From a virus: DNA of 33,853 bases. A model generated the notes under the pieces. It was not told the origin of the DNA and did no database searches. It was given only the letters and a program-made list of their open reading frames with translations. Numbering within the stretch: the stretch's first letter is position 1; each line of letters opens with the position of its first letter. The position numbers were made by a program, and so were the translations under genes. Below, piece after piece: positions 1 to 33,853 of this stretch. The stretch spans positions 1-33,853 of IMG/VR virus record IMGVR_UViG_3300047469_000410. One strand, given 5' to 3'.

Positions 1-1032
1 TCACTTGGTAGGCATGACCTTTTTGCCTTTTCGATTGCGGATGTACTGCTCTGTCATAACCACGGTCGTATGCCCAAGTTGATCTCTGGCTTGCAAGATG
101 TCACCGCTGGATTCCGCCTTATCGGTACCCGCCTTGGCGCGCAAGTCGCGCATCTGGAACTCAGCTTTCGGCACCCCGGCCGCCTCCCTGGCCAAGTCAA
201 ACCTCCTGCGCAACATCGCCACCGTCATTGGTGTGCCGTCCTCTGTAACGATCAGCCGCGTCGAGCGGACCTTGTGTTCTGACTTTCGGGACATGATTCG
301 ATCAATCAAAACCTTCAACTCGCCCGTTATCTCGATCCGACGCTTGGCCTTAGTCTTTCCCTGCAGCACCCAAATCTGCCCGTCACGCACATCGCGCTCG
401 TCCATCAGCCTGGTGTCGGTCACCCGTTGCCCAGTCAGATAGGCGAGGTCCATCGCGTCTTGCAGGCCAACATCTGCTTTGTCGTGCACGCACTTGAACA
501 GCGCATCCTCAACATACGTGTCCCGGCCAGTTTCCTTGTTGCCCTTGATGCCCGCGCACGGGTTGGCAAGAGAGGTGTAACCCTTGTCCCTCGCGTAATT
601 CCAAATTGCACTGAGCAGCGCCTTCTCGCGGTTTGCCCGCACCGGCGCGGACTTGCGCCAAGTTAGGTACTGGCGAACGTGCAATGGCTCGATCGTTTCC
701 AGCGGTGCAGGTGGATCGTCAAAGAACGCGATCAGGTTTTTCAGCTCGCGCTTGTTGTCCGCCTGCGTGGCTGTGCCTTTGGTTGGGACGATATCGACCA
801 TGTATTTTTCTGCGACGTAACGGAATGTGATGACTTTGGCGACCAGATCGGTTGCGGTGCGATCACGCTCAAGCTTCGCGTATTCCATGATCGCCAAGCC
901 GTAGTCGCTGCCCAGCGGAATTTCCTTGCGGTCCTTGCCGCCCGTGTCGTAGTAGTAAAACACCCGGCCGCTGGCTTTTTTGCGTTCCCGCAGCCTGGCA
1001 ATCGAGCCGGGTTTGCTTGGTCGTCTTCCCAT
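1..1032 (-). CDS. int: Lambda-type tyrosine integrase
   Basis: Site-specific tyrosine recombinase that would integrate and excise the prophage. Residues 1-60 resemble the arm-type DNA-binding domain of lambda Int (basic GRR start, aromatic YYYDTGGK, IPLGSDYGLAI). The catalytic domain shows Arg203 in TGQR, a Lys near 228 in the GKTKAKR strand, Arg298 in RDLR (the usual His of HxxR is Arg here), His321 in LGHTT and the nucleophile Tyr330 in TEQYI. I chose the ATG at 1032 over an upstream GTG because the preceding gene ends one base before it (TGACATG), implying translational coupling. It is 343 aa, a normal length. The stop is at base 1, so the attachment site presumably lies just left of the window. 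Last gene of the leftward operon. Confidence 0.97.
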   Translation of the reverse strand: MGRRPSKPGSIARLRERKKASGRVFYYYDTGGKDRKEIPLGSDYGLAIMEYAKLERDRTATDLVAKVITFRYVAEKYMVDIVPTKGTATQADNKRELKNLIAFFDDPPAPLETIEPLHVRQYLTWRKSAPVRANREKALLSAIWNYARDKGYTSLANPCAGIKGNKETGRDTYVEDALFKCVHDKADVGLQDAMDLAYLTGQRVTDTRLMDERDVRDGQIWVLQGKTKAKRRIEITGELKVLIDRIMSRKSEHKVRSTRLIVTEDGTPMTVAMLRRRFDLAREAAGVPKAEFQMRDLRAKAGTDKAESSGDILQARDQLGHTTVVMTEQYIRNRKGKKVMPTK

Positions 1033-1033
1033 G

Positions 1034-1240
1034 TCAGCTGGCCTTACGTGATTTCCATACGGGCTTTTCTGATTCAAATGCGCCGACAGCGGTGACCGCC
1101 ATCGCGGTGACACTCGGCCACCCGTTCACTTTAATCGTATGGCGAACGCCATTCTTTTTCAGGTTGAGGATCTGTCCTGCCTTGGTCCGCGCGCCGGTGA
1201 GCTCGCAAACCTCCTCGTGAGATAGAAACTGGATGGTCAT
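1034..1240 (-). CDS. DUF4224 small protein, candidate excisionase
   Basis: A 68-residue protein with the DUF4224 pattern: a Leu-Ser/Thr-x-Glu-Glu start, a LTGARTKAGQ helix, LKKNGVRHTIKVNGWPSVT. This short winged-helix-like domain is common next to phage integrases. The ATG at 1240 has a GGAG eight bases upstream, while the ATG four codons earlier has no ribosome site. The stop is almost fused to the integrase start. By position it could be the recombination directionality factor, as xis lies next to int in lambda. That role is inference; the domain assignment is fairly secure. Confidence 0.85.
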   Translation of the reverse strand: MTIQFLSHEEVCELTGARTKAGQILNLKKNGVRHTIKVNGWPSVTAMAVTAVGAFESEKPVWKSRKAS

Positions 1241-1283
1241 GTGATGCTCCATGCCGCGCGTGGCGGCAGAAGGTGGTGATGGG

Positions 1284-1775
1284 TTATGCGTCGGCCTTGG
1301 CCAGAACTACGTCGATCCGCTGCACAGTGACGTGCCGCGAAATCTTTTCATCGGTGTCGAACCAGTCGGTCGCGCCCGTCTTGAGCGCCATGGCGATTAC
1401 TTGCCGAGACTCGCGGAGCGTCGCAACCAGCTCTTCGTGCAGTCCGCGTTCCTCCCGGCCGATATCCCAGAAGCGCTGGCCCCAGTGTTCTGCCGGCGGC
1501 GGGTTGCTGTTCTGCGCGCCGAGTGCCAGTGCGCCGACCACAGCGTCCAGCAGGTCGCGCTTATAAACGTTGTCGCCGTCGATGCTCAGGCCGCGTCGAC
1601 GCAGTGTCGAAACCACCTCGTTCAAGTCGAGCCCTGTGTCCTGCAGCACGATGTCGAGTTCTGGTTTTTCCGGGGTGTAGATGGCAAGGCAAAGCTTGGC
1701 GGCGGCCGGCAAGCTGGCGCTGATTTTCTCCAGCGCATCGCTCGCTGTTTCATGGAAGCGGTTCAGTGCGGACAT
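1284..1775 (-). CDS. Phage protein of unknown function
   Basis: A 163-residue soluble protein I do not recognise. The ATG at 1775 is preceded by GAGGAA at good spacing; an upstream TTG in the same frame lacks a ribosome site. The sequence begins with a helical stretch (FHETASDALEKISAS), contains an IYTPEKPELDIVLQDTG segment and ends in an acidic/hydrophobic region. No membrane segment, signal peptide or metal motif is visible. It lies in the leftward early operon just upstream of the excisionase-like gene and is probably an accessory early protein. Confidence 0.8.
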   Translation of the reverse strand: MSALNRFHETASDALEKISASLPAAAKLCLAIYTPEKPELDIVLQDTGLDLNEVVSTLRRRGLSIDGDNVYKRDLLDAVVGALALGAQNSNPPPAEHWGQRFWDIGREERGLHEELVATLRESRQVIAMALKTGATDWFDTDEKISRHVTVQRIDVVLAKADA

Positions 1776-1898
1776 ACGAATTCCTCGCCCGCCGTACACC
1801 GGCAGGCTGGTGGTGTTTAAGTCATATAAGTGTTTGTTTGGAGTGGCAAAAGTCCTTAGTACCAAGCGACTTTTAAAACCGTTGATGGAGTAGTAAGG

Positions 1899-2120
1899 AT
1901 GGCAACCCCAACAGAAGCAGTAGTACAGCTGATCAAAACTATGAATGGCAGCTCTTCGATATCAGTAGAGATAAAGGTAGCTGCGGCAGAAGGGCTTGGG
2001 TATGCGGGTGGTGCAACTGCTCGTGAAGCTTTAATTAAGATAATCAACGGAAGTAGCAGTGTGTCTGCCGAATTAAAGGCGGCTGCTGCGAAAGCGTTGG
2101 GGCGAGCGACGTTAGTCTAA
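1899..2120 (+). CDS. Minimal HEAT-like repeat protein
   Basis: A 73-residue protein with a strong ribosome site (GGAG and AAGG before the ATG). It is made almost entirely of two tandem repeats of about 35 residues, each with the pattern hydrophobic helix, NGSSS(I/V)S(V/A)E(I/L)K, AAAE/KGLG, which resembles HEAT or PBS-lyase HEAT-like repeats. HEAT proteins are binding scaffolds and normally have many more units. It is plus-strand inside an otherwise leftward arm and relatively AT-rich, so it is likely a lysogeny-expressed accessory gene. No function can be given; it might be an adaptor or inhibitor of a host protein. Confidence 0.75.
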   Translation: MATPTEAVVQLIKTMNGSSSISVEIKVAAAEGLGYAGGATAREALIKIINGSSSVSAELKAAAAKALGRATLV

Positions 2121-2194
2121 ATATTACGCGGCCGCCTTTGTAACAGCACATGTATACCAACTGGGCAAAGCAAGGGGTGGAGCTAAGAGCAGGA

Positions 2195-2623
2195 TCATGG
2201 CTGCACCTCGCGCCGAGCCCACTGCACATACGGGCCGTCCTCGGTATCGAAAATCCCCATCAGGAACCATTCAGGCCCCGGCGATTCTGGATTCCAGGCG
2301 GTGCACGCAGCATCCTCGTCAGGTAGATCCTCGATCTCGTCGCCAGAGTGCCAGCCTTTTAGCTCCAGTCCCTGCTCCTTGACCCAGGCAATATACGGCG
2401 CCGGGTCTTCGCCTTCGCCAAAGCTCGGAATGTTCGGGTGATACCACCAGCCGTCTGCATCGCGCTTCACCTCGACCGGCCCGAACTGCTTGCTGCCGCT
2501 GTGCGCCTCGCAGGGAGTGACGTAAAGCACGTCGGAGTAGTGGCCGCCGCCAGAGCTGAATTCCATCGTGCAGCCGCACTTGGCTGGCAAGCTGTTGACG
2601 AACGTAATCTTTTGTTCGGGCAT
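2195..2623 (-). CDS. Phage protein of unknown function, acidic
   Basis: A 142-residue acidic protein with no recognised family. AAGGA lies about 12 bases before the ATG. Visible features are CGCTMEFSSGGGHYSDVLYVTPCEAH, with paired Cys that could bind metal or be incidental, and WWYHPNIPSFGEGEDPAPYIAWVKEQGLEL. The upstream region carries a 14-bp perfect palindrome (GCCGCTATAGCGGC, 2636-2649) that could fold over the ribosome site. It sits in the leftward early operon. No transmembrane or signal sequence. Confidence 0.75.
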   Translation of the reverse strand: MPEQKITFVNSLPAKCGCTMEFSSGGGHYSDVLYVTPCEAHSGSKQFGPVEVKRDADGWWYHPNIPSFGEGEDPAPYIAWVKEQGLELKGWHSGDEIEDLPDEDAACTAWNPESPGPEWFLMGIFDTEDGPYVQWARREVQP

Positions 2624-2692
2624 GACTTCGTCCTTGCCGCTATAGCGGCTGACTTTGAAGGGGGGGGAGGGGTGGAACGAAAGAGTGAGGCG

Positions 2693-2893
2693 CTAATTCC
2701 AGCGAACGTCGAGTTCTGAAATTTGTTGCTGCAGTTGTTCTATGAGTTCAAACCAAGAATCGAAACCATTTGATTCGTTCTGGACCAGAAACAGGTAATA
2801 ACCTCCGGTTTCACCTGCGCGGTCATCCTGAATTTCTATCGTCCAACCGGCGTATTCGCCAGTCAAAACTATTCCAGTACGAATGATCTGCAT
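2693..2893 (-). CDS. Small phage protein of unknown function
   Basis: A 66-residue protein starting at the ATG at 2893; a TTG six codons upstream is the alternative start, and neither has a good ribosome site. The chain is GEYAGWTIEIQDDRAGETGGYYLFL followed by a glutamine-rich amphipathic helix (ELIEQLQQQISEL). The compact beta-rich start and helical end look like a real domain, but I cannot name it. It lies between other leftward early genes. Confidence 0.6.
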   Translation of the reverse strand: MQIIRTGIVLTGEYAGWTIEIQDDRAGETGGYYLFLVQNESNGFDSWFELIEQLQQQISELDVRWN

Positions 2894-2939
2894 GTGTTGG
2901 TCGGAATCCAATGAATGTATGAAATGGCAGCTGTACTTT

Positions 2940-3464
2940 TTACATCAGCTTGGAAAATGTTGGTACTGCGGCATTCTCCCTCGCTATCAGATCATGGGCA
3001 TTCACAACCTTCATGCCAAGGTGTTCGGCGATCATCACTTCAAGCTTGGCACGCTGAGACAAATCCCAGCCCGGAAGCAGCGCAACCATTCCGCACAGGC
3101 CGAGCCGAGTAAGGTCATAAGCCATGTAGTCGGCCCAGACCGCTCCCTCGACGGTGCCGTGGTCAGCCGGATTCTCGACTTCGTATCCAGCTGTGCGCAG
3201 CCGTTCGGCCATGGCATTGAAGGCGGGGTAGTTGAAGTCCTCGATTCCCGTCATCGGCCCGGCCAAGTACAGGCGGTTGGCGCGAGCGGCTGCGAGCGTC
3301 ACGCCAGGCGCAACCACTGCGCTAATCCGGTCCACTGCCCGGTCAATAGGGCCCTGAATGAATGGCGGCATCGGCTCGTTTGCCGGCGGCGTCGTTGAGG
3401 TAACGGCCGCGATCATCCCGGTCAAGGAGTCGGTGACGACCGCACGGATGTTTTCTGTGGGCAT
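2940..3464 (-). CDS. DUF4406 protein, deoxyribosyltransferase-like fold
   Basis: A 174-residue protein whose second half matches DUF4406: RLYLAGPMTGIEDFNYPAFNAMAERLR, then DYMAYDLTRLGLCGMVALLPGW and KLEVMIAEHLGMKVV. The fold is related to nucleoside 2-deoxyribosyltransferases, so a role in nucleotide handling is possible but unproven. The first 60 residues are a variable, Pro/Thr-rich extension. AGGACTGTTCC before the ATG is a fair ribosome site. DUF4406 genes are frequent in phage early regions. Upstream, 3465-3742 holds only a small plus-strand ORF. Confidence 0.88.
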   Translation of the reverse strand: MPTENIRAVVTDSLTGMIAAVTSTTPPANEPMPPFIQGPIDRAVDRISAVVAPGVTLAAARANRLYLAGPMTGIEDFNYPAFNAMAERLRTAGYEVENPADHGTVEGAVWADYMAYDLTRLGLCGMVALLPGWDLSQRAKLEVMIAEHLGMKVVNAHDLIARENAAVPTFSKLM

Positions 3465-3621
3465 GGAACAGTCCTATGCCGGGGCATGCCCGGGCGGTGG
3501 AGGGTGGTGGGCGACGAACGGTTAAACACAACTAATTGCGTTTCTTGCTTTTCAATCATGGGTTTCTAATTATCATGGGCATCACCGAAGACGTTCTGCC
3601 TTCTGAGTGAGGTGTTTTGCC

Positions 3622-3741
3622 GTGATAATTCGACTTGTTGAAGAGCTGTTTTTTCAGCTGTTAACTGACCAAATCAGCAGTTGTCTTTCCCGATTAATCG
3701 AATGGCTAAACACTTTTCCATGGCAGGTGTGGTTCGCGTGA
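3622..3741 (+). CDS. Possible 39-residue amphipathic peptide
   Basis: A GTG-start ORF with GAGG nine bases upstream encodes VIIRLVEELFFQLL followed by DQISSCLSRLIEWLN and a Trp-rich tail (FPWQVWFA). The helical periodicity (hydrophobic faces, few charges) would suit a membrane-active peptide. It ends one base before the stop of the converging cytosine methyltransferase, a snug fit. It is the only ORF in an otherwise empty 278-bp gap. I see no convincing promoter, and a chance ORF of this size is quite possible. Confidence 0.35.
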   Translation: MIIRLVEELFFQLLTDQISSCLSRLIEWLNTFPWQVWFA

Positions 3742-3742
3742 G

Positions 3743-5797
3743 TCAGGCGGCTTCTTGCTGTTCGACGACTCTCCACGGGTCATTGGCCCGTGCCAGCGCA
3801 GCCATCGGCGGTGGGCTGACGCTGTTGCCGCACATGTGAACCTGCTGGGTTTTGGTGAACGGTTTGCCGTCGGCGCCGTGGCTGATGATGTAGTCGGCGG
3901 GGAAGCCCTGAGCCTTGTACAGCTCTGCCGGTTGCAGCATCCGCAGGCAGATGTCGACGATCACGTACGGCGTGCCTTTGATGGTGACGGTGACCAGGCC
4001 AAGCCGATCCTTAGTGGTGATGGTTGGCGCTGGTGCGTCGGCGGCGCTCATGTTCTCGGTGCCGTAGTAGCTGATCAGGAATGCCGCAACGCGCAGCGCA
4101 CCGGCCTCCACCTCTGGCGAAAGCTGCAATTCGACGAGCGAACTCTTGCCGCCACCGCCGGCAGTAATGGTCGGTGCCGGCTCGTCCACACCCTGGCCAA
4201 CGCTGGCGCCGAACTGGCGTTCCATGAATGCGGTGACCAGTCCATGGTGCGTGCCGCCGGCGCTGATGGTGTGCAGCGGATCGGCTGCGTCCCGTGCATC
4301 GCAGTTGCCGCGCAGGTGCACCAGATTCGCCGTCACCAGCTGCTGCTGGCTGCCGGTGTTGGTCACTGTGGTCATCGGGTCCTCGATGCTCTTGGCAGCT
4401 GTTGTGTTGAAACCGCCATTCATCTGCGCCATGAACACCGTGGAAATGCCCATGGCGTGAGCGGCACCGGCAGGTCGCTGGTAGTTGCCGCCGCTGGTTA
4501 TGGTCGGCAGCGGCTCGGCGAGCGCCTTGCCTTCGTCTGCAAACCTGAACTTCACCAGATGCGCAGCGGCCACACCGTACTTTCCACCCGAAGCCATTAT
4601 CGTTCCGAGTGGTTCGTGCTGGTCCGCAGTGCGTGGGGCAGATCCCGGTTTGTCACCGTTGCCGAGCTGCACAAGGGTGGCCGCAGAGAGCGTCAGTTCT
4701 CCGCGATTAGCGCAGGTTACTGTCGGCATCGGTTCCCGTGGGTCGTTGATTCGGTCACTGCCTTGATGTGTTGCCGGCGCGATGATCGGGCTGGCCATGG
4801 CAAACGATCCTCCGCGCGGCCAAGACGTCACCGTGCGCAATGGCTCGTTTGCAGACTGGACGCTTTCCCCAGACCAATTCGCGATCGGCACAATGAATGG
4901 GTCAGCAGCATCGATGACGAATTTCTGCATGCCCTTGGCGATTCGGCGCAGCGTGGCCGGTGCCAGCGGCTTTGCGCGGTCGAAGATGCTTCTGCTCGGG
5001 ATGCTCCAGTCGATGCACTCGGCAGCGGTGCGCCACTTCTGCTGACCCTTGGCCGGGTTCTTCGCGTGGGTTGGCTCAGGCCACACAATCGGCTGGCCGT
5101 CGCAGCGGGCGATCATGAACAGGCGCTCACGGCTGGTCGGTGCACCGAAGTCGCAGGCCTTGATGACCCTCCACTCAACCGCGTAGCCCAGACGTTGCAG
5201 CTCTGCGACGAACACTGCCCACGTTTGCCCGCGACGTTTCGGGTCAGGTACCAGGAACTGCTGGTAAACTGGTACGACTTCGCCAGGCTCGGCAATGGCG
5301 CCGCCCAGCTTCATGACACGGCCGGTCGACTTGCAACGCTTGGCGATCAGCGGCCCCCACTGGAGGATCTGCTTCACGTTCTCCAAGCTGATGACACGAG
5401 GCTTCTTTTTGCCGGCCCACTTCAGCCCGATCCACGACAGGTTCCGAATCTCGCGCTTGCGCGGCTGTCCGCCGGCGGCTTGGCTGTGGTGCGTGCAGTC
5501 CGGCGACATGTGGAACCAACCCACGGCCTTGCCGCCGCACTCGGTGTCCGGATCACCCTCGAACACGTCGGTGGTGTAGTGCACTGCGCCCGGGTGGTTC
5601 ACGGTGTGCATGCTGATCGCCTGCGGGCTGTGGTTCTTCGCCACGTTCACCGCGCGGCCCAACCCCATCTCCAGCCCGGTACCGGCGCCGCCGCCACCAC
5701 AGAAGAAGTCGACAACGATCTCATCGTCCTGAGTGCTGAAGGCGAGTCCGTATTGAGTTTTGAAATCGAAGGGGTGTTTCTTCTGTTGTGCGGACAT
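3743..5797 (-). CDS. DNA cytosine-5 methyltransferase with repeat-built recognition region
   Basis: Methylates cytosine at C5, probably to protect phage DNA from host restriction. Motif I is VVDFFCGGGGAGTGLE (28-43). The catalytic Cys101 is in SPDCTHHS, a Cys shifted relative to the classical PCQ. ENV lies at 139-141, DFGAPTSRERLF (216-227) is motif VIII, QPAELYKAQGFP (622-633) is motif IX, and GNSV (657-660) is motif X. Between VIII and IX sit eight repeats, each starting (D/E/A)-P-x-x-T-(I/V), at about residues 318, 355, 395, 428, 473, 506, 539 and 588, giving 684 aa against roughly 350-450 for common enzymes. GAGGA precedes the ATG. Part of the leftward operon. Confidence 0.95.
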   Translation of the reverse strand: MSAQQKKHPFDFKTQYGLAFSTQDDEIVVDFFCGGGGAGTGLEMGLGRAVNVAKNHSPQAISMHTVNHPGAVHYTTDVFEGDPDTECGGKAVGWFHMSPDCTHHSQAAGGQPRKREIRNLSWIGLKWAGKKKPRVISLENVKQILQWGPLIAKRCKSTGRVMKLGGAIAEPGEVVPVYQQFLVPDPKRRGQTWAVFVAELQRLGYAVEWRVIKACDFGAPTSRERLFMIARCDGQPIVWPEPTHAKNPAKGQQKWRTAAECIDWSIPSRSIFDRAKPLAPATLRRIAKGMQKFVIDAADPFIVPIANWSGESVQSANEPLRTVTSWPRGGSFAMASPIIAPATHQGSDRINDPREPMPTVTCANRGELTLSAATLVQLGNGDKPGSAPRTADQHEPLGTIMASGGKYGVAAAHLVKFRFADEGKALAEPLPTITSGGNYQRPAGAAHAMGISTVFMAQMNGGFNTTAAKSIEDPMTTVTNTGSQQQLVTANLVHLRGNCDARDAADPLHTISAGGTHHGLVTAFMERQFGASVGQGVDEPAPTITAGGGGKSSLVELQLSPEVEAGALRVAAFLISYYGTENMSAADAPAPTITTKDRLGLVTVTIKGTPYVIVDICLRMLQPAELYKAQGFPADYIISHGADGKPFTKTQQVHMCGNSVSPPPMAALARANDPWRVVEQQEAA

Positions 5798-5819
5798 AGG
5801 GGATCCTCGCCGGTATAGT
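5791..5819 (+). promoter_or_regulatory. Probable sigma-70 promoter of the 5845 moron
   Basis: CGGACA (5791-5796), a 17-bp spacer and TATAGT (5814-5819) match the -35 and -10 consensus at four and five positions. It overlaps the first codons of the divergent cytosine methyltransferase and would start RNA near 5826, about 20 bases before the plus-strand gene. Read by eye only. Confidence 0.5.
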
Positions 5820-5844
5820 TCCGGGATCTACAGGGGAGTGGGTT

Positions 5845-6342
5845 ATGGAATTTGCAGACGTTTTAGGCTGGATAGAGAAGCATCCAGGCCTGGCATCTTG
5901 GGTTCAGGCTATCGGGGCCATCGCAGCACTTGGGCTCGCTCTGTGGATACCAAGCCGTCAACGGTTGGCTGAACGCGAAGAGGTTGAGAGAAAGAGAAAA
6001 TCAATACTGCTGGTTTTCTTGGTCGAGTGCGAATTGGTCATATCAATCACGCAGAAAGACTCTGCCACTTTGGATGTTAGAAAGAGGTTGATGCGCGAGT
6101 TGTTAACAGGAGCTCGCGCAGCGATTGACACAGATACAAATCCAGACAGCGCAGCAGATTGTTTGAGGCTCAAATACAACTTCGAAGGACTTCTTTTCGA
6201 ACTGGATGTAAATGAAGTGGAAACGGAAAGGTGGGTAGAGTTGACTGATAGAACATTAAGTAGAATTGCGGTCGTAAAAGAAATTCACTGCGCAGGCATT
6301 AAGGCGGAAACCAGTATTGGCAGCGCTTCTCGGGAGCCATGA
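5845..6342 (+). CDS. Membrane-anchored accessory protein (moron)
   Basis: A 165-residue protein with one predicted membrane helix at about residues 17-36 (ASWVQAIGAIAALGLALWI), a positive stop-transfer segment and a helical, probably cytoplasmic remainder. GGGGAG before the ATG is a strong ribosome site and a promoter lies just upstream. It is plus-strand between two leftward methyltransferase genes and noticeably more AT-rich, typical of a gene expressed from the lysogen. Its W-V-x-x-I-x-A membrane segment resembles that of the protein at 32537. The function is unknown; superinfection exclusion is one possibility. Confidence 0.8.
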   Translation: MEFADVLGWIEKHPGLASWVQAIGAIAALGLALWIPSRQRLAEREEVERKRKSILLVFLVECELVISITQKDSATLDVRKRLMRELLTGARAAIDTDTNPDSAADCLRLKYNFEGLLFELDVNEVETERWVELTDRTLSRIAVVKEIHCAGIKAETSIGSASREP

Positions 6343-6396
6343 CCAGCAGTCGCGTAATTTTTTGCGGCTGGCGTGATTCGTATAAGTGGGGTTGGT

Positions 6397-7251
6397 TTAA
6401 GCTCGTTCGCCGAGATCTAGGCCAATCTGACTGACCCGATCGACACATGCAGGGCTAAGCCAGACGCATTCTGTTCGGCTCGCAGTGCCGCGGCTGGCGC
6501 TGATCCGCGCCGAAGTGCTGTAGCACGACCAGCCCGGCAGCATTTCTTCATACAGTTCGCTCGGGTATCCCGAAAGGACGACCATTCCTTCTAGATCGAG
6601 CAAAACGCCGAGCAATTCGCGGTGCGCGGCGTCGTCCATTTCGTGCTTGTAGTAGCGCCCGCTGGATGCACCTTTGTACCTGGTGTCATGAACGTAAGGC
6701 GGGTCGACGTAGTGCAATGTCTGTGGCCCGTCGTGCGCCGTGATCACCTCGATCGCCGGCCTATTCTCGATCAGCACTCCGCTCAGACGCTGGCCAACTT
6801 CTGCCAACTGTTCAGGGTAGGTCGCCCAGAGTGATTGGGCTGTGCCGTATTGGCGCTTCGTATCGATGCGGAAACCGGTGACGCCCTTCGTAGCACCGGC
6901 CGACCCGAAACCCATCTGGGCGCGGATGATGGTGCGCCTAGCTCGCTCGACTGGCTCGGTACTCGGCTCCCACGAAAGCTCAAACTCCTCCCGCGAGTAG
7001 GGTGTAAAGACCAAGCGCTCGGTGAGTCCCGATCGCGTAACTGGATCTTGCAGAACGCGGAACAGGTTCACGATGTCGCCGTCCAGGTCGTTGTAGACCT
7101 CAGCATACGATCGAGGTTTTTGCATCAACACGCCGGCCGCGCCGCCAAACGATTCGACGTAGCAGGTGTGCGGGGGAAAATGTTGCAGCACCCACGGCGC
7201 AAGCCGGAACTTGGCACCGTGGTAGCGGATGACCGGTGCGGTGATGGTCAT
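6397..7251 (-). CDS. DNA adenine-N6 methyltransferase (Dam/D12 class)
   Basis: Transfers a methyl group from S-adenosylmethionine to adenine N6. The AdoMet motif is RYHGAKFRLAPWV (9-21) with ESFGGAAGV (33-41), followed by YNDLDGDIVNLFR, and the catalytic DPPY is at 183-186. This is the alpha-class (D12) arrangement, and 284 aa is normal for the class. It probably protects phage DNA or adjusts regulation; the target site cannot be read from sequence. Together with the cytosine enzyme it gives the phage two different DNA modifications. GGAT lies before the ATG. Leftward operon. Confidence 0.95.
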   Translation of the reverse strand: MTITAPVIRYHGAKFRLAPWVLQHFPPHTCYVESFGGAAGVLMQKPRSYAEVYNDLDGDIVNLFRVLQDPVTRSGLTERLVFTPYSREEFELSWEPSTEPVERARRTIIRAQMGFGSAGATKGVTGFRIDTKRQYGTAQSLWATYPEQLAEVGQRLSGVLIENRPAIEVITAHDGPQTLHYVDPPYVHDTRYKGASSGRYYKHEMDDAAHRELLGVLLDLEGMVVLSGYPSELYEEMLPGWSCYSTSARISASRGTASRTECVWLSPACVDRVSQIGLDLGERA

Positions 7252-7363
7252 GATTGATATCCATTCAGGCGCCGCCCTCCGTGACCGGTGGTGGCAATTT
7301 GGTTTTGGTTGGGGTATTACGTTCTTGCTCAGTCGAGCGATACAATTGAATGGGAGATATCAA

Positions 7364-7801
7364 ATGGATTTTCATCAAGACCCCGACAATTTCGGCAGCT
7401 ACCTCGGGCAAGCCGCCAGAGATATAACTCACGCGAGAACTAACTTCCTTGATCGGTTAGATCATTGGAAGGTTCTCGCGGAACGTAAATACGGCCAGTT
7501 GGTAACTATTGAGCATCTACCTGAGCAGCGAGGCTTCATTGGCTCGGTGTTGGGTAAGTCTTTCTCGTTGCTCATAAGCCCCCTTGTAATCGACGGCAAA
7601 GGACGACTTGAGGTCGTGGTCACTACTCCCAACCTTGGCGGCAAAGAGAGCGAAATATCCCGATTCAATGTTGATCGTAACGGTGATTTAGCTGACAACT
7701 ACGAGATTGCCGGGGGCGATTTTGATAATCTGATGAGCGTTAAAACGTTCATGGGAATTCTGAAAAAAGTGCTGGAACAAGCTATTCCAGCTGGCAGTTA
7801 G
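7364..7801 (+). CDS. Accessory protein of unknown function
   Basis: A 145-residue plus-strand protein. The ATG at 7364 has GGGAG seven bases upstream, clearly better than upstream in-frame starts. The chain begins MDFHQDPDNFGSYLGQAARDI, continues with a helical ERKYGQLVTIEHLPEQRGF and a strand-rich IDGKGRLEVVVTTP segment, and ends in an amphipathic helix. No family is recognised and there is no membrane segment. It overlaps the convergent gene at 7782 by 20 bp. TACAAT at 7341-7346 could be a -10, but no good -35 is seen. Likely a lysogeny-expressed moron. Confidence 0.75.
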   Translation: MDFHQDPDNFGSYLGQAARDITHARTNFLDRLDHWKVLAERKYGQLVTIEHLPEQRGFIGSVLGKSFSLLISPLVIDGKGRLEVVVTTPNLGGKESEISRFNVDRNGDLADNYEIAGGDFDNLMSVKTFMGILKKVLEQAIPAGS

Positions 7802-8102
7802 TTCCAATTCGTAGCGCCTCGCGCACCCTGAAATTTTCAAGCTTCCGCGCCACAGACGGTGAAATGTTGATTTCGTGTCGCGGAGGCTCAAGCAGTGGCA
7901 AAGCGCCGCACGGGCCAAGGCCGTGCAGATGGTGAATCATCAGCGTGATCGCCTCGCCCTGTTCCTCGATGCCGCTCCAGGCCATCAGCTCAGCAAGTGC
8001 TTGGCGAGTACCGGGCAGGCAGTGCAGCCTGATTTCTTCTTCGCCGCGGCTCTTCCTCTTCGCCGCAGCTTTCGCTGAGCGATCTGCATTGCTCTTGGCC
8101 AT
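7782..8102 (-). CDS. Small basic protein, possibly ribbon-helix-helix-like
   Basis: A 106-residue protein with a Lys/Arg/Ala-rich start (SNADRSAKAAAKRKSRGEE) followed by EEIRLHCLPGTRQALAELMAWSGIEEQGEAITLMIHHLHGLG. A strand followed by two helices is what Arc/MetJ-type DNA-binding proteins look like, but no signature is strong enough to be sure. AGAGGT precedes the ATG. It ends the chain of recombination and accessory genes coming from the right. A regulatory or DNA-binding role is inference. Confidence 0.72.
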   Translation of the reverse strand: MAKSNADRSAKAAAKRKSRGEEEIRLHCLPGTRQALAELMAWSGIEEQGEAITLMIHHLHGLGPCGALPLLEPPRHEINISPSVARKLENFRVREALRIGTNCQLE

Positions 8103-8177
8103 GGCCTACCTCTTCAATTCCGCTGGCCGGCAAGTCCAGCCAGGTTTGTCGTTTGCGTTGTTGGGGTCTGGAACGTC

Positions 8178-8642
8178 TCACGCAGCTACCTTCACCTGAT
8201 GCCAGGCGCCGGCGGCGTAGAACAGCTTCGCGGCTTGGGCTTCGTCCATCAATATCTCATCGGGAATGGCAATCCAGCCTGATGCGACCAGATGGGTCGG
8301 GTTCGCGCTGTTCCGCAGTTCCAGGTAGTAATGCTCGATGGCATCGGTCAGGCGCTCGACCTTGTAGATGCCCTCTGGCGATATCTCCACCGACTTGATG
8401 TATTCGGCGCCGCGTTCGTCGCGACACATGGCGCCGATGTAAATCGTCCAGCGGTAGGAGAAGTCGAAGATCGCGTTGGCGATCGCCACACTTCGGATCT
8501 GCTTGCAGCTCTTCCAGTTCGCCATGATCTGGCTGCCGCTGGGGTCAATGTTCACCACTGCGACGTGGTTGGTGCGCAGCAGCGCCCTGCAACTGCGTTC
8601 AGCTCGGGCGAAACCGTTGTTGGGTTTGCGTTTCGACTTCAT
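8178..8642 (-). CDS. Conserved-looking phage protein, unknown function
   Basis: A 154-residue protein with a basic start (KSKRKPNNGFARAERSCRALLRTNHVAVVNIDPSG). Later come SVEISPEGIYKVERLTDAIEHYYLELRNSANPTHLVASGWIAIPDE and an Ala-rich end. Its ATG overlaps the previous stop as ATGA, so it is translationally coupled. It belongs with the YqaJ/RecT recombination genes by position. No catalytic motif is visible to me. Confidence 0.8.
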   Translation of the reverse strand: MKSKRKPNNGFARAERSCRALLRTNHVAVVNIDPSGSQIMANWKSCKQIRSVAIANAIFDFSYRWTIYIGAMCRDERGAEYIKSVEISPEGIYKVERLTDAIEHYYLELRNSANPTHLVASGWIAIPDEILMDEAQAAKLFYAAGAWHQVKVAA

Positions 8643-8881
8643 AGCGAGTCCGCCATTTTTCGCAGAGCTTTGCGGTCAGCCGCCGATATCGGTTTCGGGC
8701 GCCGCTTGAGTACCGTTTCAGGGTCTACCCAATCGCGCCGCTCAGGCTTCGGCTTCATTCGAGCTGGCGGCAGCTCCTTAAAGCTGCTGCCGGGCCGACT
8801 CCAGAAGTCAGCTGTCGCCGCCGCGATCCGGTCAGACTCACCTTGTTTCGTTCGAACTGCGTTGAGATTCAGGCTGATCAT
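8639..8881 (-). CDS. Small basic phage protein, unknown function
   Basis: An 80-residue basic protein. The ATG at 8881 has AGGAG at ideal spacing; a TTG two codons upstream is rejected. The sequence is mostly polar, with RKP/KPKPERRDW segments and a helical end (SAADRKALRKMADSL), suggesting a nucleic-acid or protein binder without a recognised family. It starts just after the YqaJ exonuclease stop and overlaps the next gene by ATGA, so the three are one translational unit. Confidence 0.75.
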   Translation of the reverse strand: MISLNLNAVRTKQGESDRIAAATADFWSRPGSSFKELPPARMKPKPERRDWVDPETVLKRRPKPISAADRKALRKMADSL

Positions 8882-8883
8882 GC

Positions 8884-9546
8884 TCAAGCTCCTAATCTAT
8901 GGGCTTGTGCCCGTGCTTTGTCCGCGACCTCATCCACCATGCGATTCAGCTCCAGGTTGAATTGGACGAGCTCTCTGTGCAGGTTGGCGATGTAGTCTTC
9001 GTCGCGGTAAATCGTTTCGATATAGAGCTGACACTCCTCGTCTTGGCGGGAATCGAAGGACAGAAAGTCCCACCATTGCCTGCCCGTCACGAACATGCAG
9101 CCCTGAATCTGCGGCATATGTTCCTCGGGCATGCCCTCCAGCCAAGTCCTGACGTGGATCGCCTCGTTGAAAGGACACTTTGACTCGGTGCCACCGTCAT
9201 CGTTGATCAGGCCGTCTGGCGAGCAGCCGAGCCAGTCATACTTCGGGTGAACGATGAATTCCGACGGCACGACAATGTTGCCGGTCAGCATCTCGTAGGC
9301 GTCCTGAGCCTTTTGCTCTTCTGTGTGACCCCACTTCATGGAAGCGCTACTGACGTTGTGCTTGGACTTCTTTGCCAGTCGTTCGAAGCACAGCTCACGC
9401 ATGTAGGAGGTCCGCGCGCCCATCGGCTCGCGCTTCCCATGCTTGTCAGGTTTTCCCCAAGCCATTACGTCTTTGAAGCGGCTGGCCGTCACTCGACCGG
9501 ATCGGTCTGAATGCCACTTTTCAGTACCTTGCAGTTCCGCTCTCAC
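8884..9546 (-). CDS. YqaJ-family recombination exonuclease
   Basis: Lambda-exonuclease-like 5'-3' nuclease that resects double-stranded ends and hands single strands to the annealase. Family marks: SGRVTASRF near the start, SPDG with Asp111, ESK with Glu121 and Lys123 (the D-ExK nuclease core), and PQIQGCMFVTGRQWWDF with Gln148. It is 220 aa, normal for the family. The start is GTG, overlapping the last base of the RecT stop (TAGTGA), with GAGGAAG upstream inside recT. The adjacent, coupled recT makes the pair a complete two-component annealing system like lambda Exo-Beta. Confidence 0.95.
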   Translation of the reverse strand: MRAELQGTEKWHSDRSGRVTASRFKDVMAWGKPDKHGKREPMGARTSYMRELCFERLAKKSKHNVSSASMKWGHTEEQKAQDAYEMLTGNIVVPSEFIVHPKYDWLGCSPDGLINDDGGTESKCPFNEAIHVRTWLEGMPEEHMPQIQGCMFVTGRQWWDFLSFDSRQDEECQLYIETIYRDEDYIANLHRELVQFNLELNRMVDEVADKARAQAHRLGA

Positions 9547-10535
9547 TACGCCGCTTCCTCGACCTGCGACAGGTCTTCGCCGGGGCCAGTCATGTCGGTG
9601 AAGTCAGCATCAACAGTTGCCGCCATGCTCTTGAGTGCTTCGTGGCACTCCAAGCCGATCGCTGCACGCTGCTTAGGCTTGAGACCTGCCCAAGCCGCTG
9701 CATATGCATCGATGTCCTGTCGCTTCGCAACGACCAGCAGGTCAGCGAATACACCGTCGATTTCCGGTGATGGGGATTTTGGGCCAAAAGACACTTCGGC
9801 TGCGGCAGCGGTGTTTGAGGCTTGCTTCGTAGGTGTGATATCGATTTCGCCACCGTAGGAGTCTTCGAACTCGTCGGGCGTGTAGACCCCAAGGATGACG
9901 TCCGGGCAAAAGAGCCGCGCCCATTTTTTCGTTACCAGGTAGGCGATTTGCTGCTTCGGATCTTCCGCCCAAAGTGTCGAGTTGCGAGTGCGAACTTGGG
10001 TTAGCAGAAGCTCCAAGGTACGCGGCTCTTCTTCGCCTTTGAATGTTGCCCAGACCTTGATACCGAGTCCTTTCTCGTCGTCGAAGCTCCACCCCGGAAC
10101 GCGGTATTTTTTGAATTCGCCAGTGTCCTCGTCCTTCTTGGTTCGGCTGGTCACTTCGCGCATCTTTCCGATGACGTTTTCCCAGTTGCCGAACCATTCG
10201 AAGTTGAGGCGTCCTTTGACAGGTGCTTTGGCGGTGATCACTGCGTTTACGAGCTGCGCCTCATAACTGAGTGCACCGCCGTTCACGATGAATGTCTTCT
10301 GAGCAACCGCAAACGGGTTCATCTGCCACTGCATGGCCTGCAGGACGACCGCCATGCAGTCAGCTTGATTGCCCTTCAAATGCTTGGGCACAGTTGTCAC
10401 GCCCTTCGACATCATCAGTGCGAGGTCACTCATCGACTTCATGGTGCCCGGGTCGAGAATGAGCGCTGCCGCGTTGTGGGACGGGTCTTGGTATGTGGTA
10501 ATGCCAGTCGCTGTTTGAGTGTCTGAGTCGTACAT
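9546..10535 (-). CDS. recT: RecT-family single-strand annealing protein
   Basis: Anneals complementary single strands during phage recombination. It matches RecT through the KGNQADCMAVVLQAMQWQMNPFAVAQKTFIVNGGALSYEAQLVNAVI core and the QIAYLVTKKWARLFCPDVILGVYTPDEF segment. The ATG at 10535 has AAGGAG six bases upstream; an ATG ten codons earlier has only AAAGG and is the alternative start. It is 329 aa, slightly longer than E. coli RecT because of an acidic C-terminal tail, which in such proteins may contact SSB. Translation is coupled to the YqaJ exonuclease. Confidence 0.96.
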   Translation of the reverse strand: MYDSDTQTATGITTYQDPSHNAAALILDPGTMKSMSDLALMMSKGVTTVPKHLKGNQADCMAVVLQAMQWQMNPFAVAQKTFIVNGGALSYEAQLVNAVITAKAPVKGRLNFEWFGNWENVIGKMREVTSRTKKDEDTGEFKKYRVPGWSFDDEKGLGIKVWATFKGEEEPRTLELLLTQVRTRNSTLWAEDPKQQIAYLVTKKWARLFCPDVILGVYTPDEFEDSYGGEIDITPTKQASNTAAAAEVSFGPKSPSPEIDGVFADLLVVAKRQDIDAYAAAWAGLKPKQRAAIGLECHEALKSMAATVDADFTDMTGPGEDLSQVEEAA

Positions 10536-10590
10536 TGCGCTCTCCTTGGCCGACGATTTGTTCATCGACCTTTAGAGGGGGAGGGAAGGG

Positions 10591-11718
10591 TTAGAAGCGA
10601 ATTGCACGAAGCCAGGCGCGAGCGGTGTCGACGCTTACGTCGAAGCCCAGTGCGACGACCTCGACGATGTCTTCAACCGCAGGCGCGGTGGTGGTCACGT
10701 CGTCGAATTCAGCGGCGATCGCCGGAGTGTTGATAGGTGCGACCTCGACTTTCTCTTCGATCAGCGGCGTTACCGCGGCAATGGTCGTGGCCGGCGCGGC
10801 AGCTTGTGCGCGCAGGCGGGCCAGTTCTTCCTGATCACGTTGGTTCTGCTCGTCCTTCAAACGCTGGGCGTCTTGATCACGCTGCAGTTGCTCGCGCTGC
10901 CGGTTGAGTTCTGCCTGCTGGTCTGCAATGCGCTGGCGATCTTCTGCTGCGATCCGTTGGCGTTCCTTTTCTGCGTTTTCATCGGCAATCCGTTGCTTCT
11001 CGCGCAACTCGTTGAGCTCTTTCTGCTGGGCTGCCAGCTTGGCGGCAGCCTCTTCACGCTCGACAGCAGCCCTGTGCAGCGTTTCAAGCTGCTCAATAGC
11101 GTTGTCGCGAGCAATCGTGCCTTCCGCTTCGAACTCGGCATATTCCTCTGGCAGGATTACCGACTCTTTGACGCTCTGCAGTACGCTCGCAACATCAGCG
11201 GCGCTACGGCTTGCATATGCAGCAGCGACGGAGCTGAAGCGATTGATTTTTGCTCGGATGGCCTCGACGCGCTCAGCTTCGATGCGCTCGCGTTCGGCTT
11301 TAGCGTCTGCAATGCGCTTTTCTTCGGCCTTGATGGCTTCGTCGACAGGCGCTTCAATCACTAGTACTCGATCCTTCAGCGCCTCGCCAAATTCCTTCAC
11401 CTGGTTGACGCGAGCCTGGGCCTCTTTGACTTTTTGCTGATACGGAACAAGCGCGGTTTTGGTGGTGTTTGCCAGGGCATAGCGCACGTCGCGGATGTCT
11501 ACTCGTACTTCCTTGGCATTTGCCAGTCCTTCACTGGTCGAGCAGTCAACGACGAGTTTCGCGTAACTGGTTTCCAAACGGACGATCTGTTCCTCATGCG
11601 GCCGATACTCGGCGATGTCGGTGGCTGCAACCGCAGGAGCAATAGAGTTCTTTGTGTCGCTGGTTTCGCTAGTGTCGAGGTCGGTCGATACGGCGGCTTG
11701 TTTGGCGTTTGCGGACAT
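10591..11718 (-). CDS. Long coiled-coil phage protein
   Basis: A 375-residue protein dominated by a charged coiled coil from about residue 95 to 310 (EAQARVNQVKEF, EEKRIADAKAERERIEAERVEA, then a Glu/Gln/Arg-rich stretch). It has an acidic, Thr/Ala-rich N-terminus and a short folded C-terminus (DVSVDTARAWLRAIRF). Proteins of this design often precede recT in phage operons. The function is not established; it may organise recombination or replication complexes. AAGGA precedes the ATG. No membrane segment. Confidence 0.85.
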   Translation of the reverse strand: MSANAKQAAVSTDLDTSETSDTKNSIAPAVAATDIAEYRPHEEQIVRLETSYAKLVVDCSTSEGLANAKEVRVDIRDVRYALANTTKTALVPYQQKVKEAQARVNQVKEFGEALKDRVLVIEAPVDEAIKAEEKRIADAKAERERIEAERVEAIRAKINRFSSVAAAYASRSAADVASVLQSVKESVILPEEYAEFEAEGTIARDNAIEQLETLHRAAVEREEAAAKLAAQQKELNELREKQRIADENAEKERQRIAAEDRQRIADQQAELNRQREQLQRDQDAQRLKDEQNQRDQEELARLRAQAAAPATTIAAVTPLIEEKVEVAPINTPAIAAEFDDVTTTAPAVEDIVEVVALGFDVSVDTARAWLRAIRF

Positions 11719-11761
11719 GACGATTCCTTGCCGCGCCAGGCGCAGCTTGTGGTGGTGTTGG

Positions 11762-11878
11762 TTATTGAGTGACGCGGTCGGCGAGGGCGCTGAGTAGCAT
11801 CAAGAGGGTGTAAACGCCGATGGCGGAGAACGAGCCGCGCCGGATCAGAACGCGGCGTGCCCGCTGAAGACTGGTCAT
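11762..11878 (-). CDS. 38-residue single-pass membrane peptide
   Basis: MTSLQRARRVLIRRG followed by a hydrophobic segment (FSAIGVYTLLMLLSALA, about residues 17-33). The Arg-rich N-terminus suggests the start stays in the cytoplasm. It has no ribosome site of its own; its ATG overlaps the stop of the 41-residue gene upstream as ATGA, so it must be coupled to it. This coupling, shared by five consecutive genes, is the main evidence it is real. Function unknown. Confidence 0.6.
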   Translation of the reverse strand: MTSLQRARRVLIRRGSFSAIGVYTLLMLLSALADRVTQ

Positions 11879-12000
11879 CGGAACACGTGGTAGGTGGTGG
11901 AGCGAGGCACCTGGCACGTTCCCTGGCCATCGCGAACTACGCCGTAGGCGCCTGCGCCGCCGATCAGGATTACGACGAGAATCCAGTAGACGAGGTTCAT
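11875..12000 (-). CDS. 41-residue membrane peptide
   Basis: MNLVYWILVVILIGGAGAYGVV is a membrane helix (about residues 3-21) followed by a short polar tail with one Cys (DGQGTCQVPRSTTYHVFR). GAGG lies eight bases before the ATG. Both ends overlap their neighbours by ATGA. It could be a tiny inner-membrane protein or a signal-anchor with a periplasmic tail. Such micro-genes are frequent in phage early operons; function unknown. Confidence 0.62.
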   Translation of the reverse strand: MNLVYWILVVILIGGAGAYGVVRDGQGTCQVPRSTTYHVFR

Positions 12001-12191
12001 GGCCGAGCCCTCACAGCGATGCGTCCGCCTTTCATGGTCACCGACAGGCGCTGCGGGAGGTTGTCGACCAGATCCTCGCGTTTGCGGCCGATCACCTCGT
12101 TGAAGGGGAGACCGAAGCCGAGGATGGCGATGCGGCGCTCAATGTCGTCGAGTTGTTCATCGGCCAGAGTTTTTACCGGTGGCGTTGTCAT
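11997..12191 (-). CDS. Small soluble phage protein
   Basis: A 64-residue protein, MTTPPVKTLADEQLDDIERRIAILGFGLPFNEVIGRKREDL and so on. AAGGGAG is well placed before the ATG, and ATGA overlaps join it to both neighbours. One predicted helix-turn (EQLDDIERRIAILG) is followed by a short strand-rich end (RLSVTMKGGRIAVRAR). No family is recognised. Confidence 0.78.
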   Translation of the reverse strand: MTTPPVKTLADEQLDDIERRIAILGFGLPFNEVIGRKREDLVDNLPQRLSVTMKGGRIAVRARP

Positions 12192-12439
12192 GCGGCTCTC
12201 CCTTTTCGGAATTCGTATGCACGGTTCAGCCGCTCGGTGTAGGTGACGTCTTCTGTCGCGCTGATGATGTTGAGTGCGCGGAAGATCATGAGGGCCGTGG
12301 TTGAAGAGGATCTGACCGCGAGTGCGCTGCAATCTGGGTCGGACATGCTCTGGATGTAGCCTTCGAGCATCCCCACGGCCAGATCGTGATTGCCCGTACC
12401 GGGGAGGCCGGAGTTCTCCGGGCTCTGCTGAGCGCTCAT
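12188..12439 (-). CDS. Small phage protein, unknown function
   Basis: An 83-residue protein, MSAQQSPENSGLPGTGNHDLAVGMLEGYIQSMSDPDCSALAVRSSSTTALMIFRALNIISATEDVTYTERLNRAYEFRKGRAA in outline: a disordered start, two helices and a basic tail. GGGGGCTGAA precedes the ATG, which overlaps the upstream stop (ATGA). No family or catalytic motif is visible. It belongs to the coupled early gene chain. Confidence 0.75.
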   Translation of the reverse strand: MSAQQSPENSGLPGTGNHDLAVGMLEGYIQSMSDPDCSALAVRSSSTTALMIFRALNIISATEDVTYTERLNRAYEFRKGRAA

Positions 12440-12672
12440 TTCAGCCCCCAGAATTCGCCGTAGGCGACTACTGCTGATGCAATTCGAGTGGCTCGCGCCT
12501 TGCGGTCGATCAGCTCCTGCGCCGCCATTAACTTCTGTTGCTGATTGCGTTGGAATGCGGCAGCCTCGTAGTCGTGGAAGTCTTCGACCTTCGGCGCTTT
12601 CGGGCGCCCCCAGTCGTCGTAGCGCCTGTCCCACTCTCGGGCCTGCGCACTGTCTGCATAGCTGGTTGCCAT
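12436..12672 (-). CDS. Small phage protein with helical C-terminus
   Basis: A 78-residue protein whose ATG has an excellent GGAGG site. The N-terminal half is charged (EWDRRYDDWGRPKAPKVEDFHDYEAAAF) and the C-terminal half is a long helix (NQQQKLMAAQELIDRKARATRIASAVVAYGEFWGLK). It opens the run of five overlapping genes (12672 to 11762). A 50-nt stem-loop lies 42 bases upstream of its start. No family is recognised. Confidence 0.78.
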   Translation of the reverse strand: MATSYADSAQAREWDRRYDDWGRPKAPKVEDFHDYEAAAFQRNQQQKLMAAQELIDRKARATRIASAVVAYGEFWGLK

Positions 12673-12714
12673 GATCGCCTCCGTGTTGGCGGGTGTTGAT
12701 CCAACAAAACTCGG

Positions 12715-12764
12715 ATGCACTCATTCGCTCCGCTGGTTGCCGTTGGGCGCGGAGGGGAGTGCAT
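12715..12764 (-). other. Strong stem-loop upstream of the coupled early genes
   Basis: An outer 8-bp stem (ATGCACTC 12715-12722 with GAGTGCAT 12757-12764) and an inner 6-bp stem (CTCCGC 12728-12733 with GCGGAG 12748-12753) enclose a 15-nt loop. No U-run follows on either strand, so it does not look like an intrinsic terminator. It may be a leader or processing hairpin for the minus-strand mRNA. Confidence 0.5.
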
Positions 12765-12798
12765 TCGGGTGGTGTCGAACGATTTGCAAAGTGGCGAG

Positions 12799-12827
12799 TT
12801 GATTTTTTTGATTTCACTGCCGATAAA
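12799..12827 (+). promoter_or_regulatory. Probable promoter of the secreted-protein moron
   Basis: TTGATT (12799-12804), a 17-bp spacer and GATAAA (12822-12827) precede the gene at 12855 by a short leader. Both hexamers match four of six consensus bases. Confidence 0.45.
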
Positions 12828-12854
12828 GCACAGAACTTCTAAGGATGAATTCCC

Positions 12855-13193
12855 ATGCGTGTTATTTCGAAGGCCGTATGTCTAGTTGCTTTGGTCGCGC
12901 TCAGTAATTTGGGGCAGACCCAAGCGGCTACCGAGGATCACGACATCGCTGTAACCATGGTGGCTATGGGGCGCATGTGTGCAGAACAAGATCCTGGAAT
13001 GAATTACTCGCTGCAGAACATCTTTTCCCTTCCAGACATAGCGGCAAATGCAGATCTAAAGAAGGAGATTCTTGCGGTAGATACCAATCCGGCATTTCAG
13101 GATGAAATCAAGGCAGTTCAAGTGCAGGCCGCAGGGGATCCGTCGGCAGCAAAACAGTTCTGCCCGAGCTATGCGCCGAAAGCTAGCAAGTAA
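12855..13193 (+). CDS. Small exported protein (moron)
   Basis: A 112-residue protein with a clear Sec signal peptide: basic start MRVISK, hydrophobic AVCLVALVALSNLG, cleavage expected after TQA at about residue 24. The mature part is about 88 residues with two Cys (MCAEQDPG and QFCPSYAP) that could form one disulfide in the periplasm. AAGGA precedes the ATG. It lies against the leftward operon, with its own promoter-like sequence and a terminator after it, which makes it a self-contained lysogenic-conversion gene. No family is recognised; an envelope or phage-exclusion role is a guess. Confidence 0.85.
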   Translation: MRVISKAVCLVALVALSNLGQTQAATEDHDIAVTMVAMGRMCAEQDPGMNYSLQNIFSLPDIAANADLKKEILAVDTNPAFQDEIKAVQVQAAGDPSAAKQFCPSYAPKASK

Positions 13194-13198
13194 TCTGT

Positions 13199-13232
13199 CC
13201 CAGGCCCGCTACTGGCGACGGCCTGGGTTTCT
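13199..13232 (+). terminator. Intrinsic terminator of the secreted-protein gene
   Basis: CCCAGGCC (13199-13206) pairs with GGCCTGGG (13220-13227), followed by TTTCT. It is six bases after the stop codon of the gene at 12855. Confidence 0.7.
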
Positions 13233-13475
13233 AGCATCAAATTGTCGACGTGCGTGGGGGGTGGCCTACCTCATTCGGCCGATGCGCGGTGACATCGACG
13301 GCCTACTGTCCGCTGCCTGTATGAGTGATGGGCGCCGGCCTTCAGGCTTGCCGCGCCGCGCAGGTGAATCGCTCTCTGCTACATGGCTGCCAATCCTCTG
13401 ATTGAAGGCAACTGCCAAGAAATCCTCGGTAGTTGGTGGGGATGCAGGTGGGCGGTTATAGGCCGCAGTTTCGTC

Positions 13476-13594
13476 CGCATCGGGGTGTAATCTGGCCGGG
13501 GCTCAGCCGGCATTCGGCAGAAGGGGTAGCCCTGTAGGCGACCGATTGGCACATCCGCTGCCCGAGACTTAGCCTCAGATCACACCCCGATGCG
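13476..13594 (-). ncRNA. Long-stem structured RNA candidate (or mini-element with terminal inverted repeats)
   Basis: A 19-nt arm at 13476-13494 pairs with 13576-13594. The only imperfection is A-C on the plus strand but a G-U wobble on the minus strand, so the minus transcript would form an unbroken stem. Inside, minus-strand hairpins include GCCGG-7 nt-CCGGC and AGGG-CUA-CCCU. CTGCCCGA (13558-13565) and TCGGGCAG (13610-13617) can also pair across one arm, as an alternative or pseudoknot. The whole 13235-13647 stretch has no convincing gene. A transposon remnant with terminal repeats is the main alternative; no target duplication is visible. Confidence 0.45.
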
Positions 13595-13647
13595 CTCTCA
13601 TAGAGAGGATCGGGCAGTTAACGACAGGCTGTCGTGGCGCTGGTTGT

Positions 13648-14412
13648 TCAGTCGTAGATGCCGTAGCTGAAGTCATCCTCATCGCAGTCGACGATGATTT
13701 TGGATTTACCGAAGTAAAGAGCAGCGACCATCTTTTCGAATGGAGAGCGGAATTTCAGGGTCTGGCTGATTTTCTCGTTGTCGATTTTGGCGGCGTACAC
13801 CGAGCCAACCTCATGACCGTTTTCGTTACGGTCTTTCCCGTGACGGTCGAAGCTGATGTGAATCGCGTTGTCGAGCATGTATTCGCTGCGCTCGGAGCTT
13901 CGGGAGTAGGTCGAAATCCCATGATCCTTTGGCTTCTTGTCGAAGTAGATGTGCAGGCCACCGTAGTCGGATGGCTGGAAACGGATGTCCGGGGCTTCCC
14001 AATGCTCTTCCGCCGCCGACTCTTTGTGGTCTTCGACGAAAGCTTCCAGCAGATCCTGCAAACTGATTACCTCAGGCAACGCATCCTTGTTCAGCACCTC
14101 ATCGATCTGCTTCTGCGCCAGGCGCACCATGTCAGCTTCGACTCCACTGTTTTCCCACTTCTCTTTCAATGCAGCCGCAACCATCGCGTTGTAGCGAGTC
14201 AGCTCAAAGATTTCAGTCAAATTGGCTGGCAGTGCGGCCTTGATTGCCTCCTCGACCTGCTTGCCCATGTCGCCGTAACGACCGAAGCAGTTATCGATCA
14301 CGCTGGTGAACATCTTCTTAACGTGCTCGTCGATGATTTCGACTGGCTTTTCGCTGTTTGCAAAAGCAGTGACGCGCTCGGCGAGAAGCGATTGAAGTGT
14401 TTGTTCGCTCAT
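13648..14412 (-). CDS. Phage early protein of unknown function
   Basis: A 254-residue protein, the first long gene of the leftward operon. The ATG at 14412 has GGAG seven bases upstream; an in-frame start 13 codons earlier is rejected. The N-terminal two-thirds are helical and acidic (VEIIDEHVKKMFTSVIDNCFGRYGDMGKQVEEAIKAALPANL, then ALKEKWENSGVEADMVRLAQKQIDEVLNK). The C-terminal part is strand-rich (GGLHIYFDKKP, AIHISFDRHGKD) and ends in an acidic tail (VDCDEDDFSYGIYD). Two-domain organisation is clear but I do not recognise the family. Confidence 0.85.
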   Translation of the reverse strand: MSEQTLQSLLAERVTAFANSEKPVEIIDEHVKKMFTSVIDNCFGRYGDMGKQVEEAIKAALPANLTEIFELTRYNAMVAAALKEKWENSGVEADMVRLAQKQIDEVLNKDALPEVISLQDLLEAFVEDHKESAAEEHWEAPDIRFQPSDYGGLHIYFDKKPKDHGISTYSRSSERSEYMLDNAIHISFDRHGKDRNENGHEVGSVYAAKIDNEKISQTLKFRSPFEKMVAALYFGKSKIIVDCDEDDFSYGIYD

Positions 14413-14641
14413 TTGATGCTCCGTGCTTGATCGGTTGTTTTCCCAATGCACCCGTCACCAGGTGCATCAGTGAAAATTTCCGCTGATCCTTCGGCGCTAC
14501 TGGCGCGGTACAGATCGATTCAAGTTGTTCCTCCAGCCGCGGGCCTTTCGGCTTGTTCTCCCGCTGGATAACTGCTTTCGACGTTTTACGCTGCACGCCC
14601 GGGTCAGTTGCCAACCCTCTGAACCGTTGAGGCCGGTTCAT
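14318..14641 (-). CDS. Basic leader ORF, candidate N-type antiterminator
   Basis: A 107-residue, very basic ORF, the first on the PL transcript. AAAGG lies five bases before the ATG at 14641; the frame is open further upstream, into the operators, but those starts lie before the expected RNA start. Arg/Lys-rich segments (NRPQRFRG, RENKPKGPR) could bind RNA as lambda N does, and boxA- and boxB-like elements precede it. Against it, the last 31 codons overlap the well-started 254-residue gene in another frame, and its sequence does not resemble N of lambda or P22. The leader may instead be non-coding. Confidence 0.35.
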   Translation of the reverse strand: MNRPQRFRGLATDPGVQRKTSKAVIQRENKPKGPRLEEQLESICTAPVAPKDQRKFSLMHLVTGALGKQPIKHGASNERTNTSIASRRARHCFCKQRKASRNHRRAR

Positions 14642-14659
14642 CGCTGCCTTTGAGTCTGG

Positions 14660-14676
14660 GCCGGTGGTGATCCGGC
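14660..14676 (-). promoter_or_regulatory. boxB-like hairpin in the PL leader
   Basis: On the minus strand GCCGG and CCGGC form a 5-bp stem with a 7-nt loop (AUCACCA), 18 nt downstream of the boxA-like sequence. Stem length fits a nut boxB; the loop is longer than the usual five or six bases. Confidence 0.35.
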
Positions 14677-14694
14677 AAGGTGAAGCGGTGGATC

Positions 14695-14703
14695 TAAAGA
14701 GCG
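14695..14703 (-). promoter_or_regulatory. boxA-like antitermination element
   Basis: The minus strand reads CGCTCTTTA, identical to the boxA consensus bound by NusB-S10, about 45 nt into the predicted PL transcript. Confidence 0.5.
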
Positions 14704-14752
14704 GCGGGTCTGTTGGCCCTTCGCAGTGGATGTGGGTCGCTGCGATGGATGA

Positions 14753-14781
14753 AATATAGGCACTCCCATATTTACTGTCAA
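14753..14781 (-). promoter_or_regulatory. Leftward early promoter PL
   Basis: The minus strand reads TTGACA (14781-14776), a 17-bp spacer and TATATT (14758-14753): a perfect -35 and a five-of-six -10. RNA would start near 14746 and run into the leftward operon. Repressor-type operators cover both hexamers. Confidence 0.88.
14755..14770. promoter_or_regulatory. Left operator OL2
   Basis: The 16-bp TATAGGCACTCCCATA closely matches the operator at 18581 (TACGGGCGCTCCCATA, differing at three positions) and covers the -10/spacer of PL. Confidence 0.75.
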
Positions 14782-14795
14782 TGGGTATTCCCATA
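14780..14795. promoter_or_regulatory. Left operator OL1
   Basis: AATGGGTATTCCCATA, a near-perfect dyad and the same motif as the operator at 18629 (TATGGGTATTCCCGTA). It overlaps the -35 of PL and begins 25 bp from OL2. Confidence 0.82.
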
Positions 14796-14824
14796 AATTT
14801 TAATTCTCCCTTATTTCTGGTCGC

Positions 14825-14849
14825 AAAAAAGCCCGCGCTTGGCGGGCTT
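14825..14849 (-). terminator. Intrinsic terminator of the superinfection-immunity gene
   Basis: On the minus strand AGCCCGC-CAAGC-GCGGGCT is followed by a T6 run. It closes the repressor-side leftward transcript just before PL. Confidence 0.88.
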
Positions 14850-14868
14850 CAGATGAAGCTCGTGCGAT

Positions 14869-15279
14869 CTACACCGCCTGCTGTTCCAAATCAGAGCCAC
14901 AGTATCGGCACTTCTTGGCGGCGGCCTTGATGGTCTCCGCGCAGAACGGGCATTCCTTGCTCGCAGCAGCGGCAGCAAGATCCTCGGCGTAAGTCGTGGT
15001 CTCGACCGGACGGGCATAGTGGATCGCGGGCTTGTTGAGTGCCCAGATGAAAGCCGCAACCCAGCCGATAAAAGTCCAGCCAGCGAGGAGGTTTAGCGCG
15101 AAGATCGGGGTGGCCCTGGGGTGTTCGCCCACAGCGCAGATTGTCGGGTAGAAGTACAGCGCGATCACGCTAGGAAAAAAAACGATGCTTGCGACCATTG
15201 CAAAGCCGTTGGTGCCGCTCCCGATCAGGTAGCTGACTAGGCAAACAATACCGAGCAGAATCAGGCCTACGATCTTCAT
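14869..15279 (-). CDS. Superinfection-immunity membrane protein with C-terminal zinc ribbon
   Basis: A 136-residue inner-membrane protein. Hydrophobic segments lie at about 3-20, 26-45 and 57-80. The last, PRATPIFALNLLAGWTFIGWVAAFIWAL, is the signature of the phage superinfection-immunity (T4 Imm-like) family, which blocks DNA entry of related phages. The C-terminus carries CPFCAETIKAAAKKCRYCG, a CxxC-CxxC zinc ribbon. GGAGG precedes the ATG. It lies between OL and cI, where lambda keeps rex, so it should be expressed in the lysogen. Confidence 0.92.
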   Translation of the reverse strand: MKIVGLILLGIVCLVSYLIGSGTNGFAMVASIVFFPSVIALYFYPTICAVGEHPRATPIFALNLLAGWTFIGWVAAFIWALNKPAIHYARPVETTTYAEDLAAAAASKECPFCAETIKAAAKKCRYCGSDLEQQAV

Positions 15280-15415
15280 TGGTTCCCTCCATCAATTGAG
15301 CCGAAATTTTACCATTCGTGGCCGTGCGCCACCATCGTCTGCGCCGTCAGTCGTCCCCACTGAACGGCCGCGCTATGGTGGATCTCTACCGGTGCGCACC
15401 CACCAGGTACTCACC

Positions 15416-15579
15416 ATGAACGACGATCGGAAAGCGCAGCCCTGCTCGCTTGGCAAGAATTACTCGAAGAGCCAGAAATTCGGAGGGACGCGGAGCAGCC
15501 GTACCATGAGCTGTGGAAGCTGGCGGACGATTACACGTGTGTCGCGGGATCGAGGCTGATTCTCGGCGAGAACCGGTAG
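15416..15579 (+). pseudogene. Small plus-strand gene broken by a one-base frameshift
   Basis: From the ATG at 15416 (AGG seven bases upstream) the frame reads MNDDRK and then becomes nonsense-like. The next frame from codon six onward reads SAALLAWQELLEEPEIRRDAEQPYHELWKLADDYTCVAGSRLILGENR to a TAG at 15577-15579 but has no start codon of its own. Adding one base in the AAA at about 15431-15433 restores a smooth 54-residue helical protein. So either the gene lost one A, or the sequence has an error. The rest of the 15280-15694 gap shows no gene. Confidence 0.6.
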
Positions 15580-15694
15580 AGGGGGCAACCGCCTGCTAAG
15601 GGCATTCGATTAAAGGGCTGGAAGGGGCGGACGAACGGAAGGGGTGTATGAAAGGCCGATGTCGCGCCGGACTAAGGATTTGGGTATATGAAAG

Positions 15695-16216
15695 CTAAAA
15701 TAACTTAAAGGAAAAATCAGTGTTTGAGTGATCACACAAAACGTCATAAACGAAATGTGTTTTAACGCCAAAGTTTGCTGCGGCATCTGGAATTTGTATT
15801 TTATTTCGTCGTTCGGGTTTGCTTAGTTCGTGGGTGATGATTTCTTGGCCGTAGGCCATCGCTGTAGCGATTAAAAAGGCGTCTGCTATGTCAGCGCGGG
15901 CGAATTCTTTTTTTGCAGGTTCGGTAAAATGGCTATTGGCTGCGGTCCACTTCATTATTTCTTTATATTTAGAGAGTACCCTCGGGTCAGTGTCGTCGGG
16001 CATGAAAAACGTAGAAGGAAGTTGCAGTGCCCATTTCCGTACTGGGTCATCATCTTTGCCCTTTAACAGCTCTTCTTTAACTTTGGACGTCGAACAAACG
16101 ACCCCGCTTGCATGAGCGCGCTCAACCCACGTCCAAAAGTGATTGCAGAATTCAAACCGATAATGAAGATTTTTGGCCTGCAAAAATATATTCGAATCGA
16201 CTAGATATTTATGCAT
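15695..16216 (-). CDS. DUF4411 PIN-like nuclease
   Basis: A 173-residue protein of the DUF4411 family, whose fold is related to PIN ribonucleases. The start is YLVDSNIFLQAKNLHY, with Asp7 as the first acidic ligand. Then come EELLKGKDDDPVRKWA and ADIADAFLIATAMAYGQEIITHE, giving further acidic residues around 128-132 and the conserved last block. PIN proteins usually act as RNases and toxins. It overlaps the end of the ImmA/IrrE gene by 8 bp without a good ribosome site, so the pair is coupled. ImmA/IrrE with DUF4411 is a recurrent gene pair with predicted toxin-antitoxin or defence function. The region is visibly AT-richer than the phage core. Confidence 0.9.
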   Translation of the reverse strand: MHKYLVDSNIFLQAKNLHYRFEFCNHFWTWVERAHASGVVCSTSKVKEELLKGKDDDPVRKWALQLPSTFFMPDDTDPRVLSKYKEIMKWTAANSHFTEPAKKEFARADIADAFLIATAMAYGQEIITHELSKPERRNKIQIPDAAANFGVKTHFVYDVLCDHSNTDFSFKLF

Positions 16217-17339
16217 GGCTGCGAATGTTCTTATTGTAAAGGTTGGTAACTGTGCCTGGGTTTACATTCAGAAGTCTAGCCGCGTCTCGCATTAGGGTGC
16301 TTCCTTCCATGGCGCTTCGAACTAATGCATTAGTTACTTTTTTGCTGTTTCGTACAGGTATGGTAGCGTAAGGGTTGCCCCCGCCCCCAGCGGCTTTGAA
16401 GCTGTTTGCATACAGAGAGCCGTACACCTCTTTGTTTATCTTTCCCAGCTCATATGCTCTGCGGCCGACTACCAGTCTGCTAACGCGAAAATATTTGCTT
16501 GCGCGATCAATAGCCTCTAATCCGCCGCCTTCCCAAACTGATAGGAATTCGGATCTCGGTACCAAGAGCTCTGCTGCCACGCGATTGCAATAGGATTCAA
16601 CATTGCTGTCAGATGTAAAATCTTTTGGGGAGGGGATATCCGAAACACCACTTTCTCCGATCCATATATGAGCGACTTCGTGAGCTAAAGTAAATATCCA
16701 CGCCGCTTCGGCATCCTTTCCATTAATGAACACTGCCGGAGCAAACTGGTTGCAGATGGCAAAGCCTCTGAATTCCGAAACCGATAACGCTCGCTTAGTA
16801 TTGCTTTTAACTATTCCGCTCTTGAATACAAGAATTCCAGCGGATTCGAAGCGCTCAGAAAGCACTCGAAAATATTCTTCTGGATTGGCGCAGCTTCTCT
16901 TCAAATCTTGGGTAATTTCGCAGCGAGCAGCGATTTCTTGCGCAACCATTTCGACGCCGTTCGATGTGTCGTATTTTCCGACAAAATCTAATGGCTCAGC
17001 ACCTACCTCCCGAAGATAGTCAAGATACCAGTCTTGCTTGGCTATCACGTCTTCCAAAACCTCGAAGAAATCCGAGCCTAATGGGTTTGGGCTCGACACT
17101 TGCCGCATATCAGGCAACCGAGGTTTTTCTATTTCGGGAGGACTATCCAATAACAGATAACCAAACGGAGTTCGCGTCGTCGACGCTACTTTCTCTAGCT
17201 GGCGTATCGTCAGCTCACCGGTCAGGAATTTATCTATCCCACGTCCCGAGGCAATCGAGGATGCGAGATCCTCAAGCGTCTTGCCAATCTGGCTTGCAGC
17301 CCAGTCTAGAACAGATGGGGAGATGGTAAGCGTATCCAT
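16209..17339 (-). CDS. ImmA/IrrE-family metallopeptidase with helix-turn-helix
   Basis: A 376-residue regulator-protease. Residues 1-65 form the Xre-like DNA-binding part typical of this family (LDWAASQIGKTLEDLA, then LEKVASTTRTPFGYLLL). The gluzincin motif HEVAH is at 220-224 with a likely third ligand Glu248 in VESYCNRVAAELLVP. The C-terminus adds a second helix-turn-helix (LMRDAARLLNVNPGTVTNLY, about 349-368). Relatives such as ImmA and IrrE cleave repressors in response to stress. Here it probably controls its DUF4411 partner. The ribosome site is poor; an inverted repeat around a TTGACA lies upstream at 17413-17440. Confidence 0.93.
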   Translation of the reverse strand: MDTLTISPSVLDWAASQIGKTLEDLASSIASGRGIDKFLTGELTIRQLEKVASTTRTPFGYLLLDSPPEIEKPRLPDMRQVSSPNPLGSDFFEVLEDVIAKQDWYLDYLREVGAEPLDFVGKYDTSNGVEMVAQEIAARCEITQDLKRSCANPEEYFRVLSERFESAGILVFKSGIVKSNTKRALSVSEFRGFAICNQFAPAVFINGKDAEAAWIFTLAHEVAHIWIGESGVSDIPSPKDFTSDSNVESYCNRVAAELLVPRSEFLSVWEGGGLEAIDRASKYFRVSRLVVGRRAYELGKINKEVYGSLYANSFKAAGGGGNPYATIPVRNSKKVTNALVRSAMEGSTLMRDAARLLNVNPGTVTNLYNKNIRSHA

Positions 17340-17412
17340 AATTTATTTTTCGCACGTCGACCCTGACGATTATGTAGCTCTAAGCTGTTCTTGTCTGCGT
17401 CTAATTGCATCA

Positions 17413-17440
17413 CTATCGTGGTTGTCAAGCTTCACGATAG
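17413..17440 (-). promoter_or_regulatory. Operator-like inverted repeat around a -35 for immA-DUF4411
   Basis: CTATCGTG (17413-17420) and CACGATAG (17433-17440) are perfect 8-bp arms. Between them the minus strand has TTGACA (17428-17423). The -10 at 17-bp spacing (ATTAGA) is poor, so the promoter is tentative, but the dyad placement suggests autoregulation. Confidence 0.42.
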
Positions 17441-17766
17441 ACGAAATACTCGCTTTGACCACCTGCAATCCATGCGTTCAAAGCTTTATTCACGAGCGCT
17501 ATGGATGAACCCGGGCGATACGTGTGGACGGCATCATAGAAAAAAACAGTTGTATCCCAGGTTTCGCCATCGTGGATCAGTGGCAAGAGCAAGTTGATTA
17601 CTCCAAAGCCGTCCTCTCCATCCGCCCCCAAGGCATTGCTAACCGTGGCTCTGAGCTTAGGTGCTTCGGTACGCATGCAGCCGATTACTGCAATTCCGCT
17701 GGTTTTGAGAGCATGAGCAATATCGGAGATGTCGTCCCCACCATCCAAAAAGAAAACTTCCGTCAT
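17425..17766 (-). CDS. Unknown protein of the immunity region
   Basis: A 113-residue soluble protein read in the same direction as cI and lying between cI and the ImmA gene. GGAG lies ten bases before the ATG. The chain alternates strands and helices (TEVFFLDGGDDISDIAHALKTSGIAVIGCMR, then TWDTTVFFYDAVHTYRPGSSIALVNKALNAWIAGG). No family is recognised. Because it is downstream of the repressor it should be made in lysogens, like lambda rex genes; any defence role is inference. Confidence 0.75.
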   Translation of the reverse strand: MTEVFFLDGGDDISDIAHALKTSGIAVIGCMRTEAPKLRATVSNALGADGEDGFGVINLLLPLIHDGETWDTTVFFYDAVHTYRPGSSIALVNKALNAWIAGGQSEYFVYREA

Positions 17767-17837
17767 TTATTATTCACTCCTCGCTGAGAGAGGCTCAGAA
17801 GATGGCCTCATCTCCACCCCATGGAAGCTCAATTCTT

Positions 17838-18569
17838 TCAGCGCGAGTACATCGCCCACCAAAACACATGCCCTAGAATCGATATCTGCTGCTGTTGGAT
17901 CTGCTGGAACGTGTAGTCCTCGTCCGGGTGCTCGTCACGGTTGAAGCTACGCAGGCGAAGACCGGTAGGGATGCGATAGACCTGCTTCACGCGAAGCTGG
18001 CCGTTGTGGTTGATTGCGTACATCTCGCCGTCGACGATATCGCTCAGGGAATTTTTCCCCACGTTCACGCCGACGGTGGCGCCGTCGCGCAGCACAGGCA
18101 CCATGCTGTTGCCACCGACCTTCACGCACTTCGCATTGCTGAACTGAACGCCGTTGTGGCGCAGGTCCTTCTTGTTGAAGCGCAAGCGTGAGTTGGCGCT
18201 TTCCTCAATCGCAAACCTGCCAGATCCGGCCGCCAGTTCGACTTCATGAAGGAAGGGGACGTAGACCTCATCGTCATCGAGTGGGGTTTCGTCATCCCAG
18301 GTTTCGATGGTGCCAAGTTTCACGCTGGGCTGGATGCGTTCAGCCTGATGATCAGGCACACCCTTGAGCATGTCACCGACACCTTCAGCCAGCCACATCG
18401 GGGACACGCCACATACAGAGGCGATCTGAGCTGCGAAGGCGGTAGCCTTCGATTTCCCCCTCTCCAAATCGGAGATCGAGGTTTGCGTGAGTCCGGCGCG
18501 CTCAGCAAGCTCAGTCTGATTGAGCTTGGCGTGGCGGCGGGCGGTTTTGAGGCGGTCTTTGAATTCCAT
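17838..18569 (-). CDS. CI/LexA-type phage repressor with S24 autocleavage domain
   Basis: Maintains lysogeny and is inactivated by RecA-stimulated self-cleavage. An Xre helix-turn-helix occupies about residues 5-60 (NQTELAERAGLTQTSISDLERGKSKA). The cleavage bond is Ala114-Gly115 in ELAAGSG, with Ser155 in GGNSM and Lys195 in LRVKQVY as the catalytic dyad. It is 243 aa, typical. The frame stays open far upstream, but the ATG at 18569 begins the domain and lies one base after the predicted RNA start of PRM, with no ribosome site, so the message is probably leaderless as in lambda. Divergent from the cro-like gene. Confidence 0.96.
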   Translation of the reverse strand: MEFKDRLKTARRHAKLNQTELAERAGLTQTSISDLERGKSKATAFAAQIASVCGVSPMWLAEGVGDMLKGVPDHQAERIQPSVKLGTIETWDDETPLDDDEVYVPFLHEVELAAGSGRFAIEESANSRLRFNKKDLRHNGVQFSNAKCVKVGGNSMVPVLRDGATVGVNVGKNSLSDIVDGEMYAINHNGQLRVKQVYRIPTGLRLRSFNRDEHPDEDYTFQQIQQQQISILGHVFWWAMYSR

Positions 18570-18576
18570 CCGCGAA

Positions 18577-18605
18577 GTATTACGGGCGCTCCCATACCCT
18601 TGCAA
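18577..18605 (-). promoter_or_regulatory. Repressor-maintenance promoter PRM
   Basis: The minus strand has TTGCAA (18605-18600), a 17-bp spacer and TAATAC (18582-18577). The start would be near 18570, one base from the cI ATG. The operator at 18581 lies in its core, while the one at 18605 abuts the -35, suiting repression and activation respectively. Confidence 0.55.
18581..18596. promoter_or_regulatory. Right operator nearest cI (OR3-like)
   Basis: TACGGGCGCTCCCATA; on the minus strand it fits the shared pattern TAYGGGARYRCCSRTW. It lies inside PRM. Confidence 0.75.
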
Positions 18606-18629
18606 ATCGGTATTCCCATAACCTACTAT
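18600..18629 (+). promoter_or_regulatory. Rightward early promoter PR
   Basis: TTGCAA (18600-18605), an 18-bp spacer and TACTAT (18624-18629) lead into the cro-like gene. The -35 hexamer is the same self-complementary TTGCAA used by PRM. Confidence 0.6.
18605..18620. promoter_or_regulatory. Middle right operator (OR2-like)
   Basis: AATCGGTATTCCCATA, starting exactly 24 bp from the operator on each side. It covers the -35/spacer of PR. Confidence 0.78.
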
Positions 18630-18644
18630 ATGGGTATTCCCGTA
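18629..18644. promoter_or_regulatory. Right operator nearest cro (OR1-like)
   Basis: TATGGGTATTCCCGTA, the best dyad of the three, covering the PR -10 end and start point. Confidence 0.8.
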
Positions 18645-18656
18645 TGGAGGGGCATC

Positions 18657-18872
18657 ATGAACGCAATTTACAAGGGCCTCGTTGACTACTTCGGCACCCA
18701 GGAGGCCACCGCCGAAAAGCTCAAGGTTGATCAAAGCACCGTTTCCGGCTGGGTTCGGGGGAAGCACGGCATGTCTCCGGTTATTGCCAAACGAGCGGAG
18801 GCGCTGACCGAAGGTGCTTTCAAAAAAGAAAACCTGTGCCCGTCGTTTCCTTGGGCCGAGATGGCCGCCTAA
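18657..18872 (+). CDS. Cro-like regulator of the YdaS family
   Basis: A 71-residue DNA-binding protein: YKGLVDYFGTQEATAEKLKVDQSTVSGWVRGKHGMSPVIAKRAEAL is the YdaS/Cro-type helix-turn-helix (recognition helix about 26-35). YdaS was once named an antitoxin, but work on E. coli prophage homologues supports a Cro-like role repressing the lysogeny promoter. GGAGG precedes the ATG. It is divergent from cI across three shared operators, and the next gene is YdaT-like, the usual partner. Confidence 0.93.
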   Translation: MNAIYKGLVDYFGTQEATAEKLKVDQSTVSGWVRGKHGMSPVIAKRAEALTEGAFKKENLCPSFPWAEMAA

Positions 18873-18926
18873 GCGACATCCCTGTCCGCCAATCCGTTGA
18901 AGCCAGATTAGAAGAGAGCAGTCCCC

Positions 18927-19541
18927 ATGGAAACGTCCAGTCCAAGACATAGCGCCCAAACCCGCGACCAAGTGCTGGTGGCACATGCAGCAAACCAGAT
19001 CGCCCGAACCAGTTTGAGCCAGGACGATTTCGCCCAGGCGCTGAGTCGTGAGCTGCACCTGTCGATTCCTGAGCGCGCCAAGAAGAAGGAAGTTCCAGAC
19101 TTCAATTCGCCAGAACTGACCGGTGACGTGAGCGAGTTTGTGAAGGCGACCGGTCGCTGGCTGAAGCGTGTGCAGCGCTGGCTTTCCGGGGATCAGGAGA
19201 TGCCGTCTTGGCTGGAGGAGTCCTGGGTGAACGCTCTGGAGCCAGAGTTCCGTGACAACTGCATCAACGAATTGGCCGGGCGCCACGGCTTGATCGGCGC
19301 CCGCCAGATGCAGAGCGACCAATGCGCCAACAAAAGCTTCGGTGCGCTGATCCGCGCACTGGGCGATGTGATCGACACCGGCAGCGAAGTCTTTGACGAC
19401 CAGGTGATGTGCGAAGAGGACCTTCCGCACCTGCCGGCGTTCGCTGAGCAATGCCGTCAGGTCGAGGCTCGGGCGGGGGAGTTAGGACGGAAGGCCGAGA
19501 CCCTGCTTGCGAAACACAAACCGAATTTGAAGCTTGCCTGA
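18927..19541 (+). CDS. YdaT-like early regulator, possible CII analogue
   Basis: A 204-residue protein directly after the YdaS/Cro gene. The central part (TGDVSEFVKATGRWLKRVQRWLSGDQEMPSWLEESWVNALEPEFRDN) has the spacing seen in YdaT proteins, in which an early segment ends with a Trp-containing helix followed by a paired helix. The C-terminus is a long helix (CRQVEARAGELGRKAETLLAKHK) that could oligomerise. Reported YdaT homologues are tetrameric DNA binders in the place of CII. The assignment rests on position and weak similarity; other CII-type families are possible. Confidence 0.6.
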   Translation: METSSPRHSAQTRDQVLVAHAANQIARTSLSQDDFAQALSRELHLSIPERAKKKEVPDFNSPELTGDVSEFVKATGRWLKRVQRWLSGDQEMPSWLEESWVNALEPEFRDNCINELAGRHGLIGARQMQSDQCANKSFGALIRALGDVIDTGSEVFDDQVMCEEDLPHLPAFAEQCRQVEARAGELGRKAETLLAKHKPNLKLA

Positions 19542-19557
19542 ATCGCAGGCACAAAAA

Positions 19558-19578
19558 AGCCGGGATTGCGCCCCGGCT
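19558..19578 (-). terminator. Terminator-like hairpin after the YdaT-like gene
   Basis: AGCCGGG (19558-19564) pairs with CCCGGCT (19572-19578). The U-run is present only for minus-strand RNA (T6 after the stem); the plus-strand side is TAATTCATT. It may block antisense RNA or act weakly in both directions. Confidence 0.5.
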
Positions 19579-19606
19579 AATTCATTAACACTTGATGAGG
19601 CCGATT

Positions 19607-20413
19607 ATGCATAGCCAACCTACTTCAAGCAATACCCCTAACAGTGTCGCGACACGTTTTTCGAATTCTGAAAACGTGTCGCGTACCACGATGTCGTCTC
19701 GCGAGATTGCTAACGTCACCGGCAAGCGGCACGCCAACGTGAAGCGCGACATCGCTGCGATGCTGAAAGAACTGAAATTAGATGTACTCAGTTTTGAGCA
19801 CATCTATCTGGACGGTCAAAACCGGGAGCAGGTCGAATACATGCTCGACCGCGAACACACCGACTGCCTGCTCACCGGCTACAGCGCCCCGATGCGCATG
19901 AAGGTGATTCGCCGTTGGCGGGAGCTGGAGCAGCAGCAGGGCGCCCGCGAGCAGGTTCTGCTCAATGGCACCAAGGTCGTCGGCGAGATCGCCATCATGG
20001 AGTGCTTTACGCGCCTGCTGAAGCCGGCTCCATCCTGCCAGATGGCCATGCTCACGAAGATCGCCCAGAACAACGGTCTTGACCCGAAGTTTCTCCCAGG
20101 CTATGCCGTCGACGCCGCGCCAGATGCTACCGGCGGATCCTCGATGCCCACCAAGTCAGCCACGGCCTTGCTGAAAGACAACGGCATTCGCGTGTCTCCC
20201 GCTGCGTTCAACCGCGCACTGGAAACCAAGGGCTTTCTGAAGCAGCTCCAGCGCAAGAACTCCAAGCAGGAAATGGTTCCGTTCTGGTCGGTGACCGAGA
20301 AGGGCATGACCTACGGCAAGAACCTGACCAACTCCCAATCCCCACGCGAGACGCAGCCTCACTGGTACGTCGATCGCTTCCTCGAACTGGCCAAACTGGT
20401 CGGGAAGGCCTGA
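19607..20413 (+). CDS. Rha-family phage regulatory protein
   Basis: A 268-residue protein with the pRha domain at about 27-108: TMSSREIANVTGKRHANVKRDIAAMLKEL, FEHIYLDGQNREQVEYMLDREHTDCLLTGYSAPMRMKVIRRW. The C-terminal half (SATALLKDNGIRVSPAAFNRALETKGFLKQLQRKN, then FWSVTEKGMTYGKN) resembles the KilA-C/antirepressor type of DNA-binding end. Rha proteins are phage regulators that can interfere with growth in hosts lacking IHF. GAGG six bases before the ATG at 19607 decides this start. Two palindromic TGTCGCG sites spaced 32 bp lie inside its first codons. Confidence 0.93.
   Translation: MHSQPTSSNTPNSVATRFSNSENVSRTTMSSREIANVTGKRHANVKRDIAAMLKELKLDVLSFEHIYLDGQNREQVEYMLDREHTDCLLTGYSAPMRMKVIRRWRELEQQQGAREQVLLNGTKVVGEIAIMECFTRLLKPAPSCQMAMLTKIAQNNGLDPKFLPGYAVDAAPDATGGSSMPTKSATALLKDNGIRVSPAAFNRALETKGFLKQLQRKNSKQEMVPFWSVTEKGMTYGKNLTNSQSPRETQPHWYVDRFLELAKLVGKA
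19644..19687. promoter_or_regulatory. Paired GTGTCGCGACAC sites, 32-bp spacing
   Basis: GTGTCGCGACAC (19644-19655, perfect 12-bp palindrome) and GTGTCGCGTAC (from 19676) have dyad centres 32 bp apart. The inner halves also make a perfect 12-bp inverted repeat (GCGACACGTTTT with AAAACGTGTCGC). The same pair with the same spacing recurs at 26265-26306. Probably a cooperative protein-binding site. Confidence 0.55.
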
Positions 20414-20414
20414 T

Positions 20415-21386
20415 ATGCAATTCACCGTCACGATCAATCAGGTGAAGGCGTTGGAGTGGGGGCTGAATTCTCAGCAGGCCCTGCTGTTTGCCTTCGTCTA
20501 CGGCTGCCCGAGCTGGACCAAGCCAATCAAAACTGACGACGGGATCTTCTTCGCGCTGAGCAAGGCAAAAATCACCGAGGAGCTGCCGCTGCTCACTGAT
20601 AAGCCAGACACTGCCTACCGCATGCTGAAGGCTCTGGAAGAAGCTGGTTTGATTGAGCTTTCCAGCACTTCGAACATCACTCTGTTCCGCCTGACCGAGA
20701 AGGCGATTGAGTGGAACCAGAAGCTGGACGGGTCGGAAAAATATCCGACCCCACCAAAGAACGAAGGTCGGAAAAAAATCCGATCTACCTCGGAAAAAAA
20801 TCCGAGCAAGGTCGGAGAAAAATCCGAACAAGGGTCGGAAAAATCTCCGACAAATCAGGATACCAATCATCAGGGTACCAATCAGGATACCAGTCAGGAC
20901 TTGCAAGGCAGCCCGGACAAGCCGGCCCGCAATCTGGTTTTGGTGATTGATCGCACCGATACGCCACGGGTTGAGATTCCCGCTGACATGCCGGGCCCGA
21001 AAGACCAGTCCTGCAAAACCTTCAAGGTCTGGGCGAACTACGCCATGGCCTACCGCAAGCGCTACACCACTTGGCCGGTGTGGAACGCCAAGGTCGGTGG
21101 CCAGCTCGGCCAACTGGTCGACCGCCTCGGCGCCGATGTCGCTCATCACGTCGCAGCTCACTTCCTGAAAACCAGCGATGCCGCTGTTCTGCGCAAGTGC
21201 CACAGCCTCAACGAACTGCTGGCAAACGCCGAGAGCTACCACACCCAGTGGGTGACCGGTCAGCGCATCAACGGGACAACGGCTCGCCAGATGGAACGCA
21301 CTGAAGCGAACGTCTCCGCCGCCGAGCAGGCCGCGCAAATGGTCTTGGCCAAGCGCCAAGCAGGGGAGCGCAATGAGTACCTTTGA
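20415..21386 (+). CDS. O-like replication initiator
   Basis: A 323-residue protein in the position of lambda O. The N-terminus (1-110) is a winged-helix-like domain (EWGLNSQQALLFAFVYG, AYRMLKALEEAGLIELSSTSNITLFRLTEKAIEW). The middle (110-165) is a Lys/Ser/Gln-rich linker whose DNA carries five iterons. The C-terminus (KTFKVWANYAMAYRKRYTTWPVWNAKVGGQLGQLVDRLG and on) probably contacts the helicase loader. Lambda O has the same arrangement, with the origin inside its own gene. It starts one base after the Rha stop and overlaps the next gene. No helicase gene is present, so host DnaB is presumably recruited. Confidence 0.85.
   Translation: MQFTVTINQVKALEWGLNSQQALLFAFVYGCPSWTKPIKTDDGIFFALSKAKITEELPLLTDKPDTAYRMLKALEEAGLIELSSTSNITLFRLTEKAIEWNQKLDGSEKYPTPPKNEGRKKIRSTSEKNPSKVGEKSEQGSEKSPTNQDTNHQGTNQDTSQDLQGSPDKPARNLVLVIDRTDTPRVEIPADMPGPKDQSCKTFKVWANYAMAYRKRYTTWPVWNAKVGGQLGQLVDRLGADVAHHVAAHFLKTSDAAVLRKCHSLNELLANAESYHTQWVTGQRINGTTARQMERTEANVSAAEQAAQMVLAKRQAGERNEYL
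20732..20851. repeat. Five 18-bp dyad iterons, probable replication origin
   Basis: 18-bp units begin at 20732, 20767, 20789, 20811 and 20834, pattern GTCGGAAAAAAATCCGAN with 5-6-bp inverted arms and an A-rich centre. The start spacings are 35, 22, 22 and 23 bp. A second short direct-repeat set (GATACCA-type, about 20857-20895) follows. Lambda ori likewise has dyad iterons inside O. Confidence 0.85.
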
Positions 21387-22170
21387 AATGAACGACCAGC
21401 AGGTTGCCGGGCTCGCTGCAGCGATCTGCGCCACTGCCGAGGCCATGGGTCAGGAAATGAACCCGGGCACCGCGGCGATAATGGCCGAAGATCTCTGTGC
21501 TTACCCGGTGCCGGTAGTAAAGGCCGCTTTGAAGTCATGCCGATTCGAAGTGAAAGGCAAGTTGGCGATGGCTGACATCCTTCAGCGCGTCCAGGTTGCT
21601 GATGGTCGCCCGGGCAAGGACGAAGCTTGGGCAATCGCCATGACTACGAACGACGAGTTCGAAACCGTGGTGCTGACCGATGAAATCCAGCTCGCGCTGG
21701 CAGCCGCGAAACCTGTACTCGATGCCGGCGACAAGGTCGGTGCGCGCATGGCGTTCAACAGCGCTTACGAGCGTTTGGTGGGTCAGGCTCGTGAGGACAA
21801 CAAACACGTCAATTGGCACGTGTCGGTCGGTTTCGACGCCAACCGCCGCACCCAGGCGATCACCAAGGCCGTGCAGATGCAACGGATCCCACATGAACGC
21901 GGGCAGTTGTACTTGGCCGACTTGAGTGTCGCGCCGGTTACCGAAGACGGCCGGGCCGTCGTTGCGCTGCTGACCGGTGATGTAGCACGGCCTTCGCCAA
22001 AACTGCGCGAGAAGCTCGCCGCGGTGAAGGATTCGATGCTCGCCATGCGCCAAGCATCGTCAGAGGAAAAAACAGAACTGCGAATTCTGGCGGCCAATGA
22101 GCTGGCGGATCGCCGGGCGCTGCTGATTCAGCAGGCTGAACAATTGGAAGCAAGGAGTGCGGTTCAATGA
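21373..22170 (+). CDS. Replication-region protein, probable P-like helicase-loading partner
   Basis: A 265-residue protein starting inside the end of the O-like gene (GGGGAG before the ATG). The N-terminal domain (CAYPVPVVKAALKSCRFEVKGKLAMADILQRVQVADGRPGKDEAWAIA) is of a kind often seen next to phage initiators. The rest is helical, with a late coiled segment (ELADRRALLIQQAEQLEA). No AAA+ ATPase motif is visible, so it is not a DnaC-type loader. By position it would replace lambda P, bringing host DnaB to the origin; that role is inferred. Confidence 0.7.
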   Translation: MSTFEMNDQQVAGLAAAICATAEAMGQEMNPGTAAIMAEDLCAYPVPVVKAALKSCRFEVKGKLAMADILQRVQVADGRPGKDEAWAIAMTTNDEFETVVLTDEIQLALAAAKPVLDAGDKVGARMAFNSAYERLVGQAREDNKHVNWHVSVGFDANRRTQAITKAVQMQRIPHERGQLYLADLSVAPVTEDGRAVVALLTGDVARPSPKLREKLAAVKDSMLAMRQASSEEKTELRILAANELADRRALLIQQAEQLEARSAVQ

Positions 22171-22394
22171 GCATCGATAAACAAAAGCTTCAGAAGCTGC
22201 TATGGGCCGAGGCCGCGTCATTCCGTGCCGACTGCGCAGATTGGAAGCGCAACACCGAGGCGCTGCAAGACTTTCTCGGGGAAAAAACAGTGGAAGAGGT
22301 GGCGCTGGAGTTGCTGGCCGAGAACGAGCGACTGACACGGCAACTCGGCGAGCTGATCGGCGGATTGCCGAACAAGGTGGCTACCCATGGCTGA
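22167..22394 (+). CDS. Small helical phage protein
   Basis: A 75-residue protein with ATGA overlap upstream and an 8-bp overlap with ninB. It is mostly helical, including a leucine-rich end (VEEVALELLAENERLTRQLGELIGGL) that could form a coiled coil. No family is recognised. Its tight packing among replication and nin genes supports it being real. Confidence 0.8.
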   Translation: MSIDKQKLQKLLWAEAASFRADCADWKRNTEALQDFLGEKTVEEVALELLAENERLTRQLGELIGGLPNKVATHG

Positions 22395-22857
22395 CAAAAT
22401 CTCCGTGAACTGTCAGGCGAAACTCTCCGAGGCCATCACGAAGCTTAGCGCCATGTACCGCGACAAGAAGTTCGTCGTCGTATCGCTGCGCCCGGGAAAG
22501 GACCGCACGCTCGACCAAAACCGGCTGTGGTTCGCGATGTACAAGCGCATCGCAGAGATGACCCAGATCGGCGATGAGGCGGACGCCCGCCGGTACTGCA
22601 AGTTGCACGTCGGCGTGCAGATCCTGCTGAACGAGGATGCCGGGTTTCAGGCTGAGTGGTACCGCGTCATGCGCCACCTTCCGTACGAGACGAAGCTGGC
22701 CATGATGGGCGGCTGCAAGCTGTTTGGCCCGGACGGCTTCCCGGTGACCAGCCTGTTCAACCGAGCACAGGGCGTGGCCTACACCGACCGCATCGTCGCG
22801 CGCTTCTCTCAGCAGGGCGTGTACTTCGATGATCTGTTGAGCCAGGAGGCTGCATGA
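22387..22857 (+). CDS. ninB: NinB recombination protein
   Basis: A 156-residue protein matching lambda NinB (Orf), a single-strand DNA binding recombination mediator that helps load annealase onto SSB-coated DNA. Diagnostic segments are KDRTLDQNRLWFAMYKRIAEMT, ADARRYCKLHVGVQILL and YTDRIVARFSQQGVYFDD. It lies in the nin region after the replication genes, and its stop overlaps ninG by ATGA. It would work with the RecT/YqaJ pair made from the leftward operon. Confidence 0.95.
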   Translation: MADKISVNCQAKLSEAITKLSAMYRDKKFVVVSLRPGKDRTLDQNRLWFAMYKRIAEMTQIGDEADARRYCKLHVGVQILLNEDAGFQAEWYRVMRHLPYETKLAMMGGCKLFGPDGFPVTSLFNRAQGVAYTDRIVARFSQQGVYFDDLLSQEAA

Positions 22858-23456
22858 CGATTGAACGGAAGCAGCCCAGGCCGAAGAAATGCCGCGTCGC
22901 TACTTGCAGGGCCTCATTCGTCCCATCGCGGATGGGGCAGGCAGTTTGCAGCCCGGCATGCGCATTGATCGACGCGCCGAAGAATCAGGACAAAGCCCGC
23001 AAGGCCATTGCCCAGCGTGACCGCCGTGAGATCCAGGTTCGCAAGGAGAAGCTGAAGAGCAGGGCGGATCACCTGCGCGAGGCCCAGGCCGCCGTGAACG
23101 AGTTCGTGCGACTGCGTGACGCGCACTTGCCATGCATCAGCTGCGACTCGATGCCGAACGACAACGACCTCATGACCGGCAGCCGCTGGGACGCCGGGCA
23201 TTACCGATCCGTCGGCGCCTGCCCGGAGCTGCGCTTCGAACCGCTGAACATCCACCGCCAGTGCGTGAAGTGCAACCGCAACCTGTCCGGTAACGCGGTC
23301 GAGTACCGCATCCGGTTGGTGCTGCGCATCGGCGCCGAAACCGTGGCATGGCTCGAAGGGCCTCATGAGCCCCGCAAGTACACCGTCGAAGAAATCAAAT
23401 TCATCAAAGCCTACTACCGGGCGAAGACCAGAGAACTGAAAAAGGAAGCAGCATGA
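22854..23456 (+). CDS. ninG: NinG (Rap-like) recombination nuclease
   Basis: A 200-residue NinG protein. Lambda NinG (Rap) is a structure-specific endonuclease acting on branched recombination intermediates. There are zinc-binding cysteines in KKCRVATCRASFVPSRMGQAVCSPAC (about 12-38) and CISCDSMPND with CVKCNRNLSGN, plus the family block WDAGHYRSVGACPELRFEPLNIHRQC. The long helix between (KARKAIAQRDRREIQVRKEKLKSRADHLREAQ) is typical. Coupled by ATGA to both neighbours. Confidence 0.96.
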   Translation: MTIERKQPRPKKCRVATCRASFVPSRMGQAVCSPACALIDAPKNQDKARKAIAQRDRREIQVRKEKLKSRADHLREAQAAVNEFVRLRDAHLPCISCDSMPNDNDLMTGSRWDAGHYRSVGACPELRFEPLNIHRQCVKCNRNLSGNAVEYRIRLVLRIGAETVAWLEGPHEPRKYTVEEIKFIKAYYRAKTRELKKEAA

Positions 23457-24130
23457 AACTGATCAACGCAAGGCAGGTGTGGACTGAGGCTCAGCACGAA
23501 TCGAACGCGTCGATCAGCGCTGTGGCCATTGAGCGCGGTGCATCGGCACCGGTGAAGCGGGGCGCGCGGATGCGCCGGCATGAGGCGGTGTTCGCGGCGC
23601 TGGGCGAGGACAAGGAAGAGCGCATCGAGATCGTTCGCCAGCGGATCAGCATCAGCGAGACGCGCCGCACGCCGGTAGGTCGGTCCACAGCCCGTGCCGC
23701 GCACTTGGCCACGATCGGCAAGGTGTTGCGCGCCATCGATACGCTCCCGTTCCAGGTGCAGCAGCTTGGGCACTACCTGTACCACCCGTGCATGACGATG
23801 GTTCATGTGCTCAACGCCGAAAAACTGATCTGGAATGATGTGGATTTTTCCGCACTGACAGACGCAAAGGCTGCGAAGGCTCACTGCATGATCACTATCG
23901 CCCTTCAGTCCTACAAGGTTGAGGCTCACGGAGGCGAGCAGTGGGGGCCGGCGCGAGTGGCTGAGGGGATGCTGAAGCTTTACGGCGTGCGTATCGAGCC
24001 GAAAGTGTGGGATCGAGACTGGAAGGATGTGTGGAATTTCCTGCGTGAAACTATTTCGGAAGTGGATGTTCGGGCGTTACAGCCCGTATGGCAGGTCATC
24101 TTTAATGAAAAATCTGATAATGCGGCATAA
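23453..24130 (+). CDS. Unknown protein in the late-regulator (Q) position
   Basis: A 225-residue protein, the last gene of the rightward early operon, where lambda encodes antiterminator Q. The N-terminus is basic (AIERGASAPVKRGARMRRHEAVF, RISISETRRTPVGRSTARAAHLA). The C-terminus contains ARVAEGMLKLYGVRIEPKVWDRDWKDVWNFLRETI. I see no zinc finger or clear Q signature, so function is inferred from position only; a general phage protein is equally possible. The start overlaps ninG by ATGA. Confidence 0.7.
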   Translation: MKLINARQVWTEAQHESNASISAVAIERGASAPVKRGARMRRHEAVFAALGEDKEERIEIVRQRISISETRRTPVGRSTARAAHLATIGKVLRAIDTLPFQVQQLGHYLYHPCMTMVHVLNAEKLIWNDVDFSALTDAKAAKAHCMITIALQSYKVEAHGGEQWGPARVAEGMLKLYGVRIEPKVWDRDWKDVWNFLRETISEVDVRALQPVWQVIFNEKSDNAA

Positions 24131-24204
24131 ATTTGTTGCTATGTTGGGGTTTGTAAGGTAATTTTCCCATAGTGCACAAGTAACGCGAAAAGCACACGAA
24201 TCTT

Positions 24205-24233
24205 AAAGCCCGGCCATTGAGTCGGGTTTTTTT
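24205..24233 (+). terminator. Intrinsic terminator after the early operon
   Basis: AGCCCG (24207-24212) pairs with CGGGTT (24223-24228) around a 10-nt loop, followed by a T7 run (24227-24233). In lambda a terminator in this region is the target of Q antitermination. Confidence 0.65.
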
Positions 24234-24260
24234 GTGCCGGTAGCGGCCATTCGATATCAT
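24232..24260 (+). promoter_or_regulatory. Possible promoter of the 24304 gene
   Basis: TTGTGC (24232-24237), a 17-bp spacer and TATCAT (24255-24260). The -10 is good, the -35 moderate. Confidence 0.35.
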
Positions 24261-24303
24261 CGGCTTAGTAGGCGCATGAAGCGTCTTTGAGGATGGAGTC
24301 TGC

Positions 24304-24591
24304 ATGGTTCGTGATAAATATTTGCTCGTCGCAATTTTGCGTGAGTGCATAGACGGGTTCTTGGATTGCAAATTGGATCTTGATGCGTCTGAGCTTTTCG
24401 ACAGGCTGAGCCATGATCCCGCGGGGATCTGGTCGGATAAGCTAATCGAGGGGCATATACTTTTGCTTCACGACGCTGGGTTGGTTGAGATTTTCAAAGA
24501 CTTGAGAGGTCCCAGGATTTCGCGCGTCAAATGGGATGGGTACGACTATTTCGAAGCGGCAAAGAAATCCATAAAGATTAAGCCGCAATAA
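24304..24591 (+). CDS. DUF2513-like accessory protein
   Basis: A 95-residue protein: VRDKYLLVAILRECIDGFLDCKLDL, then EGHILLLHDAGLVEI, and RISRVKWDGYDYFEAAKKSIK. The order (helix, HxxLLxxAGLV, xI(S/T)R(L/V)xWxGxDF) is that of DUF2513, a winged-helix-like domain of unknown role found in phages and mobile elements. GGAG precedes the ATG. The gene is flanked by terminators, has a possible promoter and is AT-richer than its neighbours, so it is probably an independently expressed moron. Confidence 0.75.
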   Translation: MVRDKYLLVAILRECIDGFLDCKLDLDASELFDRLSHDPAGIWSDKLIEGHILLLHDAGLVEIFKDLRGPRISRVKWDGYDYFEAAKKSIKIKPQ

Positions 24592-24611
24592 TTGCTGCGA
24601 AAATTTGAATG

Positions 24612-24635
24612 GCCTCGCATGTGCGGGGCTTTTTT
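24612..24635 (+). terminator. Intrinsic terminator after the DUF2513-like gene
   Basis: GCCTCGC-ATGT-GCGGGGC stem followed by a T6 run. Confidence 0.85.
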
Positions 24636-24854
24636 ATACCTTGAATTTACCTGTAGCCAGGACAGCCCTCGGGAACGCCTGGACGTCGATAGCCGGACAG
24701 TGCGACGTACGGAAACAACACCGGCAGCCCAGCACTCTGACCTCACATGCTTGCAGAGTGGCGCGAGACTGGATCAGCGAGATCGATGCAAAGGGGCGTC
24801 GACGCTGGGATGGTCTTTGGCCGACAGCTCGGAAAGACGAGCGCACCTATTCAG

Positions 24855-24881
24855 GGCCTCTGCATTCGCAGGGGCTTTTTC
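24855..24881 (+). terminator. Intrinsic terminator before the XhlA-like gene
   Basis: GCCTCTGC-ATTC-GCAGGGGC followed by T5. It closely resembles the terminator at 24612. The 220 bases between them hold no convincing gene, only a 7-bp inverted repeat (CACTCTG/CAGAGTG). Confidence 0.75.
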
Positions 24882-24897
24882 GTTTGAGGAGGTCGAG

Positions 24898-25095
24898 ATG
24901 GCTGATATTGAAAATCGGCTTACAAGCCTTGAGTCTTCCGTGAATGAGATCCTCGTTGAGATTCGAGAAATCAAACTCGAGATGCTGGCGGCAAAGGGAG
25001 AATCCGATGCCGCCGCGCCATTGCTTGAGCAGCGGCTTCAAAAAGTCGAATCAGCCGTTGGCCTTTTCGAACTCGGCCAGGGCGTATGCCTTTAA
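24898..25095 (+). CDS. XhlA-like coiled-coil protein, apparently truncated
   Basis: A 65-residue protein with a very strong GAGGAGG site. ADIENRLTSLESSVNEILVEIREIKLEMLAAKG and PLLEQRLQKVESAVG is the amphipathic coiled coil of XhlA/holin-associated proteins, which normally ends in a membrane helix. Here the hydrophobic end is missing; the frame runs into FELGQGVCL and stops inside a converging minus-strand gene, with a 45-bp overlap. It probably once assisted lysis; function may be lost. Confidence 0.65.
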   Translation: MADIENRLTSLESSVNEILVEIREIKLEMLAAKGESDAAAPLLEQRLQKVESAVGLFELGQGVCL

Positions 25096-25248
25096 CTGAG
25101 CCAGTGTCAGATCGTCAGCGTTTTCTGGTATCGCTGGATAGTAAGTCGTTGTGGTTCCAGCTGGCAGCATGATCGTTGCGATCAGGTTCCAGTGTGGCCA
25201 TTGGTTGATGTTCCCGCAGTTCAAGTGAACGAGTTTGTATTTGCTCAT
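25051..25248 (-). CDS. Small minus-strand gene in the lysis region
   Basis: A 65-residue protein, SKYKLVHLNCGNINQWPHWNLIATIMLPAGTTTTYYPAIPENADDLTLAQLKAYALAEFEKANG in outline: strands first, a helix last. AAAGGA precedes the ATG. It faces the late genes and overlaps the end of the XhlA-like gene. No family is recognised. Its orientation means it would be expressed from the lysogen or against late transcription. Confidence 0.65.
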   Translation of the reverse strand: MSKYKLVHLNCGNINQWPHWNLIATIMLPAGTTTTYYPAIPENADDLTLAQLKAYALAEFEKANG

Positions 25249-25305
25249 ACCAATTCCTTTTGTGGCTTTTTCGAGAGTGGAATTTCGATACTAGCCGCAA
25301 GCCAT

Positions 25306-25330
25306 GACCCGCATCTAGCGGGTCTTTCGT
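25306..25330 (+). terminator. Intrinsic terminator upstream of the holin
   Basis: GACCCGC-ATCTA-GCGGGTC followed by TTTCGTTTT. It lies in the 167-bp gap before the holin; nothing else is seen in the gap. Confidence 0.7.
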
Positions 25331-25415
25331 TTTCGGCTCCCCACACCCATTGCCCCGAGCTGGGAGTGCAGCGGACGCCGGATTTATCAATCTCCCCAAG
25401 GGGGAGGCAACCCGG

Positions 25416-25739
25416 ATGCCAAACATGCCTGACAAGCCAGACACATGGGCCAAGATCTGGCTGGCGTTGAGCAATCCGCTCTGGCAGGGCGTGATCATGT
25501 CCATCACCGTATCGTTGCTTCGAGTCATGTACGACGCGAAGGAAACCAGTAAGCGCCGAATTGTGTTCGAGGCGCTGATCTGTGGATCGCTGAGCTTGGT
25601 CGCGTCGAGCCTTATTGAGTGGATGGCCTGGCCTTCCAGTTTGTCGGTCGCTGCCGGTGGCACGATCGGCTTCCTTGGCGTGACAGCCATACGCGAACTG
25701 GTGACTCGTTTCCTCGGTCGCAAGGCGGATGCCGCATGA
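25416..25739 (+). CDS. Lambda-family holin
   Basis: A 107-residue inner-membrane protein that times lysis by opening the membrane. Hydrophobic helices lie at about 24-38, 52-68 and 75-93 (class I topology), with KRRIVFEALICGSLSL, the conserved lambda-S-family block, and a charged C-terminus (RFLGRKADAA). GGGAGG precedes the ATG. A second ATG three codons later (MPNMPDK) recalls the dual start of lambda S, though no extra positive charge separates the two starts. It overlaps the next gene by ATGA. Confidence 0.92.
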   Translation: MPNMPDKPDTWAKIWLALSNPLWQGVIMSITVSLLRVMYDAKETSKRRIVFEALICGSLSLVASSLIEWMAWPSSLSVAAGGTIGFLGVTAIRELVTRFLGRKADAA

Positions 25740-26122
25740 AGGCCTTCGCTGGAGCAATCATCATCGCCCTGGTCGGCCTGCTCCTCATTGGGATTCAGCA
25801 GTCGCGCGTCGTCGCCCTTCGCGGGGAGGTGGCATTCGAAGCCAGCGAGAAGAAGAAGGCGGTCGACGCCAACCTCGAAAGCCAGGCCACGATCACCACG
25901 CTGCGCGCCGAAGCCCAGCGCAACGCCGATTACCAGAAAGACCTGAACAAGCGGTTACAGGCCAGTCAGGCCAAAGCCAGAAAGGCGGAGAAGAACTTTG
26001 AAGAACTCAAGCGCAACAGCAAGCCTGTTCGTGATTGGGCTGCTCAGCCTCTGCCTGACGGCCTGCGCGGGAAAGCCGCCAGTGGTAACAAAGACAGCGG
26101 CAGTAAGGGTCGAACCCCCTGA
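25736..26122 (+). CDS. Rz-like inner-membrane spanin
   Basis: A 128-residue protein: N-terminal signal anchor (KAFAGAIIIALVGLLLIGIQQ), then a long periplasmic coiled coil (EASEKKKAVDANLESQATITTLRAEAQRNADYQKDLNKRLQASQAKARKAEKNFEELK) and a short end (PVRDWAAQPLPDGLRG), as in LysB/Rz proteins. With its outer-membrane partner it disrupts the outer membrane at lysis. It starts at the ATGA overlap with the holin; no endolysin lies between them. The partner gene is nested inside it. Confidence 0.9.
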   Translation: MKAFAGAIIIALVGLLLIGIQQSRVVALRGEVAFEASEKKKAVDANLESQATITTLRAEAQRNADYQKDLNKRLQASQAKARKAEKNFEELKRNSKPVRDWAAQPLPDGLRGKAASGNKDSGSKGRTP

Positions 26123-26264
26123 GCTGGTGCCATGTGAGCGGGTAGCCGATGAAGACCTCGCCGACAACGGCCAGCTGTGGGAGCTGAAGAACCAAGCCAT
26201 CAACCTGCTCGACACCTGCGCAGACCAGGTGGACGCGCAGATCAAGCGCAGTCAGAGCAAGTAG
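25998..26264 (+). CDS. Rz1-like outer-membrane lipoprotein spanin
   Basis: An 88-residue lipoprotein in the +1 frame, overlapping the last 125 bases of the Rz gene. The signal SLFVIGLLSLCLTAC gives a lipobox with Cys23, followed by AGKPPVVTKTAAVRVEPPELVPC (Pro-rich, as in Rz1). It extends past Rz in the LysC manner, ending in a helical segment (NGQLWELKNQAINLLDTCADQV). The start is TTG, supported by GGAG seven bases upstream; no ATG is available before the signal peptide. Confidence 0.88.
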   Translation: MKNSSATASLFVIGLLSLCLTACAGKPPVVTKTAAVRVEPPELVPCERVADEDLADNGQLWELKNQAINLLDTCADQVDAQIKRSQSK

Positions 26265-26306
26265 GTCGCGACACTTTTCGCGAGAGTGCAAATTGTGTCG
26301 CGACAC
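26265..26306. promoter_or_regulatory. Second paired TGTCGCGACAC site
   Basis: GTCGCGACAC (26265-26274) and GTGTCGCGACAC (26295-26306) with dyad centres exactly 32 bp apart, as at 19644-19687. It lies directly upstream of the gene at 26316, with the second site next to its GGAG. Confidence 0.6.
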
Positions 26307-26315
26307 GGAGTGAGC

Positions 26316-26504
26316 ATGACAGCAGAAATTCATGACATCGCCGACCAGCGCCCGCACCTGATGGTGGTAGCCAGAGACGGCGCCCATATCATTCCCCGCA
26401 CGCTGATCCAGTCGGTGATCGACGGCAAGCAACCATCCGCCATCCTCACCGAGCCGGTAGTGCAGCGCGTTATCGAAGAGTGGCTGCAGAAGGTGAGCCC
26501 GTGA
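26316..26504 (+). CDS. Small phage protein, unknown function
   Basis: A 62-residue protein (AEIHDIADQRPHLMVVARDGAHIIPRTLIQSVIDGKQPSAILTEPVVQRVIEEWLQ). GGAG lies five bases before the ATG. No family is recognised. The paired palindromes directly upstream suggest it is regulated, or its messenger is, together with the Rha gene. Its stop overlaps the GTG of the next gene (GTGA). Confidence 0.75.
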   Translation: MTAEIHDIADQRPHLMVVARDGAHIIPRTLIQSVIDGKQPSAILTEPVVQRVIEEWLQKVSP

Positions 26505-26755
26505 CCGCCAAGCTGATCGACTTCAAGCGCGAGGGATGGCGCGACGCCGCGAAGACCCTGCGCAAGATCGCAGATGACCTCGATGCCGGCGTCCATCCGG
26601 AATGCACCGTAGGCGCCTTGACCCTGATCGGCCCGAAAGGGCAGGTGACTGTGTTCGGGCTCGGCCCTAAGTGCGACGACCTGCAATGCCTGGGGGCAAT
26701 GCGCCTGGGTGAGCAGAAGCTGATTGATGTGCTGCTCGATGGCGGGGAAGGGTAG
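26501..26755 (+). CDS. Small phage protein, unknown function
   Basis: An 84-residue protein starting at the GTG at 26501 (AAGGTGAGCCC upstream, GTGA overlap with the previous stop). A helical start (LIDFKREGWRDAAKTLRKIADDLDAG) is followed by a strand-rich CTVGALTLIGPKGQVTVFGLGPKCDDLQCLGAMRLG with three Cys. No family recognised. It ends just before a stable hairpin. Confidence 0.78.
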   Translation: MTAKLIDFKREGWRDAAKTLRKIADDLDAGVHPECTVGALTLIGPKGQVTVFGLGPKCDDLQCLGAMRLGEQKLIDVLLDGGEG

Positions 26756-26757
26756 GT

Positions 26758-26779
26758 GTGCCGCAGGTTAGTGCGGCAC
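26758..26779. other. Stable hairpin between convergent genes
   Basis: GTGCCGCA (26758-26765) and TGCGGCAC (26772-26779) form a perfect 8-bp stem with a 6-nt loop, no U-run on either strand. It may protect 3' ends or slow polymerase between the converging genes. Confidence 0.5.
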
Positions 26780-26786
26780 CGATGGA

Positions 26787-26999
26787 TCACTTCACTTTCA
26801 GTGCTTCTTGGATCTTGTCTGCATAGGCAGAAAGCTTGGAAAACTCTTTTTCCAGATCCACGGATGTGTTCCCGCTTGCTGCGAACGCTGCAATAGTCTC
26901 CAGAGCCGCTGCTACTGCGTGGCCGCGTGCAATTCTCGTCTTGCTGTTTATCGTCGCGGATTGCGAGCTAGAGATTGCTTCGGCGATGGATGACGACAT
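26787..26999 (-). CDS. Small helical protein, minus strand in the late region
   Basis: A 70-residue, Ala/Ser-rich helical protein (MSSSIAEAISSSQSATINSKTRIARGHAVAAALETIAAFAASGN, then LEKEFSKLSAYADKIQEALKVK). AAAGGA precedes the ATG. It is opposite to late transcription and between the spanin cluster and terminase genes. No family is recognised; likely expressed from the prophage. Confidence 0.68.
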   Translation of the reverse strand: MSSSIAEAISSSQSATINSKTRIARGHAVAAALETIAAFAASGNTSVDLEKEFSKLSAYADKIQEALKVK

Positions 27000-27073
27000 T
27001 TGCTGCTTCCTTTCGTTGAGTTGATCATCACCAATACCGGCAACGCGCCACTATTTCAAGCTCAGGGTGATCC

Positions 27074-27697
27074 ATGGATAGGCCAATGCCTCCGCTGTCA
27101 CTGCTCGAGCTTTCAGAGTTGTCGAGCTTCGGTATACGCCTGACCCCCGCTCCAGAAGTATGGGAATGGCTGCAAGCCGAGATCCTTGCCGACACCGGCA
27201 GCATCCACAACGAAGACCACGCCCATCTGATCGATGCGAACGTGAGAGTCATGTGGGCGTCTGCTGCCTTCACCAAGAAGGGTCGGACGGTGGTCGGCCA
27301 GGCCGAACAAGTAGCGTTCCGCGCCGGTGGATGGCAGAAGGCGCGGATGGAACAGCAGATGCTGGATTGGTTCGGTGATGTGCCGGCCTACATCATCACG
27401 CTGGCTGCTGATTACTGCGTCGACTGCTCCGACGCTGACTTCTGCGCACTGGTCGAACATGAGCTGTACCACATCGCTCAAGCGACCGATCAGTACGACG
27501 CACCCAAGTTCACACAGGAAGGATTGCCCAAGCTTGAGATGCGCGGACACGACGTTGAAGAATTCGTCGGTGTGGTGCGTCGGTATGGGGCGAGCCCTCA
27601 AGTGCAAGAGCTGGTGGACGCAGCAAACAATCCTGCCGAGGTGGGGAAACTGAACATTTCGAGGGCCTGCGGAACCTGTCTGCTCAAGTCGGCCTGA
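27074..27697 (+). CDS. Putative phage metallopeptidase
   Basis: A 207-residue protein matching the putative phage metallopeptidase family. The zinc site is HELYH (129-133), inside CALVEHELYHIAQATDQ, with a downstream GHDVEEFVGVVRRYG (159-171) that can supply the third ligand. Two Cys pairs (CVDC and CGTC) are present. AGGG precedes the ATG. Such genes commonly sit before terminase genes in phages; the substrate is unknown. It should not be taken as the missing endolysin, since it has no peptidoglycan-binding features. Confidence 0.88.
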   Translation: MDRPMPPLSLLELSELSSFGIRLTPAPEVWEWLQAEILADTGSIHNEDHAHLIDANVRVMWASAAFTKKGRTVVGQAEQVAFRAGGWQKARMEQQMLDWFGDVPAYIITLAADYCVDCSDADFCALVEHELYHIAQATDQYDAPKFTQEGLPKLEMRGHDVEEFVGVVRRYGASPQVQELVDAANNPAEVGKLNISRACGTCLLKSA

Positions 27698-27727
27698 CTT
27701 TGACAGTACTTTGACGGATGCCCACTT

Positions 27728-28204
27728 ATGGCCGCACTCAGAGACGAGGTGAAAGCCTTTGTTGTACAGGCTCTCGCCTGCTTTGACACGCCATCGCAAG
27801 TGGTGGCGTCCGTCAAAGAAAGATTTGGACTCGAAGTTACCCGCCAACAGTGCGAGGCATACGACCCGACCAAGTACGTTGGACGCAACCTGCACGTGAA
27901 GTGGCAGACGCTTTTCAACGACACCCGCAAGAGATTCCGCGAAGAGACGGCAGAGATCCCGATCGCCAACCGAGCGTATCGACTTCGCACCTTGGGACGC
28001 ATGGCCGAGAAGGCCGAGAACATGAAAAACATGGCGCTGACTGCCCAGTTGCTGGAGCAGGCAGCCAAAGAAGTTGGCGACGTTTACGTGAATCGTCGCC
28101 TCGAACCTGAAAAACCTCTGGGCTCCCAAGCGGACCAGCAGCACGCCGTTGCTGAGTACACCCTGGAGCCTGATGAGAATGTCCCCGCTACCCCGTACCT
28201 ATGA
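27728..28204 (+). CDS. Terminase small subunit (DUF2280)
   Basis: A 158-residue DNA-packaging protein that recognises the phage DNA end. The first 75 residues are the DUF2280 domain: AALRDEVKAFVVQALACFDTPSQVV, FGLEVTRQQCEAYDPTKYVG, LHVKWQTLFNDTRKRFREE, a helix-turn-helix-like fold. The rest is helical, with an acidic tail (YTLEPDENVPATPYL) that probably contacts the large subunit. It overlaps the large-subunit gene by about 26 bases. Confidence 0.92.
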   Translation: MAALRDEVKAFVVQALACFDTPSQVVASVKERFGLEVTRQQCEAYDPTKYVGRNLHVKWQTLFNDTRKRFREETAEIPIANRAYRLRTLGRMAEKAENMKNMALTAQLLEQAAKEVGDVYVNRRLEPEKPLGSQADQQHAVAEYTLEPDENVPATPYL

Positions 28205-29498
28205 CCCGCCGGTAAAGCTGACGCCGAAACAGGCGAACATCTACTGCTGGGGCTTCCAGCCTCAGGCGCGCTTCCGCGATGCTGTGTGTGGTCGACGGTT
28301 CGGCAAGACATTCTTGGGCAAAGCTGAGATGCGCCGAGCTGCTCGGCTGGCTGCTGAGTGGGGTGTGAGCGTCGAGGACGAGATCTGGTACGGCGCGCCG
28401 ACGTTCAAGCAGGCCAAGCGCGTGTTCTGGCGACGGCTGAAGCAGGCGATCCCCGAGGCCTGGCGTGCACACCGCCCGAATGAGACGGAATGCTCGATCA
28501 CGCTCAAGTCTGGCCATGTCATGCGCGTGGTGGGGCTCGACAACTACGACAATCTGCGCGGATCCGGGCTGTTCTTCGTCCTAGTGGATGAATGGGCGGA
28601 TTGCCCTTGGGAAGCGTGGGAAGAAGTCCTCCGGCCGATGCTCTCGACCTGCCAATACTCGATACCAGGCATAGGCATGCGGAAGGGCGGCCACGCGCTA
28701 CGCATCGGCACGCCCAAGGGGTTCAATCACTGCTACGACACGTTCCAAGATGGCCGGCCGGGGCATGAGCCTGACCACAAAAGCTGGCTCTATACCTCGC
28801 TCGATGGCGGCAACGTGCCGGCTGAAGAGCTAGATGCGGCCCGGCGCAAGATGGACCCTCGAACCTTCCGGCAGGAATACGAGGCCAGCTTTGAGAACTA
28901 CGCGGGTGTCGTCTATTACACGTTCAATCGTGAGGCGAACCGCACCAGCGAAACCATTAAGCGCGGCGAGGCCCTGCACATCGGCATGGACTTCAACGTC
29001 ATGAAGATGGCGGCAGTCGTGCACGTCATTCGCGATGACCTGCCACTGGCACTCAGCGAGTTTTCAGATGTACGGGACACGCCTGAGATGATCGAGAAGA
29101 TCAAGCTCCGCTTTCCTGACCACAGCATTGCGATCTACCCGGACGCCAGCGGCCAGAACACAAGCAGCAAGAGCGCAAGCGAATCTGACCTGTCACTGCT
29201 GAAAAAGGCTGGATTTACCGTAGTGGTGGATTCGACCAACCCCGCTGTGAAGGATCGGGTCAACGCCATGTGTGCGATGTTCGCCAATACCTACGGCGAG
29301 CATCGATATCTGGTCAACGTCGACCAGTGTCCGAAATACACGCAGTGCCTGGAGCGCCAGATTTACACGGACAAGGGCGAGCCCGACAAGAAGGCCGGCT
29401 ACGACCACCTGGTGGATGCCCCTGGCTACTTCATTGCCAAGCGGTACCCGATCAAAACACGCACAGGCGGAACACGCCGAATTGGAGGCTTGGCCTGA
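28179..29498 (+). CDS. Terminase large subunit
   Basis: The packaging motor and headful/cos nuclease. ATPase: Walker A-type CGRRFGKT (37-44), Walker B FFVLVDEWA (132-140). Nuclease: acidic residues in GMDFNV (Asp271) and YPDAS (Asp322). It is 439 aa, normal. Two ATGs (28173 and 28179) compete; GGAG at 28165-28168 is four bases from the first and ten from the second, so I prefer 28179. The stop overlaps the portal start (TGATG). Confidence 0.95.
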   Translation: MSPLPRTYDPPVKLTPKQANIYCWGFQPQARFRDAVCGRRFGKTFLGKAEMRRAARLAAEWGVSVEDEIWYGAPTFKQAKRVFWRRLKQAIPEAWRAHRPNETECSITLKSGHVMRVVGLDNYDNLRGSGLFFVLVDEWADCPWEAWEEVLRPMLSTCQYSIPGIGMRKGGHALRIGTPKGFNHCYDTFQDGRPGHEPDHKSWLYTSLDGGNVPAEELDAARRKMDPRTFRQEYEASFENYAGVVYYTFNREANRTSETIKRGEALHIGMDFNVMKMAAVVHVIRDDLPLALSEFSDVRDTPEMIEKIKLRFPDHSIAIYPDASGQNTSSKSASESDLSLLKKAGFTVVVDSTNPAVKDRVNAMCAMFANTYGEHRYLVNVDQCPKYTQCLERQIYTDKGEPDKKAGYDHLVDAPGYFIAKRYPIKTRTGGTRRIGGLA

Positions 29499-30958
29499 TG
29501 CCAGTGCAATCGACAAACCCCGACTACGACGCGCATATCGCTGAATGGGAAATGATGGACGATGCGCTCGAGGGTGAGTGCGCCGTCAAGCGTAACGAGC
29601 GCAACCTGTCCAAGCCGAGCGGAATGGTCGAAGCTGAGAAGCTCGACGGTGCGGGCAACAAGTACCTCTACGAGAACTACACGCACCGGGCTCAGTACGA
29701 GCACTGGGTGCGCGACTCGCTTCGCTCAATGATGGGGCTGGTTTCCCGGCTGATTCCGGAGATTGAGCTGCCTTCCGGCCTGAAGGGGCTTGAGGACAAT
29801 GCCACTTCTGACGGCTTCGGCCTGAAGCAACTGTTTTTCCGCATGGTGCGGCAGGCTATTTCACACGGCCGGGTGCCGCTGGTGGTGAACATCGATGAGC
29901 GCGGCGAACCGTACTTCTCGACGTACGCCACTCGCAACGCGATCAACTGGGACACGGCTGACCAAGGCGGCCGGCAAGACCTGGTCCTCTCGGTATTCCG
30001 CGAGTTCCGAAAGAAGGGCGGCGATCGCTACAGCCATGACTGCGATATGGTGTTCCGCGAGTTCTTCATGCAAGGCGAGACCTGTTACACCGCTGTGCGG
30101 AACGAAGGTGGGGAGATCGTCGAGGAAGAAAAGCCCCTAGGCACGACTGGTACCGACAACCGACTGGTCAAAGGCCTGTCCTACCTACCGGTGATCTATT
30201 GCGGCTCGACCGACAACTCGCCGGAAGTGGATGAGGTGCCGTTGCTCACAATGGCGCGCGCCGCGCTGAAGTCCTATCAATTGAGCGCTGACTACTTCAC
30301 TGCGCTACACCAGACCAGCCATCCGCAACCATGGGTGTCTGGCCTTGATGATTCTGTAGAGCTGAGCGTGACCGGACCATCTGCAGCATGGGACCTCGGT
30401 CCAGCCGGCCAATGTGGCTACTTGGAGTTCCAGGGCGCCGGAATTGAAGCCGTTCGCAAGGCGATGGATGACCAGAAAAACGCCGCGCTTGAAGCCGGCG
30501 CCAAGGTCATGGACGTCGGCGGTACCGAGTCGGGTGAGGCACGCAAAACACGCCAGAACGACCAGCACGCCACGTTGCACAGCATTGTCGTCACGGTGGC
30601 AGAGGCAGTGGAGCAGGGTCTGCGGTACGCGGCTGAGTGGAAGGGCTACGACCCCAAGCAGGTCAAGTTCAAGGTGAGCCCTGAATTTGTGACCCCAGTG
30701 GTCGACGCCCAGGTGCTGGCTGAGCTGCTCAAGGGCGTGATGGCTGGCACGATCAGCGCCGACACTTACTGGCAGTACCTCACCACCGGCAAGTTGCCGG
30801 ATCGCCCATACGAAGACGAAGCCGACCTGATCAGCGATGAGCGCGAGTCGGCCGGCATCAACCTGGATAAAGACGATGCCATCGACAAGCTTGGCGCAGG
30901 CGGACAGCCAACTGCTGGAGCAGACGACGCGCCACTCGGTAATGCTGGAGCGGCTTAA
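29498..30958 (+). CDS. Portal protein (DUF4055)
   Basis: A 486-residue head-vertex protein of the DUF4055 family, through which DNA enters. Visible blocks: the N-terminal AEKLDGAGNKYLYENYTHRAQYEHW, a portal core with FREFFMQG and the strand-rich PVIYCGSTDNSPEVDEVPLLTMARAALKSYQLSADYFTALHQTSHPQPWVSGL, and a helical C-terminus (RKTRQNDQHATLHSIVVTVAEAVEQGLRYAAEW). GGAGG nine bases before the ATG. It overlaps the Mu F-like gene by 83 bases. Confidence 0.92.
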   Translation: MPVQSTNPDYDAHIAEWEMMDDALEGECAVKRNERNLSKPSGMVEAEKLDGAGNKYLYENYTHRAQYEHWVRDSLRSMMGLVSRLIPEIELPSGLKGLEDNATSDGFGLKQLFFRMVRQAISHGRVPLVVNIDERGEPYFSTYATRNAINWDTADQGGRQDLVLSVFREFRKKGGDRYSHDCDMVFREFFMQGETCYTAVRNEGGEIVEEEKPLGTTGTDNRLVKGLSYLPVIYCGSTDNSPEVDEVPLLTMARAALKSYQLSADYFTALHQTSHPQPWVSGLDDSVELSVTGPSAAWDLGPAGQCGYLEFQGAGIEAVRKAMDDQKNAALEAGAKVMDVGGTESGEARKTRQNDQHATLHSIVVTVAEAVEQGLRYAAEWKGYDPKQVKFKVSPEFVTPVVDAQVLAELLKGVMAGTISADTYWQYLTTGKLPDRPYEDEADLISDERESAGINLDKDDAIDKLGAGGQPTAGADDAPLGNAGAA

Positions 30959-31988
30959 AGCCGGCGAGGTCAAGAAGTTCGAGAAGTACCTGCGCCAGAT
31001 CGACACGCTTGTGCGGGTGCAGTTGACCCGCAAGGAGCTGACCACCTACAGCCGGGATCGTCTTGAACAGTTTCTGGCCAGAGTGGACGGCAAATTGCTC
31101 GAGATCTACAAGGCCTACGGTGATTTGGTGCAGGCCGATCTGGTTGATATCGCGTTGTACGAGTCAACCTTCGAGGCCAACAGCCTGAGCAATGCGCTGT
31201 CCATCGACGCGGTGGTGCCGAGCAATACAGTAATCCGCGCGGCAGTGTTTTCCTATCCGCTGCAAGTGAAAGGCATCGACGGCGGCAAGCTGCTGAAGAG
31301 TTTCGTCAGTGGCTGGACGCGCGCGGAGACGATGCGGGTCACTAACACCATCAGGCTCGGCTTCGGCCAAGGCCAGACCAACGCCCAAATCATTCAGGCG
31401 ATTCGTGGTACAGCCGCGCAGAACTTCACGGATGGCGTCTTGGCGGTGAGCAATCGCAACGCTGCGGCCCTGGTTCAGACGGCAATCCAGCACGTGGCCA
31501 CGACGGCGCGGATGGAGACGCTGAAAGCCAACAGCGATGTGGTGCTGGGCTACCGCTGGGTGTCGACACTCGACCGCAAGACCTCGCAGCAATGCAAGGG
31601 CTTGGATGGCATGCGCTTCGACCTGGGCAAAGGACCGCTGCCCCCGGCGCACATTAACTGCCGGTCAACCACCGTGCCTACAACCAGGCTTTCGGAGATG
31701 TTCGCGAAGGACGCTACGCGTGCTGCGGTAGGTGAAAACGGCGGGGCGCAGGTTGATGCGAGCCTGAACTATTACGAGTGGCTGGCAACACAACCGGCGA
31801 GTTTTCAAGACCATGCGCTCGGGCCAGTGCGAGCCAGGTTGTTCCGCGATGGCGGACTGACCCCGGAAAAGTTCGCCAAACTGCAACTCGACAAGTCGTT
31901 CAAGCCGCTGACGCTGGCGCAACTGAAGGCGGCTGAGCCTGACATGTTCATCCGCGCAGGAGTTACACTCGGCGCTCCACCGGGTTGA
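30876..31988 (+). CDS. Mu F-like minor head protein
   Basis: A 370-residue head-morphogenesis protein. The Mu F domain lies near the middle-to-end: GYRWVSTLDRKTSQQCKGLDGMRF and LPPAHINCRSTTVP (HxxCRS is the hallmark). The N-terminal part is helical (LERLKAGEVKKFEKYLRQIDTLVRVQL). The ATG at 30876 is chosen because residues before the later ATG at 30942 still look coding (LAQADSQLLEQTTRHSVMLERLK). Its ribosome site is weak, so translation is probably coupled to the overlapping portal gene. Such proteins act in early head assembly or DNA ejection. Confidence 0.9.
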   Translation: MPSTSLAQADSQLLEQTTRHSVMLERLKAGEVKKFEKYLRQIDTLVRVQLTRKELTTYSRDRLEQFLARVDGKLLEIYKAYGDLVQADLVDIALYESTFEANSLSNALSIDAVVPSNTVIRAAVFSYPLQVKGIDGGKLLKSFVSGWTRAETMRVTNTIRLGFGQGQTNAQIIQAIRGTAAQNFTDGVLAVSNRNAAALVQTAIQHVATTARMETLKANSDVVLGYRWVSTLDRKTSQQCKGLDGMRFDLGKGPLPPAHINCRSTTVPTTRLSEMFAKDATRAAVGENGGAQVDASLNYYEWLATQPASFQDHALGPVRARLFRDGGLTPEKFAKLQLDKSFKPLTLAQLKAAEPDMFIRAGVTLGAPPG

Positions 31989-31996
31989 GAAAGCCG

Positions 31997-32482
31997 ATGC
32001 AGATCATCGTTGAAGACGGAAAGGGCAGGCCGGACGCCAATAGCTTCGTGCCGCTGGAGAAACTGACCTTCTACCGCGACTACTATGGGTTCCGGATACC
32101 TGAAGCGGAGGCCGACCAGATCGAGCTGATGCTGCGTGCTGCGAACGACATCAACGGTCGACAGTGGAAGGGTCGAAAAGCCAATCCTAATCAGGCGATG
32201 GCTTGGCCTCGCCGTGACTGCAAGATCGAATACCAGACGCTGTCCGAAACGTTCGTGCCTTTTGAGATTGAGTGGGGGCAGGTGCGGCTCGCTGCCGAGC
32301 TGTACGCTGCCGAGCAAGGATTCCAGATCGAGGAGCCGACGCATTGCACTGAGCCGAATGGCCGGCGCACTCGACTCAATCGTGATACGCCGGGGCTGCG
32401 CATGCGTCCGCCACCATACGCGCCGAGTAGGACGCAGTTTGCCGATTTTCTGCTGATGCGCGGGCTGAGTGTCGCGAAGTAG
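31997..32482 (+). CDS. DnaT-like structural-region protein
   Basis: A 161-residue protein with the pattern of the phage 'DnaT-like' family found between head and tail genes: IVEDGKGRPDANSFVPLEKLTFYRDYYG, AANDINGRQWKGRKANPNQAMAWPRRDCKI, then a helical ELYAAEQGFQ. In that family the name reflects fold similarity, and the likely role is head completion rather than replication. The ATG at 31997 is preceded by GAGAAAG; an in-frame TTG four codons upstream is less likely. Confidence 0.8.
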   Translation: MQIIVEDGKGRPDANSFVPLEKLTFYRDYYGFRIPEAEADQIELMLRAANDINGRQWKGRKANPNQAMAWPRRDCKIEYQTLSETFVPFEIEWGQVRLAAELYAAEQGFQIEEPTHCTEPNGRRTRLNRDTPGLRMRPPPYAPSRTQFADFLLMRGLSVAK

Positions 32483-32505
32483 CGTGGCTGCAGCGACTTG
32501 TTATT

Positions 32506-32514
32506 TGGTATAAC
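32506..32514 (+). promoter_or_regulatory. Extended -10 promoter of the late-region moron
   Basis: TGGTATAAC carries an extended -10 (TGn before TATAAC, five of six). No clear -35 is needed for such promoters. It lies about 20 bases before the gene at 32537. Confidence 0.55.
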
Positions 32515-32536
32515 GCCACCTTTAAATGGAGGCGTC

Positions 32537-33052
32537 ATGAAGTGGATTACAGTGGCATGTTGCTCAGTAGCGCTCCTGATAATCGGAGGGTTTGCCGGAC
32601 TTACTATGGGAATAAATCTTCATCCTGAGTCTACTGTTAGATTTGTTCCGAACTGGGGGAGTCTAGGGGATTGGGTTGCTGGTATTGCTGCAGTGCTGAC
32701 ATTCGGAGCGGCTTGCTTCGCGATGACTACCTGGAGAGTTCAAGAGCGTAATCGTCTGGTGCTTTTGTGGAAAGCTGACCTCGTAGATTATGCATTTACG
32801 TTGCCTTATTTGAAGGAGCGACTTGTTTACTCTGACGACAAGGATCTGGTAGATAAAATTGCAGCTAAATTCTACTGCTGTGTCAAAAGTTATATGTTAA
32901 TGATTGAGTATGCCACTCCCGAAAAAGCTGAGTTCTACAAGCTGATATGGAGCCAGGTTTTCCATGCTCATAATGGATACGTAACAGGCGAGATCGACCG
33001 GTCCGTCACTAAGGAAGCTTTTACCAGCGCTTACCTAAATCAGTTTATTTAG
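32537..33052 (+). CDS. Two-helix membrane moron protein
   Basis: A 171-residue membrane protein. Helices lie at about 4-26 (ITVACCSVALLIIGGFAGLTMG) and 45-67 (DWVAGIAAVLTFGAACFAMTTW), followed by a cytoplasmic helical part (ERNRLVLLWKADLVDYAFTLPYLKERLV and on). GGAGG precedes the ATG. It interrupts the head-assembly operon, has its own promoter and terminator, and is much more AT-rich than the genes around it. The second helix resembles that of the 5845 protein. The role is unknown; membrane-based exclusion of other phages is plausible. Confidence 0.85.
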   Translation: MKWITVACCSVALLIIGGFAGLTMGINLHPESTVRFVPNWGSLGDWVAGIAAVLTFGAACFAMTTWRVQERNRLVLLWKADLVDYAFTLPYLKERLVYSDDKDLVDKIAAKFYCCVKSYMLMIEYATPEKAEFYKLIWSQVFHAHNGYVTGEIDRSVTKEAFTSAYLNQFI

Positions 33053-33069
33053 TTGAGATCATTCACACC

Positions 33070-33094
33070 AAACCGCCCAATGGGCGGTTTTTTA
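33070..33094 (+). terminator. Intrinsic terminator of the membrane moron
   Basis: AACCGCCC (33071-33078) pairs with GGGCGGTT (33082-33089) followed by a T-run to 33093, 18 bases after the stop. Confidence 0.9.
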
Positions 33095-33136
33095 TTGCCT
33101 GCAAAGCGGGCCGACCAAACCCAAGGGGTGCACCAA

Positions 33137-33853
33137 GTGGCAGACGAAAACCAGATTGATCTTGAAGACCCGGCAGTTCAGACCGCCATTGCTGCAGCTG
33201 TTGATGCTGCGACCTTGGGCCTCAAGAACAAAAACACCGAGCTGCTTGGCTCGCTCCGGACCACCAAAACTGAGCTGGACGGTTTCAAGTCCCAGTTTGA
33301 AGGTTTGGATATCGCGGCTGTGAAAGGACTGCTGACCAAGGTTGGCCAGGATGAAGAGACCAAGCTGATTGCCGAGGGCAAGCTGGACGAGGTTATCACT
33401 CGCCGTACCGAGCGCCTGCGCACCGACTACGACACCAAGCTGGCAGCCGAGAAGGCTCGCGCCGACAAGGCCGAGCAATTCGCTGCCAAGTACAGCGACA
33501 AGGTTCTGGCTGATTCCATCCGCGCCGCCGCCATCAAGGCCGGCGCACTCCCCGAGGCTGCCGAAGACATCATCTTGCGCGCCCGGGGCACTTTCAAACT
33601 CAGTGAAGACGGTGAGGCAATTGCCACCGACCGTGACGGCGAGGTCGTTTACGGAAAGGACGGGAAAACCCCTCTGTCGCCGCTCGAATGGGCGGAATCG
33701 CTGCGTGAAACAGCAACACACCTGTGGCCAAGGGCTCAGGGTGCCGGTCCGACCGGTGATCAAGGTGGCAAGGCCACGAAAAAATGGGGCGAGTACACGG
33801 AAACCGAGCGCGCTGCGATCGCCCGTGACAACCCCGAGCTGTTCAAGAAAATC
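33137..33853 (+). CDS. Head scaffold-like protein (cut by window edge)
   Basis: The first 239 residues, open to the last base. GTG start with AAGGGG upstream. Sequence character is that of phage scaffolds: acidic start (ADENQIDLEDPAVQTAIAAAVDAATLGLKNKN), a long charged coiled coil (EETKLIAEGKLDEVITRRTERLRTDYDTKLAAEKARADKAEQFAAKY), then SIRAAAIKAGALPEAAEDIILRARGTF and a conserved TPLSPLEWAESLRETATHLWP block. Scaffolds guide capsid assembly and are usually followed by the major capsid gene, expected just right of the window. Confidence 0.85.
   Translation, partial: MADENQIDLEDPAVQTAIAAAVDAATLGLKNKNTELLGSLRTTKTELDGFKSQFEGLDIAAVKGLLTKVGQDEETKLIAEGKLDEVITRRTERLRTDYDTKLAAEKARADKAEQFAAKYSDKVLADSIRAAAIKAGALPEAAEDIILRARGTFKLSEDGEAIATDRDGEVVYGKDGKTPLSPLEWAESLRETATHLWPRAQGAGPTGDQGGKATKKWGEYTETERAAIARDNPELFKKI

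Follow-up and report, generated by a model that had tools for sequence, protein, structure and literature searches.

What lies in the gene-free gap of this phage's early leftward operon, where a long inverted repeat stands, and is the repeat an RNA structure, on which strand, and to what end? The window (the whole 33,853-base virus record analyzed here) has a lambdoid layout, with integrase, methylases, YqaJ and RecT recombination genes on the left side, then a CI-like repressor, and a rightward arm with terminase. The gap lies between a PHROG 2600 gene of unassigned function (13648 to 14451, minus strand) and a plus-strand open reading frame (ORF; 12855 to 13193).

A long stem closes a structured core

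On the minus strand, a 5′ arm at 13593 to 13576 pairs with a 3′ arm at 13494 to 13477 to form 18 bp, and an extra C-G pair (13594 with 13476) extends this to a 19-bp stem closing 119 nucleotides (nt; 13476 to 13594). Its sole imperfect pair is G-U on the minus strand and A-C on the plus strand; an earlier, sequence-only reading had described the stem and this variant pair, and both are exact in the sequence. The stem encloses an 81-nt core (13495 to 13575, minus; “cluster 0”) with a hairpin, a central branched stem and a 3′ hairpin (GCCGG/CCGGC) beside the 3′ arm. The consensus of the 31 relatives in this core class comprises the outer stem plus three inner arms, with 3 of 39 pairs compensated. 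Immediately upstream is a leader, CTGCCCGAT (13594 to 13617, minus), with a CTCTC/GAGAG hairpin and a CCGAT whose complement, ATCGG, stands at the foot of the 5′ arm. Downstream is module B (13441 to 13476, minus), with a GCGG..CCGC hairpin and a terminal GCATC able to pair with GATGC of the 3′ arm; module B is also found at loci without the element (L218, L219 and L226).

Folding of 13450 to 13640 gave a z-score of −3.05 for the minus strand (2 of 200 shuffles as stable) and −2.11 for the plus strand (3 of 200). Folded as one, the whole untranslated stretch of ∼450 nt was slightly above shuffle stability (z = −1.88; 3 of 100 shuffles), and the long stem persisted when the whole gap was folded to minimum energy. 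An alternative fold had also been proposed from CTGCCCGA (13617 to 13610) and TCGGGCAG (13565 to 13558). Both sequences are present in the window, and their pairing is confined to the window's own core class, the partner being absent from the other core types listed.

The stem is conserved as a pairing across Pseudomonas phages

Scans with the arm pattern returned at least 119 viral stretches and 73 stretches in a species-level genome collection; a second arm lay within 300 nt in 115 of the 119 viral matches listed and in 52 of the 73. Nearly all paired stretches in the species collection (51 of 52) were in Pseudomonas records, the exception being L137 (Pantoea sp. Ap-967), whose label may be wrong; 17 other matches in non-Pseudomonas records look like chance, as they are unpaired. 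An exact arm occurred in 20 of 199 Pseudomonas genomes, the arm pattern read backwards matched none of the 199, and 41 genomes picked as positive held one to three arm matches each. Dispersed copies, which would point to a mobile element, were sought across the 199 genomes, and none appeared beyond at most one arm pair per genome. The element is a prophage feature of Pseudomonas phages and not a dispersed repeat. Collapsing identical elements reduced 178 to 160 unique ones among the matches listed, 155 of them with an orientation known from their flanks.

Because the arm pattern biases the arms that it recovers, a second, stem-blind scan used the leader CTGCCCGATCCTCTCNNNGAGAG alone and returned at least 119 stretches in 100 distinct contexts (a second leader form, with nine stretches, entered the local collection only). 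Among the matches listed, the long stem stood directly behind the leader in 93 of the 100; of the other seven, L252, L258 and L320 seem stemless by eye, and in the remainder the element is short, bulged or cut off. The 3′ end was set by a downstream marker (GATGC|GGA) and not by pairing, and the 17 contexts without the marker were dropped. The remaining 83 contexts yielded 42 distinct arm pairs with 27 different 9-nt stem sequences among the matches listed, and 41 of the 42 formed at least 9 of the 11 pairs tested. In this stem-blind set, again among the matches listed, 95.9% of pairs were kept, compared with 32 to 48% in slid controls and a mean of 66% (highest, 75%) in shuffled ones. Changes on both sides were found at 10 of 16 stem pairs (38 distinct arm pairs among the matches listed), these counts being of distinct sequences rather than independent events. 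Pairs 1 to 7 (GCATCGG) are nearly constant, and pairs 8 to 16 covary freely.

Covariation in related prophages, named at the outset as the check on the structure, was thus found, and with relatives included the pairing is far above chance; the outer stem is confirmed as real. Such strong covariation, with compensatory changes beyond both kinds of control, argues that the stem is selected to pair and that the clamp sequence is free to change provided that pairing is kept.

The minus strand is the probable RNA

Several lines of evidence point to the minus strand as the RNA. Unpaired letters are richer in A in the sense direction (39%, versus 23% antisense), and the tRNA-like cores described below are read on this strand. 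Among the matches listed, the first downstream Shine-Dalgarno (SD)-ATG had one to three codons in 45 of 151 contexts in the sense direction and in 6 of 151 on the opposite strand, while intrinsic terminators within 600 nt downstream were found in 34 of 139 sense and 7 antisense. Loci with too little flank were left out of the AUG-stop, terminator, ORF, leader and turnover counts. In five annotated phage records the downstream neighbors of the element are sense-oriented genes (a sixth record is unannotated); in Orimi01 the gene on the other side runs opposite, since the element there directly follows the promoter region.

Two other indicators of strand were discarded. The sequence-only reading had taken the single G-U pair as a sign that RNA structure in the leftward transcript is under selection. 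That argument is weak, and pair 8, which is a sense A-C in 82 of the 155 oriented unique elements among the matches listed, contradicts it and counts against the minus strand; with pair 8 excluded, sense G-U outnumbered sense A-C by 33 to 21 (14 to 7 in the stem-blind set) among the matches listed. ORF length does not show direction either, as 70 of 136 longest upstream ORFs were sense and the other 66 antisense. The claim of a structured leftward RNA nevertheless holds up on other grounds, namely stem covariation, the compensated core pairs, A-rich unpaired positions, and the tRNA-like cores, terminators and AUG-stop sites of the minus strand.

The core is an exchangeable module

The 160 unique elements from the arm scan fell by blastn into 58 unrelated core types of 43 to 179 nt among the matches listed, the core of the window being one of these, and element length across the family ranged from 79 to 215 nt. 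Even among loci whose PHROG 2600 genes are related, the slot is filled by differing cores and stems. Within 330 nt behind the PHROG 2600 gene, a stem was seen by eye in 25 of 37 loci and none in the other 12, so the element is dispensable.

Turnover was assessed in 46 locus pairs whose upstream genes were at least 90% identical (among the matches listed). All 46 had related leaders and 44 were related over the 100 nt just past the element, with the core related in 6 and unrelated in 40. Flanking segments were equally seldom related (5 of 44 pairs for the 1,000 nt upstream; 4 to 6 of 46 for 100 to 300 nt downstream), so the core is replaced as a unit, at a pace typical of this mosaic region as a whole. 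Hypervariability of the core beyond mosaicism was considered because 12 of 14 pairs had unrelated cores despite upstream genes 95% alike, and was rejected, as the control was circular and segments 1,000 nt upstream and 100 to 1,300 nt downstream turn over as much. By these comparisons, the core moves as an ordinary mosaic module.

The core is also separable from its clamp, since seven of the core types recur on a different stem (GCAGATG/CATCTGC); a few are on other paired stems. In the local comparison, which included loci recovered with a 16-mer of a recurrent core hairpin (at least 120 stretches), cores were placed 226 times on the long stem, 35 times on GCAGATG-type stems and 10 times on others, among the matches listed. 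A variant of the slot was observed at L206, L212, L213, L215 and L233, where a stem of GCATCGGAATGTCGG encloses an AUG and a short open frame.

Core folds and likeness to tRNA

Core folds were tallied for those core types whose orientation was known (54 of 58 among the matches listed). A hairpin abuts the 3′ arm in 26 of 54 (antisense, 14; shuffles, 10.4 with a highest value of 16), and both arms are flanked by an abutting hairpin in 20 (shuffle mean, 3.9; highest, 8). Both flanking hairpins were found in 21 of 54, and their loops were complementary beyond all 2,000 permutations, mostly as GCUGA/UCAGC; this loop-loop signal comes largely from that one recurrent pair, and in L056 the two loops are changed yet still match. 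T-loop-like hairpins occurred in 5 of 54 core types and in none antisense (shuffle mean, 0.3; highest, 3). Folding energy of the cores was near shuffle level (mean z = −0.32 sense and −0.35 antisense). The predicted cores are multibranched and compact, with hairpins set against both arms.

One core scored as a tRNA: that of L056 reached 37.2 bits with RF00005 (cut-off, 29), the only core to attain the tRNA cut-off, and it shares a 20-nt exact match with a host tRNA. The L054 core looks tRNA-like by eye and had no Rfam match at E up to 1, and the element of the window fell below the 29-bit RF00005 cut-off (no match at E up to 10). Mimicry of 23S rRNA, suggested by eye for core type 3, was set aside after blastn against one host large-subunit rRNA gave nothing at E of 0.05.

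Comparison with known RNA families

A check against Rfam covariance models (Rfam 15) assigned the window element to no family. Positions 13370 to 13760 gave no match at E up to 10; among further loci, 14 had no match at gathering cut-offs and 12 searched at E up to 10 had nothing at cut-off, leaving the tRNA-like core of L056 as the one exception elsewhere. The whole window at gathering cut-offs returned a single family, Proteo-phage-1 RNA (RF03044; 79 bits), located at 24651 to 24729 on the plus strand.

Y RNA (YrlA) combines a long closing stem with a tRNA-like module. L056 aligns over the whole YrlA model (RF02553) at 25.7 bits, against a cut-off of 69, and the TROVE (Ro60) domain was found weakly in 11 of 199 Pseudomonas genomes and in none of the 20 that bear an arm, so Y RNA was ruled out. 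Skipping-rope RNA (RF02924) was likewise rejected, with 15.7 bits in L056 (E = 0.36; cut-off, 36.7) and no match in 12 further loci. A retron noncoding RNA found no partner, as no reverse transcriptase was among the 18 window proteins scanned against Pfam.

ROOL and GOLLD are ornate RNAs of phages and prophages of ∼660 to >800 nt and, in the portion of the source available, are phage-borne structured RNAs with no assigned function, GOLLD having a conserved and a less conserved region (PMC12286853). According to the same portion, each has one shared architecture, often near tRNA islands (PMC12286853); the element described here is 79 to 215 nt long, occupies a fixed early-operon slot and carries unrelated cores on one clamp. 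The ROOL and GOLLD Rfam models matched neither the window nor the element.

In the literature searched, mostly non-subscription, we recognized no paper describing this RNA. The words Pseudomonas and phage are absent from the main text of two structured-RNA discovery papers (PMC11109978 and PMC8632094), and the partial text of a transcription review (PMC4496710) contains neither put nor boxA. By these comparisons the element is a phage structured RNA, matching no described family and apparently new in having an exchangeable core.

Position within the early transcript

The element occupies an untranslated stretch immediately downstream of the first gene, which itself follows a promoter-like and boxA-like leader. 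The promoter-like sequence (TTGACA-17-TATATT; 14753 to 14781, minus) matches at 11 of 12 positions, where five such sites were found against 4.1 in shuffles, and relatives likewise have promoter-like sequences ahead of this leader (TTGAC-type in 27 of 36 distinct forms). Downstream of it is GCTCTTTAG (14694 to 14702, minus), which we take to be boxA-like, with GCTCTTT followed by A or G in 30 of 36 distinct leader relatives. The stretch from 14585 to 14781 (minus) also contains a small hairpin (TTGCCGG..CCGGC) and a strongly conserved leader, AAGGCAGCGATGAACCGG..GTGCAGCGTAAA, seen in 36 distinct phage leaders, and is probably a nut-like early-left leader RNA. In 14 same-locus pairs the element lay 0.6 to 2.1 kb downstream of the conserved part (1,057 nt in the window).

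Phage lambda offers a similar layout. Its leftward early transcript from PL runs nutL-N-tL1, with tL1 following N; the present locus likewise has a boxA-like site, a first gene and then a structured or terminating region, so that the element sits where tL1 follows N. It differs in being a large clamp-closed RNA and not a terminator.

Behind the element and module B lies an SD-like GAGG with an AUG-UAG start-stop (13379 to 13398, minus), and at many loci an SD is followed by AUG-stop or by AUG-AAA/AAG-stop mini-ORFs. The bar minigenes of lambda are mini-ORFs, and the sites here resemble them in having an SD, a start codon and a stop within one to three codons. The same resemblance extends to the two-codon mini-ORF of axe-txe, which, in the part of the source available, raises expression in cis, possibly by protecting mRNA (PMC8708949). 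The sites here differ from both in lying behind a structured RNA and in often being an AUG directly followed by a stop. Next comes domain D (13228 to 13378, minus), a conserved untranslated domain with 55 distinct relatives (one unrelated row, L328, having been dropped), in which 5 of 27 sense and 4 of 20 antisense consensus pairs are compensated. It contains a hairpin GGCGC..AAGCCUGAAGG..GCGCC, and single-base indels between its relatives argue against a coding region. The ∼450-nt untranslated stretch therefore looks like a chain of RNA domains.

Further long hairpins occur just before start codons in the same early region (e.g., GACCGCATTGGCAGG..CCAATGCGGTC), suggesting more intergenic RNA domains. 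The window also carries overlapping DUF4411 and HTH/IrrE (M78) genes (15695 to 17339, minus), possibly a toxin-antitoxin or immunity pair, near the gene for an Imm_superinfect protein (14869 to 15279).

Possible functions of the element

We favor a role in cis, with a trans-acting tRNA-like decoy as its main rival; the broader option of a phage regulatory RNA, raised in the sequence-only reading, stands as a candidate. Tentatively, and at somewhat short of even chances, the element may be a clamp-closed folded block that shields and delimits the untranslated part of the early transcript. The domain would fold as the early leftward transcript emerges; together, the element, module B, the AUG-stop and domain D would keep nucleases and Rho off ∼450 nt of untranslated RNA, the AUG-stop site could hold a ribosome, and the block would fix the 3′ part of the first message. 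Any compactly folding core would suffice, which would explain why unrelated cores occupy one slot and turn over like neighboring genes. Consistent with this are stem covariation in the leader-only scan, hairpins abutting both arms, A-rich unpaired positions in the sense direction, shared cores on other stems, AUG-stop sites, terminators, the position behind the leader, and the axe-txe precedent (PMC8708949, in the part available). Against it stand core energies near those of shuffles, the A-C at pair 8, the 12 of 37 stemless loci, and the 106 of 151 contexts, among the matches listed, in which the first SD-ATG is not an AUG-stop of one to three codons. Conserved loops and loop-loop complementarity further suggest something more than any compact fold.

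Those loops are part of the case for a trans-acting tRNA-like RNA, which we consider rather unlikely. Here the clamp and neighboring hairpins would set free a small, stable RNA, and its core would act on tRNA-handling enzymes or on RNA-directed phage defense by engaging or diverting them, the many cores reflecting an arms race. The L056 core, with its tRNA score and its 20 nt shared with a host tRNA, would fit this, as would the T-loop hairpins confined to the sense strand, hairpins at D-arm and T-arm positions, and the complementary loops, including the changed but matching pair of L056. Most core types, however, are not tRNA-like, one alone attains the tRNA cut-off, the loop-loop signal is mostly one recurrent pair, and core turnover no faster than that of neighboring segments gives no sign of extra diversification.

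Less probable is an attenuator-like switch, in which the leader CCGAT, the CCGATGC of the 3′ arm and the GCATC of module B would compete for the constant stem base, and folding order would control downstream termination or translation. The near-constancy of pairs 1 to 7 beside freely covarying pairs 8 to 16 speaks for such competition; the leader (with CCCGA in 135 of 145 distinct forms among the matches listed) is complementary to the constant part, which overlaps module B, and terminators follow in 34 of 139 contexts. Yet the competing pairings are without covariation support because the stem base is constant, the long stem is far longer than either competitor and persists in the minimum-energy fold, and the window has no sense-direction gene immediately downstream.

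A slightly weaker candidate is a recombination junction, in which the constant leader, arms and module B would be linkers for exchange of gene-sized modules and the RNA fold would be secondary. The leader and the module B region are related in 46 and 44 of the 46 locus pairs, with cores (6 of 46) and outer segments mostly unrelated, and RecT and YqaJ-type recombinase genes are nearby. A linker needs the same letters and not pairing, though, and pairs 8 to 16 change on both sides and still pair.

A cis-acting antiterminator RNA like put, as put has been described, is very improbable. The element is a structured RNA in the early operon of a lambdoid phage, as that analogy would have it, but it stands behind the first gene and not at the transcript start, its core is not conserved, and the boxA-like site lies ∼1 kb upstream; the option of an antitermination RNA is accordingly disfavored. 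A miniature transposable element, also proposed earlier in view of the two inverted arms, is refuted by copy number (the single arm pairs of the 20 positive genomes among 199, and the one to three arm matches of the 41 chosen positives), by the fixed slot, by changing arm sequences and by unrelated interiors.

Implications for phage mosaicism

Phage mosaicism has been described for protein genes, and here a noncoding RNA domain behaves in a similarly exchangeable way: selection keeps the clamp paired, unrelated folds take the place of the inner one, and other clamps carry the same cores. A bolder extension, which we hold to be speculative and unlikely as it stands, is a combinatorial RNA-domain system in which one fixed slot of lambdoid Pseudomonas phages takes interchangeable clamp-closed cores, some of them tRNA mimics with D-arm- and T-arm-like contacts, that would act as effectors or decoys against differing host RNA-handling or defense machineries and be as exchangeable as accessory protein genes. 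For structural studies the family offers dozens of short natural RNA folds, each self-contained, and it allows a direct test of the purpose that untranslated stretches serve in early phage operons. Should the tRNA-like reading be true, these cores would represent a new class of RNA effector.

Follow-up and report, generated by a model that had tools for sequence, protein, structure and literature searches.

A probable VapBC52-type toxin-antitoxin module as rex-position cargo of a lambdoid Pseudomonas prophage

Operons that combine a Xre-COG2856 protein with a PIN-domain protein were predicted to form a toxin-antitoxin class by Makarova et al. in 2009 (PMC2701414). Ten years later (2019), the Mycobacterium tuberculosis (Mtb) protein Rv2514c was reported to be toxic in M. 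smegmatis and to be counteracted by Rv2515c (PMC6504116). The structure of this pair, VapBC52 (PDB 9VZY/9VZZ), and its ssDNA trigger were published in 2026, along with tRNA cleavage, ssDNA-driven self-cleavage, protection against phage D29 upon toxin overexpression, and a 'cysteine switch' in which the active site of VapB52 is plugged by C229 (PMC13273310). The initial annotation had regarded the locus described here as the best candidate for an undescribed system, a view that these three publications leave little room for.

The analysed window (the whole of the viral record IMGVR_UViG_3300047469_000410, 33,853 nucleotides) derives from a lambdoid Pseudomonas prophage that carries the module in the rex position, as had been proposed. 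Its minus strand encodes four ORFs (P0001 to P0004), all of them real and placed as annotated, between OL and cI and in the direction of cI. The repressor gene itself (cI, 17838-18569, minus strand; HTH and S24 domains by Pfam and PHROG, phrog_4) lies directly upstream of the module. It is bordered by three OR operator sites (18581-18644), while two OL sites (14755-14795) overlap a PL-like promoter (TTGACA-17-TATATT, 14781-14753, minus strand) at the far side. The operators have the form TATGGG-N-ATTCCCATA, for which 9 matches were found against 0.39 expected (both strands). No tRNA or Rfam family was detected inside the module, no phage record matched the 415-bp gap at 15280-15694, and terminator-like sites were no commoner than in shuffled sequence.

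Two of the four genes stand out as a unit, with the predicted antitoxin gene (P0002, 16209-17339, minus strand, 376 aa) first and the predicted toxin gene (P0003, 15695-16216, minus strand, 173 aa) next, overlapping it by 8 nt. For both proteins, the sole convincing sequence matches in the PDB were the VapBC52 complex structures. The pair appears to have its own promoter, a sigma-70-like element (CAGACA-17 bp-CATAAT, 17369-17397, minus strand) that lies 29 nt ahead of the start codon of P0002 and whose counterparts were common to 12 Pseudomonas loci (distance 27-29 nt). A palindrome near this candidate promoter was considered as an operator and set aside, as its form is not conserved. The initial annotation took all four genes to be read with cI and so to be probably made in the lysogen; for the pair, dependence on cI transcription is unnecessary given the putative promoter ahead of P0002.

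P0002 is composed of an HTH-like N-terminal domain (about residues 1-68), an M78/IrrE metalloprotease domain (PF06114, 1.9e-12; HEVAH at residues 220-224, third ligand E248) and a C-terminal domain (about 323-376). It aligned with chain 9vzy_A over residues 7-308 (E=5.7e-12). The HEXXH motif, the third-ligand Glu and the Arg at the domain junction (R79, within a conserved PDMR, ..LPDMR..) are invariant among its relatives. In the AlphaFold model (mean pLDDT 87), the middle domain (residues 127-316) was closest to CapP (Z 12.0), with ssDNA-bound PprI at Z 8.5, and the predicted N-terminal domain resembled C.Csp231I/BswR; no VapBC52 entry was returned by the fold search, which is uninformative as its library closes on 2026-04-08. 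Assignments of P0002 to PD-Lambda-2, RmrA or capP (PADLOC capP match, 1.1e-11) were rejected, since these matches cover the shared M78 domain.

P0003 is a DUF4411 protein (PF14367, 1.8e-39) with matches to 9vzy_D (E=4.3e-5) and 9vzz_A, and its acidic residues D7, E49 and D112 were kept in 42/43 aligned homologues. These data agree with the earlier reading of DUF4411 as a PIN nuclease in which Asp7 would be a catalytic acid. Selection was visible in the dN/dS values (all against the relative L010) of P0003 (0.015), P0002 (0.042) and the 113-aa gene P0001 (0.17), and it is purifying in the pair.

Co-inheritance in other prophages was one of the points on which the initial annotation had let its case depend, and for the pair it holds almost without exception: both genes were kept together in 13/13 viral loci, in 31/34 genome loci reached via the protease and in 30/30 Pseudomonas loci reached via DUF4411. 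The distance matrices of the two proteins were strongly correlated (r = 0.95, n = 69), a value attained by none of 2000 permutations. Nucleotide similarity to the relative L004 spans the pair alone, from the P0002 start codon to the end of P0003; these two genes are the block of DNA that can be exchanged. This, together with the 8-nt overlap, speaks for the suggestion that the overlapping genes probably form a functional pair. In all 13 viral relatives an S24-type repressor lies upstream, and a lambdoid E. coli prophage has the gene order CI - pair - kil - gam - bet; the pair is thus a recurrent rex-position cargo.

We reason that P0002 and P0003 constitute a VapBC52-type (Xre-COG2856/DUF4411) toxin-antitoxin module with an ssDNA-released tRNase mechanism, a reading to which we assign a probability of roughly 0.78. 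By analogy with the Mtb homologue, P0003 would be a PIN RNase (most likely tRNA-cutting) that is bound by P0002, translated just ahead of it, via the N-terminal and C-terminal domains and so held silent in the lysogen. A build-up of ssDNA, stemming from an infecting phage or from DNA damage, would then lead the IrrE-type protease domain of P0002 to cut off its own N-terminal domain at ..LPDMR.., and the freed P0003 would stop translation. The lysogen would be expected to gain abortive defence, to become addicted to the prophage, or both. The initial annotation had pictured a protease-controlled RNase, which comes close to the published mechanism, except that in the latter the protease protein is the antitoxin as well.

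Several observations run against the VapBC52-type reading. The two proteins have little sequence identity to the Mtb pair, the Phe of the 'FR' cleavage motif is Met (many relatives have Met, Leu or Tyr at this place), the N-terminal HTH of P0002 is degenerate (no Pfam HTH match), and it was on overexpression of the toxin that the published antiphage effect was seen. Moreover, the C229 position of VapB52 is occupied by Ser233, and no Cys was found between HEXXH and Glu in 69/69 P0002 relatives. The published cysteine off-switch therefore cannot work the same way here, nor can this step hold throughout the class, and as the family lacks a C229 equivalent we do not consider it family-defining. 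It is conceivable, if rather doubtful, that the phage and proteobacterial antitoxin-proteases use another off-switch, by virtue of which the pair would sense ssDNA directly, alongside the RecA-dependent cleavage of cI, and arm the tRNase as a rex-slot abortive system when a second phage replicates in the lysogen.

A genuine toxin-antitoxin pair could also serve prophage or plasmid maintenance (addiction) only, with no useful phage defence, which we regard as possible though on balance unlikely. Homologues were present on 38 plasmids from several bacterial classes, the distribution is sporadic (46/399 Pseudomonas species genomes), in two loci (L041 and L100) a decayed toxin accompanies an intact antitoxin, and the HicAB of a P. 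putida prophage is functional as a toxin-antitoxin and not protective (PMC12894663). Against maintenance alone, the pair recurs in the rex slot, home of lysogen-expressed exclusion systems (e.g., RexAB; P. putida prophage P1, PMC12894663), and the Mtb homologue responds to ssDNA, its overexpressed toxin having blocked phage D29. We infer from that homologue that the prophage pair may have antiphage activity.

Considerably less probable is a switch of the ImmA/ImmR kind, in which P0002 would cleave cI or another Xre repressor and control induction, with DUF4411 being co-regulated. ImmA, CapP and other IrrE-family proteases do cleave Xre-type repressors (PMC2701414, PMC13273310), and the constant presence of a repressor directly upstream of P0002 in the viral loci would fit such a role. 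Yet the N-terminal parts of the adjoining repressors fall into several unrelated types, and the repressors have an S24 self-cleavage domain of their own, so that they need no protease and offer no obvious common target site; plasmid and chromosome copies of the pair exist with no adjoining repressor, and the Mtb homologue of P0002 cleaves itself.

The remaining two genes behave as passengers. P0001 (17425-17766, minus strand, 113 aa) sits after cI and ahead of the pair and belongs to a small Pseudomonas family with no named domain by family searches. Intact copies were confined to 2 viral relatives, which have the same cI allele. In the close relative L003 it is reduced to a 27-residue remnant next to an unrelated 82-aa ORF, and the majority of relatives retaining the pair lack it or have something else in its place. 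Other family members occur where the pair does not, one of them directly after another phage repressor (L125), a homologue with no further viral relatives. An alignment of the family proved too diverse to be used in a pattern search, and the AlphaFold model (built on two sequences, mean pLDDT 56) was left unused. Matches to Pseudomonas proteins of 727-779 aa were judged to be due to chance; three of these proteins, read out, resemble methyl-accepting chemotaxis proteins and match over one short stretch. We do not judge P0001 to be part of the toxin-antitoxin unit.

P0004 (14869-15279, minus strand, 136 aa) is the Imm-family membrane protein that had been annotated after the pair (PF14373, 2.3e-13, 50.2 bits against a curated cut-off of 27.9; phrog_1039, 9.2e-17; hydropathy was consulted for the membrane assignment). 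It shares both families with T4 Imm and its relatives, from which it differs by a C-terminal zinc ribbon and by being prophage-borne, and it may act in superinfection exclusion. The gene is an independent passenger, present in only some relatives of the locus and missing downstream of the pair in L003, L004, L009, L010 and L011. The proposal of a single four-gene anti-phage island with P0001 as third component, to which the compact, co-directional arrangement between OL and cI, the same four genes in the near-identical contig L002 and the L125 neighbourhood lend some appeal, is very improbable in the light of the sporadic neighbours and of the similarity to L004 being limited to the pair.

With both neighbours being independent passengers, the locus is best seen as a well-placed further copy of a described toxin-antitoxin kind and not as a novel defence system made of four genes. 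Through it, a class described in depth only for M. tuberculosis is connected to temperate phages and acquires a regular location, immediately after the repressor, where lambda has its rexAB. Antiphage function thereby becomes open to direct testing in its natural context, on dozens of natural variants.

RexAB (lambda; P. putida prophage P1, PMC12894663) shares this slot, downstream of a CI-like repressor and co-directional with it, but acts through a membrane-channel mechanism, as opposed to the RNase predicted here. By family matches the two show no sequence or domain relation, no Rex family being among the best Pfam/PHROG matches in the slot after CI. CapP of CBASS has an IrrE-type protease domain in common with P0002; it cuts CapH, a distinct repressor protein, and regulates CBASS genes; these are all missing here, and no dedicated, conserved Xre-repressor substrate gene (as in ImmA/ImmR or CapP/CapH) was found beside P0002. 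Classical VapBC antitoxins are small (8-13 kDa) and of RHH/AbrB/Phd type, unlike the 376-aa P0002 with its M78 domain. In the class of Makarova et al. (PMC2701414), reported from phages, prophages and plasmids, a gene for an HTH-Zn protease fusion likewise precedes that of a PIN toxin; the cleavage of a separate Xre antitoxin was proposed for it, whereas no third gene is conserved here. VapBC52 (Rv2515c-Rv2514c) differs in its low identity, in having Cys where P0002 has Ser and Phe where it has Met, and in the phage-borne, rex-slot setting of our pair. It nevertheless has the same antitoxin-toxin gene order, a DUF4411 PIN toxin with conserved acids, and an antitoxin with the same three-domain plan (HTH, IrrE protease, C-terminal domain), HEXXH plus Glu and junction Arg, the C-terminal domain appearing to match, in the model, in position and helical content only.

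The four minus-strand ORFs that the initial annotation had placed between OL and cI are present and do lie there (OL operator pair, 14755-14795; cI, 17838-18569; OR operator triplet, 18581-18644), and domain searches confirmed the families assigned to them; the feature is real, well conserved and was rightly spotted. In the order of transcription, cI is followed by a 113-aa protein (17425-17766, -; no match in Pfam, PHROGs, NCBIfam or PADLOC), the HTH-M78 (ImmA/IrrE) protein P0002 (376 aa, 16209-17339, -), the DUF4411 PIN protein P0003 (173 aa, 15695-16216, -), a 415-bp gap, the Imm-like protein (14869-15279, -) and OL, with the P0002 and P0003 genes overlapping by 8 nt. The phage is of Pseudomonas type, as 45 of the 46 matching phage records come from this genus. 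Elsewhere the window carries a Proteo-phage-1 RNA (24651-24729, +; Rfam RF03044, 79 bits vs a gathering score of 42), a 112-aa ORF (12855-13193, +) with a signal-peptide-like start and no family match, on the strand opposite to its neighbours, and a cro-position protein (18657-18872, +) that matches YdaS_toxin (PF15943) and, below cut-off, P22_Cro.

The core of the module is the two-gene unit P0002-P0003. Among viral contigs, DUF4411 directly follows the P0002 relative in 13/13 cases (one cut by the contig end), at P0002 identities of 72-100% in Pseudomonas-type phages and 39-41% in three others. The protease profile led to 34 genome loci, of which 31 show this arrangement; in one of the other three the toxin is reduced to a 36-residue stub. 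In the reverse direction, an M78 gene lies directly upstream in each of the 30 DUF4411 loci taken from Pseudomonas genomes. The distances within the two protein sets are correlated (r = 0.95, n = 69 pairs; 0/2000 permutations as high), partly owing to shared descent of the hosts. Nucleotide similarity between the window and L004 (a related locus) sets in at the start codon of P0002 and stops where P0003 ends. Against L010 both genes show strong purifying selection (dN/dS 0.042 for P0002, 0.015 for P0003). DUF4411 was present in 46/399 Pseudomonas species genomes and on 38 plasmids. In two genome loci the toxin has decayed next to an intact antitoxin-protease (L041, around 5132, the 36-residue stub noted above; L100, around 8020-8484, in-frame TAG), the pattern expected of toxin-antitoxin decay.

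A single four-gene system, as initially proposed, is not supported: the 113-aa and Imm-like genes are passengers, varying independently of the pair among relatives. Only two viral relatives, both with the window's cI allele, have the 113-aa protein intact; L003 retains a 27-residue remnant next to an unrelated 82-aa ORF, and other phages hold other small ORFs in this slot. Distant relatives, at 23-29% identity over the full length, occur by themselves in Pseudomonas genomes; one sits directly after another phage repressor, with the pair absent. Together they form a small Pseudomonas family (113-140 aa, no named domain; window 17425-17766, L125:7501-7839, L126-L129), found in places directly behind phage repressors. 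The Imm-like gene occurs in the near-identical L002, with more distant copies in L006 and L113, and was not found downstream of the pair in L003, L004, L009, L010 and L011. Its membership in the Imm_superinfect family is sound; a DNA-entry block may follow from it.

An S24-type repressor lies upstream of the pair, co-directionally, in 13/13 viral relatives (nine assigned by Pfam, the rest by similarity to the window's cI or another tested repressor), and in their N-terminal halves these repressors fall into several unrelated types. An E. coli record contains a lambdoid prophage (L134, 528-5495) with the pair exactly between CI and kil-gam-bet. The pair therefore recurs as cargo of the rex slot. 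Twelve Pseudomonas loci with otherwise differing upstream DNA share a candidate promoter (CAGACA or CTGACA, 17 bp, CATAAT) that lies 27-29 nt ahead of the start codon; since shuffled upstream regions yield a bare 9-of-12 match in about 12% of cases, the evidence lies in its constant position rather than its score.

In a PDB sequence search the only convincing matches for P0002 (9vzy_A, E 5.7e-12) and P0003 (9vzy_D, E 4.3e-5) were the 9VZY/9VZZ chains, which are the M. tuberculosis proteins VapB52 and VapC52 (PMC13273310). VapC52 is a PIN toxin that cuts tRNA, and M. smegmatis overexpressing it was protected against phage D29. VapB52, unusually large for an antitoxin, binds two toxins and has an IrrE-protease domain between its N-terminal and C-terminal domains; on an ssDNA trigger it cleaves off its own N-terminal domain, which toxin binding requires (PMC13273310). 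The gene order shows that P0002 is translated just ahead of P0003. We reason that the pair could be driven by its own candidate promoter and that, by analogy with 9VZY, P0002 would keep the toxin inactive through its N-terminal and C-terminal domains. ssDNA from infection or damage might then elicit self-cleavage near R79, and the freed PIN RNase would cut tRNA and stop growth. The net benefit may be defence (for which RexAB of P. putida prophage P1 is a precedent in the same slot; PMC12894663), addiction, or both.

Across the broad P0002 alignment, no sequence departs from HEXXH, the third-ligand Glu or the junction Arg, and the PIN acids of DUF4411 are kept in 42/43 sequences. A Cys three residues past the zinc-ligand Glu is invariant in a 30-sequence alignment. 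In VapB52 a cysteine (C229) serves as off-switch (PMC13273310), whereas P0002 has Ser233, and a Cys between HEXXH and the zinc-ligand Glu was found in 0/69 relatives and in none of five annotated plasmid copies showing the motif (P0002 residues 220-251; relatives from L002-L050, L095-L124 and L130-L134). The cysteine step in its published form is thus excluded for P0002, and this autoinhibition is not general for the class.

P0002, modelled with AlphaFold (mean pLDDT 87), has as structural neighbours C.Csp231I and BswR (N-terminal domain) and CapP and IrrE (middle domain), the same ones as are named for VapB52 (PMC13273310); ssDNA-bound PprI is a further match. A toxin-antitoxin class consisting of operons of fused Xre-COG2856 genes and PIN toxins, phages included, had been predicted in 2009 (PMC2701414), and Rv2514c (VapC52) was reported in 2019 to be toxic and rescued by the operon with Rv2515c (VapB52; PMC6504116). 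The pair, initially put forward as part of the best candidate for an undescribed system, belongs to this already known toxin-antitoxin kind.
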